This document shows positions 1 to 64,000 of a DNA stretch of 64,000 bases, one piece after another. A program made the translations under genes and the position numbers. The notes beneath the pieces are model-generated. The model was given only the letters and a program-made list of their open reading frames with translations. It ran no database searches and had not been told where the DNA came from. Within the stretch, counting starts at the first letter, position 1; each line of letters starts with the position of its first letter. Where the stretch lies: positions 1 to 64,000 of the forward strand of contig NZ_SMKW01000043.1 of the NCBI RefSeq assembly GCF_004348985.1. The letters are read 5' to 3'. This DNA comes from Saccharopolyspora elongata (lineage in GTDB: Bacteria > Actinomycetota > Actinomycetes > Mycobacteriales > Pseudonocardiaceae).

Positions 1-1
1 C

Positions 2-166
2 GACATCCCCGCCGACCTGCTCGCCGACCAACTCGCCGCCATGGGCGACGGCTGGATGATGATGTACCCCTTCGAACCCCAGAGGTTCACCCCGAAACGA
101 CTCCAGGCCCTCACCGACGCCGCCCTCGCCTTGATCACCCCCGCCCCGGGCACACCCGCCTCATGA
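2..166 (+). CDS. C-terminal end of a gene cut by the window edge, possibly TetR family
   Basis: An open frame enters from the left edge and stops at TGA 164-166, giving the last 54 residues of a protein. The tail is helical, rich in Ala and Leu, with a short PFEPQRFTP stretch of the kind seen near the end of some TetR-type ligand domains, but no DNA-binding part is visible. The 144 bases between its stop and the next gene's stop hold nothing recognisable. TetR assignment is a guess from the tail alone. Confidence 0.4.
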   Translation, partial: DIPADLLADQLAAMGDGWMMMYPFEPQRFTPKRLQALTDAALALITPAPGTPAS

Positions 167-310
167 TCCGCGAACTCCTCGCCCACGCGGCGGTGGCGCG
201 ATAACGCGACTCCCGCGAACGGGGGCGTGATCAGAACGTGAGGACTGCGTCGCCTCATGGGTGATGTGGGGTTAATCGGCGTTCGGGTCTTGTAGGCGAT
301 GTGGACACGA

Positions 311-952
311 TCACTGGTGTGCAGTGCGTTGTGGGGAGGTCAGGTAGGCCACGGCCATCTCGGTGGTCTCGTCGGCCCAGCTGGTCCAGGTCAACCCATC
401 CGGCCAGGACTGGCAGGTGGCGGCCCGGTGCACGCACGAACTGGTGATGGTGCGGGCGGCCACCCGCAGGGCCAGGCTGCGGTCCGCCCTGCGGATGTCC
501 TCCCCATACGGCTCGGCAGCCTCGGCGAGGGCGTCCTGGATGGCCGCGAGCGCCTGCAGGCCGCGCTCGACCCCTTCCGCGCGTTGGCCGCTGAGCAGGC
601 CGGGGAAGATCCGGTCGTGGTGGGAGAACGTGCCCGCCAGCGCGTGGGTGAACGCGGCGACCACGCCGTCCAGTCCGGACTCCGCTGAACGGAGTGCCTC
701 CGCGACACCGGTTTCCAGCTGGCCGAGCAGCTGGTCCTTGACCGCGTGGAGCAGTTGCTCCTTGCCGGTGAACCGCCGGTAGATCGCGCCAACGGACACG
801 CCGGCCTGCTCGGCGACCGCTGCGACCGTGAACTCCTCGATGCCGCCGGTGGCCAGCACGTGCTCGGCGGCGGCCAGCACCTTCTGCAGGGACATTCGAC
901 TGCGGGCTTGCTGCGGAGGGCGGAAGGAGGGGGCGGCGTGCTGCTGGCTCAC
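311..952 (-). CDS. TetR/AcrR family transcriptional regulator
   Basis: A 213-residue one-domain repressor type. The N-terminal helix-turn-helix is clear around residues 20-65 (EFTVAAVAEQAGVSVGAIYRRF), followed by an all-helical ligand-binding half ending in a Trp-rich tail. The frame is open further upstream to 1126, but that would overlap the divergent hydrolase gene, so the GTG at 952 is preferred; its ribosome site is weak. It is divergent from the CocE-type hydrolase at 1081 with 128 bases between, so local control of that gene is likely (inference from arrangement). Confidence 0.8.
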   Translation of the reverse strand: MSQQHAAPSFRPPQQARSRMSLQKVLAAAEHVLATGGIEEFTVAAVAEQAGVSVGAIYRRFTGKEQLLHAVKDQLLGQLETGVAEALRSAESGLDGVVAAFTHALAGTFSHHDRIFPGLLSGQRAEGVERGLQALAAIQDALAEAAEPYGEDIRRADRSLALRVAARTITSSCVHRAATCQSWPDGLTWTSWADETTEMAVAYLTSPQRTAHQ

Positions 953-1001
953 CGGTCTGACGGTACTGCCCGCTGAGGGATGGGTGGTCGGGGTGGCCGT
1001 G

Positions 1002-1027
1002 ATGCGAATGATAATTTGCGTTCGCGT
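1002..1027. promoter_or_regulatory. Candidate operator/promoter between TetR gene and hydrolase
   Basis: An inverted repeat ATGCGAA / TTCGCGT (6 of 7 pairs) spans 1002-1027 around an AT-rich core containing GATAAT, which resembles a -10 element for the rightward hydrolase gene. Its place between two divergent genes suits the TetR binding site. Confidence 0.4.
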
Positions 1028-1080
1028 TTCACGGGTGGCACCGTCGCCCGGCGGAGGCGCACAACAAGAGGGGGATACCC

Positions 1081-2589
1081 ATGCGAATCGACCGCGACGT
1101 GACCGTCCCGACCAGAGACGGCACACCGATCGTCATCGACGTGTTCCGGCCCGACGGCGAGCAACCGGTGCCCGTGATCGCTTCGATGGGCCCCTATGGC
1201 AAGGACGTGCACTGGCCGGAGCGCTACCCCATGTACGAGCTGGTCGACCAGGGCGACCACATGGTGTGGGAGACACCGAACCCGGAGTGGTGGACCGAAC
1301 GCGGGTATGCCGTCGTCCGAGCCGACGCGCGCGGCACCGGCAAGTCCGCCGGTCGCCTCGACGTCTTCAGCCGCAAGGACGCCGAAGACTTCTACGACGT
1401 CATCGAATGGTGCGGCGTGCAGCCGTGGTCGACCGGCAAGGTCGCCAGCAGCGGCATCTCCTGGTACGCGATGATGGGCTGGCACGTCGCCGCGCTCCAG
1501 CCGCCGCACTTGGCCGCGGTCGTCGCGTGGGAGGGTTGCACCGACTTCTACCGGGAATGGGGCCGTCAGGGCGGCATCTACACCAACGCCACCGAAAGTT
1601 GGTGGCAGCGGCAGATCATCCCGCAGCTCAACGGCGCCGGCCACGCCAGCATGCCCGACGACCTGAGATCGCACGAGCTGCTCGACGACTGGTACCGCGA
1701 GCGAACCGTCGACCTCGCCAAAGTGCGGGTACCCGTGCTGTCGGCGGGGAACTGGGGCTCAATCCACCTGCACCTACGCGGCAACATCGAAGGGTGGCTC
1801 GACGCCGCCTCCGAGCACAAATGGCTCGTGGTCCACGTCGGCTCCCACATCGACCCCTACTACGCGGACTGGGCCAAGGACCTCCAGCTGCGGTTCCTGC
1901 AACGCTTCCTCGGTGGTGACCAGACCGCGATGGACGGCATCCCACCCGTCCGGCTCGCGATCCGCCGCGGCCACGACGTCGAATGGCGCGACGAAAAGAA
2001 CTGGCCGCTTCCCCGAACCCAATGGCGCCAACTCTACCTGGGGCAGAAGGAACTCGGCTGGCACCAGCCGGCCGAGGACCGGGCGCCGTACCCGGCCACC
2101 TTCGACTTCACCGCCACCGAACGGCTGGAACTCACCGGCCCGCTCGCCCTTCGGCTGTGGGTCTCGTACATCGCTGACGACCTGGACGTCTTCGTCCAAC
2201 TCGAACAGTACGACGCCGACGGTCAGCGCATCCCCGCGATCGGTCCCGGCGGGGCAGCCACGCCGGTGCCGATGGGCATCGGCTGGCTGCGCGCCTCCCA
2301 CCGCAAACTCGACCCCGAACGCACCCTTCCGCACCGCCCGTGGCACAGCCACGACGAGATCCAGCCCCTCGAACCTGGCGTGCCGACCCTGCTCGCAGTG
2401 GAGATCTGGCCTACCTCCATCACGCTCGGACCCGGGCAACGCCTCCAACTGCGCGTCCAGGCCGACGACGACAACATGGGGCTGCTCGCCCACAACGACC
2501 TGGACGACCGCAAGAGCGGACACGGTGCCACCATCCACCTCGGCGGTGACTACGCCTCACACCTGTACGTTCCGGTCATCCCCAACTGA
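1081..2589 (+). CDS. CocE/NonD family serine hydrolase (X-Pro dipeptidyl-peptidase S15 fold)
   Basis: A 502-residue hydrolase. Residues 1-300 form an alpha/beta-hydrolase domain: the DARGTGKS segment at 82-89, and the nucleophile elbow S-G-I-S-W-Y-A, which places the catalytic Ser near 127. The C-terminal part (about 320-500) is the beta-sandwich PepX_C domain. The family cleaves esters or acyl-peptide bonds; cocaine esterase is the best-known member, but the natural substrate here is unknown. The ATG has a strong purine-rich ribosome site (AGAGGGGGA) just upstream. No signal peptide, so probably cytoplasmic. Divergent TetR gene is the likely regulator. Confidence 0.88.
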   Translation: MRIDRDVTVPTRDGTPIVIDVFRPDGEQPVPVIASMGPYGKDVHWPERYPMYELVDQGDHMVWETPNPEWWTERGYAVVRADARGTGKSAGRLDVFSRKDAEDFYDVIEWCGVQPWSTGKVASSGISWYAMMGWHVAALQPPHLAAVVAWEGCTDFYREWGRQGGIYTNATESWWQRQIIPQLNGAGHASMPDDLRSHELLDDWYRERTVDLAKVRVPVLSAGNWGSIHLHLRGNIEGWLDAASEHKWLVVHVGSHIDPYYADWAKDLQLRFLQRFLGGDQTAMDGIPPVRLAIRRGHDVEWRDEKNWPLPRTQWRQLYLGQKELGWHQPAEDRAPYPATFDFTATERLELTGPLALRLWVSYIADDLDVFVQLEQYDADGQRIPAIGPGGAATPVPMGIGWLRASHRKLDPERTLPHRPWHSHDEIQPLEPGVPTLLAVEIWPTSITLGPGQRLQLRVQADDDNMGLLAHNDLDDRKSGHGATIHLGGDYASHLYVPVIPN

Positions 2590-2692
2590 GACTGGAACCG
2601 CGGTGTGCCAACGTCGAACGGCCACGACCTCGGAGCATGTCGTAGTCGCAGAACGTTGGTCAACGTCCGTGGGTGCCCCATGCAGTCGAGCG

Positions 2693-3583
2693 CTACGTCG
2701 CGAGGAACCGGCCTTGCTCGACTTCCTCGGCCAGCCCCTTGCCGATCAAACGGTCCAGGTGCCGCATCGCCGTCCTCCGCTCGACCGGATTCACGTGCGC
2801 GCCTTCCACATGCGGCCGGTAGACCAGCCGGTGCTCGACGATCTCCGCGACAGTCCGCGGTTCACCGAGCAGCCCCAGCAGCACCGCGTCCCGCTTCTCC
2901 ACCACACCGGCAAAGGCATCGAGTCGCCTGCAAAACTCATCGGCACCCTCGATCACACCCTTCTGATGCGACGTGCCGTACCAGCGGGCGTCGATCTCCC
3001 GGCACCGGCGCATGGACTCCTCGAAGTCCACGAGACTGCTGCCGACGTCGCCGTAGTAGGGACCGAACGACGTCAGGTCGACATCCGCCACGAACAGGAA
3101 TCCGTCCGGCTCGACCAGGAAACCGCAGTGACCCGCCGTATGACCGGGAAGGTGCACCACGGTCACGGTGCGCCCACCGAGGTCGAACACGGCTCCGTCT
3201 GTGAACTCCAGCGCATCCGGACGACCGTTCACGTGGAAAAGATCCCGCAGCTTCCGGTCGGCATCGTCGATGGCCTCGGGAGGAAGACCGAACCCGGCGA
3301 CCATCACCTCGCGAGATCGCAGGCCGTCGATGTCCGCCTCGTGGATGTGGACCGGCACGTCGTAGCTCCCGAGACCGGCGACGTGGTCCTCATGCGCGTG
3401 ACTCACGAGGACCACGTCCGCGGGTGGCGCCGCTTCGACCAACGACAACGAGGGATCGACGACCAACGCGGCGTCGCTGCCGCGCACCACCAGCGAGTTG
3501 CCGAACGGGTAGGCGCCCCGCTCCGCTCCGATGAGCACGGTGACCTCCCCGTACTTCATTTCCGTGTACCCCGTGGCGACCAA
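2693..3583 (-). CDS. Metallo-beta-lactamase-fold hydrolase
   Basis: A 296-residue MBL-fold enzyme. The metal motif S-H-A-H-E-D-H is at about 61-67, a further His lies in LPGHTAGH, and an Asp in VADVDL, so the dinuclear metal site is complete. A C-terminal helical region (about 230-290) resembles the winged-helix tail of glyoxalase-II/LACTB2-like hydrolases. The TTG at 3583 is chosen because GGGAGGA lies seven bases upstream; an internal ATG at 3559 is the alternative. Substrate unknown. Transcribed alone; 102 bases separate its end from the convergent hydrolase. Confidence 0.85.
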   Translation of the reverse strand: MVATGYTEMKYGEVTVLIGAERGAYPFGNSLVVRGSDAALVVDPSLSLVEAAPPADVVLVSHAHEDHVAGLGSYDVPVHIHEADIDGLRSREVMVAGFGLPPEAIDDADRKLRDLFHVNGRPDALEFTDGAVFDLGGRTVTVVHLPGHTAGHCGFLVEPDGFLFVADVDLTSFGPYYGDVGSSLVDFEESMRRCREIDARWYGTSHQKGVIEGADEFCRRLDAFAGVVEKRDAVLLGLLGEPRTVAEIVEHRLVYRPHVEGAHVNPVERRTAMRHLDRLIGKGLAEEVEQGRFLAT

Positions 3584-3799
3584 CTCGAGTTCCTCCCGCG
3601 TGCTCTCGGCTGATGTGGTTCAACCCGGGATCGACGCCCCCGGAATCCGGCCGCCAAGCACCGCAGCGCCGTTCGTGCTGGTCAGGAATCCCGGCGTGCG
3701 CGCCGGCCGATGGAGGCACCGTACCGAGCCCCAAGATTTCACGCAACGTCCGTTATGCAAATTGCGGAGTGTTCGTAGTCGCCGGGTCCGGCCAAAGCG

Positions 3800-5008
3800 T
3801 CATGCCCGGCTCGCTTTCTGCGGGTCGTTCAGAGGCAGGCGCGGGTCGGTCGCCACACGACGGCTAAATGCCCAGACCACGAGCGCGCAGGCAGCGAAGG
3901 CTGCGCCGAGGATGCTGGAGCCGGCCCATCCGGCGTCGGCGAACACGGTGGTCGTCGTGGTGGCGCCGAGCGCGGACCCGAGGGAGTAGAAGATCATGTA
4001 GCCGCCGACGACGCTGCTGGTGCGGTCCGGGTGGGTCATGGTGAGCAGGTGCTGGTTGCTCACGTGCACGGCTTGGACGGCGAAATCGAGCACGACCACG
4101 CCGATGACGACGAGCCACAGTGACCACGCCGCTTGTCCGATGGCCAGCCATGAGGCGGCGAGGAGGACGAGTGCTCCGCCGGTGACGGCGCTCGTGAATC
4201 CGGCGTCGGCCCAGCGTCCCGCCCGGGCGGCGCCAAGCGCGCCGACCAGGCCGGCAAGGCCGAACAGGCCGATCGGCGCCGTGCTCAGATGCCACGGGGC
4301 GGCTGCGAGCGGTAGCGCCAGGCCGCTCCACAGCGTGCCGAAGGACGCGAACAGGAAGAACGCGATCAGCCCGCGCGAGATGAACAGGCGCTCGCGGAAC
4401 AGTCCGCCCAGCGACGCCAGCACCTGTCGATACGTGGTGCGGTCGGCGCGCGTGTCCGGCGGCAGGGTCTTCAGGACAAGGCACGCCAGCGTCACCAGGA
4501 GCACGGCGAGCGCGACGTACACGCTGCGCCAGCCCCATACCGCGGCTAGGGCGCCGGCCGCGACACGTGCCCCGAGAATGCCGATGACGACACCGGAGGT
4601 CACCGCGCCGAGGTTGCGGCCGCGTTCCTCGGGCATGGACAGTGCTGCGGCGTAGGCGACCGTCGTCTGGACGACGACCGCGAACAGGCCGGCGGCCAGC
4701 AGCCCGGCAAGCAGCACCCAGGCCCGAGTGGCTGTCGCGGCCAGCGCCGCACCTGCCGCGGTCAGCAGAAGGTGCCCCATTATGAGCTTGCGCCGATCGA
4801 TCATGTCGCCCAACGGGACGAGAGCGGCCAGCCCTGCCAGATAGCCGAGCTGCCCGGCGGCGACGATCCATCCCAGGTGGGCATCCGGTACGCCCAGGTC
4901 GGTTCCGATCTGGGCGAGAACCGGCTGGGCGACGTAGATGCTCGCGACGGCGACCGCGCAGACCGCGGCGAACAACGTCCTTCGGCCAAGGCCAATGGTC
5001 AGGCCCAT
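3800..5008 (-). CDS. MFS transporter, drug:H+ antiporter type
   Basis: A 402-residue inner-membrane protein with twelve hydrophobic segments and the MFS loop 2-3 signature in GDMIDRRKLIMG. The ATG at 5008 has a perfect GAAGGAGG ribosome site, so the much longer open frame upstream is not coding. It is divergent from an HxlR-family regulator gene, 84 bases apart, a common arrangement for inducible export of small toxic compounds. Substrate unknown. Confidence 0.88.
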   Translation of the reverse strand: MGLTIGLGRRTLFAAVCAVAVASIYVAQPVLAQIGTDLGVPDAHLGWIVAAGQLGYLAGLAALVPLGDMIDRRKLIMGHLLLTAAGAALAATATRAWVLLAGLLAAGLFAVVVQTTVAYAAALSMPEERGRNLGAVTSGVVIGILGARVAAGALAAVWGWRSVYVALAVLLVTLACLVLKTLPPDTRADRTTYRQVLASLGGLFRERLFISRGLIAFFLFASFGTLWSGLALPLAAAPWHLSTAPIGLFGLAGLVGALGAARAGRWADAGFTSAVTGGALVLLAASWLAIGQAAWSLWLVVIGVVVLDFAVQAVHVSNQHLLTMTHPDRTSSVVGGYMIFYSLGSALGATTTTTVFADAGWAGSSILGAAFAACALVVWAFSRRVATDPRLPLNDPQKASRA

Positions 5009-5024
5009 CCGTCCTCCTTCGATT

Positions 5025-5041
5025 AGTAGCAAATTGCAACT
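5025..5041. promoter_or_regulatory. Candidate HxlR operator
   Basis: Imperfect palindrome AGTAGCAA-a-TTGCAACT (7 of 8 pairs) sits between the divergent MFS and HxlR genes. A half-site copy, AGCAACT, recurs at 5073-5079 next to the HxlR ribosome site. Placement suggests autoregulation and control of the MFS gene. Confidence 0.5.
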
Positions 5042-5092
5042 GATTCGAAGATACGGCAGAATGGTTTCAAACAGCAACTCTTCGGGGAGGGC

Positions 5093-5554
5093 ATGGTGAT
5101 TCAGACCGCGAGCAGTGCCGAGGATGTGGCCTGGACGGACCCGCCCTGCCCAGTGGCGCGAACGCTTGACCTGATCGGTGATCGTTGGAGCCTGCTCATC
5201 GTCCGCGACGCCATGGACGGCGCGCGAGCGTTCACCGACTTCCAGCAGCGCACCGGGATCGCCCGCAACATCCTCACCGACCGGCTCCGCCGGCTGGTCG
5301 AGCGAGGCATCCTCGACCGGAAGACCGCACCATCGGGCAGGCGGCAGCTCTACACGCTCACCCCTGCCGGGCGCGACCTGTTCACCGTCATCGTGGCTCT
5401 GCGCCAGTGGGGAGAACGCCACGCCTTCGCCCCCGACGAGAACCACTCCGTCCTCGTCGACGAACTCGGTCTCCCGCTTCCGGAGCTCCGGCCGGTCGGC
5501 TCCAGCGGCAACCCCGCCGACGCCGACACGACCTCTGTGCGAAAGGATCACTGA
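5093..5554 (+). CDS. HxlR family winged-helix regulator
   Basis: 153 residues with the complete HxlR pattern: a CPVARTLDLIGDRWSLLIVRDAM start, the DNA-reading helix near NILTDRLRRLVERGIL, and the YTLTPAGRDL wing. Its single Cys at about 19 is at the place used by redox- or electrophile-sensing HxlR proteins, though many members carry it without such a role. ATG has GGGGAGG two bases upstream of the start region. Divergent MFS gene is its probable target. Confidence 0.88.
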   Translation: MVIQTASSAEDVAWTDPPCPVARTLDLIGDRWSLLIVRDAMDGARAFTDFQQRTGIARNILTDRLRRLVERGILDRKTAPSGRRQLYTLTPAGRDLFTVIVALRQWGERHAFAPDENHSVLVDELGLPLPELRPVGSSGNPADADTTSVRKDH

Positions 5555-5634
5555 TCCCGGCGCCGATGGGCTTGCTTCGGTCACTGCTCAGCGAGTTTTC
5601 AGCATCCGGGCACTCGCCAGGGACCGTCCGGGTC

Positions 5635-5925
5635 TTAGCGTGATTCCTTCTGCGGGTGCTCGACCTCGCCTTCAAACCGGCGGTACATGCCGTCGGCGCC
5701 GAGATGGTCGATCACGTCGTTGGTCAGCAAGCCGTGCTCGCGGTGGCCGAAATCGGTGAAGGTGATGCGGCTGAAGACGTCGAAGAAGTTCTCGCGCCGT
5801 TCGCAGTGGATGTAGTCGATCTTCTCGCCGGGGTGATCGGCCTGAAGTTGCGCGAAGACCAGCTCGTGGCCCTCGATGAGATTGGTCCCGGCGATGTTGC
5901 AGGCTTCTCTGAACCAACGCATGGG
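5635..5925 (-). pseudogene. 3' fragment of an unknown gene, cut by a Tn3-type remnant
   Basis: About 95 codons with genuine high-GC third-position bias end at TAA 5635-5637. The peptide (ACNIAGTNLIEGHELVF ... IDYIHCERRENFF ...) looks like the end of a soluble conserved protein but I do not recognise the family. Its upstream part is missing: at about 5925 the frame runs into sequence that reads on the other strand as a Tn3 transposase. Probably interrupted or joined there by an old transposition or deletion. Confidence 0.5.
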
Positions 5926-7256
5926 TGCGCGACCGTTCGCAACGTCGGTGCGTTCCTCGACGACCCGTTGGACGTGCCGGTCGAGCTGGTCGCCTACCTC
6001 GCCGAGCAGCTCGGCATCGCAGACGCGTCGTGCGTGAAGTCCTACGGCGAACGGGAAAAGACGCGGTTCGAGCACGTCTGGGAGCTACGCCAGGTCGGCG
6101 GCTGGCGGGAGTTCTCCGCTGTGGAGGACGAGCTCGGCGAGTGGATCGAGGCCCGGTCCTGGACTACCGGCGACGGCCCGAAGGCGCTGTTCGATGCGGC
6201 GGTGGCGTGGCTGCGGGAACGGCGGGAGCTACTGCCGGGCATGACAACGCTGGTGCGGCTGGTCGCTTCGCGGCGGGAGGTGGCGACGCAACGGTTGTGG
6301 GCGACGCTGCACCAGCTGCTCGATGACGAGCAGCGCGGAGCCCTGGACGGGTTGTTGGAAGTTCCGGAGGAGCACCGGAATTCGCAGCTGGACAAGCTAC
6401 GGCGCCCGCCAACACGTGTGTCCGGTCCGGCGATGGTCGACGCGCTCCAGCGGGCCGCGGAGATCCTGGGGCTGGGGTTCGCCGAGGTCGACACCGAGGT
6501 GGTGGTGCCGCCGCGGCGGTTGGCCGAGTTGTCTCGCTACGGCGTGCAGGGCAAGGCCAGCTTGCTGCGTCGTCACGGGGACTCGCGGCGGCTGCCGACA
6601 CTGCTGGCCACCGTGGTCTACCTGCAAACCCGAGCGGTCGACGACGCCCTGGACCTGCTGGATGTGCTGATCTCCTCGAAGCTGCTTGCCCGCGCCGAGC
6701 GGGAGTCGGCCAAGGAGAAGCTGCGCACCCTGCCCAAACTCGGGAAGGCATCGGCGAAGCTGGCGGCGGCGTTCGGGGTGCTGTGGGAGGTCACCGGCGC
6801 TCACGACGACTTGGCCGAGCAGGCCGCCGATGCCGGTGATGTGGTCGAGCCGGTGAGCCTGGGGCAGGTGTGGGCCGAGATCGAGGCCGTGGTGCCCCGC
6901 TCGGAGCTGGCGGCGGCCCTGGTCGCGGTGGTGGAGCTGGCCGGACCGCCGGACTCGGATGCCGATGAGGCGTGGCGGTCCGAGCTGGTCAAGCGGTTCG
7001 CCACAGTGCGGCCGTTCCTGCCGCGGTTGTGCGAGGTGATCCGCTTCGACGCCGCCCCGACGGCACCAGGGTGCTCGCCGCGCTGGGGGACCTACCCAAG
7101 CTGTGGGACGGCGGCCGCAACAAGGTCGCCCGCAGCGAGATCGACGATCAGCTGCTGATCGGCTCATGGCGGCGACTCGTGCTCAACGCGCCGGAGGTGG
7201 AGCCGGGCTGCGTGGACTGGCGCGCGTACACCTTCCGCGTGCTGGAGCAATTCCAC
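5926..7256 (+). pseudogene. Tn3-family transposase (TnpA) remnant
   Basis: Starting at about 5926 the frame reads TVRNVGAFLDDP, VPVELVAYLAEQLGIAD, YGEREKTRFEHVWELR and GPKALFDAAVAWLRERR, typical of the N-terminal half of Tn3-family transposases. The first ~60 residues and the whole catalytic C-terminal half are missing. A one-base loss in the C-run at 7055-7058 shifts the frame; the match then continues in another frame (VLAALGDLPKLW ... GSWRRLVLNAPE ... YTFRVLEQFH) until it stops abruptly at about 7256, where it abuts a broken HxlR gene. No terminal repeats or target duplication found by eye. Confidence 0.8.
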
Positions 7257-7641
7257 AGCAGCTCGGCCCGTACTCGTAGCGATGGCGTTGTGGCGCGGTG
7301 GCGTGCGCCCCATTGGCCGAGTGCGGCCATGACGGGGACGAGCTGGATCGCGGCCTCGGTGAGACCGTATTCGGCGCATCGGCCGCGGCCGGCCTGCGCC
7401 CGGGTGAGCAGGCCGCCGGGACCAGCCGCCGGAGGCGGTCGGCGAGGATGTTCGAGGCGATTGCCTCTTCGGAGCGTTCCTGCAGGACGCGGAAGTGCCG
7501 CCGGTTGCCGAACATGACATCGCGCAGGACCAGCAGCGACCAGCGGTCGCCGATCACCTCCACCGCGGCGTTGATCGCGCAGCCGAGCGCGGTTGGTCTG
7601 ATCTCCTCCTCACCATGCCGTATATAGCACTTGCGGTTCAT
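7257..7641 (-). pseudogene. HxlR family regulator, frameshifted and truncated
   Basis: ATG at 7641 opens a clear HxlR start (PTALGCAINAAVEVIGDRWSLLVLRDVMFG) and DNA-reading helix (NILADRLRRLV). Near 7411-7421 a one-base change shifts the frame; the remainder continues in another frame (LLTRAQAGRGRCAEYGLTEAAIQL, then MAALGQWGARH). The end is replaced at about 7256 by antisense Tn3 sequence. It is divergent from the intact DHFR-like reductase at 7698 and was presumably its regulator. Confidence 0.75.
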
Positions 7642-7663
7642 CACCTGCTATCTTCCGCAGGAC

Positions 7664-7676
7664 CGCTTGCAAGTCG
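7664..7676. promoter_or_regulatory. Palindrome in the HxlR-remnant / reductase intergenic gap
   Basis: The gap contains the perfect 8-bp palindrome CTTGCAAG at 7666-7673, followed by TCGCAATC. Its TTGC/GCAA core resembles the candidate HxlR site at 5025-5041, so it may be the operator of the broken regulator. Confidence 0.35.
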
Positions 7677-7697
7677 CAATCACTCAGGAGGTTCGCG

Positions 7698-8303
7698 GTG
7701 CCGGACACCACTTGCCACATGTCGATCTCACTGGACGGCTTTGTCGCCGGGCCGGAGCAGAGCCGGGAGGACCCTCTCGGGAAACGGGGGCAGGAGCTGC
7801 ACGGCTGGCACATCGGCGACCCGCGGGCCAACGACGCTGACAAGATCGCGAACGAATGGCTCATGCGCCCTCGGGGTGCGTATGTGATGGGGCGGAACAT
7901 GTTCGGGCCGATCCGCGGGGACTGGGATGAGGACTGGTCGGGCTGGTGGGGCTCCGAACCGCCGTATCACGCGCCGGTTTTCGTGCTGACCCATCACCGC
8001 CGTGATCCGATCCAGATGGACGGCGGGACGACGTTCCACTTCGTCACCGAGGGCTTCGACGCGGCCTACTCCGCAGCGTGTGAGGCCGCCGGGGACAACG
8101 GGGTGGACATCGCTGGCGGTGCCTCGACCGTCCGGCAGGCACTGGCCGCCGGGGTGATCGACGAGCTCACCCTCGACATTGCACCCGTCCTGCTCGGATC
8201 GGGCGAGCGCATCTTCGACGGGGTTGAATCCTTCGGCTTCGAGCCCGCCGAGGTGCTTCACTCACCGCTGACCACTCACATCCGCTATCGCCGCGTCAGC
8301 TGA
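7698..8303 (+). CDS. Dihydrofolate-reductase-like (RibD C-terminal fold) protein
   Basis: 201 residues of the DHFR/RibD_C fold: HMSISLDGFVAGPEQS at the N-terminus, AYVMGRNMFG in the nucleotide-binding part, VDIAGGASTVRQALAAGVIDELTLDIAPVLLGSGERIF as the conserved C-terminal half. Such proteins are NADPH-dependent reductases of mostly unknown substrate, not the essential FolA. GTG start is set by AGGAGG six bases upstream. It is intact although its divergent HxlR neighbour is broken, so it may now be constitutive. Confidence 0.85.
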   Translation: MPDTTCHMSISLDGFVAGPEQSREDPLGKRGQELHGWHIGDPRANDADKIANEWLMRPRGAYVMGRNMFGPIRGDWDEDWSGWWGSEPPYHAPVFVLTHHRRDPIQMDGGTTFHFVTEGFDAAYSAACEAAGDNGVDIAGGASTVRQALAAGVIDELTLDIAPVLLGSGERIFDGVESFGFEPAEVLHSPLTTHIRYRRVS

Positions 8304-8349
8304 CTCCGCGGCCCGCCGCCGCGCTGCGCAGCAGGACGGTCATTCGCCG

Positions 8350-8508
8350 TTGCAGCTCCTGTGTGGCAGAGCTGCAACGGGCGTAACCGATCCGGATGTC
8401 CGTCGGTGCTGACCTCGTCCGGTTCGGCCACGGGGCCAGATGTCCGGGTTTCCAGGGTTTGCCGGGGCCGCGGTCAGCGGGCACCGCGACGGCGAGCTCG
8501 TCGCGCAG
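8350..8508 (-). other. Inverted segment carrying the resolvase N-terminal codons
   Basis: Read on the minus strand this segment encodes D-I-R-I-G-Y-A-R-C-S-S-A-T-Q-E-L-Q, the characteristic first beta-strand and catalytic-Ser region of a Tn3-type serine resolvase. The next residues (S-Q-L-D-A-L-A) start on the plus strand immediately to the right at 8509. The two halves would join in frame if about 158 bases were flipped. Short imperfect inverted repeats CGCCGTTGC (8345-8353) and GCGACGGCG (8488-8496) lie near the ends. Confidence 0.65.
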
Positions 8509-9214
8509 TGAGCCAGCTCGACGCGCTCGCCCGGGCCCAGTGCACGCGGGTGTTCTCGGAGAAGATCAGCACCCGGATCAAGACCCGGCCCGAGTTCGAA
8601 AAAGCCCTCGCCCTCGCCCACGAGATCAAGCAAGCCGCCCAGCGCCAGCAGGTCGTGCTCACCGTGCACGAGATGAAACGCCTCGCCCGCAACGCCGCCG
8701 AGCTGATGACCCTGTCGGCGACGCTGCAGGCCGGCGGGATCGGGCTGGAGATGCTCACCGGGCCGCTGACCGGCAGCTACGACCCACGCGGCGCTGGCTC
8801 GATACTCTTCGCGGTGCTCGCGGTCGGCACTGAGCTCGACCGCAACTACATCCGAAAGAAGACCCTCGAAGGCCAGCAGGCCGCCGCCGCGAAAGGCAAC
8901 CACGGCGGCCGACCGAAGGTCATCGACGACGACTCGCTCACCTTCGCACTCGCCCTGAAGGCCAAGGGCGTCCCCGTCGGCGAGATCGCGAAGAAACTCA
9001 CCATCAAAACCGGCAAGAAAGCGGACCAATCCCCTCGGTCGCCTCGCTGTACCGGGCACTCGCCGAAGCCGAGGAAGCCGCAGCCGACGACGACCTGCCG
9101 ATCAGCCCCAAACGCGTCCGCATCCGGCGCCCCGATGATCCGCAGACGCCCGAAGAAGCCGACCTACGCCAGCGCCTCCAAAACCAAGTACTCCAGTCCT
9201 TGGAAACCGAATAG
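8509..9214 (+). pseudogene. Serine resolvase (Tn3 TnpR-like), 5' end inverted and frameshifted
   Basis: The plus strand reads SQLDALARAQ, VFSEKISTRIKTRPEF, the long helix with ELDRNYIRKKTLEGQQAAAAKGN and the GGRP hinge into the DNA-binding helix-turn-helix. An extra C in the run at 9031-9034 breaks the frame; the correct tail (SVASLYRALAEAEEAA, ending ETE-stop at 9212-9214) continues in the next frame. With the catalytic Ser segment on the opposite strand the gene cannot make an active resolvase as it stands. Probably the partner of a lost Tn3-family element. Confidence 0.8.
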
Positions 9215-9350
9215 CCAGCCGCGGGCCAGATCATCGCTGATCAACCGAATCCGCCCGGATATTCGGCGACCGCCCTTGTGCTGCGGATCACAAATAATCT
9301 TCGAGGTGACGCGCTCACAGCTCGCTGACCAGCAATTTCAAGGCTTAGCG

Positions 9351-9535
9351 CTAGTTTTCGTTCCGATGTTCCTCAACCCCCATGACCTCGGCCGATGGTT
9401 CGAAGTAGCGGCCGACGTTCTCCGGCTTCTTGTGCCGGGACTTTGCCATCAACAGCAATAGGGAGGCGCCGGCCTCGCCGAGGTGGGTCGGCGCGGAGTG
9501 GCGCAGTTCGTGCAGGTCCCAAGGCGCATGACAGC
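9351..9535 (-). pseudogene. Tyrosine-recombinase (phage-type integrase) C-terminal fragment
   Basis: About 60 codons ending at TAG 9351-9353 read [37 protein letters not shown]: the H-x-x-R box, the second His region and the terminal Tyr of a tyrosine recombinase. Everything upstream (SAM-like and catalytic N-terminal parts) is missing. It is therefore a dead tail, another part of the mobile-element graveyard. Confidence 0.7.
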
Positions 9536-9909
9536 GCGTTGTGCGCCGCTTGTCAGCGCCTGGACGTACATCAGGAAAAGGCGGGGATACCGCCCTAGGA
9601 CACGTTTTCAGCAGCACGGCGAAACCCAGCCGTTACCCCGACTTGTTGCCCACCAGCTTCCAGTCCTCGCCAACCAGTGTCCACGACCCGGCCAGCTCGT
9701 CCGACGAGCACTCACGGCGCACAAGCCGTAACCGTAGGGCCGCGCCACGCCTGAACAGCAGCAGGCCCTGACTTTGCGGCTCGGGTCAGCTTCGGGAGTT
9801 CCGGGCCGTGCCGGGTTGTCGGCGTTTCGGCGGGAAAACAACAGTGGCCCTGGCACCGGCGCAGGATGCAGGTCTGCGCCAGTGCCAAGGCCACCGCCTC
9901 GCGCTGCTC
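9536..9909. other. Gene-poor stretch with a short Tn3 remnant
   Basis: No complete gene. The only recognisable part is a minus-strand segment at about 9633-9722, read as SDELAGSWTLVGEDWKLVGNKSG then stop. It matches the N-terminal start of another type of Tn3-family transposase (usual pattern: DELVEHWTL followed by a Lys/Gly turn). The fragment is only about 30 codons, so this is tentative. Confidence 0.4.
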
Positions 9910-10362
9910 TTACCGCTTCTTCTTCGGCGGATCCTTGCGCAGCAGATCAGGGCCGATGATACGGCGCACTACCCGGCGAACCAGGCTGCGCTTCTTCACC
10001 GGGGCGGGCGGAGCCGATGTCACCGGCTTGACCCGCTCGGTCGGGGCCGTCACCGACGCCTGCGGTTGCGGACCCGTCATCCCCGCGGCCGGCGCCGGCG
10101 GGTCGGGGTTGAGCAGCTTGGCGAACTCCGGCTGCTCGTCGCGGATCGCGGGAATGTAGGGCTGGGTGACCTCCACCCTGGATGGGGCGTCGGCCATCGG
10201 CGGCGGCGAAGCCGCCGGGCGGGCCGGAACGACCACCTCGTCCAGGGGCAGCTGGCCCACGATGCGGGTAGTCGGAGGTCCCGAGTCCAGTCGCGGCTGC
10301 TGCGCTTCCGACTGGAGCACGGGCTGGAACCACGGTCGAGCAAGGTCGTCTTGAATAGTCAT
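9910..10362 (-). CDS. Hypothetical Pro-rich protein with basic tail
   Basis: 150 residues from the ATG at 10362 (MTIQDDLARPWFQPVLQSE). The middle is Pro/Ala-rich and looks disordered; the last 35 residues are strongly basic (KKRSLVRRVVRRIIGPDLLRKDPPKKKR), which could bind nucleic acid or membrane phosphate. No domain recognised. The frame is open up to 10518, but the ATG begins the part with sensible composition. It lies alone at the edge of the mobile-element patch. Codon bias supports it being real. Confidence 0.5.
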   Translation of the reverse strand: MTIQDDLARPWFQPVLQSEAQQPRLDSGPPTTRIVGQLPLDEVVVPARPAASPPPMADAPSRVEVTQPYIPAIRDEQPEFAKLLNPDPPAPAAGMTGPQPQASVTAPTERVKPVTSAPPAPVKKRSLVRRVVRRIIGPDLLRKDPPKKKR

Positions 10363-10606
10363 CCGTATCGACTCTGCGGGGGAGCAAGGGGCCAATGTCA
10401 CCGGATCAGGGGCTTCCCTCACCGGCGGGTCAGACCCTACCGGTAACGGACAGATAAAGCACACCCCCGTGTTCCGTATGTCTCGCTGCGTGATCACAGC
10501 GAGTCCCGAAGCGGCCATCCGGCGTAATCAAGATCCGCCAAGCGACGGCGAAACCCATCGGTCCTGCCCTCGTTAGGCGCCATCCGGGGCGGTTTTCGGG
10601 TGCCGG

Positions 10607-11197
10607 TCAGCCCTGCGGTGCGCCGGAATCCGGTTGCGGCGGCTCGCCGGGCAGCGAGACCTGCCGCAACTGGCGGAACTCCGCGGCCAGCGTGCCCGCG
10701 GTCCAGTGCGCGTTGAGGCCGCTGGGATTCGGCAGCACCCACACCCGCGCGCCCTCGATCCGCCGGTCCTGTGGCCCGACCGTCGCCCGCCGTTCGCCGA
10801 ACGCCGTCCGATACGCGGTGATCCCCACCACCGCCACCCACGCGGGCTGGAACCGGCGCACTTTCTCCACCAGCACCTGCCCGCCGGCTCTCAACTCGTC
10901 GTCGTTGAGCTCGGCCGCGCGAGCACTGGCCCGCGCGACGAAGTTGGTGATGCCCAGCCCCAACGCGGGCAGCTCACCCTGCTCGTGCGGCTGCAGCAGG
11001 CGCGGCGTGAAGCCCGAGGCGTGCAACGCGGGCCAGAACCGGTTGCCCGGCCGCGCGAAGTGGTGGCCGGTGGCTCCCGACCACAGACCCGGATTGATCC
11101 CGCAGAACAGCACCCGCAAACCGGGGGAGAGGACGTCCGGAATCCTCGCCCCCTCCGCCGCGGCCAACTCCTCCGCGCTCGGCCGGTTCCCCGCCAA
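10607..11197 (-). CDS. mug: G/U mismatch-specific uracil-DNA glycosylase
   Basis: 196 residues. The Mug signature is complete: LRVLFCGINPGLWSGATGHHFARPGNRFW (catalytic Asn in G-I-N-P-G, residues about 34-38) and the LPNPSGLNAHW minor-groove loop near the C-terminus. The enzyme flips out and excises U or related lesions opposite G. The TTG at 11197 is chosen because GGAGGTGGGAG directly precedes it; the open frame upstream runs into AT-rich non-coding DNA. Monocistronic; divergent from a tyrosine recombinase gene. Confidence 0.9.
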   Translation of the reverse strand: MAGNRPSAEELAAAEGARIPDVLSPGLRVLFCGINPGLWSGATGHHFARPGNRFWPALHASGFTPRLLQPHEQGELPALGLGITNFVARASARAAELNDDELRAGGQVLVEKVRRFQPAWVAVVGITAYRTAFGERRATVGPQDRRIEGARVWVLPNPSGLNAHWTAGTLAAEFRQLRQVSLPGEPPQPDSGAPQG

Positions 11198-11286
11198 CTC
11201 CCACCTCCGGTTCCCGCAACCAACACCGGACCTTAACCGGCGGCCACGGCGTCCCGAACCCGGTCCGGCCGCGGCTCCGGCAGCGC

Positions 11287-11411
11287 CTCCGCGCAGATTA
11301 CGTAACACTATTGAAAATAACGTTACTAACCAAACGAAACAGAATTTTGATTCGAGAAACGCCTCCCAATGCACCGCGCATAATCGCGCTTATGTGCGGT
11401 AAACTGGTTCG
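11287..11411. promoter_or_regulatory. AT-rich divergent promoter region of mug and the recombinase gene
   Basis: This stretch is markedly richer in A+T than anything around it. It holds the palindrome TTACGTAA (11298-11305), a GTAAC/GTTAC inverted pair (11302-11306 and 11322-11326) and CATAATCG-type -10-like sequence. No dedicated regulator is adjacent. The low G+C may also mark a recombination or insertion scar beside the recombinase. Confidence 0.4.
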
Positions 11412-12443
11412 GTGAGCATCACCGGGGAAGCGCGGGCGTCAGTCGTCGGCCGAGAGGCGCAAACGGAACTCCTGGCCACGCCCACGCGCACAGGCCACAC
11501 CGTGGGCGCGTTGATCGCGGCGTGGCTGGGCTCGTTCGCGGACTCCGGAGCCACCCGCGCCGCCTATGCGCGAGATCTCCGTGAGTACGTGGAGTGGTGC
11601 ACGCGCCGGGAACTCGATCCGCTCGACGTGCGCCTCCCGGAGGTGCAGATGTACGGCGCCGAGCTCGCCGCGGCGACCAACCCGCGCACCGGGCGCGCGT
11701 TCGCGGCCAGCACCCGGGCGCGGAAAATCGCCGCCGTCTCCAGTTGGTACACCTTCCTCGTGCGCGCCGGGGCGATCGACGCCAACCCGGCTCGCGACGC
11801 CGCGCGGCCCCGTTACGACAGGCAGCACTCGCCGACCGCCAGCGTCTCCGAGCGCCAGGCCGCGCAGATGCTGACCGCCAGCCGGGACTACCGGCATCGC
11901 AGCCTCGCGCCCGAGGCGGTCGCACTCGTGATGATGCTGCTGATCGATCTGGGCATTCGCGTCTCGGAGCTGTGCCACGCCGATCTGGCCGACCTCGGGC
12001 AGCGCGACGGCCTCCGGGTGCTGACCGTGCGCATGAAGGGCGGCAAGGTCCGCACCCGGCCCATCCCGGCGCCGCTGGTCCCGGTCCTGGACGCCTATCT
12101 GGCGCAGCGGCCGGACGCCGACACCGGCGCCCTGGTGGTGACCCGGCACTGCGAGCGCATCAACCGCCACCAGGTCTTCCGGCTGGTGCAGACGATGGCC
12201 GCCGAAGCCGGCGTGCCGATGCCGCAACGGATCACGCCGCACTCGATGCGGCACACCTTCAACACCATCGCCCGGGAAAGGGGAGCGGCGCTGGAAGACC
12301 GGCGCGACGCGCTCGGGCACTCCTCGGCGGCGGTCACCCAGCTCTACGACCACGTCGCGGTGTCGCTGACCCGCGACCCGGCCCACCTCGTCGCGGGAGC
12401 GACCAGTGAAACCCGCGAAACGACCCCGAATTCGCCCGAGTGA
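11412..12443 (+). CDS. Tyrosine recombinase (Xer/integrase type)
   Basis: 343 residues with an N-terminal SAM-like core-binding domain (about 30-130) and a complete catalytic domain: Arg183 in GIRVSEL, a Lys at 209 or 212 in the MKGGK hairpin, H277-S-M-R280, His303 in GHSS and nucleophile Tyr312 in TQLYDH. It therefore looks active. It is longer at the N-terminus than typical XerC/XerD, and with no cell-division or plasmid genes nearby it could be an orphan integrase. GTG start at 11412. A 49-bp perfect hairpin begins inside its stop codon. Confidence 0.85.
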   Translation: MSITGEARASVVGREAQTELLATPTRTGHTVGALIAAWLGSFADSGATRAAYARDLREYVEWCTRRELDPLDVRLPEVQMYGAELAAATNPRTGRAFAASTRARKIAAVSSWYTFLVRAGAIDANPARDAARPRYDRQHSPTASVSERQAAQMLTASRDYRHRSLAPEAVALVMMLLIDLGIRVSELCHADLADLGQRDGLRVLTVRMKGGKVRTRPIPAPLVPVLDAYLAQRPDADTGALVVTRHCERINRHQVFRLVQTMAAEAGVPMPQRITPHSMRHTFNTIARERGAALEDRRDALGHSSAAVTQLYDHVAVSLTRDPAHLVAGATSETRETTPNSPE

Positions 12444-12490
12444 TCCCGTTGATCATTTCCGTCACGGTGACGGAAATGATCAACGGGATC
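12442..12490. terminator. Perfect 23-bp-stem hairpin between convergent genes
   Basis: Arms 12442-12464 and 12468-12490 are exact reverse complements separated by CGG. The left arm begins inside the TGA of the recombinase gene. No T-tract follows on either strand, so it would be a bidirectional, U-less terminator for the recombinase and the convergent reductase; a recombination-site role cannot be excluded. Confidence 0.75.
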
Positions 12491-12515
12491 GTTCTGGTCG
12501 GTCTTGCCGATCCGG

Positions 12516-13070
12516 CTAGCGTTTCGGCGCGTAGCGCAGGAGTACGACGCCAGAGGTGAATGGGCGCGTCTCCAGCAGCTCGAGATCCACACGGGCCGAG
12601 TCGAACAGGTGGGCTCCGTGACCGACGGCCACCGGGAAGACGAACAACCGGTACTCGTCGACCAGGTTCGCCGCGATCAACGCGTGGACGAGCTGGATGC
12701 TGCCGGTTGCGACGATGTCCCCGCCCGGTGCCGCTTTCAGCGCCGCGACCTCGTCGACGAGCGGTCCGCGCAGCACCGTGGAGTTCTGCCAGCCGGGTTC
12801 GGTCAACGTGCTCGACACGACGTACTTGTCCACCGCGTTCAGGTAGTCGGAGACGCCGGTGGTGTCGTCGGTCTGCTTCGGCCAGAACTCCCGGAAAGCC
12901 ACGAAGGTGTTGCGGCCGACCAGCAGGGCGTCGGCCGCTTCGCGTTGTTCGGTGAGCGCCGCGGTGATGTCGGACCGGTCGACCTCGTTGTCCAGGGGAT
13001 CGAACCAGCCGCCCGCCATGTCGATCACGCCGTCGACGGTACTGTTCTCAGTGACTACGAGCTTGCGCAT
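12516..13070 (-). CDS. DHFR/RibD_C-fold reductase family protein
   Basis: 184 residues: MRKLVVTENSTVDGVID at the start, ADALLVGRNTFVAFREFW for the cofactor pocket and GDIVATGSIQLVHALIAANLVDEYRLFVFPVAVGHGAHLF in the C-terminal half. Same family as the protein at 7698 but with clearly different sequence, so not a recent duplicate. ATG at 13070 with GAGGAGG upstream. Monocistronic. Reductase activity is inferred from fold; substrate unknown. Confidence 0.85.
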   Translation of the reverse strand: MRKLVVTENSTVDGVIDMAGGWFDPLDNEVDRSDITAALTEQREAADALLVGRNTFVAFREFWPKQTDDTTGVSDYLNAVDKYVVSSTLTEPGWQNSTVLRGPLVDEVAALKAAPGGDIVATGSIQLVHALIAANLVDEYRLFVFPVAVGHGAHLFDSARVDLELLETRPFTSGVVLLRYAPKR

Positions 13071-13149
13071 GTGAACCTCCTCGTGGAGGTGGACTTCCGC
13101 TGCCGGTGGAAGTCATCGCCGAATCGCTTGGGTTCGCCCGAAGGGCCAC

Positions 13150-13177
13150 GATTCCCCAGTGGAGCGAGGCGGGAATC
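13150..13177 (-). terminator. Putative terminator of the methyltransferase gene
   Basis: Seven-base arms GATTCCC (13150-13156) and GGGAATC (13171-13177) form a hairpin just past the 3' end of the minus-strand methyltransferase. A small palindrome TCACGGTGA at 13183-13191 lies between. No T-run. Confidence 0.45.
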
Positions 13178-13197
13178 TTGAGTCACGGTGACGAAAA

Positions 13198-13962
13198 TCA
13201 GGCCGGTTTGCGAGCCTCGATGAGAACCCGGGTCGAGTGGGCGATGAACGGGCCTTCGCGCTGGATCCGCTCGTGCAACTCGCGCAGCCGGTCCCGGTAG
13301 CGGTCGACGGTGAAGTCCGGCACCGTCCAGATCACCTTGCGCAGGAAGTAGATGACGGCGCCGACGTCGAAGAACTCCATCCGCAACCGCTCCAGGCGCC
13401 TGTCGACGACGTCCAGTCCGGCTGCCTCGGCTTCGGCCCTCTCGACGTCGGGATGGCGCTTGCGGCGGATGTCTTCGGACAGCGGCCCGAGGAAGAACTC
13501 CACGAGCTCGAACACGGTCTCCGGGCCGACGTGCTGGGCGAAGTAGGTTCCCCCGGGCCGCAGGACCCGGGCGATCTCCGCCCACCACACGGTCGCCGGA
13601 TGACGGCTGGTGACAAGGTCGAACGCCGCGTCGGCGAACGGCAGTGGCGGCTCGTCCCGGGCTGCCACGACCACCGCGCCCAACGGGTGCAGCAGCTCGG
13701 TGGCCTTGGCGATGTTCGGCGGCCAGGACTCCGTCGCGGCCATCGCGGCGGGGAAGTTCCCGGCGCCGGCCAGCACCTCGCCGCCGCCGGTCTGCACGTC
13801 CAGCGCGGCCGACGCGGCACCCAGCCGGTCGCCCAGCAGCCGCTGGTAACCCCATGACGGGCGCTGCTCGGTCGCGCGACCGTCCAACCAGGAGAAGTCC
13901 CACCCATCGACCGGTGCGGCCGACGCCTCGGCCACCAACTCCTCGAACGAACTCGCCGACAT
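13198..13962 (-). CDS. Class I SAM-dependent methyltransferase
   Basis: 254 residues. Motif I is degenerate but recognisable ([16 protein letters not shown], about 53-68), then [17 protein letters not shown] (motif post-III/IV) and [17 protein letters not shown] (motif V). The C-terminal half is helical and probably binds the acceptor, which is unknown. The ATG at 13962 begins the conserved part; the frame extends further but would overlap the divergent DUF4291 gene start. A weak GAAGA precedes it. Confidence 0.82.
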
Positions 13963-14047
13963 GCGGCCGATCTTCCCAGCCGGCCACGCGCGCATCCACC
14001 GAATATTCGGTGACTGGAAGGAACATCCGGTTGACAGAGTGCGACGC

Positions 14048-14552
14048 ATGTTGCGCCAGCGCCAGATTCGCTGCGATTATGACGCTCGCACGATCGTCGT
14101 CTACCAAGCGTACTCGCCGGCCGTCGCCGACCCGGCCCTGCGCGCCAACCGGTTCGTCCCACCGTTCTCGTTCAACCGGATGACATGGATCAAGCCATCG
14201 TTCCTGTGGCTCATGCGCCGCAGCGGCTGGGCGCAGAAGGCCGGGCAGCAACGCATCCTCGCGGTGCGGATCACCCGGCAGGGGTGGGAAGAAGCCCTGT
14301 CCCGGGCCGTGCCGCCGACCGCTGATCCGGAGGCGGTCGCGTGTGCCGCGGTCCACGTCCAGTGGGACCCCGAACGCTCAATGCGCGGCGCTCAACCACT
14401 ACAGCATCCAGGTCGGCATCGGCCGGGATCTGAGCGGCAGGTTCGCTGAGGAATGGGTCGGGCAGTCCGTGAAGGCGAAGCGGCTGCTTCCTCCGGAGCG
14501 GGTCTACCCGGTGCCCCGGGCCATCGCCGGAGCCCTCGACATCGACGAGTGA
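14048..14552 (+). pseudogene. DUF4291 family protein, frameshifted
   Basis: From ATG 14048 the frame reads [67 protein letters not shown] and [10 protein letters not shown], the whole N-terminal two thirds of DUF4291. At about 14383-14391 it loses frame; the C-terminal part ([15 protein letters not shown] ... PPERVYPVP) continues one base over and stops at 14552. A TTGACA element at 14031-14036 may belong to its promoter. Otherwise intact, so a sequencing indel is as likely as decay. Function of the family unknown. Confidence 0.75.
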
Positions 14553-14567
14553 TCCGGCAGCGCCGGG

Positions 14568-14867
14568 TCAGGGCTTGCGGCCCTTCCGGCGGATCTTGAT
14601 CTGGCGCATGTCGGTCACCGCCGTCCGCAGGACCTGGTACGGGTGGCCGTGGGCGTCCAGCGCCGCCAGCGCGCGCTGGGTCGCCTCCCGCTCGCCGTCG
14701 TCGTCGCGTTCCGCCGGAACCTGGCAGCGGAAGGTGAACGCCGAAACGGTGCCGTCGTGGGTGAACGTGCCCGCCTCGGTGAAAGCGGTGTCGGTGGTCG
14801 CCAGGACAGCGGCGCGCCCGGCCTCGCTGAGCCCGTCGAACTTGCCTCGGATCGTCACTCGGAACAC
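14568..14867 (-). CDS. DUF6204 family small protein
   Basis: 99 residues, GTG at 14867 with AAAGGA upstream. The pattern VFRVTIRGKFDGLSEAGRAAVLA, FTFRCQVPAE and VTDMRQIKIRRKGRK with an internal acidic stretch is typical of a small conserved actinobacterial family whose function is unknown. Its start lies inside the end of the TetR gene (13-base overlap), so the two are translationally coupled and probably share the TetR operator at 15524. Confidence 0.75.
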   Translation of the reverse strand: MFRVTIRGKFDGLSEAGRAAVLATTDTAFTEAGTFTHDGTVSAFTFRCQVPAERDDDGEREATQRALAALDAHGHPYQVLRTAVTDMRQIKIRRKGRKP

Positions 14868-15508
14868 GGTTGGTCCTTTCGCATGGCGTAGGCGAGAACG
14901 CGGTCGCCGAGCACGTCCTCGATGGTGGTCAGCAGATCCAGCGTGGCCTCGGCGATCGCGTCGGGGCTCTCGCCGGCCGTGAGGCGCTTGCCGATCTCGG
15001 CGAACACCAGGGAGTGGAAGCAGCCCAGTTGGTGGGCGATCACCCGGGGCAGCTGGTCGTCCGGTGCGGCGCCGGTCTCCTCGGCGAGGACGGCGGCGAG
15101 CGCGTCGGTCATCTGCTGGCCGAGGGACTCGAGCCGGGCGAGGAGCGTGGGCGCGGCCCGCATCATGTCGAAGACGCGGCCGAAACCCCCGGTCAACCCG
15201 ACCTTGCGGTCGCGGCGGTGCACCTCCTCGCGCAACTCGCGCAGGATCGCGTCCGCCGCGGACTCGCCGACGCGGCGTTGCCGCACCATGTCGGCGAGTC
15301 GTTGCGGGGACGCTTCGTCCGGCGGCAGGACGAGGTCTTCCTTGGCCGGGAAGTAGTTGTAGACGGTGTTCGCCGACACCTCGGCGGCCGCGGCGACCTC
15401 CGTGATCGTGACGTGCTCGAAGCCGCGCTCGACGAACAGGCCCATGGCCACCTCGGTGATCCGCTGCCGTGTCTGGCGCTTCTTGCGCTCCCGCAGCCCC
15501 TCGGTCAT
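14855..15508 (-). CDS. TetR/AcrR family regulator
   Basis: 217 residues with a canonical N-terminal HTH (RQRITEVAMGLFVERGFEHVTITEVAAAAEVSANTVYNYFPAKEDLV, about 15-57) and a helical ligand domain. It begins 15 bases from a perfect palindrome, so autorepression is very likely. Co-transcribed with the DUF6204 gene. Confidence 0.9.
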   Translation of the reverse strand: MTEGLRERKKRQTRQRITEVAMGLFVERGFEHVTITEVAAAAEVSANTVYNYFPAKEDLVLPPDEASPQRLADMVRQRRVGESAADAILRELREEVHRRDRKVGLTGGFGRVFDMMRAAPTLLARLESLGQQMTDALAAVLAEETGAAPDDQLPRVIAHQLGCFHSLVFAEIGKRLTAGESPDAIAEATLDLLTTIEDVLGDRVLAYAMRKDQPCSE

Positions 15509-15523
15509 GCCACAAGCTTAACT

Positions 15524-15543
15524 CGACTCCAATATTGGAGTCG
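15524..15543. promoter_or_regulatory. Perfect 20-bp palindrome, probable TetR operator
   Basis: CGACTCCAATATTGGAGTCG lies 15 bases upstream of the TetR start. A further half-site, CGACTCCATT, follows directly at 15542-15551. Length, symmetry and place fit a TetR dimer-pair site. Confidence 0.75.
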
Positions 15544-15557
15544 ACTCCATTATTTCT

Positions 15558-16076
15558 TCAGGCGAGTTGCTTGTAGAAGAAGCTGCCGTCTTCGAGGCGA
15601 CCGGCCGGGTCGGCCGCGTAGCCGGGCACGATGCCGAACCGCGTCCAACCGGCGGCGAGGTAGAGCCCCTCGGCAGGACTGCCGGTGGCGGTGTCCAGGA
15701 GCAGCAGGATGGCGCCCGCGCTGGCGGCGGCCCGTTCGGCGGTGGCAAGCAGTTCGCGGCCAAGCCCCTGGCCGCGGGCGTCGCGGTGCACCATGAGCTT
15801 GACGATCTCGGCGCGGTGCCGGCCGTTGGGCTTGGATTCCAGCGCGAGACTGACGGTGCCGGCGATGCCGTCGGGACCGTGGGCGGCCCAGACGATCAGG
15901 CTGCCGTCGGCGATCGCGGGTTCCCGGGTCTCCCACCAGGCCACAGCCGCGTCCTGGTCGAAGGGTTCGAGGAACCCGAGCGAGAAGCCGCCGTCGACGA
16001 CATCGACGAGGAGGTCGGCCAGTTCCTTCACGTTGTCGCGGAAATCGGCGGCGGACAGCCGGGTGATGGTCGACAA
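15558..16076 (-). CDS. GNAT family N-acetyltransferase
   Basis: 172 residues. The acetyl-CoA site is visible as VKLMVHRDARGQGLGRELLATAERAA (R/Q-x-x-G-x-G/A) in the middle, followed by LLLLDTATGSPAEGLYLAAGW. TTG start at 16076 is supported by GGAGGAAAA upstream. It follows the XRE-cupin gene by 20 bases, a recurrent regulator/acetyltransferase pair in actinomycetes; the acetylated molecule is unknown. Confidence 0.85.
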   Translation of the reverse strand: MSTITRLSAADFRDNVKELADLLVDVVDGGFSLGFLEPFDQDAAVAWWETREPAIADGSLIVWAAHGPDGIAGTVSLALESKPNGRHRAEIVKLMVHRDARGQGLGRELLATAERAAASAGAILLLLDTATGSPAEGLYLAAGWTRFGIVPGYAADPAGRLEDGSFFYKQLA

Positions 16077-16096
16077 GGCGGTTTTCCTCCGGGTGA

Positions 16097-16645
16097 TCAG
16101 GGCAGGACGATCAGCAGGGCGTAGCGGACCGGTTCGGGGCCTGGGCAGCGGAAGCGCGACCGGCCCCACAGCCGGAACCGCAGGCAGTCGCCGGCCCGCA
16201 CCTCGTGCACGTGGTCGCCCGCGGTGACCTCCAGGGCTCCCGCCAGCACCCAGATGTGCTGCTCCAGGCCCGGCACGGCCGGGCCGTCGTAGGAGATGTC
16301 CGCGCCCGGTTCCAGCACGCCTTCGACGACCTCGCCGCGCAGTCCCGGATGCGGCGGGGACACCGAGCGCCGGGTGAAGCCCGATGCCTCGTCCCGCCAC
16401 ACCTCCTGCCGGTCGACGCGCACCAACTGCGGCGGCTCCGACTCCACCTCGGCCAGCAGCTGCGACATGGTCCGCCCGTAGGCCGCGCACAACTTGTTCA
16501 GCAGCGCCGCGGTCGGGCTGATCTCGGCCCGCTCCAGCCTCGACAGCGTCGAGCGGCTGATCTCGGTGCGCTGCGCCAACTCCTCCAGTGGCCAGCCGCG
16601 CTCCACTCGCAGCTCCGCGAGCCGACCCGCAAGCCGGGTATCCAT
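16097..16645 (-). CDS. XRE-family regulator with C-terminal cupin domain
   Basis: 182 residues: an N-terminal lambda-repressor-type HTH (LRVERGWPLEELAQRTEISRSTLSRLERAE, about 10-45) and a small cupin (about 105-180: VPGLEQHIWVLAGALEVTAGDHVHEVRAGDCLRF). Such proteins sense a small ligand in the cupin. An ATG at 16663 would start inside the inverted repeat at 16658-16690, so the ATG at 16645 is preferred. First gene of a two-gene operon with the GNAT. Confidence 0.85.
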   Translation of the reverse strand: MDTRLAGRLAELRVERGWPLEELAQRTEISRSTLSRLERAEISPTAALLNKLCAAYGRTMSQLLAEVESEPPQLVRVDRQEVWRDEASGFTRRSVSPPHPGLRGEVVEGVLEPGADISYDGPAVPGLEQHIWVLAGALEVTAGDHVHEVRAGDCLRFRLWGRSRFRCPGPEPVRYALLIVLP

Positions 16646-16657
16646 CTCAGAGCCATT

Positions 16658-16690
16658 TCTCATATTCGGGAGATTAACTCAAATATGAGA
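16658..16690. promoter_or_regulatory. Inverted repeat, probable XRE-cupin operator
   Basis: Nine-base perfect arms TCTCATATT (16658-16666) and AATATGAGA (16682-16690) flank a 15-base spacer directly upstream of the preferred start. Two AT-rich half-sites in G+C-rich DNA suggest autorepression. Confidence 0.6.
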
Positions 16691-16728
16691 TGGATCGGAA
16701 GCCGGGTGCGGATGTCACCGAGAGCGCG

Positions 16729-17251
16729 TCATGGCAACCCTGCGTCGGCATCGTCGGCGTCAGAAGCGAACTCGGCAGCGAACTTCTCGCTGCCGAGCAC
16801 CGCGAGAACCCTGGCGGTTATGCGATCCAGGTCGCCCAGGCCGGCGAAGGCGTCTCCCTGCCACAGGGCCAGGGCTTCCGCCAGCAGATTCGCCCTGGTG
16901 CGCGGGTCATCGGTGCCGTGCGCGGCGTCGGTCATGTCGGTGAACCGCCGGGTCCCCAGGGCCGATGCGCTGCAGATACCCCGAGGGCCGCGACTCCACC
17001 AGCAACTCTGCCCCCGGCTCGGCCTTCGCCAGGGCGCGAGGCAATCGCGAGATCTTCGTCTGCAGGGCACCGGCCGGGTTTCCGGGCAGCCGATCGCCCC
17101 ACAGGTCGTCCACCAGACGGTCCGCCGTGATCGTGCGCCCCGCATCGACGAGCAAGGCGGCCAGCAGGACGCGCACCTTCGCCTCGGGGCCGTCGACCGG
17201 CTGCCCGGCCGACGGCCAGGCAGCCAGCGGGCCGAGCACGGAGAAGTACAT
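16729..17251 (-). pseudogene. SARP-type (AfsR/BTAD) regulator, truncated and frameshifted
   Basis: From ATG 17251 it reads MYFSVLGPLAAW, GPEAKVRVLLAALLVDAGRTITADRLVDDLWGDRLP and ALQTKISRLPRAL, the OmpR-like winged-helix DNA-binding domain of SARP activators, then ESRPSGYLQRIGPG. Near 16951-16965 the frame shifts; RRFTDMTDAAHG and ANLLAEALALWQGDAFAGLGD of the BTAD domain follow in another frame before the gene fades out. About 170 residues of a normal 250 or more remain. SARPs activate antibiotic clusters; none is adjacent now. Confidence 0.75.
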
Positions 17252-17289
17252 GGCGGCACAGTAACCGGCCGACAGCGGCCATCCGGGAC

Positions 17290-17317
17290 CGACAGCGACT
17301 CGACAGGATCCCGACAG
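17290..17317. repeat. Direct repeats at 11-bp spacing, SARP-like binding site
   Basis: CGACAG occurs at 17290-17295, 17301-17306 and 17312-17317, exactly one helical turn (11 bp) apart, with one more copy at 17270-17275. SARP activators are known to bind heptamer direct repeats with 11-bp period upstream of the -10 box. The array lies between the broken SARP gene and a divergent reading frame. Confidence 0.55.
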
Positions 17318-17362
17318 CCCTGGTCGGCAAGGCGAGAACACACCGAACGACAGGAGAACCAG

Positions 17363-17640
17363 ATGTCGGAGAACCACGACCACGAACAGTCCGGCAGGAC
17401 GCAGGGCATCGGCACCGACGTGCCTGATCTGTTCAAGGCTCTGAGCGGGCCGCGGTCGGCGGTCACGGCGCGAGCGTCATCGAAACGATTACGAAGGGCG
17501 AGCGGAATGCCTGAGCAGACCAAACCGCGCGTGGCGGTCCTCGGCCTCGGACGCGTGGGCGCGCCGATCGCCACCGCGTTCACCACGGCCGGCTACGAAA
17601 CGACCGTGTGGAACCGCAATGCGGCGGACTTTCGCAGACG
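17363..17640 (+). pseudogene. Composite remnant ending in an NAD(P)-dehydrogenase N-terminus
   Basis: ATG 17363 has a good AGGAGA site and starts a short unrecognised peptide (MSENHDHEQSGRTQGIG). In the same frame, from ATG 17507, follows RVAVLGLGRVGAPIATAFTTAGYETTVWNRN, the Rossmann start of a 6-phosphogluconate/3-hydroxyisobutyrate dehydrogenase or imine-reductase-like protein. Homology ends at about 17625, where the convergent exporter gene begins its 3' end. Only 40 of about 290 residues remain. Confidence 0.55.
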
Positions 17641-17649
17641 AGCGCGCCG

Positions 17650-18540
17650 CTACTGGCGCGCGGTGACGACGCTGACGACGTTCGCGGCGACGATCGCCGC
17701 GATGCTCAGCCACTCCAGCACCTGCAGGTTCTGACCGAGGAACACCAGTCCCACGCCGGCCGCCAGAACCGGGTTGATGCTCATGAAGATGCCGAAGAAC
17801 TGCGCGGGAACCCGCCGCAGCGCCAGCATGTCGATCAGGAACGGCACGGCGGAGGAGAGGATGCCCGCCGCGGCCGCGCAGCCCAGCGCCGCCGGGGTCG
17901 GCGGATGCTGGATGAGCACCGCGATGCCGATCGGCACGAACAGCAGACCCGACAGCCCGGCCGAGGCGGCGGTGCCCTCGGCACCGGGCAACCGGCGGCC
18001 CACCGAGCGGTTGAGCAGGATGTAGGACGCCCAGCACACTGCGGCCAGCAGTGCCAGGCCGATGCCGACGTAGTCCGTGGTCGGCTGCGGGCGGGTCAGC
18101 GCCACCACGCCCGCGGCGGCGACCACCGCGCACCCCAGATCCACCACGCGTCGCGACGCGGCCAGCGCGACCGCCAGCGGCCCGAGGAACTCCAGCGTCA
18201 CCGCAAGACCGAGGCCGATGCGGTCGATCGCGCTGTACAGCGACAGGTTCATCGTCGCGAACACCGCCGCCAGCAGCAGCACCGGCTGCCACTGGCGCCA
18301 GGTGAACGCCCGCAGCCGAGGGCGCCCCACCGCCAGCAGCGCGACGGCGGCGATCCACTGCCGGACCACCACGACACCGGCCGGTCCGATCACCGGGAAC
18401 GCCAGCGACCCGATCGCCGCACCGACCTGATTGGACAGCCCGCTGCCGACCATCATCGCGATTCCCGCGTAGCGGCCGCCGTTCTCCGCGGTGGGCGCCG
18501 GGATCGCCACGGGCCGCCGCACATGCGCTGTCGTTTGCAT
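17650..18540 (-). CDS. EamA/DMT-family exporter (RhtA-like)
   Basis: 296 residues with ten hydrophobic helices in two EamA repeats (about 25-150 and 160-290). The sequence LEFLGPLAVAL ending repeat 1 and ILSSAVPFLIDMLALRRVPAQFFGIFMSINPVLAAGVG in repeat 2 match the RhtA-type threonine/homoserine or general metabolite exporters. ATG at 18540. Divergent from a LysR-type regulator, which probably controls it. Confidence 0.85.
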   Translation of the reverse strand: MQTTAHVRRPVAIPAPTAENGGRYAGIAMMVGSGLSNQVGAAIGSLAFPVIGPAGVVVVRQWIAAVALLAVGRPRLRAFTWRQWQPVLLLAAVFATMNLSLYSAIDRIGLGLAVTLEFLGPLAVALAASRRVVDLGCAVVAAAGVVALTRPQPTTDYVGIGLALLAAVCWASYILLNRSVGRRLPGAEGTAASAGLSGLLFVPIGIAVLIQHPPTPAALGCAAAAGILSSAVPFLIDMLALRRVPAQFFGIFMSINPVLAAGVGLVFLGQNLQVLEWLSIAAIVAANVVSVVTARQ

Positions 18541-18609
18541 GGCACAGAGCCTGCGCCTCCGCGGTGCTTCCGCAAAATGCATCCGACGCGCCAGCTATAC
18601 GCTTGGGTT

Positions 18610-19461
18610 ATGGATGTGGAGCTGCGGCAGCTGCGCTGCCTGGTCGCGATCGCCGACGAGGGCACCTTCACCGACGCCGCCATCGAACTAGGCGTCTCGC
18701 AGGCGGCCGTCTCCCGCACGCTGGCCTCGCTGGAATCCGCCCTCGGCGTCCGCCTGCTGCGCCGCACCAGCCGCGAGGTCGTGCCCACCGCCGTCGGCAC
18801 GCAGGTCATAGCCCGCGCCCGGCGGCTGCTGGCCGAGGCCGACGATCTGGTGCGCGACGCCACCTCCGGGCACACCCGGCTGCGCATCGGCTACGCCTGG
18901 TCGGCCATGGGCCGCCACACGGTGGACTTCCAGCGCAGGTGGCCCGCGCTGCGCCCGGACGTCGAACTGAGCCTGGTGCGCACCAACTCCGCCACCGGCG
19001 GCCTCGCCGAAGGCGCCTGCGACGTCGCCGTGGTGCGCACCGAACCCGACCAGCGGCGCTTCGATGGCGTCATCGTCGGCCTGGAACGCCGGTTCTGCGC
19101 GGTGGCGTCCGACGATCCGTGGGCCCGCCGCCGTTCCATCCGGCTGGCCGAGATCAGCGAACGCACGCTCCTCATCGACCGCCGAACCGGCACCACGACC
19201 ACCGAACTGTGGCCGCCGGAGAACCGGCCTGCCGTCGAGTACACCCACGAACTCGACGACTGGCTCACCACCATCGCCACCGGTCGCAGCGTCGGCATCA
19301 CCGCGGAGAGCACCGTCGACCAATACCCGCGCCCCGGTGTGGTCTTCCGCCCACTGCGCGACGCCGCGCCCATCGCGGTCCGTCTGATCTGGTGGCGCGA
19401 CGATCCGCACCCGGCCGCGCAAGCCGCCGTCGCCCTGCTCACCGACCTCTACCGGTCGTAG
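18610..19461 (+). CDS. LysR-type transcriptional regulator
   Basis: 283 residues: N-terminal HTH (LRQLRCLVAIADEGTFTDAAIELGVSQAAVSRTLASLESALGVRLLRR, residues 4-52) and a type-2 periplasmic-binding-like effector domain. ATG at 18610 follows TGGGTT; no strong ribosome site, so possibly leaderless. It shares a 69-base intergenic region with the EamA exporter; the effector is unknown. Confidence 0.88.
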   Translation: MDVELRQLRCLVAIADEGTFTDAAIELGVSQAAVSRTLASLESALGVRLLRRTSREVVPTAVGTQVIARARRLLAEADDLVRDATSGHTRLRIGYAWSAMGRHTVDFQRRWPALRPDVELSLVRTNSATGGLAEGACDVAVVRTEPDQRRFDGVIVGLERRFCAVASDDPWARRRSIRLAEISERTLLIDRRTGTTTTELWPPENRPAVEYTHELDDWLTTIATGRSVGITAESTVDQYPRPGVVFRPLRDAAPIAVRLIWWRDDPHPAAQAAVALLTDLYRS

Positions 19462-19516
19462 GAAGAAGCGAGAAGCGCGATGTGCTGCTAGGCGGTCGTG
19501 GCGGGACGATCGGTCG

Positions 19517-20116
19517 ATGGTGGAGCTGACGCTGCTGGGTGTGGGCGCCATGAACTCGCCCCGCTATCGCCCCGCTGGGCTAGCGGTGCGCTGGGCCGGG
19601 CACCGGGTGGTCATCGACGGCGGCGGGACCGCGCGTGAAGGGGACCGCGTCGACGCCTGGCTGGTCTGCGACGAGCACGCCGAGCTCATGCCTTCGATCC
19701 GGCGCCGCAGCGCCGCTCTCGGCGTACCGGCCGGGGCCGTTGAATACCGGTCAGGCGGGGTCCGGCTGCTACCTCTGCCGGTCGAGCACACGTCGCATCC
19801 CACCTTCGGCTACCTCATCGACGACCACGGGCACCGCGCGGTGTGGGCGCCGGAGTTCTGGGTCTTCCCCGGCTGGGCCGCCGACGCGGAGCTGATGTTC
19901 GCCGACGCCGCAGGCTGGGACCGGCCGCTCCGCTTCGCCGGCGGCGTCGGAGGGCACGCCGCCGCTCTGGACACCGCCGAACGCGCCGCCCGCGTGGGTG
20001 TCGCCAGGCTCGTCTTCGCCCACATCGGCCGCCCATCGATCCGCGCGATCGACCGCGGCCAGTCACCGCCGTTCGGCGAATGGGGCGCAGAAGGCCAGAC
20101 CTACCGGCTGCGGTAG
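19517..20116 (+). CDS. MBL-fold-like protein lacking the usual metal motif
   Basis: 199 residues starting MVELTLLGVGAMNSPRYRPAGLAV and containing VVIDGGG, VEHTSHPTFGYLIDDHG, FADAAGWD and VARLVFAHIGRP, the order of strands of a metallo-beta-lactamase fold of the RNase Z/PqqB-like branch. The classical H-x-H-x-D-H is absent, so it is either a non-catalytic or an atypical member. Stands alone downstream of the LysR gene, 55 bases apart. Confidence 0.65.
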   Translation: MVELTLLGVGAMNSPRYRPAGLAVRWAGHRVVIDGGGTAREGDRVDAWLVCDEHAELMPSIRRRSAALGVPAGAVEYRSGGVRLLPLPVEHTSHPTFGYLIDDHGHRAVWAPEFWVFPGWAADAELMFADAAGWDRPLRFAGGVGGHAAALDTAERAARVGVARLVFAHIGRPSIRAIDRGQSPPFGEWGAEGQTYRLR

Positions 20117-20186
20117 CACAGGCGATCAGCGGGGTCGTGCCGCGTGGTGGGCGTTTCCGGTTGAGGGGGCCCGCCCCGCAGGCTGC

Positions 20187-20747
20187 CTACCGGCGGCGCT
20201 CGTCGCCGGCGAGTTCGTCGAGGACGAATCGCATGCGCTGGTCGACCGTTGTTCGCGGTAGGTGAACGAGTTCGTAGCCGTAGTCGGTGTAGGCGGCGAC
20301 CATGTGCTCGTAGGTGCGTTCGGCCTCATCCGGGGTTTGCTTGCGTTCGCCGTCCTGGCGGTAGATCTCCGGCCAGAACGGGGCGATCAGCACACGGTTG
20401 CGGTACCGGAACCGCCGCGCGGCGGCATCCACGTGCGGGGGCACCGGCAGGCCGCTCAGCCGCAGGTAGCCGACGATGTCGGGCAGCCCTCGGTCGAAGA
20501 TCACCGGTCCGCGCCGGAGACGGGCCTGCCGGTGGGAACGCAGGTCTCGCTGCAGCATCAGCTCGGCGAACAACGCCCGGTCCGCCCAGGGCAGGCCGCG
20601 GCCTCCGGTGGCCAGCTGATCTGCGATGACGCCGCGGCCCGCCTCCGGCGAGCAGGCGCATCCGGCGGCGGCCAGGCGCTCGACGAGCGTCGTCTTGCCC
20701 GCCCCGGGGCCACCGGTGATCACGACGAAATCTGCTGGCGACAACAT
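20187..20747 (-). CDS. AAA-type ATPase/kinase (AAA_28-like)
   Basis: 186 residues. Walker A is G-G-P-G-A-G-K-T-T at about 12-20; PVIFDRGLPDIVGYLRL supplies a Walker-B-like Asp, and a lid region RNRVLIAPFWPEIYRQDGERKQTPDEAERTYEHM follows, typical of predicted nucleoside/NAD-type small-molecule kinases. ATG 20747 is preferred over 20762 because GGAGGT lies five bases ahead. Substrate unknown. 276 bases upstream to the next gene hold no gene. Confidence 0.8.
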   Translation of the reverse strand: MLSPADFVVITGGPGAGKTTLVERLAAAGCACSPEAGRGVIADQLATGGRGLPWADRALFAELMLQRDLRSHRQARLRRGPVIFDRGLPDIVGYLRLSGLPVPPHVDAAARRFRYRNRVLIAPFWPEIYRQDGERKQTPDEAERTYEHMVAAYTDYGYELVHLPRTTVDQRMRFVLDELAGDERRR

Positions 20748-21023
20748 GCCGACCTCCACCATCGAACCCGTGCAACGGTTGCGAACGGAAGTGCGGTGAT
20801 TGTCGTCGCCGGATGCGGCGGGAACGCCGGGGCGAGCGCGGCGTGAACGGCCACTGGAGCAGGCCTGGCACCAGATCTTAGCGGTCGCGATGAGTTTCGC
20901 GGCCCGGCGCGGTCCAACCATCGGAGGCGCTTTCCGGCCGGAGGTGCCTCCGGGGCCGTGTCCGAGGTCGCGCATTCGGCTGCAGGGGGTACTGCGCGGC
21001 TCTCGGACCGGCCTTGGCGCTCG

Positions 21024-22157
21024 TCACAGGTAGGCGGTCAGCAGGTCGTCCACCGAGTACATCAGTTCCGTGCGGCCGCCGAAGAGCTCGTGCAGGCGGG
21101 TGGCGTGATCGCGCATCGCGGTATCGAAGTCCGCGGCGCCGTCGTAGAGGCGGGCCACGCCGTCGACGAGCTCGGAGAGGTCGGCGTCGATGCGGGCCGC
21201 GGACATGCTGGGCGAACGCGGGCCATCGTCGTCGACGGGCTCGGGCGTGTTGCCCAGCATGACGTAGCAGGGGAAGCGTTCCAGGTCCGGCAGCACCGAG
21301 TAGAACGGCACGCCCGGGTTGAAGTAGTACTCCGCCCAGTCGTTCCCGGCCAGCGCCAGCCACGGGGTGCCCACGGCCAGCGCGGCGAACGCGAACCCGG
21401 TGTGCGGCGAGAGCAGCATGTCGCAGCGCTGCATCGCGGCCAGCTGCCGGTCCAGCGGCACGTCCAGCGCCCACGCCGTGTTCGGGACGGTCGCGGCCAG
21501 CGCGTCGAACTCCGCGCGCGCGAACCCGGTGCTGGTGCGGCCGTCGTCGGCGAGTTTGCCGGTGAAGCAGATCCGCGCCTGCGGCCAGCGGTCGGTGATG
21601 GCGCCGAGGATCCGCTGCCACGACGCCAGCGACGGGTAGCGCCACCGTTCGGCGCTGCCGCCGGGCAGCACCGCGATGGTCGGTGCGTCGTGCTGCGGCA
21701 ACAGCTCGGCGGCCCAGTCGCGCGCCGCGGCAGGCAGGTTCAGCCTTAGCGGGTTGCGTGCCTGGTAGGCAGGTTCGGGCGCGCCGACCTGCGTGTGCCC
21801 GCCGGTGGTGCGGAAGTGCTCGGCCGACAGCTCGTAGTAGCGCTGCAGGCCGGGGAAGAAGTCGTGCTGCCACTTCTGGTGGCCGCGCGGATCGTCGACG
21901 ACCCAGTCCCACTCGGCGGGGATGTGTGCGAGGACGTCGGCCGTCGGCGGCTCGAACACGTCGATGTCCACTGTGTACACCTCGTCGATCGCGTCGCACC
22001 AGGCGGCCAGGTCGACGGCGGTGGCGGAGTTGAGCACCACCGCGATCCGCCGATCCGGGTTCGCGCGGCGATATCCCAGGCAGTACTGCAGCGCCTCCAC
22101 GGCGTGCCCGACGGGATGGCAGTAGACGAAGTTGACGAGCACCGATTCGCGTTGCAC
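21024..22157 (-). CDS. Glycosyltransferase family 9-like protein
   Basis: 377 residues resembling ADP-heptose:LPS heptosyltransferases: an N-terminal Rossmann part (VNFVYCHPVGHAVEALQYCLGYRRANPDRRIAVVL), IAVLPGGSAERWRYPSLASWQRILGAI in the donor half, and the CDMLLSPHTGFAFAALAVGTPWLALAGN donor-binding loop. Actinomycetes lack LPS, so the acceptor is something else, perhaps a natural product or surface glycan (inference). GTG start. 39 bases downstream of the SDR gene's 3' end on the opposite side; no operon evident. Confidence 0.7.
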   Translation of the reverse strand: MQRESVLVNFVYCHPVGHAVEALQYCLGYRRANPDRRIAVVLNSATAVDLAAWCDAIDEVYTVDIDVFEPPTADVLAHIPAEWDWVVDDPRGHQKWQHDFFPGLQRYYELSAEHFRTTGGHTQVGAPEPAYQARNPLRLNLPAAARDWAAELLPQHDAPTIAVLPGGSAERWRYPSLASWQRILGAITDRWPQARICFTGKLADDGRTSTGFARAEFDALAATVPNTAWALDVPLDRQLAAMQRCDMLLSPHTGFAFAALAVGTPWLALAGNDWAEYYFNPGVPFYSVLPDLERFPCYVMLGNTPEPVDDDGPRSPSMSAARIDADLSELVDGVARLYDGAADFDTAMRDHATRLHELFGGRTELMYSVDDLLTAYL

Positions 22158-22196
22158 GAGATCAACCCTACGATCGCGGGCAACGGTTTTTCGCCG

Positions 22197-22946
22197 CTAC
22201 AGGCCGCCCGCGACGCGCAGCACCGCCCCGCTGGTGTAAGCCGACTCCGGGCCGAGCAGCCAGCCGATCGCCGGGGCGATCTCATCGGGCTCCCCGGCCC
22301 GGCCGAACGGAACGCGTGCCACCGCCGTGTCGATGCGTTCCGGCGCTCCGGCGCTGGCGTGGATATCGGTACGCACCAGGCCGGGAGCGACGGCGTTGAC
22401 GCGCACGCCCTCGTCGGCGAGTTCCTTCGCCAAACCCACCGTCAGCGCGTCCACGGCGGCTTTGGCCCCGGCGTAGTGGACGTACTCGTGCGGCGAACCG
22501 AGCGTTGCGGAGCTGGAGGAGATGTTGACGATGGCCCCGCCACCACCGCCGCGGCGGGTGGACATGACCTGCGCGGCGCGCCGCGCACACAGCACCGCGC
22601 CGAGGAAGTTGACGTCGATGACGCGCCGGATCACCTCGACCGGCGTGTCGGCCAGATCGCCGATGTGCGCGGTGAGCCCGGCGTTGTTGACCAGCCCCGT
22701 GACCGGGCCCAGCTGGTCCGCGGCCTCGGCGAACAACCGGTCCACATCGGCCTCGCGGCTGACGTCCACGCGCACCAGCACGCACCGGGCGCCGTGCCCG
22801 CGGGCCTCGGCCGCGACGCGCTCGGCGCCGCTGTCGTTGTCGCGGTATCCGAGCACGAGGTCGTGGCCGGCCCGGGCCAGCCATGACGCCGTGGCCGCGC
22901 CGATGCCGCGACTGGCGCCGGTGATGATGGTGATGGGGCGACTCAT
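22197..22946 (-). CDS. SDR family oxidoreductase
   Basis: 249 residues, classical SDR: TGASRGIG cofactor motif (10-17), NNAG, catalytic Ser in VNISSSSATLG, Y-x-x-x-K in HYAGAKAAV, and the C-terminal VAPGLVRTDI loop. Closest in style to FabG-like 3-oxoacyl reductases that also act on sugars or secondary metabolites. ATG 22946. Transcribed away from the NADAR gene. Confidence 0.88.
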   Translation of the reverse strand: MSRPITIITGASRGIGAATASWLARAGHDLVLGYRDNDSGAERVAAEARGHGARCVLVRVDVSREADVDRLFAEAADQLGPVTGLVNNAGLTAHIGDLADTPVEVIRRVIDVNFLGAVLCARRAAQVMSTRRGGGGGAIVNISSSSATLGSPHEYVHYAGAKAAVDALTVGLAKELADEGVRVNAVAPGLVRTDIHASAGAPERIDTAVARVPFGRAGEPDEIAPAIGWLLGPESAYTSGAVLRVAGGL

Positions 22947-23040
22947 GCGCTGATCATGACATCCGCCGGTGCCGGGCTCATCGACTGCCGTGCGCGAATT
23001 CGTTGGTCCGCAGCGGACCTGAGCGGGAAGACTGTCCCAC

Positions 23041-23604
23041 ATGGACATCGGCCCGGCGGACGTCGGCGAGGTGATCAGCCGGGTGCGGCGAGGTCAGCGC
23101 GTGAAGTTCCTGTACTTCTGGGGCCACCGGCCAGAGCGCGATGGCCGCGTCGGGCGCGGTTGCCTGAGCCAGTGGTGGCCCGCGCCGTTCACGGTGGACG
23201 GCCGGAGGTTCGCCACTGCCGAGCACTACATGATGTGGCGCAAGGCGGTGCTGTTCGGCGACTCCGGCAGCGCGGAGGAGATCCTGCGGGCGTCCCATCC
23301 CCGGCAGGCCAAGCAGCTGGGGCGTGGCGTGCGCGGATTCGACCAGCGCCGTTGGGAGGAGTGCCGCTACGAGATCGTGCTGACGGCCTGCGTCGAGAAG
23401 TTCCGCCAGAACCCGGACCTGCGGGAATTCCTGCTGGGCACCGGCGGCCGGGTCCTGGTGGAGGCCAGCCCGGTCGACTCGATCTGGGGCATCGGCCTCG
23501 CCGCCGACGATCCGCGCTGCGAGAACCCTGAGCAGTGGCGAGGACTGAACCTGCTGGGCTTCGCGCTGGGCGAAGCCCGCGCCCGCCTCGGTCGGCAGTC
23601 CTGA
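23041..23604 (+). CDS. NADAR domain protein (YbiA-like)
   Basis: 187 residues with the NADAR pattern: KFLYFWGHRP, CLSQWWPAPFTVDGRRFATAEHYMMWRKAVLFGD, EILRASHPRQAKQLGRGVRGFD, W-x-x-x-R-Y-E-I-V and ASPVDSIWGIGLAADDPRCENPEQWRGLNLLGFAL. NADAR proteins are N-glycosidases acting on ADP-ribose-like N-glycosidic bonds; members are linked to riboflavin metabolism and to reversal of guanine ADP-ribosylation. No toxin gene lies next to it here. Convergent with the PHP-UvrD helicase. Confidence 0.88.
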   Translation: MDIGPADVGEVISRVRRGQRVKFLYFWGHRPERDGRVGRGCLSQWWPAPFTVDGRRFATAEHYMMWRKAVLFGDSGSAEEILRASHPRQAKQLGRGVRGFDQRRWEECRYEIVLTACVEKFRQNPDLREFLLGTGGRVLVEASPVDSIWGIGLAADDPRCENPEQWRGLNLLGFALGEARARLGRQS

Positions 23605-23614
23605 CCGAGGCGGG
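23582..23614. terminator. Hairpin between NADAR and helicase genes
   Basis: Arms CCCGCCTCGGTC (23582-23593) and GACCGAGGCGGG (23603-23614) are exact complements around a 9-base loop and overlap the NADAR stop codon. No T-tract; likely bidirectional. Confidence 0.65.
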
Positions 23615-23623
23615 GCAACGGCG

Positions 23624-26737
<3,114 letters not shown>

Positions 26738-26794
26738 CCCGGCGATCTTGCCAAAAGATCACCGGCGGCCTGGCCGGGGGCCGGGCGAAGCGGC

Positions 26795-26814
26795 CGCCCG
26801 CCGATGAGCGGGCG
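26795..26814 (-). terminator. Putative terminator of the TetR gene
   Basis: CGCCCGC (26795-26801) and GCGGGCG (26808-26814) pair around a 6-base loop, 10 bases past the minus-strand TetR stop. No T-run. Confidence 0.45.
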
Positions 26815-26824
26815 ACCGTGCCGG

Positions 26825-27400
26825 TCAGCTCTCCGGCAGGCTCCGGTCCACCAGGTCGTCGACGATCTTGTCGATGCCGTACGGCTGCAGCAGCCCGGGG
26901 ACCGTGAGGTCGTCCACGATGACGCCGAGCATCGCGAGGTAGAGCTGCAGCACGGTGGCGCGGTCGCCGGGTAGGCCAGCCTCGAGGTGCCAGTCGATGT
27001 TGCTCTTGAGCATGTCGGCGAAGGTGGCAGTCAGGTCTTCCTGCAGCTCCGGTCGGCGGGTGGCCTCCAGGCGCAGTTCCAGCATGGCGAGGTGGCTGCT
27101 GCGGTCGCCGCGCATCCGCTCGACGAGCTGGCGAAGCAGCGTGGCGGTGAGCTCGCGGCTGGGCGCGGCCTTCATCGTCTCGGCCATCTCGACCGGGTCC
27201 GGGGTGAGGCGCTCGTGGGTGCGGGCCATGATCTGGCGGAGCAGCTCGGCGCGGTTGGCGAAGTAGTTCGTCGTCGTGCCGGTGGGAACGCCCGCTTCCT
27301 TGTCCACGGAACGCAGCGTCAACCCGCGCGACCCGTCCCGCGCGAGGACCTCGATCGCGGCATCCAGCAGGGCGGTGCGGCGGGCGGGGTTCTGTCGCAT
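26825..27400 (-). CDS. TetR/AcrR family regulator
   Basis: 191 residues with an N-terminal HTH (RTALLDAAIEVLARDGSRGLTLRSVDKEAGVPTGTTTNYFANRAELL, about 8-54) and a TetR_C_6-type helical domain. Divergent from the DUF1772 membrane-protein gene with two matching dyads between them, so it probably represses that gene and itself. Confidence 0.9.
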   Translation of the reverse strand: MRQNPARRTALLDAAIEVLARDGSRGLTLRSVDKEAGVPTGTTTNYFANRAELLRQIMARTHERLTPDPVEMAETMKAAPSRELTATLLRQLVERMRGDRSSHLAMLELRLEATRRPELQEDLTATFADMLKSNIDWHLEAGLPGDRATVLQLYLAMLGVIVDDLTVPGLLQPYGIDKIVDDLVDRSLPES

Positions 27401-27427
27401 GTCGATCTCCCGAAACTCGTTGACCCC

Positions 27428-27470
27428 ACTGCGAATGCAGTACTACGTTTTAACCACTGCGGACACAGTA
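27428..27470. promoter_or_regulatory. Two copies of a 15-bp dyad, probable TetR operators
   Basis: ACTGCGAATGCAGTA (27428-27442) and ACTGCGGACACAGTA (27456-27470) agree in 12 of 15 positions. Each has ACTG/CAGT ends in dyad symmetry, and the copies start 28 bp apart, between the divergent TetR and DUF1772 genes. Confidence 0.6.
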
Positions 27471-27594
27471 CATCAATGGACATTAAAGGTGAGGGCCCGA
27501 GATGCCGCGCTCCGTGCCCCGCCCTCGGCCGCTGCCCGAACCCGGCCCCGCACCCCTGCCGCCCAGCGAGCCACGACCGAACGGGAGATCAACG

Positions 27595-28070
27595 TTGGAA
27601 TTCCTCCAGACCGCCACGATGCTGTCCGCCACGATCGCCTGCGCGCTGATGGCCGGGCTGTTCGCCGGCTTCGCCTACGCGGTCATGCCCGGCCTCGGCC
27701 GCTCTCCGACCGCACCCTGGTCGAGGCCATGCAGAACATCAACAAAGCCATCCTCAACCCGGCCTTCCTGGTGCCCTTCATAGGCGCGATCCCGCTCATC
27801 GTCCTGGCGGTGTTCCTGGCCTGGCAGGGACACGGACGCCCGGCGCTGCCGTGGCTGATCGCCGGGCTGGTGCTCTACCTGGTCGCGTTCGCCATCACCG
27901 CAGCCGTCAACGTTCCCCTCAACGACCGGCTCGCCGCGGCCACCACCGACTTCGCCGCGGCGCGCAGCGCGTTCGAGAAAACCTGGGCCACCTGGAACAT
28001 CGTCCGCGCCCTCGTGCACACCGCGGCATTCGTGTGCCTGCTGTGGTCCCTGGCCGTCCACGGCGGCTGA
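27595..28070 (+). pseudogene. DUF1772 membrane protein, frameshifted
   Basis: TTG 27595 with GGGAGA upstream opens LEFLQTATMLSATIACALMAGLFAGFAYAVMPGLG, the first membrane helix of a DUF1772 protein. At about 27697-27702, in GGCCTCGGCC, one base is lost; the rest (LSDRTLVEAMQNINKAILNPAFL ... VNVPLNDRL ... WNIVRALVHTAAFVCLLWSL) follows in another frame to TGA 28068-28070. Repaired length would be about 158 residues with four helices. Some family members are anthrone oxygenases, most are unknown. All conserved parts are present, so an indel error is plausible. Confidence 0.75.
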
Positions 28071-28086
28071 GCGGCTGAGCGACGGA

Positions 28087-28911
28087 TCACCAGTGCGCGG
28101 GGCGGGAAAGCGCCGGGGGCAGCTTCGTGGCGGCATCGCCCTTGGCGGCGTTGAGCTGGGCCTGGGTGAGGAAGATCGCGCCGGTGAGGTCGGCCCCGCG
28201 CAGGTTCGTGTCGCGGAAGTCCGCGCCGATCACGTCGGCCGAGCGAAGGTCGGCCCCGCGCAGGTCGGCCGCGATGAGGTAGGCGCCGCGGAGGTTGGCG
28301 CCCTGCAGGTCGGCGCCGCGCAGCTTGGCTCCGATGAGATCGGCGCCCCGGTGGTTCTTCTTGCGGCCCGAAACCTTGGCCCGCACGAGCTCGCTGGTGC
28401 GCAGCAGCAGGGCGTTGATGTCGTGGCGCAGCGCCGCGACATCGACATCGGTGAGCTCATCGGCGCTGCCGCGGGTCAGCGCTTCGGTGTCCTCCAGCGC
28501 CTTGCGGAGATCGTCGTGCACGGGCCCGGCCGCCGGCAGGGTCAGGGCTTCGGTGAGGTACCAGAGCAGCTCGTGGAGCTGGCGCATCACCGGGAACACC
28601 GCGAACATCTTCCCGGCGGTGCGCGGGGCCTGCCGCCAGTCCGTACCGCCGAAGGTGACCTGCGAGACCTTCTGCCCGGCGCCGAAGCAGTCGAAGACGG
28701 TGCAGCCGGGAAAACCCCGCTCGCGCAGCTGCGAGTGGATGCCGCAGCGGAAGTCGTCCAGCAGGTTCGTGCACGGCGTCCCGGCGTCCTTGTTCACGGC
28801 GAAGTCGGCCGAGGCGGCGAAGGGCAGTGCCACGCAGCACAGTCCGAAGCAGTTCGCGCAGTCGGCGTGCAGACTGCCATCGGCGGGTGGGGCTTGGTGC
28901 TGGTCGGACAA
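28087..28911 (-). CDS. Pentapeptide-repeat protein with Cys-rich N-terminus
   Basis: 274 residues. The first 60 hold a Cys cluster (HADCANCFGLCC, then CTNLLDDFRCGIH and CTVFDCFG), seven or more Cys that could bind zinc or iron as in YkgJ-like proteins. The middle (about 75-185) is helical. Residues 190-260 are about twelve pentapeptide repeats of the A-D-L-x-x type (RGADLIGAKLRGADLQGANLRGAYL), forming a right-handed beta-helix. TTG 28911 has AGGAG upstream. Function unknown; pentapeptide proteins can mimic DNA or act as scaffolds. Confidence 0.8.
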   Translation of the reverse strand: MSDQHQAPPADGSLHADCANCFGLCCVALPFAASADFAVNKDAGTPCTNLLDDFRCGIHSQLRERGFPGCTVFDCFGAGQKVSQVTFGGTDWRQAPRTAGKMFAVFPVMRQLHELLWYLTEALTLPAAGPVHDDLRKALEDTEALTRGSADELTDVDVAALRHDINALLLRTSELVRAKVSGRKKNHRGADLIGAKLRGADLQGANLRGAYLIAADLRGADLRSADVIGADFRDTNLRGADLTGAIFLTQAQLNAAKGDAATKLPPALSRPAHW

Positions 28912-29073
28912 CGTGCGTGATCTCCTGCCGCGAGGTGTTCTCTTCCCCCATTCTCCCCGACCAGAGCGGCGGCCCGGACGCAGGTCGCGATGCCGGAGCG
29001 GGGCCCTGGGGCGGCGGCGTGCCCCGCCAGCAGGTCCGACGTGCCGCCGGTCGCGGTTGATAACGTCCGCGGC

Positions 29074-30198
29074 ATGGGTGAGCAGCAGGTGCGCGACGCG
29101 ACGTCCGAGGAGCAGGCCGAAGGGGTGTGCCGGTTCCCCGGATGTTCGCGGGAGGTCGTGCGCACCGGCGGCCCGGGGCGCCCCTCGGAGTACTGCGATC
29201 TCCCCGAGCACACTCGCTGGCGGGCCTGGAAGGAACGGCAGCGCCTGCAAGCCGTGCAGGAGCAGGCCGAGGTCTCGCCGGTCGCGGCCGTCGAGTACGA
29301 CAGCGCGCGACTGCGGGCCGAGGAGCTGCTGCGGCAGTACCGGCTCCTGTCGGAGCAATTGACCCGGAATCTGCGTGCCGGCATCGCCGAACTCGGTACG
29401 ATCGCTGATCCCAGCGCGGCGGAGGCGCAGATCCAGGCGGCCCAAGCCGAAGCCGCGCACCGCATCGCGCAGGCCGAGAAAGCCCTGGCCACCGCGCAGC
29501 AGCAGCGTCGCGACGCCGAACAGGCGCGCAGCGCCGCCGAGGCGGCGGCAGAGGACGCCACCGCGGCCGCGGAAACCGCCGGGCAGGAGACCGAAAGCGC
29601 CCGCAAGGAACGGGATGATGCCGTGGAACGGGCGACCCAAGCCGAGCAGCGGGCGCGGCAGGACGTCGAGGCGGCGCGCAACGAAGCCGAGGTCGCCACT
29701 GCGGCGGCCCGGCGCGACGCCGAGCGGCAAATCGCCGACGCGCGCAACTCCATCGAGCAGGCGAAGGCGAGCGCGGCCGCGGAAATCCAAGCGGCGCAAG
29801 AGGAAGCGCGTCGGCAGATGGATGCCGCGGCGCAGCAGCAGGCGGCGGCGGTGGAGCGGGCGGCGCGCGCCGAGCAGGCGGCGGAGACCGCGCAGGGACA
29901 GCTGGACGAGCTCAAGCGCGTAGCGGAGGAAGCGCGCGCGGAAGTGCAGCGCCAGCGCGACGAGCTCGCTGTGCTGCGCGAGCAGCAGGCGGCGGAACTC
30001 CAGCAGCTGCGGGCAGAGGCCGCGGAGCGGATGGAGACCGAGCGCACCGCCGCCGCGCAGCGGGTGGCGGCGGTGCAGGACGCTCGGGAGCAGTCGCTGG
30101 CACGCGCGGAGCGCGCCGAACGGCAGCTCGACGCGGCGACGGAGGAGCTGCGTGCCCTGCGGGCAGCGGCGACGCAGCCGCCCGTGGAGCCGGCGTAG
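29074..30198 (+). CDS. Zinc-finger-like coiled-coil protein
   Basis: 374 residues from ATG 29074. Residues 22-50 contain C-R-F-P-G-C ... Y-C-D-L-P-E-H, a Cys/His set suited to one zinc ion, within GRPSEYCDLPEHTRWRAWKER. From about residue 70 to the end the protein is one long Ala/Glu/Gln/Arg-rich coiled coil. Proteins with this header and coiled coil occur on actinomycete chromosomes and mobile elements; similarity in style to KfrA-like DNA-binding coiled-coil proteins is only architectural. Divergent from the pentapeptide gene with 162 bases between. Function not known. Confidence 0.75.
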   Translation: MGEQQVRDATSEEQAEGVCRFPGCSREVVRTGGPGRPSEYCDLPEHTRWRAWKERQRLQAVQEQAEVSPVAAVEYDSARLRAEELLRQYRLLSEQLTRNLRAGIAELGTIADPSAAEAQIQAAQAEAAHRIAQAEKALATAQQQRRDAEQARSAAEAAAEDATAAAETAGQETESARKERDDAVERATQAEQRARQDVEAARNEAEVATAAARRDAERQIADARNSIEQAKASAAAEIQAAQEEARRQMDAAAQQQAAAVERAARAEQAAETAQGQLDELKRVAEEARAEVQRQRDELAVLREQQAAELQQLRAEAAERMETERTAAAQRVAAVQDAREQSLARAERAERQLDAATEELRALRAAATQPPVEPA

Positions 30199-30267
30199 CC
30201 GGGCGGAACGCCTTCAGGCCACCGCGGCGCCTGCCTCCAGGTTCCGCAGCAGGTAGGTGACGCGTAG

Positions 30268-31479
30268 TCAGCGGGCTCGTTCGGCGGTGAACGGTCCGTC
30301 GGAGCCGAAGGCCCGTTCGGCGAAGCGTTCGCCGATGCGGCGGTGGGTGGCGGCGTCCGGGTGGAGCCGGTCGGGCAGCGGCAGCTCGGCGAAGTCCGCC
30401 TCGCCGTAGAGCTCGAGGCCGTCGAGGTGGTGCAGGTTCGGGTCGTCGGCCGCGCGCTGCTTCACGAGGCGGGCGAGCTCCTCCCGGATGACGCCCAGCG
30501 TCAGCTTCCCGGCCGCGCGCTCCGCGGGATCGCCGGTGGCCCGGAACTGCACCTTTCCGGCTCGGAGCGCGTCGACGTCGAACGCGCCGGGGCCGGGGGT
30601 GTCCTCGTGGATGGGGCACAGGATCGGCGAGACGACCAGCAGCGGCGTCGTGGGATGTCCTTCGCGGATGGTGTCGAGGAAGCCGTGCACCGCCGGGGTG
30701 AAGGCGCGCAGGCGCATCAGGTCGGCGTTGACGACGTTGATGCCGATCTTGACGCTGATCAGGTCCGCGGGGGTGTCGCGCAGGGTGCGGGCGGTGAACG
30801 GGTCGAGCAGCGCGCTGCCGCTGAAGCCCAGGTTGATCAGTTCCACGTCGCCGAGGGCGGCGGCCAGCGCGGGCCAGATCGTGCTGGGGCCGGCCGCGTT
30901 GGAGCCGTGGCTGATCGAGCTGCCGTGGTGCAGCCACACCCTGCGCCGTCCGGTCTGCACCGGCTCGACCGGAGCGTCGGTGCGCAGGGCGACCAGTTGC
31001 GTGAGCTCGTTGTGCGGCAGCCAGATCTCGACCTCCTTGACGCGGTCGGGCAGCCCGGCGAACCGGACGGTGCCGACCGGGCCGGGCCGGGTCTCGGTGG
31101 ATCCGGTGGCGATGTCCACGGTCACGACGTTGCCGCCCGGCGCGCTCGCCTGGTCGGTCAGACGGCCGTCGACGAGCAGGTCGTAGACGCTGCCGGGGCG
31201 AGGCGGGAGGCCCTGGTAGACGGTCTTGGTGGGGAGGACGTCCAGCTCGACGACCGTGGCCCGGGTACTGACGACCAGCCGCACGCCGGAGGGCTGGGAC
31301 TCGGCCATGGCCAGCTGCCCATCGGTGTACTGCGCACGTGCCCAGGCCGGCAGCCGGTGCGGCAGCAACCCGTGCTCGGTGCGTTCCAGGTCGAGCGCGC
31401 CGCGCAGGAGATCCGCGGTGATGGGGGTGGTGGCCATGGCCTGCGGCCCGGTTGCGGCGGCGTCGTGCTGGCGGTTCAT
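30268..31479 (-). CDS. SGNH/GDSL hydrolase
   Basis: 403 residues from ATG 31479. An N-terminal beta-sandwich-like region (about 1-165) precedes an SGNH domain: block I WLHHGSSISHGSN (catalytic Ser near 179), block II Gly in NLGFSGSALLDPF, block III Asn in KIGINVVNAD, and the block V Asp/His in LPDRLHPDAATHRRIGERF. No signal peptide seen, so cytoplasmic. Family members are esterases or carbohydrate deacetylases. Likely monocistronic, or followed after 61 bases by the RidA gene upstream of it on the same strand. Confidence 0.82.
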   Translation of the reverse strand: MNRQHDAAATGPQAMATTPITADLLRGALDLERTEHGLLPHRLPAWARAQYTDGQLAMAESQPSGVRLVVSTRATVVELDVLPTKTVYQGLPPRPGSVYDLLVDGRLTDQASAPGGNVVTVDIATGSTETRPGPVGTVRFAGLPDRVKEVEIWLPHNELTQLVALRTDAPVEPVQTGRRRVWLHHGSSISHGSNAAGPSTIWPALAAALGDVELINLGFSGSALLDPFTARTLRDTPADLISVKIGINVVNADLMRLRAFTPAVHGFLDTIREGHPTTPLLVVSPILCPIHEDTPGPGAFDVDALRAGKVQFRATGDPAERAAGKLTLGVIREELARLVKQRAADDPNLHHLDGLELYGEADFAELPLPDRLHPDAATHRRIGERFAERAFGSDGPFTAERAR

Positions 31480-31540
31480 GACCACCAGCCTGTCAATTGG
31501 TTTCCCGGTCCGCACCTGGATTTCGCGTCGCGGGCTCGGG

Positions 31541-31948
31541 TCAGGGGTTCACGGCGGCCAGCGCGTCGATCTCGACCAGCTGGTCGTCGTAGCCGAGCAC
31601 CGTGACGCCCAGCAGGGTGCTCGGCGGGTCGTGGTCGCCGAAGTAGTCGCGCACCACTTCCCACGTCGTGACCAGGTCGGCCTGCCGCGTGGCGGCCACG
31701 TAGACGGTCGTCTTGACCACATCGGACAGTCGGGCCCCGGCGTCGGCCAGGGCGGTTTCGAGGTTGCGCATCATCTGGTGCGCCTGTGCGGCGTAGTCGC
31801 CGGCGGCCACGGTCGCACCAGCCTCGTCGAGCGGGCAGGCTCCAGCGGCGAAGACGAGCTGTGCGTCGGGGCGCACGACCGCTCCGTAGGCGTATTCGGC
31901 CACATCGGACAGTTCTCCACTGCGGACCAGGCGGAACGTATCGGACAT
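31541..31948 (-). CDS. RidA/YjgF family protein
   Basis: 135 residues. RidA features: LVFAAGACPLDEAGATVAAGDYAAQAHQMMRNLETALADAGARLSDVVKTTVYVA and the C-terminal LLGVTVLGYDDQLVEIDALA with the substrate-binding Glu. RidA enzymes deaminate reactive enamine/imine intermediates. It precedes the SGNH hydrolase on the same strand by 61 bases, so a loose operon is possible. Confidence 0.88.
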   Translation of the reverse strand: MSDTFRLVRSGELSDVAEYAYGAVVRPDAQLVFAAGACPLDEAGATVAAGDYAAQAHQMMRNLETALADAGARLSDVVKTTVYVAATRQADLVTTWEVVRDYFGDHDPPSTLLGVTVLGYDDQLVEIDALAAVNP

Positions 31949-32099
31949 AACGTCACCCTACCGGCGGGCGCCGCGATGGGGCTTTCGCTCGCCGCGAAAA
32001 GGAGTTGATCGTCCGAATAGTCTGGTTGTCAGTGGACGGTCGCCGAGCCGGGGCCGCCGGAACCTGATCCACAGTGGACATCGAAGGGCTGGGAGGACG

Positions 32100-33182
32100 A
32101 TGGAACCGCGGGGCGTGGTGGACGGCCGGTTCGCCAAGGTGGCCGAGACCTTCGCGCAGCTGCTGGCCGACGGCCGTGAGACCGGTGCCGGGCTGGTGGT
32201 GCGCTACGGCGGCGAGGAGGTCGTGCGACTCTCCGGCGGGTGGGCCGATGTCGCGCGCACCAGCCCATGGCGCGAGGACACGCTCGTGCACGTCTACTCG
32301 GTCAGCAAGCCGTTCGCCGCCCTGACCCTGCTGAAGGTGCTCGCCGAAGCCGGGATCGCGCTGGACACCCCGGTGGGCGCGCTGTGGCCGGACTACGCGG
32401 CGGCCGGCAAGTCGGCGACCACGCTGCGCCAGCTGCTCAGCCACCAGGCCGGGCAACCGGTGTTCCCCGCCGCGGCCGGGGACCTGTTCGACGACGCCGG
32501 GCTGCGCGCGCAGCTGGCCGCGGCCGCGCCGGAATGGCCGCCGGGCACGGCGGTGGCCGAGCACGGCCTGACCTACGGACATCTGCTCGACGGTGTCGTG
32601 CGGTCGGCCACCGGGCGCTCGCTGGGGACGGTGTTCCGGGAGGACATCGCGGGACCGCTGGGGCTGGATGCGCACTTCGGGGTTCCTGAAGCGGACCTGA
32701 GCCGGGTCGCGGAGCTGGAGGTCGCCGACCCGGAGTCCTGGAAGTTCGGCGAGCCGGGCGATCTGGCGCACCGCGCGCTGGCGGTACCGCCCGGCGCGTT
32801 CGACGTGGCGCTGCACAACTCCGAGCGCTGGCGCCGCGCCGAGTTCCCGGCGATCGGCATGCACACCACCGCCCGGGCGCTGTGCGGGTTCTTCGCCGGG
32901 CTGGCCGACGCCGACGGGCCGGTGGCGCGGCTGCTGAGCGGGGAACTGCACGGGGAGTTCATCCGACCGCAGGTCAGCGGGTGGGACCGGTTCCGCGGCT
33001 TCGACGTGACGTGGACGCTGGGTCTGCAGCACTACGACGGAGACCTGGCCATGGGCGGGCTGGGCGGCTCCACGGCGTGGGTGTCGCGCAAGCACGGGTA
33101 TTCCTGCGCGTTCGTGACCCGGCACCTCGCCGGCCCGCACCGGATGATGGCGCTGGAAGAAGCCATCGAGTCGGTGTGGTGA
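32100..33182 (+). CDS. Class C beta-lactamase-fold serine hydrolase (EstB-like esterase)
   Basis: 360 residues. S67-V-S-K70 is the S-x-x-K catalytic pair; the Tyr motif is in EHGLTYGHLLDGVV; a GGLGGSTAW segment near the C-terminus replaces the K-T-G box. No signal peptide, unlike true beta-lactamases, so a cytoplasmic esterase or peptidase role is more likely. ATG 32100 lies four bases after GGGAGGACG-type sequence. Followed on the same strand by GNAT and VOC genes with short gaps. Confidence 0.85.
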   Translation: MEPRGVVDGRFAKVAETFAQLLADGRETGAGLVVRYGGEEVVRLSGGWADVARTSPWREDTLVHVYSVSKPFAALTLLKVLAEAGIALDTPVGALWPDYAAAGKSATTLRQLLSHQAGQPVFPAAAGDLFDDAGLRAQLAAAAPEWPPGTAVAEHGLTYGHLLDGVVRSATGRSLGTVFREDIAGPLGLDAHFGVPEADLSRVAELEVADPESWKFGEPGDLAHRALAVPPGAFDVALHNSERWRRAEFPAIGMHTTARALCGFFAGLADADGPVARLLSGELHGEFIRPQVSGWDRFRGFDVTWTLGLQHYDGDLAMGGLGGSTAWVSRKHGYSCAFVTRHLAGPHRMMALEEAIESVW

Positions 33183-33243
33183 ACCGCGCTTCCGGTGCCG
33201 CGGGGCGCGCCGGGTGTCGTGGGGTTGGTATTGACTGGTTGCC

Positions 33244-33702
33244 ATGGCAATCAAGATCGAGGACGCGACGGTCGCCGATACCGAACGGCTGACGCGGATC
33301 GTGCGGACCAGCAGCGCCTACGACGGGCACTACCGGGTGATGGTGGCCGATCTGGGCATCGACGCCGAGTACCTGGCGGCGCACCTGGTGCGGGTCGCCC
33401 GCGACGAGGCGGGCCGGCCGCTGGGCTTCTACACGGTGATCGTCCCGGGGCGTGGCGGCGCCGGCGAGGGCGAGCTCGACTTCATGTTCGTCGACGACGC
33501 CGCGCAGGGCCGAGGCGTGGGCCGGATGCTCATCGACGACGCCCGCGCGCACGCCCGCGCCCGGGGTTTGCGGCGGGTGCACGTGGTGTCGCACCCGCCG
33601 TCGGAGGGTTTCTACCTGTCGGTCGGGGCTCAGCGTGTGGGAACGGTTCCTGCGGAGGGTGCGATCACGTGGTCCCGTCCGCATCTGGTGCTCGAACTGT
33701 AG
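33244..33702 (+). CDS. GNAT family N-acetyltransferase
   Basis: 152 residues, with DFMFVDDAAQGRGVGRMLIDDARAHARARG as the acetyl-CoA P-loop and VSHPPSEGFYLSVGAQRVG as the late strand. ATG 33244. Located 61 bases after the EstB-like gene and 20 bases before a VOC gene; the three are probably one transcript. Substrate unknown. Confidence 0.85.
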   Translation: MAIKIEDATVADTERLTRIVRTSSAYDGHYRVMVADLGIDAEYLAAHLVRVARDEAGRPLGFYTVIVPGRGGAGEGELDFMFVDDAAQGRGVGRMLIDDARAHARARGLRRVHVVSHPPSEGFYLSVGAQRVGTVPAEGAITWSRPHLVLEL

Positions 33703-33722
33703 GCGGCACCTACCGTGTCGAC

Positions 33723-34109
33723 ATGCGAATCTCACGTCTGCAGTTCGTGTCGGTGCCGGTGGCCGACCACGTCAAGGCCCGCGAGTTCTACGTCGACGTC
33801 CTCGGCTTCGAGCTGGTCGTGGACATCGCCGGCCCGCACGGCCAGTTCGTCATGGTCGCCCCGCCCGGCGCGCAGACCGGTGTGGTGCTGGTCGACTTCA
33901 GCGTCGACGGGCGCGAATTCGGCGGGCCCGTGCACCTGCAGTTCCACACCGACGACCTGGACGCCGATATCGCGGAGCTGCGCGCTGCGGGGGTGGAGGC
34001 CGGGAATCCGCAGGACGTGCCGTGGGGCCGGATGACGACCTTCACCGATCTCGACGGCAACCCGATCTCGCTGTTGCAGCCCTCGGCGATGGGCAACCGG
34101 CCGGGCTGA
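33723..34109 (+). CDS. VOC (glyoxalase/bleomycin-resistance) superfamily protein
   Basis: 128 residues: FVSVPVADHVKAREFYVDVLGFELVVD (first beta-alpha-beta-beta-beta module), VHLQFHTDDLDADIAELRAAGVE (second) and FTDLDGNPISLLQP with the final metal-site Glu position replaced by Ser-Leu-Leu. Metal residues are thus incomplete. Could be a binding protein or dioxygenase-like enzyme. Ends seven bases from the convergent esterase gene. Confidence 0.85.
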   Translation: MRISRLQFVSVPVADHVKAREFYVDVLGFELVVDIAGPHGQFVMVAPPGAQTGVVLVDFSVDGREFGGPVHLQFHTDDLDADIAELRAAGVEAGNPQDVPWGRMTTFTDLDGNPISLLQPSAMGNRPG

Positions 34110-34115
34110 CGCCGG

Positions 34116-35510
34116 TCACCGCATGGCGCGCCAGGGTTCGCCGCCGGCCCGGTCGAGCCGGTCGCCGGGTATCGCCCAGGTGTGCACTGGGGTTTCGCTG
34201 GGCGTGACCGGCGGCCAGCCGGGGTCGCCGGTGCGGGCGAAGTCGCGCCAGGCGCGCATCATGCGCCGGGACAGGGCCTGGTCGTGGTCGTCGGGCGGGC
34301 CGCCGAGGAGGAAGTCCGCCGCGGCGAGGTTGCCGAAGTTCAGCGGCACGTCGGCGCCGTGCCAGGCGTGGACTCCGGCGCGGCTGCGGGCGAAACGGGC
34401 CAGGTGCGCCCGCCCGCCGTGGCGTGCGTGGTGCTCGGCCAGCCGCGTGCTGTGGGCCGCGAAGATCGCGTCGCCGAACAGGGAGAGATAGGCCTCGCGC
34501 GGCGATGACGCGAGGGTGCGGTAGTGCTCGGCGACGGTGTCCGGGATGGCCATGGCGTGGGCGAAGGCGAGCAGCTGGGCATCGGTGTCGACACGCTTGA
34601 TGGTGTCCAGCGCGTCGAACAGCCAGTACTCCTCGGCCGTGTGGCACACCAGCATGTCGACGGTCGTGTCGTGCACTGTGGACAGTGGTGCTGCGGGCAG
34701 TGTGCGGCCGTCGACGACGGGGCCGAACAGGACCGGGTCGTACTGTCGCCGGGAGCCGGGCTGCGGGCCGCCGGCGACTTCGGTCGCGGCGGCGACGAGT
34801 TCGCGGGGCGAGGCCGTCGCCGGATCGGTGCCCAATTGCGTGGTGATCTCGGCGGTGATGGCCGCGGCGGCGTCGGTGGCGAAGTAGGAGTCGGGGACGC
34901 TGTGCAGGATGGCGCGGCGGAACAGCCCGCGTGCCTGCGGCATGAGCAGCAGGCACGTCGCCGATCCGGCGCCGGCGGACTGCCCGGCGACCGTCACGTT
35001 GCCCGGGTCGCCGCCGAATGCCGCGATGTTCTCCCGCACCCAGCGCAGCGCGGCGATCTGGTCCAGCAGGCCGCGGTTGTCGGGATGGCCGGGCAGGTGC
35101 CCGAACCCTTCGAAACCCAGCCGGTAGTTGGCGGTGACCACGACGAGCCCGGTGGCGGCTAGGGCGGTGCCGTCGTAGTCGGGCTGGGCGGTGGAGCCGA
35201 AGGTGTAGGCGCCGCCGTGGACCCACACCAGCACCGGGAGCCGGTGCGCGGCCGGCGGCGCCCAGACGTTGAGGGTGAGCACGTCGTCGGCGCCGGACCA
35301 CGTCGGCGCACCGGGCAGTTCCGCGTCCTGGGGCGCGATGGGGCCGAACGCCACGCAGTCGCGCACCCCGTGCCAGGCCTCTGCCGGCCTGGGCGGCTGG
35401 AACCGGTTCGGCCCGAACGGTGCTGCGGCGTAAGGGATTCCGAGGAACGAGCGGATCGCGCCGCGGCGGCCGCGGATCCGGCCGGCGGCGGTGGCGACCT
35501 CGGGCGTCAC
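34116..35510 (-). CDS. Type-B carboxylesterase
   Basis: 464 residues from GTG 35510. Carboxylesterase family signatures are clear: GIPYAAAPFGPNRFQPP, VLVWVHGGAYTFGS (oxyanion hole), FGGDPGNVTVAGQSAGAGS (nucleophile Ser near 186 in G-Q-S-A-G) and a C-terminal HAWHGADVPLNFGN with the catalytic His. No secretion signal. It overlaps the preceding GNAT gene by four bases (GTGA), so they are translationally coupled. Confidence 0.9.
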   Translation of the reverse strand: MTPEVATAAGRIRGRRGAIRSFLGIPYAAAPFGPNRFQPPRPAEAWHGVRDCVAFGPIAPQDAELPGAPTWSGADDVLTLNVWAPPAAHRLPVLVWVHGGAYTFGSTAQPDYDGTALAATGLVVVTANYRLGFEGFGHLPGHPDNRGLLDQIAALRWVRENIAAFGGDPGNVTVAGQSAGAGSATCLLLMPQARGLFRRAILHSVPDSYFATDAAAAITAEITTQLGTDPATASPRELVAAATEVAGGPQPGSRRQYDPVLFGPVVDGRTLPAAPLSTVHDTTVDMLVCHTAEEYWLFDALDTIKRVDTDAQLLAFAHAMAIPDTVAEHYRTLASSPREAYLSLFGDAIFAAHSTRLAEHHARHGGRAHLARFARSRAGVHAWHGADVPLNFGNLAAADFLLGGPPDDHDQALSRRMMRAWRDFARTGDPGWPPVTPSETPVHTWAIPGDRLDRAGGEPWRAMR

Positions 35511-36058
35511 CGCGGGGCCGGGTGGGTCAGTCGCCAGATGACGTCGATGCCCTCTTCGCTGCCCGTTCGGGGGTCGCGGCTGGGGCTGCGGCGGTCGACG
35601 CAGGTGAAGCCGAGGCGTTGCGGGATTCGCCCGCTGGCGGTGTTCGCCGCGTCGTGCCAGATCTCCACCCGGTCGATGCCCGGCAGCGCGAACGCCTCGT
35701 CGACCAGCGCGGCGGTGCTGGTGGTGGCCAGGCCGAGCCCGGTGTAGTCGGGGTGCAGCCAGTACCCGATCTCCAGGCCGCCGGAGCCGATGCGGCATTC
35801 CATGCCGACGCAGCCGGCGATCGCGCCGTCGACGATGATGGCGTAGGTGTAGGCGCTGCCGGTGTGCCAGTTGCGGTCGCAGCGGTCGAGGAACTCGACG
35901 GCGGTGTCCAGCGAGTAGTCCCCGGCTGCCCACGGCATCCACGGTCGGAGGTGCGGCAGGGCCTCGGTGACCACTCGGTGCATCTCGGCGAGATCGCCAC
36001 CGCGCCAGCGGCGCAGCACCGCCGAACCGAGGGTGATCAGTTCCGGGGGATGGGCCAT
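35507..36058 (-). CDS. GNAT acetyltransferase, RimJ/RimL type
   Basis: 183 residues: LRRWRGGDLAEMHRVVTEALPHLRPWMPWA start, EIGYWLHPDYTGLGLATTSTAALVDEAFALPGIDRVEIWHDAANTASGRIPQRLGF acetyl-CoA and late-strand region, all typical of RimJ/RimL-type protein or small-molecule acetyltransferases. ATG 36058. First gene of a two-gene operon with the carboxylesterase. Confidence 0.88.
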   Translation of the reverse strand: MAHPPELITLGSAVLRRWRGGDLAEMHRVVTEALPHLRPWMPWAAGDYSLDTAVEFLDRCDRNWHTGSAYTYAIIVDGAIAGCVGMECRIGSGGLEIGYWLHPDYTGLGLATTSTAALVDEAFALPGIDRVEIWHDAANTASGRIPQRLGFTCVDRRSPSRDPRTGSEEGIDVIWRLTHPAPR

Positions 36059-36118
36059 GCGCCGATGGTCCTGCCCCGGGGCCGATCCCGGCAACCGAAT
36101 ATCACCGGATCCGCAACG

Positions 36119-36156
36119 CGAAGTGGGCCGCCCCGCAACCGGGACGGCCCACTTCG
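36119..36156 (-). terminator. Terminator of mdh
   Basis: Seventeen-base arms 36119-36135 and 36140-36156 pair with one mismatch around the loop CAAC, 16 bases past the mdh stop. No T-tract on the mdh side; typical long G+C-rich actinomycete hairpin. Confidence 0.7.
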
Positions 36157-36172
36157 GCTATGCGCGAGCGGC

Positions 36173-37192
<1,020 letters not shown>

Positions 37193-37450
37193 CTAGCCGG
37201 ATGCTATCCCCAGTGCGCCGGTGCCGTTGCGTGCCCGCCACGGATCACAGTGGACCGCGCGCCGGACCGATTCAGCCGCGACCGGCGGGGAGAGGCAGGC
37301 CACAGTCCGGCGGCCGCGTGATCATCGGTTCCTGCTGGGTGGCGGCCCGCGGAAATTCTTCGCACCGTGGTGTCGATCCGGCGCGGAGCCGTTCGTGTAG
37401 TGGGTGAGGAGCCGGGGCGGAGCCGGCTTCACGAGCGCAAGGAGAACGCG

Positions 37451-37822
37451 ATGAAGCAGTACCTGCTGAGCATCTACCAGCCCGACGGGCCCACGCCGCC
37501 GCCGGAGATCCTGGAGCCGATCATGCGCGACGTGCAGGCGGTGAACGCCGAGATGCAGGCCGCCGGGGCGTGGGTGTTCGCCGCCGGCCTGCACCCGCCG
37601 GCCACCGCGACCGTGCTGCGGGCGAAGGACACCGACGTGCTCACCACCGACGGCCCGTACACCGAGGGCAAGGAACACCTGGGCGGGTTCACCATCATCC
37701 GGGCGGCGGACCTGGACGCCGCGCTGGAGTGGGGCCGCAAGCTGGCGAAGGCGATCACCCTGCCCATCGAGGTGCGGCCGTTGCAGGACGACGAGGGCGA
37801 GACGTGCCGGTCGTCGGCGTAG
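37451..37822 (+). CDS. DGPF/YCII-domain protein, partner of ECF sigma factor
   Basis: 123 residues: [36 protein letters not shown] and the name-giving [36 protein letters not shown] proteins are the conserved neighbours of ECF42-type sigma factors; their biochemical job is unresolved. AAGGAG ribosome site before ATG 37451. The next gene starts inside its last codons, so the two are translationally coupled. Confidence 0.88.
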
Positions 37823-39024
37823 CGGAGGTCGAGCGGGTCTTCCGCGCGGAGTACGGCCGCGCGGTGGCGGTCCTGGTCCGCGTCTTCGGCGACATCGACA
37901 TCGCCGAGGAAGCGGTCCAGGACGCCTTCGCCACGGCCGTGGCCAAGTGGCCGTCGGCGGGCCTGCCGCCGAGTCCGGCGGGCTGGATCATCACCACGGC
38001 GCGCAACCGGGCGGTCGACAGGCTTCGCCGGGAGGCCTCCCGCGAGGACCGGCACGCGCAGGCCGCGCTGCTGCACGCCCACGACGAGCCGGAACAGGAG
38101 GGGCCCGTGCACGACGACCGGTTGCGGCTGATCTTCACGTGCTGCCACCCGGCGCTGTCCACCGGCGCGCAGGTGGCGCTGACGCTGCGGCTGCTCGGCG
38201 GGCTGAGCACCGCGGAGATCGCGCGGGCGTTCCTGGTGGCCGAGCCGGCCATGGCCCAGCGGCTGGTGCGCGCCAAGGGCAAGATCCGCGACGCCGGGAT
38301 CCCGTACCGGGTGCCGGGCGAAGCCGAACTGCCGGACCGGCTGCGCGCGGTGCTGGCCGTGGTCTACCTCGTGTTCAACGAGGGCCACACCGCCAGTTCG
38401 GGGCACCGGCTGGTCCGCGAGGACCTGTGCGCGGAGGCCATCCGGCTGGGGCGGCTGCTAGCCGAGCTAATGCCCGACGAGCCGGAGGTCTTGGGGCTGC
38501 TGGCGCTGATGCTGCTGGTCGAATCACGGCGGGCGGCGCGCACGACCGCCGATGGCGCGCTGGTGCTGCTGGCCGATCAGGACCGCGGCCGCTGGGATCG
38601 CGACCTCATCGCCGAAGGCCAGGCCCTCGTGCGCCGCTGCCTGCGCCGCAACCGGCCCGGCCCCTACCAGATCCAGGCGGCGATCAACGCCGTGCACAGC
38701 GACGCGCCGACCGCCGCCGACACCGATTGGCGGCAGATCCGGGCGCTGTACGACCAGTTGCTGGTGGTGTCACCGAGCCAGGTGGTGGCGCTGCACCGCG
38801 CGGTCGCCGTCGCGGAGGTCGAGGGCCCGGAAGCGGGGCTGGCCCTGGTGGACGAGCTCGACCTCGGCGGATACCACGTGTTCCACACCGTCCGCGCGGA
38901 CCTGCTGCGCCGCCTGGGGCGCGTCGAGGAGGCGGCGCGGGCCTACGACGCGGCGATCGCGGGGACCGGCAACGCGGCCGAACGCGACTTCTTGCAGCAC
39001 GCGCGCCGGGCGCTGGCGCGATGA
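37804..39024 (+). CDS. ECF RNA polymerase sigma factor, ECF42 type with C-terminal extension
   Basis: 406 residues from GTG 37804 (19-base overlap with the DGPF gene). Sigma region 2 is [39 protein letters not shown] ... [18 protein letters not shown]; region 4 is [39 protein letters not shown]. After about residue 190 comes the long helical TPR-like extension ([14 protein letters not shown] ... [23 protein letters not shown]) typical of ECF42. No anti-sigma gene is present, as expected; the extension is thought to control activity. Confidence 0.92.
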
Positions 39025-39088
39025 GTTTCGCGGCGCGCGCCGGTCTACCCGTGGTGCAGGCGAAACCACGAGCTTGACGGAGTGTGTG

Positions 39089-39847
39089 ATGAGCGTTCCC
39101 GACATCGTTTCGCGCGAGGAGTGGCTGGCGGCCCGCCGCGATTTCCTGGTGCGGGAGAAGGAGTTCACCCGCGCCCGCGACGCGCTCAACGCCGACCGGC
39201 GGCGGCTGCCGATGGTCGAGATCGACGCGGACTACCGGTTCGAGGGCCCGGCCGGGCCGGTCGGCCTGCCGGAGCTGTTCGACGGGCGGCCACAGCTGGT
39301 GATCTACCACGCGATGTTCGATCCGGGGTGGGACGGCGCCTGCCGGAGCTGCTCGTCGTTCATCGACCAGATCGGGCACCTGGCGCACCTGCACGCCCGC
39401 GGCACGTCGCTGGCGCTGGTGTCGCGCGCGCCGCTGTCCAAGATCGAGGCGTTCCGGGCCAGGATGGGCTGGACGGTGCCCTGGTACTCCTCCTACGGCA
39501 GCGACTTCAACTACGACTTCCACGTGACGCTGGACGAGTCGGTGCGCCCAGTGGAGTACAACTACCGCACCGCCGAGGAGCACCGGCGGGCCGGCACCGG
39601 CTACTACGTCTCCGGGGAGCAGCCGTTCGAGCTGCCCGGGCTGAGCTGCTTCCTGCGCGTCGGCGACCGCGTGTTCCACACCTACTCGACCTACGGGCGG
39701 GGCATGGACGTGCTGGGCAGCACCACGAGTTTCCTGGACCTGACCGCCCTGGGGCGTCAGGAAGACTGGGAGGAACCCGAGGGCCGCGCCACCGGCCTGG
39801 GTGCCCCGGCGGGCAGCCCGCAGGTGAAGTACCACGACGAGTACTGA
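39089..39847 (+). CDS. DUF899 family thioredoxin-like protein
   Basis: 252 residues: VSREEWLAARRDFLVREKEFTRARDALNADRRRLPMVEIDADYRFEGP, then a thioredoxin-like core with LVIYHAMFDPGWDGACRSCSSFIDQIGHL, the C-x-x-C at the peroxiredoxin-like active place, and FHTYSTYGRGMDVLGSTTSFLDLTALGRQEDWEEP at the end. DUF899 genes frequently lie next to ECF42 or DGPF genes, so this is a plausible regulon member. It starts 64 bases after the sigma gene. Enzymatic activity not established. Confidence 0.88.
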   Translation: MSVPDIVSREEWLAARRDFLVREKEFTRARDALNADRRRLPMVEIDADYRFEGPAGPVGLPELFDGRPQLVIYHAMFDPGWDGACRSCSSFIDQIGHLAHLHARGTSLALVSRAPLSKIEAFRARMGWTVPWYSSYGSDFNYDFHVTLDESVRPVEYNYRTAEEHRRAGTGYYVSGEQPFELPGLSCFLRVGDRVFHTYSTYGRGMDVLGSTTSFLDLTALGRQEDWEEPEGRATGLGAPAGSPQVKYHDEY

Positions 39848-39948
39848 CCACGGCCCGGTGAGGCCAGTGCCGCCGAATTGGCCGTTGGTGCCGCCGCCGC
39901 GGCCGCCTAGTGTCCGATGAGGACGGTTCGTTGCGGCGAGAAGGTGGC

Positions 39949-40590
39949 GTGGTGGTCGAATTTCCGGCGGTGGCGGGCATCGCGGTGGTGGCGCTGGGAC
40001 TGGTGCTCACGCCGGGGCCGAACATGTTCTACCTGGTGTCGCGGTCGCTGACGCAGGGACGCCGGGCGGGGCTGGTGTCGCTGCTGGGCGTGGCGGTGGG
40101 GTTCCTGGTGTACGCGGCGGCGGCCACCGCGGGCATCGCCACGGTGTTCGCGCTGGTTCCCGCGCTGTACACGGCGTTGCAGATCGCCGGCGCGGCATAC
40201 CTGCTGTGGCTGGCGTGGCAGGCGGTACGCCCGGGCGGGGTGTCGGTGTTCGCGCCGGCACCCACCCCCGCCTACGGGCCGGGAAAGCTGTTCGCGATGG
40301 GGCTGGTGACCAACCTGCTCAACCCGAAGATCGCGGTCCTCTACGTGTCGCTGCTGCCGCAGTTCATCGACCCCACGCGGGGTGGTGTGGCCCTGCAGAG
40401 CCTGACGTTGAGCGTGGTGCAGATCCTGGTGGCGCTGTCGGTGAACGCGCTGATCGTGGTGACGGCCGGGTCGGTGGCGGGCATGCTGGCCCGGCGCCCG
40501 GGGTGGCTGCGGGTGCAGCGCTACTTCATGGGCGCGGTGCTGGCCGGGCTGGCGGTGCGGCTGCTGACAGACCGGGCTCGCCCGGCGTGA
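39949..40590 (+). CDS. LysE/RhtB family exporter
   Basis: 213 residues, six membrane helices. LTPGPNMFYLVSRSLTQGRRAGLVSLLGVAVGFLVY is the LysE signature; GLVTNLLNPKIAVLYVSLLPQFIDP is the second conserved block. The family exports amino acids and derivatives. GTG 39949 is chosen for the AAGG five bases upstream. Its last 65 bases overlap the 3' end of the convergent ArsR-type gene, so the two transcripts are antisense there. Confidence 0.88.
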   Translation: MVVEFPAVAGIAVVALGLVLTPGPNMFYLVSRSLTQGRRAGLVSLLGVAVGFLVYAAAATAGIATVFALVPALYTALQIAGAAYLLWLAWQAVRPGGVSVFAPAPTPAYGPGKLFAMGLVTNLLNPKIAVLYVSLLPQFIDPTRGGVALQSLTLSVVQILVALSVNALIVVTAGSVAGMLARRPGWLRVQRYFMGAVLAGLAVRLLTDRARPA

Positions 40591-41335
40591 TGCCGAGCGC
40601 GGCCTGCAGCCCGTCGGCGCCGTGCGCGGTGAGTTTCAGCGCCCGCTGCTGGGGTTTGCGGGCCAGCCAGCCTGACTCGAGCAACGCGGTCAGCAGCGCC
40701 GCGCCGAGCCGACCTGCGAGGTGGTGCCGCTGCTCGCTCCAGTCCACGCAGAACCGCAGCAGCGGCCTTCGCGACGGCCCGGCCTGCACGGCGTGCAAGT
40801 CCACGCCCAGGGCGGCGAAGACCCCTTCGGCGTGCGGACCGAGCCGGTAAGGATGGTCGCTGAGCTGCACGGACAGGCCCTCGTGCGGGCGGCGGCGGGT
40901 GTCGGCGATGCCGTCGTCGGCGGCGAGCGCGCCACGGTCCAGCAGTGCCGCGGTGACCGTGACGCCGAGCCTCCCGGCGAGGTGGTCGTAGCAGCTGCGG
41001 GCTTCGCGCACCGCGGCGGCGCGGGTGCCCTGGCGCAGCGAGCGCACCGGCTCGGCCGGTGCGATGGCGGCGAGGGCTTCCAGCACGGCGGCGACCCGGT
41101 CATCGACGAGCCGGAAGTAGCGGTGCCGCCCGGAGCGTTCGGCCTCGATCAGGCCGCCGGCGCAGAGCTTGGCGAGATGCGCGCTGGCGGCGCTGGCCGA
41201 CACCCCGGCCTCCGCGGCCAGCACCGAGGCGGGTAGCGATCGCCCGTCGGCCAGCGCCTGCAGCACCTTGGCGCGGCCGGGTTCGGCGAACAATGCGGCC
41301 ACCGGTGCGATGTCGCTGTCTCCCTGGACTGCCAT
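40526..41335 (-). CDS. ArsR-type winged-helix regulator with long C-terminal domain
   Basis: 269 residues. The HTH is IAPVAALFAEPGRAKVLQALADGRSLPASVLAAEAGVSASAASAHLAKLCAGGLIEAERSGRHRYFRL (about 7-75). The remaining 190 residues (DHLAGRLGVTVTAALLDRGAL ... RFCVDWSEQRHHLAGRLGAALLTALLESGWL) form the extra domain seen in a subfamily of larger ArsR-like repressors. ATG 41335. It is divergent from an MFS gene with an operator-like repeat between. Confidence 0.87.
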   Translation of the reverse strand: MAVQGDSDIAPVAALFAEPGRAKVLQALADGRSLPASVLAAEAGVSASAASAHLAKLCAGGLIEAERSGRHRYFRLVDDRVAAVLEALAAIAPAEPVRSLRQGTRAAAVREARSCYDHLAGRLGVTVTAALLDRGALAADDGIADTRRRPHEGLSVQLSDHPYRLGPHAEGVFAALGVDLHAVQAGPSRRPLLRFCVDWSEQRHHLAGRLGAALLTALLESGWLARKPQQRALKLTAHGADGLQAALGITPGEPGLSAAAPPARPAPRP

Positions 41336-41351
41336 GCGCCCATTCTGCGCC

Positions 41352-41383
41352 CGCGACGTTTCAGGCTGGCGTGAAGTGTCGCG
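41352..41383. promoter_or_regulatory. Inverted repeat, probable ArsR operator
   Basis: Arms CGCGACGTTTCA (41352-41363) and TGAAGTGTCGCG (41372-41383) match in 10 of 12 pairs with an 8-base spacer, in the 64-base gap between divergent ArsR and MFS genes. Confidence 0.65.
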
Positions 41384-41399
41384 GGTGCAGGCTCGGTGC

Positions 41400-42764
41400 G
41401 TGTTGAAGAGACGAGGTTCTCCTGTGCTGGTGCTCGCGGTGATGTGCGCGGGCATGTTCTTGGTGTTGCTGGACGTCACGGTGGTCAACGTGGCCCTGCC
41501 CGCCATCCGCGGTGCGCTGGGTGCGGGGATGGCGGGGACGCAGTGGGTGGTCGACGGGTATGCGCTGGCCATCGCCGGGATGTTGTTGGTCGGCGGCGCG
41601 CTGGGCGACCGCTTCGGGCACCGCCGGGTGGTGCTGGCCGGGCTGGCGGTCTTCGGCGCGGCGTCGCTGGGGTGCGCGCTGGCTCCGGGGCTCGGGGCGC
41701 TGGTCGCTTCCCGCGCGGTGCAAGGCGTGGGGGCGGCGTTGTTGCTGCCGGGCAGCATGGCTGTGATCGCCGGGGTGTATCCGGATGCGGCGGCGCGGGC
41801 ACGGGCATTGGGGGTGTGGGCGGCGGTGTCATCGCTGGCGTTGCCGGCCGGTCCGCTGGTGGGCGGCGGCCTCGTCGAGTGGGGCGGCTGGCAGTCGGTG
41901 TTCGCGCTGAACGTGCCGGTGGTGATCGCCGCGGTCGTGGGAGTTCGCGCGCTGGTACCGGATGTGCCCGGCGATCGCGGGCAGCGGGTGCGCGTCGGGG
42001 TGCTGGCGGGCGCGGTCGTGGGGTTGACGGCGCTGGTGTTCGCGGTGATCGAGGCCGGCCAGGCAGGGCTGGACGCATCGGTGGTGGCGGCGCTGGTGCT
42101 GGCGGTGATCGCGCTGGGGGCGGCCGGGCGGCGGATGCCGCGTTCGTGGCTGGGCAACCGGCCGTTCCTGACGGCGAACTCGGTGGCGCTGCTGATGAAT
42201 CTCGGCATGAACGGCACGCTGTTCGTGCTGTCGCTGTACCTGCAGAACCTCGGCGGGAACTCGCCGGCGCGCACCGGTGTGCTGTTGTTGCCGATGTCGA
42301 TTCCGCTGGTGCTGCTGGCGCCGGTGGCCGGGCGGATGGTGGCGCGCTTCGGGCCCCGGGTGCCGATGGTGTGCGGCGCGGTGATCGCCGCGGCGGGATC
42401 GGGTTGCTGGGCCCTGGCGTCTCCGGGCGGTGGCTATGCGGAGGTGGTTCCGGTGCTGGTGGCGTGCGGGATCGGCGCCGGGTTGCTGACCACGCCGGTG
42501 GTGGCGGCCGCGGTCGGCGCGCTTGGGCCGCGGCGTTCGGGGCTGGCCAGCGGGGTGAACAACACCATGCGGCAGACCGGGACCGCGCTGGGTGTCGCGG
42601 TGTTCGGCGCGGTCGCGGGCTCGCCGGAAGCACCTGCTGATTTCGTTGCTGGGCTGCACCTCCTGGCCGTGGTCGGCGTGTTGCTGTGGCTGGTGGCGAT
42701 CGCCTGCAGCCTCGCCGCAGGCACGCGTCGGCCGGTGAGTGACCGCGTTTCGGCAGTGCGGTGA
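41400..42764 (+). CDS. MFS transporter, DHA2 (EmrB/QacA) type
   Basis: About 454 residues with twelve to fourteen hydrophobic segments. DHA2 marks: LVLLDVTVVNVALPAIRGALG in helix 1, GGALGDRFGHRRVVLAGL loop, and RAVQGVGAALLLPGSMAVIAGVYP (motif C-like). GTG 41400 gives a basic N-terminus (LKRRG) before helix 1; the GTG at 41424 has the better AGACGAGG site but would start within the helix. Probable drug exporter controlled by the divergent ArsR-type regulator. Confidence 0.85.
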   Translation: MLKRRGSPVLVLAVMCAGMFLVLLDVTVVNVALPAIRGALGAGMAGTQWVVDGYALAIAGMLLVGGALGDRFGHRRVVLAGLAVFGAASLGCALAPGLGALVASRAVQGVGAALLLPGSMAVIAGVYPDAAARARALGVWAAVSSLALPAGPLVGGGLVEWGGWQSVFALNVPVVIAAVVGVRALVPDVPGDRGQRVRVGVLAGAVVGLTALVFAVIEAGQAGLDASVVAALVLAVIALGAAGRRMPRSWLGNRPFLTANSVALLMNLGMNGTLFVLSLYLQNLGGNSPARTGVLLLPMSIPLVLLAPVAGRMVARFGPRVPMVCGAVIAAAGSGCWALASPGGGYAEVVPVLVACGIGAGLLTTPVVAAAVGALGPRRSGLASGVNNTMRQTGTALGVAVFGAVAGSPEAPADFVAGLHLLAVVGVLLWLVAIACSLAAGTRRPVSDRVSAVR

Positions 42765-42770
42765 GATGCG

Positions 42771-42812
42771 CCCCCCGTGAGTGTTCTGGTGCGCCAGAAC
42801 ACTCACGGGGGG
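42771..42812. terminator. Perfect 19-bp-stem hairpin between convergent MFS genes
   Basis: Arms 42771-42789 and 42794-42812 are exact complements around TGCG, beginning and ending in six C/G pairs. It starts seven bases past the left MFS stop and ends immediately before the in-frame stop expected for the right MFS. Bidirectional terminator. Confidence 0.8.
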
Positions 42813-44062
42813 TCAGGCTGTGCCGGAGACCGGCTCCGGGTGGACGGCGTGGCGGAACGGTGAGGCGGCGAGCGCCGCGGCCGAGACGGCGAGCCCGGCG
42901 ACGCCGACCCACAACGCCGTGCGGTCGCGGCGTCGGCGATCAGCCCGCCGAGCGGGGCGCCGAGGACGATCGCGCCGCGGTTGACCGACCGGATGGTGGT
43001 GTTCATCCGGCCCTGCAGCCGATGCGGCGTGACGGACTGGCGATAGGCCAGTTCGTTGGGACCTTCGACGCCCATCAGCACCCAGAACAACGCCTGCCCG
43101 GCGGCGAGCACCACGAGAGCCGCCCGGCCGGGCGAGGTCAGCGGCACCAGGAGCCACGGCAGCGGCATGAGGATGCGGGTGGTGACCATGGTGCGCCCGG
43201 CACCGAAGCGTTGCGCGCACCGGTTGGCGAACGTGCCGCCGAGGACCGCCCCCACCCCGGCGCAGCCATAGGCGACGCCGAGTCCGATCTCGCTGAGCCC
43301 GAGACCACCGGTCGCGGGAGCGCGCAGTACGTAGAGCACGTAGACGATGGTCAGCAGGCTGTGGGACAGGAACCAGAGGTGTCCGCTGAGCGCCATCGGG
43401 GCGAGCATGCGGTGCCGGTACACCCAGGACATGCCTTCGCGCAGCTCGGCGAGCAGGCTGCGCCGGGCCGCGCGGGGTGCGATGGGTTCCTGGACCTGGA
43501 TCGAGGCGAGCAGCAGGCCGGAGATCAGGTAGGTGGCCGCGTCGACCAGCACCGCCAGCGGCGCGCCCAGCACCTTGATCAGCGCGGTGGCCAGCACCGG
43601 GCCGGCGGTCTGCGCGACCGCGTCCGACTGCTCCAGCCTGGCGTTCGCCGAGGTGAGCAGCCCTGTGGGCACCAGTCGCGGCAGAAAAGCCTGGTCGGCC
43701 GCGTCGAAGAACAGCGACGCCACGCCCAAGACCGCCACCAGCAGCGCCAGCGTCGGCAGGTCGAGCAGGCCCATGACGTGCAGCGCGGGGATCGCGCACA
43801 GCAGCACCGCGCGGCCCAGGTCGGCCCCGACCAGCATCGGTTTGCAGCGGTAGCGGTCGACGACGACACCGGCGAGCAGCCCGAACAGCAGGTAGGGAAT
43901 CCAGCGCGCGGCGTTGAGCAGGCCGAGTTCGGTCGCGGTGGCGTGCAGGGTGACCACGGCGAGGATCTGCACGGCGAGGCCGGTGATGTGGGTGCCGAAG
44001 ATCGAGGTGGTCGACGCCGCCCAGAACCGGCGGTAGCCGGCGAGATCGACGAGGCGTGGCAT
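42813..44062 (-). pseudogene. MFS transporter (macrolide-efflux-like) with a frameshift near its 3' end
   Basis: ATG 44062 opens a roughly 415-residue MFS protein (YRRFWAASTTSIFGTHITGLAVQILAV start, RWIPYLLFGLLAGVVVDRYRCKPMLVGADLGRA loop, RSVNRGAIVLGAPLGGLIADA late helix), resembling MefA/BtsA-type efflux proteins. Near 42921-42932 the frame slips; the natural last helix (DRTALWVGVAGLAVSAAALAASPFRH) continues one frame over to a stop at 42813-42815, directly next to the terminator. The slipped frame would instead end inside the terminator. An assembly indel is likely, and the gene may be functional. Confidence 0.75.
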
Positions 44063-44155
44063 GCCGGGACCGTAACAACGATTTCGCCCCGGCATTCCGG
44101 TGTTCCGTTCCCGGTTTTCCCTGCCGTGCCGATCGGCCGGACACAGTGGACGGCG

Positions 44156-44989
44156 CTAGATCATGCGCTTGCCGCCGCCGGCGTAGATGGTCTGGCCGGT
44201 GACCCAGCGGGCTTGGTGGGAGGCGAGGAAGACCGCGAGGTCGGCGATGTCGTCGGGGCGGCCGACGCGGCCCAGCGGGCTGAACTCGGCGAAGCGGGTG
44301 TTCATGTCGTCGCTGATCCAGCCGGTCTGCACCGGGCCCGGCGAGATGATGTTGACGGTGATGCCGGCGGCGCCGAGTTCGATGGCCGCGGAGCGGCTCA
44401 GCGATTCCAGCGCGTTCTTGGTCGCCCAGTAGGAGATCTGGTCGGCCGCGCCGGGAGCGGCGTCGGTGGAGATGTTGATGATGCGGCCCCAGTCGGCTTT
44501 GCGGCGCCGGTGGCGGCGGTGGAATTCGGCCATCAGCAGCGCGGGTGCGCGTGTGTTGACGGCGTGGTGGGCGTCCAGGCTCGCCGCGGCGACGGTGCTG
44601 GCGCCGCGCGCGGGGTCGGTCCGGAAGGTGTCGGGCACGCAGTGCGCGGCGTTGTTGATGAGGATCTCCACCGGCCCGAAGTGGGTTTCGGCGTGGTCGA
44701 AGATCGCCGGGACGACGGCGGGGTCGGCGAGGTCGACGGCCAGCGATTCGGCGTCGGCGCCGTCGGCGCGCAGGGCATCGCGCACGTGATCGGTGTCGGT
44801 GGCCTTCGCCGTGCCGTAGGTGCGGTCGGCGCCGGTGCTGTCGCGGGTCGGGGGTGTTTCGGGCAGGGAGGCGAGCACGACTTTGACGCCCTGGCGGGCC
44901 AGGGCGCGGGCGATGCCGGCGCCGATGCCCAGCGGGCTGTTGGCGCCGGTGATCACGGCAACGCGGTCGCGCAGGCGGGGGTCGATCAC
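44156..44989 (-). CDS. SDR family oxidoreductase
   Basis: 277 residues from GTG 44989. Cofactor motif GANSPLGIGAGIARAL is a variant of T-G-x-x-x-G-x-G; NNAAH, RIINISTDAAPG (Ser replaced by Thr at the catalytic place, Ser just before), Y-W-A-T-K and SPGPVQTGWISDDM follow. It overlaps the hydrolase gene upstream by four bases (GTGA), so it is the last gene of the ABC-F operon. Possibly modifies a drug or its ester product (inference). Confidence 0.85.
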   Translation of the reverse strand: MIDPRLRDRVAVITGANSPLGIGAGIARALARQGVKVVLASLPETPPTRDSTGADRTYGTAKATDTDHVRDALRADGADAESLAVDLADPAVVPAIFDHAETHFGPVEILINNAAHCVPDTFRTDPARGASTVAAASLDAHHAVNTRAPALLMAEFHRRHRRRKADWGRIINISTDAAPGAADQISYWATKNALESLSRSAAIELGAAGITVNIISPGPVQTGWISDDMNTRFAEFSPLGRVGRPDDIADLAVFLASHQARWVTGQTIYAGGGKRMI

Positions 44990-45882
44990 GCGGTGGTCCT
45001 CTCGAAGTGTCCGATGTGGTCGGTGATGGTGGTGGTGATCTGGCGGTGCAGCACGCCGGGCAGGGCGTGGCCGAGCCCGGGGATGGTCGCGCAGCGGGCG
45101 CCGGGGATGAGGTCGGCGAGGTGCCGGCCGTGCGGGGGCGGGTTGACGGGGTCCTGCGGGCCCTGGATGACCAGGGTCGGCGTGGTGACGTGGCGCAGTT
45201 CGGCGCCGCGTTCGGTGTGTACCGGGGTGGCGAAGGCGTGCGCGGCCGGTTGCCGGTAGCTGCCGGCGTGGTCGATCGCGGCGTTCTCCCAGCGGCGGAA
45301 TTCCGCGGCGTCGAAGGGGATTTCGTCGCCTGCGAGCAGTCGCCACTCGTCGATCCGGCGTTGCAGCGCGGTGGCGCGGTCGGGTGCGGGGTCGGCGCGG
45401 TGGGCCATCACGGTGACCACCCGCGGGGTGGGTGTGGGCAGGTCGGTGGGTTCGCCTTCGACGGCGCGGCGCATCGAGTCGGCGAAGTCGACGTCGAGGG
45501 CGGCGGTCAGCATCAGGGTGAGGGTGCGTAGCCGGTCGCGGTGGTCCAGCGCGAGCAGCTGGCCGAGGGTGCCGCCCATGGACAGGCCGACGACGTGGGC
45601 GGTGGCGATGCCGTGGCCGTCGAGGACCGCCACGGCATCGCGGGCGAGGTCGGTCAAGGCGTAATCGGTGATGTCCAGGTGCGTGGAGCGGCCGGTGTCG
45701 CGGTGGTCGTAGCGCACGACGTGCAGGCGGTGCGCTACGAGGGCGTCGACGAACTCGTCGGGCCAGCCCAGCGCGTTGGTGTTGGCGCCCATGATCAGCA
45801 GAACCGGCGGGTCCGCCGGGTCGCCACGGGATTCGCTCCACAGCAGCAGGCCGTCGGGGGTGGTGATGTGGCGTTCAGTCAT
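44986..45882 (-). CDS. Alpha/beta hydrolase (RdmC/methylesterase-like)
   Basis: 298 residues: PPVLLIMGANTNALGWPDEF (oxyanion region), YDHRDTGRST, VVGLSMGGTLGQLLAL with nucleophile Ser near 100, LVIQGPQDPVNPP with the Asp, and GLGHALP with the catalytic His. Resembles RdmC-type esterases of polyketide pathways. Its start overlaps the acetyltransferase end by eight bases, and its stop overlaps the SDR start: tight coupling in the operon. Confidence 0.88.
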   Translation of the reverse strand: MTERHITTPDGLLLWSESRGDPADPPVLLIMGANTNALGWPDEFVDALVAHRLHVVRYDHRDTGRSTHLDITDYALTDLARDAVAVLDGHGIATAHVVGLSMGGTLGQLLALDHRDRLRTLTLMLTAALDVDFADSMRRAVEGEPTDLPTPTPRVVTVMAHRADPAPDRATALQRRIDEWRLLAGDEIPFDAAEFRRWENAAIDHAGSYRQPAAHAFATPVHTERGAELRHVTTPTLVIQGPQDPVNPPPHGRHLADLIPGARCATIPGLGHALPGVLHRQITTTITDHIGHFERTTA

Positions 45883-46540
45883 CGAGCAGCCCTTCCCGGC
45901 GGGCCAGGGCTGCGAGCTCTTTGGGGTCGCCGCCCATGATGGTCCGCACGTGGGTGGTGATGGTCTGGACGGGCCAGTTCCACCAGGCGATGCGCTGGAG
46001 CAGCTCGACGTCGTCGTCGTAGAAGCGGCGGCGGATCACCTGAGCCGGGTTGCCGCCGGCGATGCCGTAGGCGGGGATGTCGCCGGTGACCACCGCGCCG
46101 GTGGCGATGATCGCGCCGTCGCCGATGCGCACGCCGGGCATGATGGTGGCGTCGCGGCCGATCCAGACGTCGTTGCCGACGATGGTGTCGCCCTTGGCGG
46201 GCAGGCTGGTGGCGAGGTCGAGGGTGGCCTGGGCCCAGTCGCCGCCGAACATGGTGAACGGGTAGGTGGAGCAGCCGATCATGGGGTGGTTGGCGGCGGG
46301 CATGATGAACCGCGCTCCGGTGGCCAGCGCGCAGAACCGGCCGATGCGAAGCCGCGCGGGTCCGTAGTTGTAGAGCACGTTGCGGGTTTCGAATTCGGCC
46401 GCGCCTGCGGGGTCGTCGTAGTAGGTGTACTCGCCGATCTCGATCAGCGGGGAGCTGACCACTGTGGACAGGAAAGCCACGTTGGTCAGCTCGGGCCGGG
46501 TGCTGGGATGCACCCGGGTGGGGTCGGGCGTGTTGGGCAT
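45875..46540 (-). CDS. Hexapeptide-repeat acetyltransferase (CatB/Vat family)
   Basis: 221 residues from ATG 46540. The sequence IEIGEYTYYDDPAGAAEFETRNVLYNYGPARLRIGRFCALATGARFIMPAANH, NHPMIGCSTYPFTMFGGDW with the catalytic His of xenobiotic acetyltransferases, and IVGNDVWIGRDATIMPGVRIGDGAIIATGAVVTGDIPAYGIAGGNPAQVIRRRF match Vat (streptogramin A) and CatB (chloramphenicol) enzymes. A left-handed beta-helix trimer is expected. It sits directly after the ABC-F gene, overlapping its end by 55 bases, which strengthens a ribosome-drug resistance role (inference). Confidence 0.88.
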   Translation of the reverse strand: MPNTPDPTRVHPSTRPELTNVAFLSTVVSSPLIEIGEYTYYDDPAGAAEFETRNVLYNYGPARLRIGRFCALATGARFIMPAANHPMIGCSTYPFTMFGGDWAQATLDLATSLPAKGDTIVGNDVWIGRDATIMPGVRIGDGAIIATGAVVTGDIPAYGIAGGNPAQVIRRRFYDDDVELLQRIAWWNWPVQTITTHVRTIMGGDPKELAALARREGLLDD

Positions 46541-48180
46541 GGTGGCGACTCCCCTCCGGCGCTTCGGCCGTCGTGCAGGTTCAGGGTGGGCCCGTTCCAG
46601 CGTCGCCGCAGCCATCGGTCGTGGCTGGCGACGACGATGGCGCCGGGCGCGGTGTGCAGGGCGTCTTCGAGTTCGCCGACGAGGGTCAGCGACAGGTGGT
46701 TGGTGGGTTCGTCCAGCAACAACACCTGTGGTGGATCGGCGAGCAGCAGGGCCAGGGCCAGGCGGCGGCGCTGGCCGACCGAGAGAACGCCGACGGGGCG
46801 GTCGAGGTCGGCCGGGGCGAGCAGGCCCAGGTCGCGCAGGTCGGGCCGGTCGTCCCGGTGGGGCGTGGCGTAGATCTGCCGGGGGCTCTTGCGGGGTTCG
46901 GCGAAGGTGACGTCCTGTTCGAGCAGGCCGATGCTGACGTCGTGGCGGCGCTGCACGCTGCCGGTGTCGGGTGCCAGCCGGCCGGCGGCCAGCTGCAGCA
47001 GGGTGGACTTGCCCGCGCCGTTGCCGCCGGTGATCAGCAGCCGGTCGGTGCCGGTGACGTCGAGTTCGTCGATCCACACCCGCCCGCGCACGCCTGCTTC
47101 CCGGATCTGCAGCACCACATCGGTGGTGGTTTCGCGGCCGGTGAGCGGCGTGGCGAAGCGCAGCGGGCTCGGCGGTTCGCGGACTTGGGCGGCGGTGAGG
47201 TCGTCGAGGCGCTGCTGGGCGTTGCGCACCCGGCGGGAGATCTGCTTCTGGACCCGGCCGCCGGAGTAGTCGTAGGCCATCTTGGCGTTGTCGCGCCGCA
47301 TGCCGTGGTGGCTGACCTGGCGGGCGGTGACGTCCACGGCGTGACGCAGGGCGGCGAGTTCGTTCTGCTCGGCGGTGTAGCGCTGTTCCCAGCGGGCGCG
47401 TTCGGCGCGTTTGGCGGCGAGGTAGTCGGTGAAGGTGCCGCCGTAGCGGGTGGGACCGTCCACGGCGGGGTCGAGGTCGAGGATGTCGGTGCAGACCGCG
47501 TCGAGGAACACGCGGTCGTGGCTGGCCAGCACGACGGCGCCGGGCAGCGCGGTGAGGTGCTGCTGCAGGAACGTCAGGGCGGATTCGTCGAGGTGATTGG
47601 TGGGTTCGTCCAGCAGCAGCGCGCGTGGCCTGCGCAGCAGCAGGACGGCCAGGCCCAGCCTGCTGCGCTGGCCGCCGGAGAGCGTGCCGATGCGCCGGTC
47701 GCCGGTGATGCCGCCCAGGCCGAGCCCGTCGAGGACGACTTCGGCGCGGTGGTCGGCGTTCCAGGTGTCGTGCTGCTGGGCCCAGTCGAGGACTTCGCCG
47801 TAGGCGGCGAGGATCCCGGGGTCCTCGGGTGCCTCGCCGAGGGCGTCGGCGAGTTCGGTCAGGCGGGCTTGCGCGGCGCGGTGGTCGGCCAGCGCCTCGT
47901 CCAGTGCGGCCGCCAGCGTCGTGTCGGGGGTGAAAGGTGGTTCCTGGTGCAGGAATCCGAGGTCGTCGGGGCGGGTGAGTTCGCCGCTGTCGGGATCTTC
48001 CGCGCCGACGAGGATGCGCAGCAGGGTGGACTTGCCGGCGCCGTTCTCGCCGACCAAGCCGATGCGCTGGCCGGGCGAGGCGGTCAGCGACACCCCGGCG
48101 AGGACGGTTCGGTCCGCATAGGACTTGACGAGATCACGCGCGCGCAGGACGAAGGACGAAGCGGCAGAAGAATTGGGCAC
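46486..48180 (-). CDS. ABC-F family ATPase, antibiotic-resistance type
   Basis: About 564 residues with two ABC domains and no membrane part. Walker A GENGAGKST and GGNGAGKST; signatures LSGGQRSRLG and LSVGQRRRLA; Walker B LLLDEPTNHLD and LLLDEPTNHLS. The inter-domain linker (about 250-340) is long, as in ARE ABC-F proteins that dislodge macrolide, lincosamide or pleuromutilin-type drugs from the ribosome. GTG 48180 is used because homology starts there; GTGs at 48195 and 48228 are in frame and none has a good ribosome site, which itself suggests translational control. First gene of a four-gene operon. Confidence 0.88.
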   Translation of the reverse strand: MPNSSAASSFVLRARDLVKSYADRTVLAGVSLTASPGQRIGLVGENGAGKSTLLRILVGAEDPDSGELTRPDDLGFLHQEPPFTPDTTLAAALDEALADHRAAQARLTELADALGEAPEDPGILAAYGEVLDWAQQHDTWNADHRAEVVLDGLGLGGITGDRRIGTLSGGQRSRLGLAVLLLRRPRALLLDEPTNHLDESALTFLQQHLTALPGAVVLASHDRVFLDAVCTDILDLDPAVDGPTRYGGTFTDYLAAKRAERARWEQRYTAEQNELAALRHAVDVTARQVSHHGMRRDNAKMAYDYSGGRVQKQISRRVRNAQQRLDDLTAAQVREPPSPLRFATPLTGRETTTDVVLQIREAGVRGRVWIDELDVTGTDRLLITGGNGAGKSTLLQLAAGRLAPDTGSVQRRHDVSIGLLEQDVTFAEPRKSPRQIYATPHRDDRPDLRDLGLLAPADLDRPVGVLSVGQRRRLALALLLADPPQVLLLDEPTNHLSLTLVGELEDALHTAPGAIVVASHDRWLRRRWNGPTLNLHDGRSAGGESPPCPTRPTPPGCIPAPGPS

Positions 48181-48284
48181 TGGGGAGTCACACACCGGAG
48201 GACTCGATGGCAATTGCCCGCCGGGCACGACGTGAACCGGTGAGAGGGGTTCGCGGAAGCCTCGGACGCGGGCCTAGCTCGAAG

Positions 48285-48337
48285 TCAGTTCTTCATAGTG
48301 GTGTTGATCTTAGCGGCTTGCCCGCCGCGGGTGTCAA
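48285..48337 (-). promoter_or_regulatory. Promoter and minimal upstream ORF of the ABC-F operon
   Basis: On the minus strand TTGACA (48337-48332) and TAAGAT (48312-48307) form a promoter with a 19-base spacer. The expected transcript start at about 48300 is followed within a few bases by ATG-AAG-AAC-TGA (48296-48285), a three-residue reading frame M-K-N. About 105 bases of leader with small hairpins, one around 48184-48205, then precede the ABC-F start. Several ARE ABC-F genes are controlled by ribosome stalling on tiny leader ORFs. Confidence 0.55.
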
Positions 48338-48482
48338 GGGAATTTCCGCGCCGCCGTCCGCCGGACGGGGTAGATCCGCTCGCCTGTCGTGGTGATCCGG
48401 TCTGCGCGCGGTGCCCGTCGATGTTGGCCTGGGGGTACAGGCCCCTGCACGGGGGGCCCGAGCATTTTGGAGATATGTGATC

Positions 48483-48719
48483 ATGCGCCGATTCCTCAGC
48501 GCCGCCGTCCTCGCCGCGGCCTTCGCAGGCACCACCGCCGGGCTGGCCCATGCCCAGGACCAGCCGTGGGACGCCGTCACGCTGCCCGCGCCGGCGTGCG
48601 AGAGCGGGACCTGCGCCACCGCCAGCGGGCAGGACGGTCATGGGCAGGATGCCAACGGCCAGAACGGGTACGGGCAGGACGGCTCTGCGCACGCCGTGGC
48701 CGTCGACGAGGGCCAGTGA
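48483..48719 (+). CDS. Small secreted Gly/Gln/Asp-rich protein
   Basis: 78 residues. MRRFLSAAVLAAAFAGTTAGLAHA is a clean Sec signal peptide with cleavage after A-H-A. The mature 54 residues contain two Cys (CESGTC) and a repetitive tail GQDGHGQDANGQNGYGQDG, four G-Q-D/N units that may bind metal or stay disordered. GGAGAT precedes the ATG at about ten bases. No family recognised. Followed by a good terminator, so it is an independent unit. Confidence 0.7.
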   Translation: MRRFLSAAVLAAAFAGTTAGLAHAQDQPWDAVTLPAPACESGTCATASGQDGHGQDANGQNGYGQDGSAHAVAVDEGQ

Positions 48720-48746
48720 CACCGGCGCATCGCGGATAGCCAACGG

Positions 48747-48783
48747 CGTTGGGGGCCTGTTCCCGCGGAACGGGCCCCCAACG
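48747..48783 (+). terminator. Terminator of the small secreted protein gene
   Basis: Seventeen-base arms 48747-48763 and 48767-48783 pair with one G-T mismatch around the loop CGC, followed by CTTTCGG. Confidence 0.75.
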
Positions 48784-48853
48784 CTTTCGGCGCGCGTTGT
48801 GGTGACGCTAATTCGGTTGCCCCGGCGCGAGATTCGGGTGTAGTGCTTGTCGA

Positions 48854-49594
48854 ATGCTGCAGGAGAACCACACCGACGACACCGCGGTGCTGTCGGACGG
48901 CACCACGACGGTGTCCTACGCCCCGAGCGCGATGCCGCGCACCGCGCGGGTGCTGTCCATCGACGGGCCCGGTGCGCTGGAACTGTTCCGCGCGGAGCTG
49001 CCGGGGTGGAAGCTGTCGGTCACTCCGCCTCACGGCGAGGCGCTGCTGCGCGCCGGGGCGCGACTGAAGCGGCATGCGCATGCGATGCGACGCGATCTGC
49101 GAGCCGATCCGCCGCCGCCGGAGTGGGCGGAGCTGACTCCGGCAGAGCCGCTGCGGGTGGTGGCCTGCGACCGCCCAGCGTCGGAGTTGCTACCGGCGTG
49201 GCGGGAGGCGTTCCCTCCGGAACATCCCGACCGGGGCTCCGGCGACGACCAGCAGGTGCTGGTGGAACTGCTGCAGCCGCTGCTGGCCGGCCGGGTGCTG
49301 GGGCCCGTGCTGGGGTGCAGCGCGCTGGTGGTCGACGCCGGCGACCGGGTCGCGGCGGGCCTGGTGATCAACGATCACGACGGCGTCCCATGGGTGGGCG
49401 ATGTGTTCCGCCGCCCGGCAGCGGAATTCGCCGGCCTGGGCGGCCTGCTGCTGCGGCGAGCCATGGCGTGGTTGAACGCGCAGGGCTGGCATGAGGTGGG
49501 TTTGGCCGTCACGGTCGGCAATCCGGCGCAGCACGTGTACGAGCGGCTCGGGTTCGCCATCACAACCACGACGATGACCATGGAAATCCCGTGA
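48854..49594 (+). CDS. GNAT family acetyltransferase
   Basis: 246 residues in two parts. The N-terminal half (to about 120) is a poorly conserved GNAT-like lobe; the C-terminal half holds ALVVDAGDRVAAGLVINDHDG, WVGDVFRRPAAEFAGLGGLLLRRAMAWLNAQGW (acetyl-CoA loop) and GLAVTVGNPAQHVYERLGF. Transcribed before the trpS leader on the same strand. Substrate unknown. Confidence 0.85.
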   Translation: MLQENHTDDTAVLSDGTTTVSYAPSAMPRTARVLSIDGPGALELFRAELPGWKLSVTPPHGEALLRAGARLKRHAHAMRRDLRADPPPPEWAELTPAEPLRVVACDRPASELLPAWREAFPPEHPDRGSGDDQQVLVELLQPLLAGRVLGPVLGCSALVVDAGDRVAAGLVINDHDGVPWVGDVFRRPAAEFAGLGGLLLRRAMAWLNAQGWHEVGLAVTVGNPAQHVYERLGFAITTTTMTMEIP

Positions 49595-49661
49595 CCACAT
49601 CCGGCCGCCGCCACAGGGATGGTTTCGGTCATACCGCAGGCAGTGCGCGACCGGAGCGGGT

Positions 49662-49673
49662 TAGGATGGCGGC
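49662..49673 (+). promoter_or_regulatory. -10 element of the trpS leader transcript
   Basis: TAGGAT at 49662-49667 is seven bases from the leader GTG, so the leader peptide is probably translated from a leaderless mRNA. No clear -35. Confidence 0.45.
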
Positions 49674-49715
49674 GTGATTCGCAGTTCGTGCTTCGCGTGG
49701 TGGCGCTCCGGTTAG
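49674..49715 (+). CDS. trpS leader peptide with tandem Trp codons
   Basis: GTG start at 49674 gives the 13-residue peptide M-I-R-S-S-C-F-A-W-W-R-S-G and TAG at 49713-49715. The two TGG codons (49698-49703) sit directly before strand 1 of the attenuator hairpins. The peptide itself has no other role; it senses the level of charged tRNA-Trp through ribosome stalling. Confidence 0.88.
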   Translation: MIRSSCFAWWRSG

Positions 49716-49769
49716 GAGCGGCCATCTCAGCACGCACGTCTCGGGCCGTTCGGATGGACGGCCCTTTTT
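49704..49769 (+). promoter_or_regulatory. Ribosome-mediated transcription attenuator of trpS
   Basis: Three mutually exclusive hairpins: 1:2 is CGCTCC (49704-49709) with GGAGCG (49715-49720); 2:3 is 49716-49723 with 49744-49751, eight pairs with one G-U; 3:4 is GGGCCGT (49743-49749) with ACGGCCC (49758-49764), followed by five T (49765-49769), an intrinsic terminator. A ribosome stalled at the Trp codons hides strand 1, lets 2:3 form and allows read-through. Confidence 0.88.
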
Positions 49770-49830
49770 CGTGTTCTCCACGCGTCCCGGGCCCCCGGCC
49801 GGACCCCGCCACCAGACCGAGGAGAACACC

Positions 49831-50883
49831 ATGACCACCGTGATCGAGACCTCCACCGCCGCGCGCCGCAGCGCCGAGCTGGAGGAGCAGATCGCCTTGC
49901 GCCCCAACGACTTCCGGGTGCTCACCGGCGACCGCCCGACCGGGCTGCTGCACCTGGGCCACTACTTCGGCACCCTGCACAACCGCGTCCGGTTGCAGCG
50001 CCAGGGCGTGGAGATGATGGTGATCATCGCCGACTACCAGGTGCTCACCGACCGCGACCTCGCCGAACACCTCGGCGAGCACGTCGACGACCTGGTGCTG
50101 GACTACCTGGCCGCCGGGATCGACCCGCAGACCGCCACGATCTTCACCCACAGCGCGGTCGCTGCGCTCAACCAGCTGCTCCTGCCGTTCCTGAGCCTGG
50201 TGTCGGTCTCGGAGCTCAGCCGCAACCCCACGGTCAAGGACGAGATCAACCACTCGCGGCAGGCGGCCGTCAGCGGCCTGATGTTCACCTACCCCGCGCA
50301 CCAGGCCGCCGACATCCTGTTCTGCAAGGCCAACCTGGTGCCGGTGGGCCAGGACCAGCTGCCGCACCTGGAGCTGACCCGCACGATCGCGCGCCGCTTC
50401 AACGACCGCTACGGGCGGCTGCTGCCCGAGCCGGACGCACTGCTGTCGCCGGCGCCGCTGCTGCTGGGCACCGACGGCACCAAGATGAGCAAGAGCCGCG
50501 GCAACGCGATCACGCTGTCGGCCACCGCCGACGAGACCGCGCGGCTGATCCGCGGCGCGAAGACCGACGCGCAGCGCCACATCACCTACGACCCGCAGTC
50601 GCGCCCGGAGGTCTCCAGCCTGGTGCTGCTCGCGGCCCTGTGCCTGGGGCGCGATCCGCACGACGTCGCCGCGGACATCGGTCCGGGTGGCGCGGCGGCG
50701 CTGAAGCGCACCGTCACCGAGGCCGTCAACGAGCACCTGGCGCCGATGCGGGAACGCCGCACCGCCTTCGCGCAGGACCGCGGCTATCTGCGCCGGATCC
50801 TGCGCGAAGGCAACGAGCGCGCCAACGCCATCGCCGAGGCGACCCTCGCCGAGGTGCGCTCAGCGATGGGCACCCGCTACTGA
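49831..50883 (+). CDS. trpS: Tryptophanyl-tRNA synthetase
   Basis: 350 residues, class Ic. GDRPTGLLHLGHYFGTLHN carries the HIGH-type motif (H-L-G-H) and GTDGTKMSKSRGNAI the KMSKS motif; VKDEINHSRQAAVSGLMFTYPAHQAADILFCKANLVPVGQDQLPHLELTRTIARRFN is the tryptophan/adenylate pocket. ATG 49831 has GAGGAG upstream and follows the attenuator by 60 bases. In Streptomyces an attenuation-controlled second TrpRS confers indolmycin resistance; whether this is the only or an auxiliary copy cannot be told from the window. Confidence 0.95.
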   Translation: MTTVIETSTAARRSAELEEQIALRPNDFRVLTGDRPTGLLHLGHYFGTLHNRVRLQRQGVEMMVIIADYQVLTDRDLAEHLGEHVDDLVLDYLAAGIDPQTATIFTHSAVAALNQLLLPFLSLVSVSELSRNPTVKDEINHSRQAAVSGLMFTYPAHQAADILFCKANLVPVGQDQLPHLELTRTIARRFNDRYGRLLPEPDALLSPAPLLLGTDGTKMSKSRGNAITLSATADETARLIRGAKTDAQRHITYDPQSRPEVSSLVLLAALCLGRDPHDVAADIGPGGAAALKRTVTEAVNEHLAPMRERRTAFAQDRGYLRRILREGNERANAIAEATLAEVRSAMGTRY

Positions 50884-51549
50884 ACGGGTCAGCAGCCCGT
50901 CGCGCATCACGGCCACCTCGTCGACCTGGTCGAGGTACTCGGTGTCGTGGGTGACCATCACGGTGGCGACCTGGTGCTGGCGGGTGACCTCGGCGAGCAG
51001 CTCGACGATCTGTCCGCCGCGCTCCTGGTCGAGCGCGGCGGTCGGCTCGTCCACCAGCAGCACCGCGGGCCTGCCGGTGAGGGCGCGGGCGATGTTGACC
51101 CGCTGGCGCTCACCACCGGATAGCTGGTGCGGCCGCCGGTGCTGCTTGCCATCCAGCCCGACCGCGGCCAGCGCTTCGGCGGCCGCACGGCGCTGCCGCC
51201 GCACCGAACCGCCCCGCATGTGCTCGACGGCGAGCAGCTGTTCGGCGGCGGTCAGCGAACCGAGCAGGTTGGGCTGCTGGAAGACGATGCCGATCTTCTC
51301 CAGCCGTAGCCGGGCCCGCCGGGCGGCGGAAAGCCCACCGGCGTCGACGCCGTCGACGACCACTCGGCCGGAATCGGGGCGCAGCAGGGTCGCGGCCACG
51401 GCCAGCAGGCTCGACTTGCCGGACCCGGAGGGGCCGACGACGGCCAGCATCCGGCCGGGCCCGACCCGCAGCGACACCTCGTCGAGGGCGGTGAGGACGC
51501 GGTCGCCGTCGGGGTAGGTCAGGCGGACATCGGTCAGGGTGAGGCTCAT
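50860..51549 (-). CDS. ABC transporter ATPase, MacB/LolD type
   Basis: 229 residues: Walker A GPSGSGKSS (about 39-47), Q-loop QQPNLLGS, signature LSGGERQRV, Walker B VLLVDEPTAALD, switch His in VTHD. The family energises MacB/FtsX-type permeases. It overlaps its permease gene by four bases (ATGA), and its 3' end overlaps the convergent trpS by 24 bases. Confidence 0.92.
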   Translation of the reverse strand: MSLTLTDVRLTYPDGDRVLTALDEVSLRVGPGRMLAVVGPSGSGKSSLLAVAATLLRPDSGRVVVDGVDAGGLSAARRARLRLEKIGIVFQQPNLLGSLTAAEQLLAVEHMRGGSVRRQRRAAAEALAAVGLDGKQHRRPHQLSGGERQRVNIARALTGRPAVLLVDEPTAALDQERGGQIVELLAEVTRQHQVATVMVTHDTEYLDQVDEVAVMRDGLLTRSVAGAHR

Positions 51550-52652
51550 CGGGCTGCTCCCAAAGCGGTCAGCGGGTCGACGGAGGTGATGCGCCGGACG
51601 GCGAGGACGGCACCGACCATGCCCAGGACGATCATGGCGGCGATGGGCAGCACCGTCGTGGCGGCGGTGAGCTGGAACGGCACGACCTGCACCGCCAGCG
51701 CCCCCAGACCGACCCCGACCGCGCCACCAACACCGGCGCCGAGCACCAGCACGATCGCCGACTGCGCCAGCGCATCCCGCAGCAGATATCCGGTGGCGCC
51801 GCCGAGGGCCTTGAGGATCGCGATGTCGCCGCTGCGCTGGATGGTCCACACGGTCATGAACGCGCCGATGACCAGCGCGGAGATCGCGTACAGGAAGCCC
51901 TGCATCATCAGCAGCGACCCGTTCTCCGAGGAGTAGGAGCCGATGGCCGACAGGCTGGCGCCGGCGGTGGCCGTGGTGGTGCCCGCTGCGGCGTCGGCCT
52001 GCGCCGGGTCGGTGGTCACCTCGGCGGCGATGACGGTGGCCAACGGCGCGTCGACGCGCGGGGGCCGCAGCGCCGACCAGGTCTCCAGCGCCGTCCACGC
52101 CACCGGCGTGTGGCTGTAGTAGGCGTTGCCGACGATGCCGCTGATGGTCAGCCGCTGCGTGCCCGCCAGCACGGTCTGCCCGACGGCCAGGTCGTTGTCC
52201 TCGGCGAGCTCGCGGCTGATCACCAGCGTGCCGGGCGTGACCGCCTCGGGCGCGAGTCCGTCGGCGGAGCGCACGCCGAAGATGGTGGCCGCCGCGCCGC
52301 CGGTGGCGGTCTCCAGGCGGGTCTGGGTGATGCCCAGCGGTGCGGCGCGCTGCACGCCGGGCGCGGCGCGGTAGGCGTCGAGCTGGGCCTGGGTGACCGA
52401 GGAGTCGGCGAAGGACTGCTCGGGGGCTTCGGCGCTGGTCGTGCCGAAGGCGATGTGGGTGGCGGGCAGCTGCGAGATGGCCGAGGTGGACTGGTGGGCC
52501 AGTCCCGCGGTCAGTCCCGACAGCAGCACGATCAACAGCGTGATCAGCCCGACCACCGAGCCCATGAGCGCGAACCGCCCCTTGGCGAAGCGGATGTCGC
52601 GGATGGCGAGGAACACGGTGCTCTGCTTTCCGGTCGTGGTCGATTCCGGCAT
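51546..52652 (-). CDS. ABC transporter permease, FtsX/MacB family
   Basis: 368 residues from ATG 52652. One N-terminal membrane helix (FALMGSVVGLITLLIVLLSGL), a large extracytoplasmic MacB-PCD-like domain (about 50-235), then three C-terminal helices (LYAISALVIGAFMTVWTIQRSGDIAILKALG, AIVLVLGAGVGGAVGVGLGALAV, VLPIAAMIVLGMVGAVLAVRRI). Forms a transporter with the next gene. Divergent from a histidine-kinase/response-regulator pair, likely its controller, for cell-envelope stress or peptide defence (inference). Confidence 0.9.
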   Translation of the reverse strand: MPESTTTGKQSTVFLAIRDIRFAKGRFALMGSVVGLITLLIVLLSGLTAGLAHQSTSAISQLPATHIAFGTTSAEAPEQSFADSSVTQAQLDAYRAAPGVQRAAPLGITQTRLETATGGAAATIFGVRSADGLAPEAVTPGTLVISRELAEDNDLAVGQTVLAGTQRLTISGIVGNAYYSHTPVAWTALETWSALRPPRVDAPLATVIAAEVTTDPAQADAAAGTTTATAGASLSAIGSYSSENGSLLMMQGFLYAISALVIGAFMTVWTIQRSGDIAILKALGGATGYLLRDALAQSAIVLVLGAGVGGAVGVGLGALAVQVVPFQLTAATTVLPIAAMIVLGMVGAVLAVRRITSVDPLTALGAAR

Positions 52653-52819
52653 CCAGCCTCGCCGCGATCGGCCCCGCTGCCATCGCCGCGCGGATTGATT
52701 CCGCGCCTGCCGCGCGGTGCACCCCGATCTCAACCGAACGATCGATGCCGCGCCCCGGCGACGATGTCTAGAAAGGACCCGGGCGAGCAGCGTCCGCCCG
52801 TCCACCCGCAGGCCTTAAG

Positions 52820-54046
52820 GTGTCCACAGTGTCCGAAACGTCGTTGCCCGCCGGTCCCGGCCCGGTGGCGATCCTGCGGTTGATGCGGCTGGTGTTCCAC
52901 GCGGGATTCCTGCTGCTGCTGGGCATCGCCACCGCGCGGGTGTTCCTCACCCACCCCACCGGCCCGACCGGCTGGCTGGCGGTGGCCGGCGCGGTACTGC
53001 TCACCGCCGTGTACGCCGCAGGCGCGGCAGTGCGCCACGCCCTGCACCGGCGGTGGCTGGCGATGACATGGCTGGCGGCGGTCACCGCGGTGTGGGCGAG
53101 CCTGCTGGTGATCAGCCCGGACTTCTCGTGGCTGGCTTTCCCGCTGTTCTTCCTGCACCTGCACCTGCTGCGCGGGCGGCACGCGCTGGTCGCGGTCGTG
53201 GTGGTCACCGCCCTGGTCGTCTCGGCCCAGGGCTGGCACGCCGGGACCTGGAGCGTGGGCATGGTGCTGGGCCCGGTCGTCGGGGCCGGCGTGGCCGTGG
53301 TGATCACCTGGGGCTACTCGGCGATCTACGCCGAGAGCCAGCGCAGGCAAGCCCTCATCGACGACCTGACCCGCACGCGCGCGGAGCTGGCGTCCTCGCA
53401 GCACCAGGCCGGGGTGGCCGCCGAGCGCGAACGGCTGGCCAGGGAAATCCACGACACCCTCGCCCAGGGCCTGTCGAGCATCGTGCTGCTGCTGCGCGCG
53501 GCGGACTCGTCGCTGCCACCGCAAGCGGACAAGGCCCGCGCCCGCATCACCGAGGCACAGCGCACGGCGGCGGACAACCTCGACGAGGCCCGCCGCTTCG
53601 TGCGCGACCTGCGGCCACCGTCGCTGACCGGCGCCGGACTACCGCAGGCGCTGCAGCGGCTGTGCGAGGACACCGCGAGGGAATCGGGCATCCACTGCCG
53701 CTTCCAGACCGATGGCACACCCGTTCAGCTGCCATCCGGCTACGAGGTGGCGCTGCTGCGCGCGGCGCAGGCCAGCCTCGGCAACGTCATCCGCCACGCC
53801 CGCGCTCGCACCGCGGTGGTCACGCTCGGGTTCCTCGACACGGAGGTCACCCTCGACATCTACGACGACGGTGCCGGCTTCGACCCGGCCGCGGTCCGGC
53901 CCGCACCGGATGGCAGCGGATACGGGCTGATCGCGCTGCGGGAACGCATCGGCGCGCTGGGCGGGCGGCTCGCGGTGGAGTCCGCGCCCGGCGACGGCAC
54001 CGCGGTGGCCATCCGGCTGCCCCTGACCGACGAGGAGATCCGGTGA
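52820..54046 (+). CDS. Sensor histidine kinase, NarL-partner (HisKA_3) type
   Basis: 408 residues. Four to five N-terminal membrane helices (about 20-165) with almost no extracytoplasmic loop imply intramembrane sensing. A short coiled coil leads to the H-box REIHDTLAQGLSS with phospho-acceptor His211, then HATPase_c with N in ASLGNVIRHARA and YDDGAGFDP, GYGLIALRERIGALGG. GTG 52820. Its stop overlaps the response regulator start by one base. Confidence 0.92.
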   Translation: MSTVSETSLPAGPGPVAILRLMRLVFHAGFLLLLGIATARVFLTHPTGPTGWLAVAGAVLLTAVYAAGAAVRHALHRRWLAMTWLAAVTAVWASLLVISPDFSWLAFPLFFLHLHLLRGRHALVAVVVVTALVVSAQGWHAGTWSVGMVLGPVVGAGVAVVITWGYSAIYAESQRRQALIDDLTRTRAELASSQHQAGVAAERERLAREIHDTLAQGLSSIVLLLRAADSSLPPQADKARARITEAQRTAADNLDEARRFVRDLRPPSLTGAGLPQALQRLCEDTARESGIHCRFQTDGTPVQLPSGYEVALLRAAQASLGNVIRHARARTAVVTLGFLDTEVTLDIYDDGAGFDPAAVRPAPDGSGYGLIALRERIGALGGRLAVESAPGDGTAVAIRLPLTDEEIR

Positions 54047-54678
54047 TGGCCGAAGCGTTGCGCATCCTGCTCGTCGACGATCATCCGGTGGTCCGGCGCG
54101 GACTGCGGGCGATGTTCGACGACCGGCCGGACATGACGGTGGTGGCCGAGGCCGCCGACGGGCAGGCCGCGCTGGACGTGCTGGCCGGCACCGAGGTGGA
54201 CATCGTGCTGATGGACCTGCAGATGCCCACCGGCATGGACGGCGTCACGGCCACCCGCCGCATCACCGCCGACGGCGGCCCGCCGGTGCTGGTGCTGACC
54301 ACCTACGACTCCGACGCCGACATCCTCACCGCGGTGGAAGCCGGCGCCACCGGCTACATGCTCAAAGACGCCCCGCCGGAGGAGCTGTGCCAGGCGGTGT
54401 GGCTGGCGGCGTCGGGCCAGACGGCGCTGGCACCCGGCGTGGCGGCACGACTGCTCGGGCACCTGCGCCGCCCGCAGCCCGCGCTGAGCCCGCGCGAGGT
54501 GGAGATCCTGCAGCTGCTGGCCCAGGGCCTGTCCAACCGGGCGCTGTCGAAGGCGCTGTTCATCAGCGAGGCGACCGTGAAGACGCACCTGGTGCACATC
54601 TACGACAAGCTCGGCGTGGACAACCGCACCGCGGCGATCACCACGGCGTTGCAGCGCGGCATCATCCGGCCCCGGTGA
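54046..54678 (+). CDS. Response regulator, NarL/FixJ type
   Basis: 210 residues: receiver domain (ILLVDDHPVVRRGLRAMFDD, phospho-Asp in IVLMDLQMPTGMDG near 55, Thr in VLTTYDSD, Lys in YMLKD) and a C-terminal LuxR-type HTH (LSPREVEILQLLAQGLSNRALSKALFISEATVKTHLVHIYDKLGVDNRTAAI). Coupled to the kinase gene (TGATG). Likely target: the divergent ABC transporter. Its 3' end overlaps the convergent methyltransferase by 17 bases. Confidence 0.93.
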   Translation: MAEALRILLVDDHPVVRRGLRAMFDDRPDMTVVAEAADGQAALDVLAGTEVDIVLMDLQMPTGMDGVTATRRITADGGPPVLVLTTYDSDADILTAVEAGATGYMLKDAPPEELCQAVWLAASGQTALAPGVAARLLGHLRRPQPALSPREVEILQLLAQGLSNRALSKALFISEATVKTHLVHIYDKLGVDNRTAAITTALQRGIIRPR

Positions 54679-55570
54679 CCGCCTCGCCCAGGAACGCCGG
54701 CCGCCACCAGTAGTCGGCCAGCCGCCGGGTGGTGATCCCGGCGAACCCGGCCTCGCGCAGCAGCGCCTCCCAAGCGTCGATGGCCAGCTCGTAGTTCGTG
54801 GGCGTGGAGGTGCCGAACTTGCCGAGGATCACCGGCAGGATGAACCCGGCGCCGACGAGATCGCGGTCGTCGTCGTACTCGCGCAGGCCGCGCTCCAGCC
54901 GGGCCAGGCAGTCGCGGAACCACGCGGGTTCCCACACCGATTCGACCTCCGGGACGTCGAACTCCACCAGCACGAACCGGTCGGTGTGCGCGGCGATCCA
55001 GCGCAGCACCCGGGCCTTGTCGGCCTCGGGGAGGGATTGCAGCGCGAAGGTGGACTGCACCAGGTCCCAGCGCCGGGTGTGGGTGGCGGTGAAGTCCTGG
55101 GCGGTGCACGGCCACGCGAGGTGCGGGATGCCGCGTCGGGTCAGCTCGGCGGTGGTCTCGGCCAGCAGCGCGGCACTGGGCTCGACGACCCCGACGGCGG
55201 GGCTGTGCTCGGTGAGCGCGGGCAGCAGCGCCATCCCGTCGCCGGTACCGATGTCGAGCAGCCGCTGAGGCCGGTGCCGCTGGTAGAGCTCGCGCAGCGC
55301 GCCGGAGGTGGCCTCGTAGAGGCCGATGTTGCCGCCACCGCGGATGAACGCGCGGAATGCCGCGGGGGAGTCGTAGACGCCTGCCGCATCGCAGCCCGCG
55401 ATGATCACGGCAAGCAGCCGCGCCAGTTCGCTGTCCGGGTCCAGGGCACGGGCCTGTACGGCCGCGCTGTGCGCGGTGGTGGTATCACCGCTGCTGTAGG
55501 CCCGGATCGCCGCGCACAGCGCGGTTTCGGTGTCGGTGTGGATGTCGGCGGGGTGGGTCTGGTGGATCAG
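54662..55570 (-). CDS. Class I SAM-dependent methyltransferase
   Basis: About 302 residues. The first 100 are helical (ETALCAAIRAYSSGDTTTAHSAAVQARALDPDSELARLLAVIIAGCDAAGVYDSPAAFRAFIRGGGNIGLYEATSGALRELY, shown in part), then motif I RLLDIGTGDGMALLPAL, VGVVEPSAALLAET, WDLVQSTFALQSLP and FVLVEFDVPEVESV. There is no ATG, GTG or TTG near the expected start; a CTG at 55570 follows a strong AACGAGGAG site by six bases and is proposed. It is 14 bases after the ASCH-like gene, so co-transcribed. Substrate unknown. Confidence 0.75.
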   Translation of the reverse strand: MIHQTHPADIHTDTETALCAAIRAYSSGDTTTAHSAAVQARALDPDSELARLLAVIIAGCDAAGVYDSPAAFRAFIRGGGNIGLYEATSGALRELYQRHRPQRLLDIGTGDGMALLPALTEHSPAVGVVEPSAALLAETTAELTRRGIPHLAWPCTAQDFTATHTRRWDLVQSTFALQSLPEADKARVLRWIAAHTDRFVLVEFDVPEVESVWEPAWFRDCLARLERGLREYDDDRDLVGAGFILPVILGKFGTSTPTNYELAIDAWEALLREAGFAGITTRRLADYWWRPAFLGEAVTGAG

Positions 55571-55584
55571 GACGTGCTCCTCGT

Positions 55585-56169
55585 TCAGGTGGGACCGTCG
55601 AGGTAGGACTGCCCGCGCGAGGACAGCCGGAAGCCCGACTCCTGGGGCTCGACGAGGCCGAGCTCGCGCAACTGCCACACATCGGATTTGCAGCGGGACA
55701 CCGGCCGCCCCTGGTCGGCGGCGAGTTCGGCGGCCCGAAGCCCGGGACGCCGCCGCAGCACCTCCAGGACGGCCCTGGTCCACGGCCCGCGCGGGGCGGA
55801 AACATCCAGCCGCGCCAGTCGCCGGTCGATCTCGGCGCGCTCGCGGGGACGCAGCTCCACCGGTTCCGGCGGCAGCTCGGGCGCAGAGCCCGCGTAGCTG
55901 AGAGCGAGGCGGTAGACCGCGCCGCGGCCATGCTTGTCCAAAGAGGACCGAAGCCCGGCGGCGGAGGCGAAGCCGGCGCGGCGGGCGTCGGCATCGGTGA
56001 TCCCGGCCGGATCGACCTCGGCGACCTCGTCGACACCGATCACCCCGACCGCGGTGTGCAACCGCGAGCCGGCCCGCGCCAGCGGGCTGGGCCAGCGCTG
56101 GAACGCCAGGGTGATCTCGCCGGCGGCCACGCCCCGCAGGATCCGGTTGCTCAACACCACGGCCACCAC
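55585..56169 (-). CDS. ASCH-like domain plus winged-helix protein
   Basis: 194 residues. The N-terminal 75 (VLSNRILRGVAAGEITLAFQRWPSPLARAGSRLHTAVGVIGVDEVAEVDPAGITDADARRAGF) have the short beta-barrel, Trp and Arg pattern of ASCH/PUA-like RNA-binding domains. The C-terminal 70 (WTRAVLEVLRRRPGLRAAELAADQGRPVSRCKSDVWQLRELGLVEPQESGFRLSSRG) look like a winged helix. Start GTG 56169. A nucleic-acid-binding role is inferred; the family is not firmly identified. First gene of an operon with the methyltransferase. Confidence 0.6.
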   Translation of the reverse strand: MVAVVLSNRILRGVAAGEITLAFQRWPSPLARAGSRLHTAVGVIGVDEVAEVDPAGITDADARRAGFASAAGLRSSLDKHGRGAVYRLALSYAGSAPELPPEPVELRPRERAEIDRRLARLDVSAPRGPWTRAVLEVLRRRPGLRAAELAADQGRPVSRCKSDVWQLRELGLVEPQESGFRLSSRGQSYLDGPT

Positions 56170-56280
56170 GCTAGTACAGGCGCCGCAATCACCGATCCGG
56201 GCGGATTGTCGCGCCCACGATGATCACGAAACGGGGTCGTCAGCTTCCGCACTACCGCCGGCGCAGGGGAGAATCAGGTC

Positions 56281-57003
56281 ATGTTGCAGGTCTGCCTCAA
56301 CGGCGCCCGCTCGCCGCGCGAGCACTTCCACCTGCCCGTGCGTCCCGAGGAACTGGCCAAGGCCGCCGCGGACAGCATCGCCGCCGGCGCCACCGACATC
56401 CACCTGCACCCCAAGACGCCCGACGGGACCGACAGCCTCGACCCGCATGCGGTCGCCGCCGCATTGCGCGCGGTGCGAGCCGCGGCACCCGGCGTTGGCG
56501 TCGGCGTCACCACCGGCGCCTGGACCGCGCCCGACCCGGCCGACCGGATCCGGGCCATCCGGGCGTGGACGGTGCTGCCCGATCACGCCTCGGTGAACTG
56601 GCACGAGCCCGGCGCGGACGACGTCGCCGCCGTGCTGCTGGAGCGCGGTATCGGCGTCGAGGCGGGCATCTACTCCGGCACCGACGGCGACCACCAGTTC
56701 CTGCGTTCCCCGCACCGCGGCCGGGTGCTGCGGGTGCTGGCCGAGGTCACCGACCTGACCGCGCGCGGCGCCCCGGCGACCGCCGAAGCCCTGCTGGAGC
56801 GGCTGCGCCCGGCGGCGACACCGATCCTGCTGCACGGCGAGGCAGCGGGCGCGTGGCCGGTGCTGACCGTCGCCGCCCGCCGTGGGCTGGCGACCCGCAT
56901 CGGCCTGGAGGACACCCTGCTGCTGCCCGACGGGCAGGTCGCCGCCGACAACGCCGAACTGGTCGCCGCCGCGACCCGGATCCTCGCGGAGGAGAGCTCA
57001 TGA
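56281..57003 (+). CDS. DUF849 / BKACE family C-C lyase-like protein
   Basis: 240 residues, TIM-barrel: VCLNGARSPREHFHLPVRPEEL, AGATDIHLHPKTPDG with the metal His pair, VGVTTGAW, VNWHEPGADDVAAVLLERGIGVEAGIYSG, ILLHGEAAGAWPVL and GLATRIGLEDTLLLPDG. BKACE enzymes cleave beta-keto acids with acetyl-CoA; this one is shorter than Kce (about 275), so substrate and even activity are uncertain. ATGA overlap with the thioesterase gene. Confidence 0.85.
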   Translation: MLQVCLNGARSPREHFHLPVRPEELAKAAADSIAAGATDIHLHPKTPDGTDSLDPHAVAAALRAVRAAAPGVGVGVTTGAWTAPDPADRIRAIRAWTVLPDHASVNWHEPGADDVAAVLLERGIGVEAGIYSGTDGDHQFLRSPHRGRVLRVLAEVTDLTARGAPATAEALLERLRPAATPILLHGEAAGAWPVLTVAARRGLATRIGLEDTLLLPDGQVAADNAELVAAATRILAEESS

Positions 57004-57401
57004 CCGCCATCGACCACCAGCAGCTCGTCGCGCTCATGCCGTTCGCGGTGTCGCTGGGTGTGCAGATCGACTCCGCGAGCGCCGATGAGGTCCGCGGGCA
57101 CCTGGACTGGGCACCGCAGCGCTGCACGGCGGGGGGAGTGCTGCACGGGGGAGCGGTCATGGCGCTGGCCGATTCGATCGGCGCGATCTGCGCGTTCCTC
57201 AACCTCCCCGAGGGCGCGCACACCGCCACGATCGAATCGAAGACGAACTTCTTCCGCGCGCTGCGCGAGGGTGCGCTGCACGCCGTCAGCCGCCCGCTGC
57301 ACGTGGGCCGCACGAACATCGCGGTGCAGACGGAGCTGCTGGACCTCGACGGGCGCCGCGTCGGGCACACCACCCAGACCCAGGCCGTGCTCACGGCCTG
57401 A
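57000..57401 (+). CDS. PaaI-type hotdog thioesterase
   Basis: 133 residues: MPFAVSLGVQIDSASADEVRGHLDW, LHGGAVMALADSIGAICAFLNLPEG (H-G-G and the helical Asp of the active site), ESKTNFFRALREGALHAVSRPLHVGRTNIAVQTELLD. Hydrolyses acyl-CoA thioesters. Translationally coupled to the DUF849 gene, which suggests both act on the same CoA-linked intermediate. Confidence 0.88.
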   Translation: MTAIDHQQLVALMPFAVSLGVQIDSASADEVRGHLDWAPQRCTAGGVLHGGAVMALADSIGAICAFLNLPEGAHTATIESKTNFFRALREGALHAVSRPLHVGRTNIAVQTELLDLDGRRVGHTTQTQAVLTA

Positions 57402-57447
57402 GCCCGACGAACTCGCGGGCATATTTCCGGTCGGCTATATTGACGGA

Positions 57448-57774
57448 GTGGCAAGTACCTTCGAAGTCCTGGCCGAACCGCACCGCCGGGACATCCTCGA
57501 CCTGCTGCGCACCGGCGAACGAGCCGTCGGCGACCTCGTCGACCACCTCCCGCTGAGCCAGCCCACGGTGTCCAAGCACCTCAAGGTGCTGCGCGAAGCA
57601 GGCCTGGTCGAAGTCCGCCAGGACGCCCAACGCCGCTGGTACCGGCTGCGTCCCGAGCCACTGGCCGAGATCGACGCCTGGCTGGCGCCCTACCGGCAGA
57701 TGTGGCACGAACGCCTCGACGCCCTGCAACGCCACCTCGACGCCATGCCCGATTCGGAGGACACCCAGCCATGA
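57448..57774 (+). CDS. ArsR-family regulator
   Basis: 108 residues: FEVLAEPHRRDILDLLRTGERAVGDLVDHLPLSQPTVSKHLKVLREAGLVEVRQDAQRRWYRLRPEPLAEIDAWLAPYRQMW (shown in part of the fold order). No metal Cys, as usual for the SRPBCC-linked subgroup. TATATT at 57436-57441 is six bases before GTG 57448, so the mRNA is probably leaderless. It overlaps the SRPBCC gene by four bases (ATGA). Confidence 0.9.
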   Translation: MASTFEVLAEPHRRDILDLLRTGERAVGDLVDHLPLSQPTVSKHLKVLREAGLVEVRQDAQRRWYRLRPEPLAEIDAWLAPYRQMWHERLDALQRHLDAMPDSEDTQP

Positions 57775-58709
57775 ACACCGACACGTCCGTCACGATGATC
57801 GGCGACCGCCCCGTCCTGCGCCTGCAACGCCTGCTGCACCACCCGCCGGAGAAGGTGTGGCGCGCCATCACCGACCCCGCCGAGCTGACCCACTGGTTCC
57901 CGGCCCGCATCGACTTCGACCAGCCAGTCCCGGGCACCAAGATGCGCTTCACCTTCGAAGGCTCCGACACCGCCGACGAGGGGGAGATCCTCGAAGCCGA
58001 CCCGCCGAAGGTCTTCGCCTTCCGCTGGGACACCGACGTCATCCGCTGCGAACTGCTCCCGCGCCCCGAAGGCTGCCTGCTGGTGTTCAGCCACGCGCTG
58101 CACGGCCCCGACAGCGACCGCCCATCGATCGCCCGCCACGCCGCCGGCTGGGACGCCTGCCTCGACGGCCTCGCCGCCCGCCTCACCAGCACGACCGCCG
58201 AATTCTCCATGCAGACCTGGTTCGAACGCGCCGAGGCCTACATCGAGCAGTTCGGCCTCGGCGAAGGCGAACTGCACGAGACCGACAACGACCACGAGAT
58301 CCACTTCGAACGCGACTTCGTCCAACCACCCCACGAGGTCTGGACGCTCATCACCGGCGACAACGACCCCACCGCAGGCACCCAGCCTCCGCTGGAGAGC
58401 ACCCACGGCTACGGCGAGGTCGGCGCACTCACCACCGTCGAAGCCCCGAACACCCTGGAATACGCCTGGCAACCAGGCGGCACCGTCCGGTTCCAGCTCC
58501 GCGACCAGCACCCGATCGGCACCCGCCTCACGCTCACCCACACCCTGCCCGACGCGCAGGCCGCCGAACGGGCCACCATCCTGGCGGCATGGCAGGTCTA
58601 CTTCGAGATCGTGTTCGCGGCCCTGCACGGCGACATCCGCTGCCCCTGGCCCGCCGACCGCACCGAGCAACTGCGCGAGCACTACGCGCAACGCTTCGGC
58701 CTGGACTGA
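57771..58709 (+). CDS. Tandem SRPBCC/AHSA1-domain protein
   Basis: 312 residues with two AHSA1 folds: the first (LRLQRLLHHPPEKVWRAITDPAELTHWFPARIDFD ... GEILEADPPKVFAFRWDTD, about 15-150) and the second (EIHFERDFVQPPHEVWTLITGDNDPTAG ... TTVEAPNTLEYAWQPGGTVRFQL, about 178-305). These bind hydrophobic ligands. The ArsR partner directly upstream suggests a ligand-responsive pair; compare the fused ArsR-SRPBCC gene at 59971. Confidence 0.88.
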   Translation: MNTDTSVTMIGDRPVLRLQRLLHHPPEKVWRAITDPAELTHWFPARIDFDQPVPGTKMRFTFEGSDTADEGEILEADPPKVFAFRWDTDVIRCELLPRPEGCLLVFSHALHGPDSDRPSIARHAAGWDACLDGLAARLTSTTAEFSMQTWFERAEAYIEQFGLGEGELHETDNDHEIHFERDFVQPPHEVWTLITGDNDPTAGTQPPLESTHGYGEVGALTTVEAPNTLEYAWQPGGTVRFQLRDQHPIGTRLTLTHTLPDAQAAERATILAAWQVYFEIVFAALHGDIRCPWPADRTEQLREHYAQRFGLD

Positions 58710-58807
58710 ATCGAATCCGACCAGCCCGAATCGCCCCGCGCGCGGTTCCTTAGGATCATCGGGCCCGGTGGAAGCCGAGCACCACGACGCCCGAAGGAGT
58801 ACCCGCG

Positions 58808-59134
58808 ATGATCTTCATCACCGCCAAGTTCCGCATCCGGCCCGAACACGCCGACCGGTGGCCGGAGATCGCAGCCGAATTCACCAGGGCGACCCGCGCC
58901 GAACCCGGCTGCCTGTGGTTCGACTGGTCCCGCAGCCTCGACGACCCGAACGAGTACGTCCTGGTCGAAGCCTTCCGCGACGACCAGGCCGGCGCCGCGC
59001 ACGTCCAGTCCGAGCACTTCAAGAAGGCCCAGCAAACCCTGCCCCCACACCTCGCCGAGACTCCGAGGATCGTCAACGCAACCGTGGACCAGCAGGACTG
59101 GTCACTGCTCGGCGAGATGGCCGTGCAGGACTGA
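58808..59134 (+). CDS. ABM-domain putative quinol monooxygenase (YgiN-like)
   Basis: 108 residues: MIFITAKFRIRPEHADRWPEIAAEFTRATRAEPGCLWFDWSRSLDDPNEYVLVEAFRDDQAGAAHVQSEHFKKAQ, a single dimeric ferredoxin-like ABM domain. Family members oxidise quinols or polyketide anthrones without cofactor. ATG 58808, GAAGGAG upstream. Separate unit with its own terminator. Confidence 0.88.
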   Translation: MIFITAKFRIRPEHADRWPEIAAEFTRATRAEPGCLWFDWSRSLDDPNEYVLVEAFRDDQAGAAHVQSEHFKKAQQTLPPHLAETPRIVNATVDQQDWSLLGEMAVQD

Positions 59135-59138
59135 CCCG

Positions 59139-59176
59139 CTGTGGTGTCGTGCGTCCGAGCGCGCACGACACCACAG
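59139..59176. terminator. Hairpin between convergent ABM and hydrolase genes
   Basis: Fifteen-base perfect arms CTGTGGTGTCGTGCG (59139-59153) and CGCACGACACCACAG (59162-59176) around an 8-base loop, directly after the ABM stop and before the hydrolase stop. No T-tract. Confidence 0.75.
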
Positions 59177-59182
59177 CCGTCG

Positions 59183-59884
59183 TCACAACGATCCCGCCAG
59201 ATCGGCCAGCAGGGCGGCGACCAGATCCGGACGGGACCAGTTGGGGCAGTGCCCGGTCGGCAGCTCCACGACCTCGACCACGTCCCACTCGACCGCACCC
59301 GACACCAGCTCCGGCATCCGGTCGGCCACGCCCCGCACGAAGGTCGCCGGCACCTCCCGCCACGCCGCCGCCCGCACACCCTGCGCGCTGATCACCGGAT
59401 TGCTGGGCCGCAGCAACGAAATCGCCTCCTCGGCCCGCGCCGCGGAGCAGTCGTGGAACAACGCCTCCCACGCGGAATCCGCCGTCAGCTCCAGCAAGCC
59501 GTCCACCCGCCACTGCACCGCCTCCCGCGCCCCGGGCCCAACAACAGGCGGGGGAGCGAGATCGGTCAGGCTCTGCCCGGCATCAGGCATCGCACCGGCG
59601 AGGTACACCAACCGCCGCACAGCCGGATGCCCGGCCGCCGCCTCCGTGATCACCGCACCGCCGTAGGAGTGCCCGCACAGCACCACCGGTTCGGTCGCCG
59701 CGTCCAGGAGCTCCCGAACCCGAGCGGCATCGTCGTGCAGATCGCCGGCCGCATCGCGGATACCGCCGAGCCCGCTGGGCAGATCCGCAACCGAGCACGC
59801 GATCCCCACGCCCTCCAGGTCCGCGACGACATCGCGCCACGACCAAGGCCCCAGGAAACTGCCGTGCACCAGCACCACAGCCAT
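59183..59884 (-). CDS. Alpha/beta hydrolase (esterase)
   Basis: 233 residues: VVLVHGSFLGPWSWRDVVADLEGVG (oxyanion region), VVLCGHSYGGAVITEAA with nucleophile Ser near 73, and VELPTGHCPNWSRPDLVAALLADL with the catalytic His. Similar to EstC/salicylate-esterase-like small hydrolases. ATG 59884. Divergent from the ArsR-SRPBCC fusion gene, whose operator lies only 30 bases away, so co-regulation is possible. Confidence 0.88.
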   Translation of the reverse strand: MAVVLVHGSFLGPWSWRDVVADLEGVGIACSVADLPSGLGGIRDAAGDLHDDAARVRELLDAATEPVVLCGHSYGGAVITEAAAGHPAVRRLVYLAGAMPDAGQSLTDLAPPPVVGPGAREAVQWRVDGLLELTADSAWEALFHDCSAARAEEAISLLRPSNPVISAQGVRAAAWREVPATFVRGVADRMPELVSGAVEWDVVEVVELPTGHCPNWSRPDLVAALLADLAGSL

Positions 59885-59907
59885 ACCGGGAGCCTACCGG
59901 CCATCCT

Positions 59908-59957
59908 TTGACATGCAGCCGGTTGGCTGCCTATGTTCACGCAGCCAACCGGCTGCA
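59908..59957 (+). promoter_or_regulatory. Promoter overlapped by a perfect 17-bp inverted repeat
   Basis: TTGACA (59908-59913) and TATGTT (59932-59937) are 18 bases apart. Arms 59914-59930 and 59941-59957 are exact complements, ten bases apart; the left arm fills the promoter spacer and the right arm follows the -10. Each arm is itself a GCAGCC/GGCTGC dyad. Binding would block RNA polymerase: probable ArsR operator. Confidence 0.8.
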
Positions 59958-59970
59958 CTTGGTAGGTGAG

Positions 59971-60756
59971 ATGGACGACGTGTTCAAAGCACTGGCCGAC
60001 CCCAACCGTCGCCAACTGCTCGACAACCTGAACGCCCACAACGGCCAAACCCTGCGCGAACTGTGCAGCGGCCTCGACATGGCCCGGCAATCCGTGAGCA
60101 AGCACCTCGCAGTGCTCGAAGCCGCCAACCTCGTCACCACCGTGCGACGAGGCCGCGAAAAACTCCACTACCTCAACGCCGAACCGATCAACGCCATCAC
60201 CGAACGCTGGATCAACCAGTACGACCGACAACGCATCCACGCACTCGCAGACCTCAAAACCGCACTGGAGCAACCCATGACCAACCCGGAATTCGTCTAC
60301 ACGACCTACATCAACACCACGCCGCAACGGCTCTGGCAAGCCCTCACCGAACCCGCCTTCACCCGCCGCTACTGGGGCCTGACCATCGACACCGACTGGC
60401 AACCCGGCTCCACCATGACCTGGCACGTACCCGGCACCACGATCACCGACCCCGCCCAGGTCGTCCTCGAAGCCGAACCCCACCGCAAGCTCGCCTACAC
60501 CTGGCACACCTTCACCCCGCAATGGGCAGAAGGCAGCGGCATCGACTACGACACGCTCACCACCATCGCCGCCGAACCCCGCTCGAAGGTCACCTTCGAG
60601 ATCGAACCCCTCGGCGACATCGTCAAACTCACCGTGATCCACGACGGCTTCGAACCGGACAGCACCGTGCTCACCATGATCACCCAAGGCTGGCCAGCCC
60701 TGCTCTCCAACCTCAAAACCCTGCTGGAAACCGGCGAAGCACTACCCGACGCCTAA
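59971..60756 (+). CDS. ArsR HTH fused to SRPBCC domain
   Basis: 261 residues. Residues 1-95 are an ArsR HTH (VFKALADPNRRQLLDNLNAHNGQTLRELCSGLDMARQSVSKHLAVLEAANLVTTVRRGREKLHYL); residues 105-255 an AHSA1/SRPBCC ligand domain (FVYTTYINTTPQRLWQALTEPAFTRRYWGLTIDTDWQPGSTMTW ... KVTFEIEPLGDIVKLTVIHDGF). One polypeptide thus combines sensor and DNA binder. ATG 59971 with GGTAGGTGAG before it. Autoregulation through the adjacent inverted repeat is likely. Confidence 0.92.
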   Translation: MDDVFKALADPNRRQLLDNLNAHNGQTLRELCSGLDMARQSVSKHLAVLEAANLVTTVRRGREKLHYLNAEPINAITERWINQYDRQRIHALADLKTALEQPMTNPEFVYTTYINTTPQRLWQALTEPAFTRRYWGLTIDTDWQPGSTMTWHVPGTTITDPAQVVLEAEPHRKLAYTWHTFTPQWAEGSGIDYDTLTTIAAEPRSKVTFEIEPLGDIVKLTVIHDGFEPDSTVLTMITQGWPALLSNLKTLLETGEALPDA

Positions 60757-60763
60757 CAGCACC

Positions 60764-61279
60764 TCACGCATCGAACCGCAACGGCGTCAACTGCTCGATG
60801 TCATGACGCCGACGCAACTCCGCCACCGCCACATCATCCACGCCCCCCGGAGCCTCCAGGATCTCCAACAACTCCTCGAAGTACCGCTCGTGATGCGACG
60901 GCGGCGACGACTGGAAGAACATCCGCGCCGCAACCTCACCACGATTGGCGAACGCATGCGGACACCCCGGCGGCACGAACATGACACTGCCCGGACCAGC
61001 ACGACAAACCCGCTGCCCCGACTCGCCCTCCCACTCCGACCAGTTGTCCCCACCACGCACGACCGGCTCGAACGCCAACAGCTCCAGCTCACCCTCCAGC
61101 ACGTAGAACAACTCCTCGCTGCGGGCGTGCACATGCGCACCGACGTCGAAACCCGGCGGCACCACCACCTCGAAACTCGACGCCGCCGACGAATGCGCCC
61201 CCGTGACCTTGAACGTCACGTCCTGCGCACCCGTCACGATCCGCTTCCCATCACCAGGCGGAACGACCAAACCCCGCAT
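60764..61279 (-). CDS. Cupin protein, MomA-like monooxygenase of the THN/flaviolin pathway
   Basis: 171 residues, single cupin: VVVPPGFDVGAHVHARSEELFYVLEGELELLAFEP holds the H-x-H and Glu metal ligands and PGSVMFVPPGCPHAFANRG the last His. In Streptomyces the third gene after rppA and CYP158 encodes a cupin (MomA) that turns tetrahydroxynaphthalene into flaviolin; this one has the same place, size and fold. ATG 61279 is 31 bases after the P450 stop. Ends seven bases from the convergent ArsR-SRPBCC gene. Confidence 0.85.
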   Translation of the reverse strand: MRGLVVPPGDGKRIVTGAQDVTFKVTGAHSSAASSFEVVVPPGFDVGAHVHARSEELFYVLEGELELLAFEPVVRGGDNWSEWEGESGQRVCRAGPGSVMFVPPGCPHAFANRGEVAARMFFQSSPPSHHERYFEELLEILEAPGGVDDVAVAELRRRHDIEQLTPLRFDA

Positions 61280-61310
61280 CAGCGCTGAACCTTCCCCGAA
61301 CGAACAACGA

Positions 61311-62519
61311 TCACCAGGTCACCGGCAGATCAACCGGACCACGGATGATGACGTCCTGCCGCCACCGAACCTCCTCCGGCGGCACCGCCAGCCGAAGCCG
61401 GGGGAGCCGCTCCAGCAAAGTGCTTAGCAGAACCTGCGACTCCATCCGCGCCAACAACGGCCCCACGCAGTAATGCGGCCCATGCCCGAACGCCACATGC
61501 GGAATCTCCGCGCGATCCAGATCGAACCGCTCCGGATCCGGGAACACCTCCGGATCCCAATTCGCCGTCACGTACGAGATGTGCACGACATCCCCGGCCC
61601 GAATCCGAACACCCCGGATCACCACATCCTCGGTGGCAACCCGCGGCTGCCCGACACCGCGCTTGTGCGGGATGAAACGCAGCAGCTCCTCCACCGCATG
61701 CGGAACCAGCCCCGGATCGGCCACCAACCGATCCCACAAACCCGGCTCCGTCAACAACACGTACACCATGCTCGAACTGTTGTTGCGGACCGCGTGCCAC
61801 CCGTTCAGCGACACAAGCACGACCAGCGCGCCCAGTTCCTCGTCATCGATCTCGCCACGATCACGCGCATCGCAGAGCACCGCCAGCAGATCATCACCCG
61901 ATGACGAGCGACGCCGCGCCACCAACTTGTGGAAGTACGCGTACAACTCGTCCTTGATCCGGCCGTTGCGAGCCACCTCGGACTCGTCGCGCGCCATGCT
62001 GATCAACGTCTCCGCGCACCACATCAACCACGGCCGGTCGGCCTCCGGAACACCCACGACCTCACCGATCATCGTCATCGGAAACGGCGCCACCACGTGC
62101 TCCACCAGATCGGCCGGCGGCCCCGCAGCCACCAACGCCGCGATCCGCTCGGACACCACCTGCTCGGCACGCGCCCGCAACCGCTCGACGTTGCGCTGCG
62201 CGAAGACCTTCGCCGCCACCCGCCGGATCCGCGCATGCCCCGGCGGATCCGTAAAGCTCACCGCCCGGTCCAACGGGATGATGTGCTTGGTCATCCGCGG
62301 GAACGGCTGCCCCACGATCGCCGCCCGGCTGAACCTCGGATCCGAGGTGACGAACTTGACGTCCTCGTACCGCGTCACCAGCCACGCCTCACCCGACCCG
62401 AACTGCATCCGGATCCGCGCCACCGGCTCGTCCCGCAAGAACGCGGCGAGATCCGGATCGAACCCCACCCCGGCGATGTTCGGCGGCACGTAGCACCGCA
62501 CCGGACACCGATCCGACAT
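61311..62519 (-). CDS. Cytochrome P450, CYP158 type (flaviolin coupling)
   Basis: 402 residues, soluble bacterial P450. Heme loop FGHGPHYCVG with Cys351; E278-L-L-R281 of helix K. In the I-helix the acid-alcohol pair is replaced: G240-W-H-A243 has Ala where most P450s have Thr, as reported for CYP158A2. CYP158 enzymes couple flaviolin into biflaviolin and triflaviolin pigments. The start shares one base with the rppA stop (TGATG), so translation is coupled. Confidence 0.9.
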   Translation of the reverse strand: MSDRCPVRCYVPPNIAGVGFDPDLAAFLRDEPVARIRMQFGSGEAWLVTRYEDVKFVTSDPRFSRAAIVGQPFPRMTKHIIPLDRAVSFTDPPGHARIRRVAAKVFAQRNVERLRARAEQVVSERIAALVAAGPPADLVEHVVAPFPMTMIGEVVGVPEADRPWLMWCAETLISMARDESEVARNGRIKDELYAYFHKLVARRRSSSGDDLLAVLCDARDRGEIDDEELGALVVLVSLNGWHAVRNNSSSMVYVLLTEPGLWDRLVADPGLVPHAVEELLRFIPHKRGVGQPRVATEDVVIRGVRIRAGDVVHISYVTANWDPEVFPDPERFDLDRAEIPHVAFGHGPHYCVGPLLARMESQVLLSTLLERLPRLRLAVPPEEVRWRQDVIIRGPVDLPVTW

Positions 62520-63634
62520 CAGCGACCTCCCAACGGACGCGCAACCGCCACCTGCTCACCCCGGGGACGCACGATCGTCGGCTCCGGCCCCGAAACCCAA
62601 CTGCCGACGGCCATCTCCGCACTGATGCCCGGACCGAACCCAGCGATCAACCCACGCGCCCGATCGGGCACCGAACCCTCGTCGAACATCCGCAACAACG
62701 CATCGAGCACCACGCCGCTGGCGATGTTCCCGTACTCCGTGAGCGTCGCCCGGCTGTACCGGAACGCCACCGGCGGCACCCCCAAGAACTTCGTCAGATC
62801 GTCGAGGATCCGCGGCCCACCGGCATGGATGATGTAGAAGTCCAGCCCCGCGACATCCCACCGATGCCGATCCGCCAACGCACGCAGCGCCGGCGCCAGC
62901 GGCTCCATCGTCGTCGGCACCCGCTTGTCCAACCGGAAGTGGAAACCGGTGGCCTTCACCTGGTAGGAAATCCAGTCCTCGGTGTCCGGGATCATCGCCG
63001 CGGCATTGCGCTCCAGCAGAACCCCGCTACCGCCGGAACCCCGCACCACGGCGGCCGCGACGGCATCGCCGAACAACCCGTTCGACAGCAACGAACCGAT
63101 GTCGTGGTCGTCGGGCTGGTAACACAGCGAGCAGAACTCGCAGGCGACGATCAGCGCGTTCAAGTCGGGGTAGGCGGTGCAGAAGTCATGCGCGCGGTTG
63201 ATCGCCGCGCCACCTGCGGCGCACCCGAGCTGCGCGATCGGCAGCTGCCGCGTGTCGTGGCGGAACCCCATCGAGTTGATCAGCCACGACGTCATCGACG
63301 GCATCATGAACCCGGTGCACGACACGTACACCAGCAGATCGATGTCCTCGGCGCGCAACCCGGAATTGGCCAGCGCCCGGGACACGACGGCCGGCACGCG
63401 CAGCTTGGCCTGCTCCTCGTAGATCCTGTTGCGCACCTCGAACCCCGGGTGCTGCAACGTCTCGGAGATCGGCCGGATGAGATGGCGCTTGCGGACCCCG
63501 GTGTTGCTGATCAACCGCAGGGCGAGGGGGAGTTGCGGGTGATGAGCATGGACTCGACGGGCATGCTCAAGAGTTTCCTCCACGGTGATGACGTGCTCAG
63601 GAACCGCAACCGCCGGTCTGCACAGAACTGCCAC
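62519..63634 (-). CDS. rppA: Type III polyketide synthase, 1,3,6,8-tetrahydroxynaphthalene synthase
   Basis: 371 residues. Makes tetrahydroxynaphthalene from five malonyl-CoA. With the GTG at 63634 (GGAGG six bases upstream; protein begins MAVLCRPAVAVPEHVIT) the catalytic triad falls at Cys138 (QLGCAAGG), His270 (YIIHAGGP) and Asn303 (EYGNIASG), the numbering known for Streptomyces RppA. VYVSCTGFMMPSMTSWLINSMGF and FCTAYPDLNALIVACEFCSLCYQP are family hallmarks. An ATG at 63691 lacks a ribosome site. First gene of the pigment operon. Confidence 0.95.
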   Translation of the reverse strand: MAVLCRPAVAVPEHVITVEETLEHARRVHAHHPQLPLALRLISNTGVRKRHLIRPISETLQHPGFEVRNRIYEEQAKLRVPAVVSRALANSGLRAEDIDLLVYVSCTGFMMPSMTSWLINSMGFRHDTRQLPIAQLGCAAGGAAINRAHDFCTAYPDLNALIVACEFCSLCYQPDDHDIGSLLSNGLFGDAVAAAVVRGSGGSGVLLERNAAAMIPDTEDWISYQVKATGFHFRLDKRVPTTMEPLAPALRALADRHRWDVAGLDFYIIHAGGPRILDDLTKFLGVPPVAFRYSRATLTEYGNIASGVVLDALLRMFDEGSVPDRARGLIAGFGPGISAEMAVGSWVSGPEPTIVRPRGEQVAVARPLGGR

Positions 63635-64000
63635 CGGTGCCTCCAGACGTACGAGCAGACCTGCTGCGAAGCGAATTGGTTCGGCACTCATCATCCGGTG
63701 CGGCGGGAGGAATGGTCGTCCGTGCAGGGCCGTTTCCCCCGGCATAGCCACTGATGGGAGGACGCGGCAGTGTTGAGTGACCGACTCACGTGAAAGTTGT
63801 TCGCGCCCAACGGGTTTCCCGATGCGGCGACACGATTCGACTTCGGGGACAAGGGGAGTGGTGCGACTCCGTCGCGCAAGCCATCAACCCATTGCGATGC
63901 GTCTATCTCTGCGCGGTGTTGATCAAGGACGGGGACGTCTAGGGGAGAGGCGGCCGATTCCGGTGGTCCGGCGCAGATTTCTCGCTGGCGCACAACCGGC
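63635..64000. other. Region upstream of rppA, no gene seen
   Basis: No credible coding frame in these 366 bases. It must contain the rppA promoter. A small dyad TGAGT-gaccg-ACTCA at 63774-63788 is a possible regulator site; no clear -35/-10 pair was found. Confidence 0.5.

Follow-up and report, generated by a model that had tools for sequence, protein, structure and literature searches.

A candidate ribosome-mediated tryptophan attenuator ahead of an auxiliary, probably indolmycin-insensitive tryptophanyl-tRNA synthetase gene in Saccharopolyspora elongata

A short open reading frame with two adjacent tryptophan codons lies ahead of a tryptophanyl-tRNA synthetase (TrpRS) gene, trpS, in Saccharopolyspora elongata and raises the question of whether synthesis of this enzyme is governed by attenuation and, if so, what an enzyme under such control would be for. 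The window analysed here is a stretch of 64,000 nucleotides (64 kb) on contig C195 of a genome (G000) of 10.3 Mb in 277 contigs. An earlier note on this DNA had described a complete Trp attenuator in front of trpS, and all of its parts were located in the sequence where the note had placed them (49662-49769; Table 1): the leader, three competing hairpins and the terminator are all present ahead of an auxiliary trpS. Codons 9 and 10 of the leader are TGG TGG (49698-49703) and lie directly against strand 1 (49704-49709), which bears out the geometry that the note had proposed. The positions that it gave for strands 1 to 4 were also right, although the stem formed by strands 3 and 4 has two pairs more than it had listed. 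When both strands of the window were searched with a detector for Trp-Trp leaders (a TANNNT hexamer followed after 5-8 nt by a start codon that opens an ORF of 8-30 codons containing Trp-Trp) the region 49662-49715 was the single site recovered. The product of trpS exceeds the cut-off of the NCBIfam model TIGR00233 trpS and GAGGAGA precedes the ATG of the gene (49831).

Table 1. Coordinates of the features discussed (window positions unless a contig of genome G000 is given)
Feature	Position	Strand	Details
-10-like hexamer TAGGAT	49662..49667	+	ends 6 nt 5' of leader GTG; no -35 match
Leader ORF VIRSSCFAWWRSG	49674..49715	+	13 codons; GTG start 49674; TAG stop 49713-49715
Lower stem beneath hairpin 1:2	49687..49734	+	49687-49692 (leader codons 5-7) with 49729-49734; 6 pairs
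Hairpin 1:2	49704..49720	+	49704-49709 with 49715-49720; extension 49699-49703 with 49722-49726
Antiterminator 2:3	49716..49751	+	49716-49723 with 49744-49751
Intrinsic terminator 3:4 and T5	49743..49769	+	49743-49751 with 49756-49764, 9 pairs; TTTTT 49765-49769
Auxiliary tryptophanyl-tRNA synthetase gene trpS	49831..50883	+	350 aa; Arg9/Gln43 type
Macrolide esterase-like gene	44986-45882	minus	below NCBIfam cut-off
Vat streptogramin acetyltransferase-like gene	45875-46540	minus	below NCBIfam cut-off
ABC-F ribosomal protection protein-like gene	46486-48228	minus	below NCBIfam cut-off
Second auxiliary trpS leader VRAMSNMWWAVRGRPSIVVH	contig C251, 70282-70220	minus	Trp-Trp leader; trpS start 70132
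Nitric oxide synthase genes	contig C88, 25167-26231; contig C188, 84436-85341		

The pairings 1:2, 2:3 and 3:4 are mutually exclusive. RNA folding, which had been suggested as a check on the structure, supports it: the RNA of 49674-49772 folds at -46.9 kcal/mol against a mean of -36.3 kcal/mol for shuffled sequences (z -3.1) and 2 of 200 shuffles fold as well. Helix energies were -11.6 kcal/mol for hairpin 1:2 (-18.1 kcal/mol when its extension into the arm of the Trp codons is included), -13.7 kcal/mol for the antiterminator 2:3 and -17.8 kcal/mol for the terminator 3:4, the last being the sole terminator detected in a consensus scan of both strands of 49400-51100 (0.4 expected in shuffles). 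RNA that extends from just 5' of strand 2 to a point inside the loop of 3:4 folds as 2:3 (-14.5), the full-length RNA adopts the terminator fold, and when strand 2 is covered the terminator alone remains. The terminator beats the antiterminator at equilibrium even with strand 1 removed, and antitermination must therefore be decided during transcription, while strand 4 is made. Classical attenuation is likewise decided at this point.

No sigma-70 promoter was found by a scan of 49400-51100 on both strands. The presence of the TAGGAT hexamer 6 nt before the GTG suggests that the mRNA may begin at the leader's own start codon. The 64 kb window contains no match to Rfam at gathering thresholds, T-box included, and the T-box and other Rfam families were rejected as explanations on this basis.

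Taken as a whole, the arrangement of these elements leaves little doubt that a ribosome-mediated trp attenuator precedes the auxiliary trpS. In the proposed mechanism transcription would start at or beside the leader GTG and ribosomes would load without a Shine-Dalgarno sequence. With Trp-tRNA plentiful the ribosome would reach the UAG and cover strand 2, with the result that 3:4 forms and transcription stops; without translation, hairpin 1:2 and the lower stem would form and termination would again be the outcome. Trp-tRNA could become scarce through a lack of Trp or because the housekeeping TrpRS is blocked by a drug like indolmycin. A ribosome stalled on TGG TGG would then cover strand 1, 2:3 would form ahead of the synthesis of strand 4, trpS would be read, and the enzyme, altered at pocket positions 9 and 43, would probably go on charging tRNA in the presence of the drug.

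Further evidence for this arrangement comes from related loci. Relatives of the window TrpRS in named genomes number 381, from which the best 80 were taken and all 80 examined; among these the nearest is that of Saccharopolyspora shandongensis, at 97%. The leader is present in 75 of the best 80 of 381, which argues that the attenuator is not there by chance, and 73 of the best 80 have both a Trp-Trp leader and the hairpins. In two leaders (L040 and L051) the first Trp codon has become CGG (Arg), leaving one Trp. The leader is missing from five of the best 80 of 381, namely L025, L046, L048 and L079, together with L021, where the loss is by truncation. In L021 (at about 2860-2940) and also in L148 the 5' part of the leader has been lost while strand 2 and the hairpin persist before trpS, and in L021 the DNA further upstream may include a transposase-like stretch. 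In 74 of the 75 leaders the start is preceded, at a distance of 6 or 7 nt, by a TANNNT hexamer, a count that is biased by the start codon having been chosen by means of the hexamer.

A uniform detector (TANNNT hexamer, start codon and 8-30 codons with Trp-Trp, within 400 nt upstream) was then applied to several sets of genes. It recovered leaders before 72 of the best 80 (of 381) named relatives of the window type, 17 of 17 loci from the genus, 7 of 8 in a sample of the class at 74% identity or above and 9 of 9 genes for other auxiliary types, including one from the same genome as the window (on contig C251), and before none of 21 housekeeping trpS genes. Random 400-nt segments gave 12 hits in 5000, segments with WWRS-containing matches having been left out in order to avoid counting the element itself. 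For relatives at 58-65% identity the figure was 15 of 21, these 21 being the relatives with a locus (9 further matches without a locus were left out), and three of the six misses (L164, L166 and L171) have Trp-Trp-Trp leaders by eye. Family f21 relatives within this range of identity carry leaders like VKSLVLVWWLPS in which the order of the hairpins is kept and there is no U-run. Leaders of the VKSLVLVWWLPS type and its variants were seen in f21 at L154-L158, L160-L163, L165, L168 and L169.

An alignment of 76 leaders (73 distinct sequences) allowed the helices to be assessed by covariation. The extended hairpin 1:2 pairs in 97.3% of alignment cells and shows two-sided changes at 6 pairs, and 2:3 pairs in 98.3% of cells across the 73 distinct sequences with 2 such pairs; 3:4 pairs in 99.4% of cells, with one both-sides change that occurs in one sequence. 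Slid controls pair in 24-59% (1:2), 18-70% (2:3) and 22-63% (3:4) of cells. The counts of pair types were reached by 81 of 500 shuffles for 1:2 and by 170 of 500 for 2:3, and the lone compensatory change of 3:4 was matched by 39 of 500. Covariation is thus clear for hairpins 1:2 and 2:3 and slight for 3:4. The lower stem, which brings the part of the leader near its conserved Cys codon together with the spacer that follows strand 2, pairs in 93.7% of alignment cells and 4 of its 5 pairs are changed on both sides. In the window itself this stem is equalled by 6.5% of shuffles of its own spacer, a figure that is weak when taken alone, and among single sequences 20 of 76 reach 5% in shuffles. Four or more T residues occur in the 8 nt after the terminator stem in 69 of the 76 aligned leaders; the other 7 have fewer, with at most two in L014, L017, L019, L052, L054 and L081.

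A covariance model built from the leader gave one strong site in the genome of the window. Across 296 genomes of the class, matches at E <= 0.001 were obtained in 22. Nine matches were strong (E below 1e-18, that of the window included) and each lies before a window-type trpS, one of which is degenerate (G161). Weaker matches with a Trp-Trp leader were found before other types of TrpRS gene (L098, L101 and L107), before anthranilate-synthase-like genes (L097 and L099) and before trpD (L100). L098 and L101 pass the trpS model and L100 passes that for trpD; the gene at L097 is below all its model cut-offs, and those at L099 and L107 were identified by likeness. Matches L102-L106 and L108-L112 have no Trp-Trp leader and were set aside. 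Within the genus Saccharopolyspora the leader model matches 20 of 22 genomes and the window-type enzyme is present in 19 of 22. All 19 genomes with the enzyme have a model match, which adjoins the gene in 18 and overlaps its start in G335, and the twentieth match (G332) is weak and without a trpS gene. By alignment, trpS is in pieces in G161 (contig C1, about 1998935-1999700; L093) and in two pieces in G335 (contig C1, 1206238-1207316), and in G161 the attenuator is intact despite the fragmented gene. No published description of the element in Saccharopolyspora was found in literature of which the subscription part was partially covered.

The nature of the enzyme was addressed with an alignment of 86 TrpRSs, including 22 of the best 80 (of 381) named relatives, using residue numbers transferred via the protein encoded on contig C128 of the same genome. 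Position 9, which we take to have a role in the binding pocket, and position 43 distinguish the types. All 52 window-type TrpRSs in the alignment have Arg9 and Gln43 and all 21 housekeeping TrpRSs have Gln9 and His43. The remaining sequences have Thr, Lys or Arg at position 9 and His at position 43, with the exception of TrpRS II of D. radiodurans. Asp132 and Gln147 are identical in all 86. Arg9 and Gln43 are also found in all of the best 80 (of 381) named relatives and in 17 of 17 relatives from the genus. Indolmycin is reported to contact His43, Asp132 and Gln147, and H43N to confer resistance, in the accessible portion of the source (PMC4899734). Since the indolmycin contact His43 is replaced by Gln and position 9 is Arg, resistance is plausible, and on these residues it seems likely that the window enzyme charges tRNA despite the drug.

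In a midpoint-rooted tree the window clade is separated from the housekeeping and other auxiliary types at 100/100; it comprises 53 rows, one of which is D. radiodurans TrpRS II on a long, unsure branch. The window TrpRS and the Lys9 type, which we take to be S. coelicolor TrpRS1, thus fall into separate clades at 100/100, with Arg9 in one and Lys9 in the other. The claim that this copy may be of the resistant type stands as plausible, but its clade differs from the Lys9 type. In two Streptomyces genomes (G307 and G306, with loci L025 and L048 respectively) the Lys9-type gene has a Trp-Trp leader, MTTRALTLDLRWWAA, and the window-type gene is without one.

A search of the genome for a second trpS, as had been suggested, yielded two further copies, making three matches in all: that of the window, one on contig C128 with housekeeping residues and one on contig C251. 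The C251 enzyme is of the Thr9/His43 type and its leader has TAACAT 6 nt before a GTG and GC-rich hairpins without a U-run, the distance from leader start to gene start being 150 nt. That this gene is unregulated might have been supposed from the covariance model being strong at the window alone, but this was rejected, as the upstream DNA has a leader of different sequence. No leader with Trp-Trp was seen upstream of the five trpE-family matches or of the best match to trpD in the genome, the gene start being only an estimate for three weaker matches. Upstream of the best trpE match there is an ORF with two separate Trp codons and no -10 hexamer. We tentatively raise the possibility, to which we give less than even weight, that in actinomycetes a Trp attenuator generally marks out auxiliary TrpRSs of several lineages that are insensitive to inhibitors, and not the housekeeping enzyme, and that Saccharopolyspora stacks two such switches, one with a strong terminator before the Arg9/Gln43 enzyme and one without a U-run before the Thr9/His43 enzyme. 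If this were true, both spare enzymes would respond to one and the same defect in charging, either at different thresholds or against different inhibitors of TrpRS, and resistant TrpRS genes could be sought by means of the leader.

Given a real attenuator, the enzyme could instead serve general limitation for Trp rather than drug resistance, with the residue changes being a matter of lineage history. The switch senses charging and not the drug, similar leaders occur in other genomes before anthranilate-synthase-like genes and trpD, and the C251 auxiliary TrpRS keeps His43 yet also has a Trp-Trp leader, all of which is in keeping with such a role. Set against this, positions 9 and 43 are fixed in all of the best 80 (of 381) named relatives, a search upstream of the trpE and trpD matches in the genome itself gave no Trp-Trp leader, and SGR_3809 of S. 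griseus, which is probably of the window type, is described as resistant in the accessible portion of the source (PMC6804068). We regard a role in general Trp limitation as rather unlikely, though it is the most credible of the alternatives.

Another function is suggested by D. radiodurans TrpRS II, which has been reported, in what is accessible of the source, to work with nitric oxide synthase (PMC9437257). This protein is the best match of the window TrpRS among solved structures and has the same Arg9 and Gln43; the window enzyme might accordingly partner a nitric oxide synthase, nitrating Trp or handling nitric oxide, with the attenuator merely linking it to charging. Two nitric oxide synthase genes are present in the genome and at least one in 7 of 10 genomes with a window-type trpS, but there is none in the other three (S. 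griseus BIG105, S. griseofuscus and SirexAA-E), neither gene of the present genome lies on the window contig, and a switch that responds to Trp starvation is ill-suited to a nitration role. Nitric oxide synthase was rejected as an obligate partner because of its absence from these 3 of 10 genomes, which also means that a role like that of TrpRS II, though conceivable, cannot hold throughout, and as an account of the window enzyme we consider it very improbable. The hairpin might also be a mere terminator of the GNAT-like gene that ends at 49594 on the same strand as trpS, with the Trp codons there by chance. Of the loci inspected, all 5 from named Saccharopolyspora have such a gene; in none of the 5 others was one found, yet leader and hairpins are kept there, and the detector and helix counts also speak against the idea, to which we attach almost no weight. 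The explanation that we favour, and hold to be very probable, is that a trp attenuator controls an auxiliary TrpRS that is likely to be insensitive to indolmycin.

Next to trpS, on the minus strand, lie the three genes of 44986-48228 listed in Table 1. Among 80 loci searched (best 80 of 381) an ABC-F gene lies near trpS in L004 and a Vat-like gene in L007. Upstream of the ABC-F gene of the window, at 48347-48285 on the minus strand, are GGAAATTCCC-TTGACA, the hexamer TAAGAT and an ORF of three codons, MKN. The combination resembles a promoter of the WhiB7/WblC kind accompanied by a small upstream ORF.

Expression of a spare synthetase, probably insensitive to the drug, in response to ribosome stalling is a form of control that has received little study, and these results would extend it to Saccharopolyspora and related families. 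Two enzyme lineages with the same control logic can now be told apart, and a sequence signature is provided by which auxiliary TrpRSs with possible resistance to drugs like indolmycin could be recognised.

Control of an auxiliary trpS by Trp attenuation has already been described and the window locus adds another example. The attenuator of S. coelicolor trpRS1 is said to have been characterised by Vecchione and Sello in 2010. S. coelicolor TrpRS1, if it is of the Lys9 type, belongs to a clade other than that of the window TrpRS. In the trpL2-trpS locus of S. lividans, trpL2 is reported to be leaderless and to have two hairpins (PMC8079986, accessible portion). Both of these loci resemble the window in having a short Trp-containing leader ORF before trpS. 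As far as the accessible portion of that source describes it, however, trpL2 (MMTRTCTQLWRAA) contains a single Trp and lacks a U-run, whereas the window leader has two Trp codons and is followed by T5. Trp attenuators have also been described for the trp operons of Corynebacterium and Streptomyces and for trpS2 of S. avermitilis (Seliverstov 2005, PMC1262725); in the accessible portion of that paper these share tandem Trp codons, competing hairpins and a GC-rich terminator with the window but concern other genes or species. At the level of the enzyme, D. radiodurans TrpRS II has Arg9 and Gln43 in common with the window TrpRS, with the placement in the tree described above. An indolmycin-resistant auxiliary TrpRS, SGR_3809 of S. 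griseus, was reportedly the subject of work by Vecchione and Sello in 2009. S. griseus NBRC 13350 is stated to have two TrpRSs, of which SGR_3809 is indolmycin-resistant (PMC6804068, accessible portion). The host of SGR_3809 is a Streptomyces, while the window enzyme is from Saccharopolyspora and its resistance is putative. S. griseus BIG105 likewise has two TrpRSs, a housekeeping enzyme and a window-type enzyme whose gene follows this attenuator, and since these are the only two types in BIG105, SGR_3809 is likely to be of the window type and thus probably belongs to the window clade.
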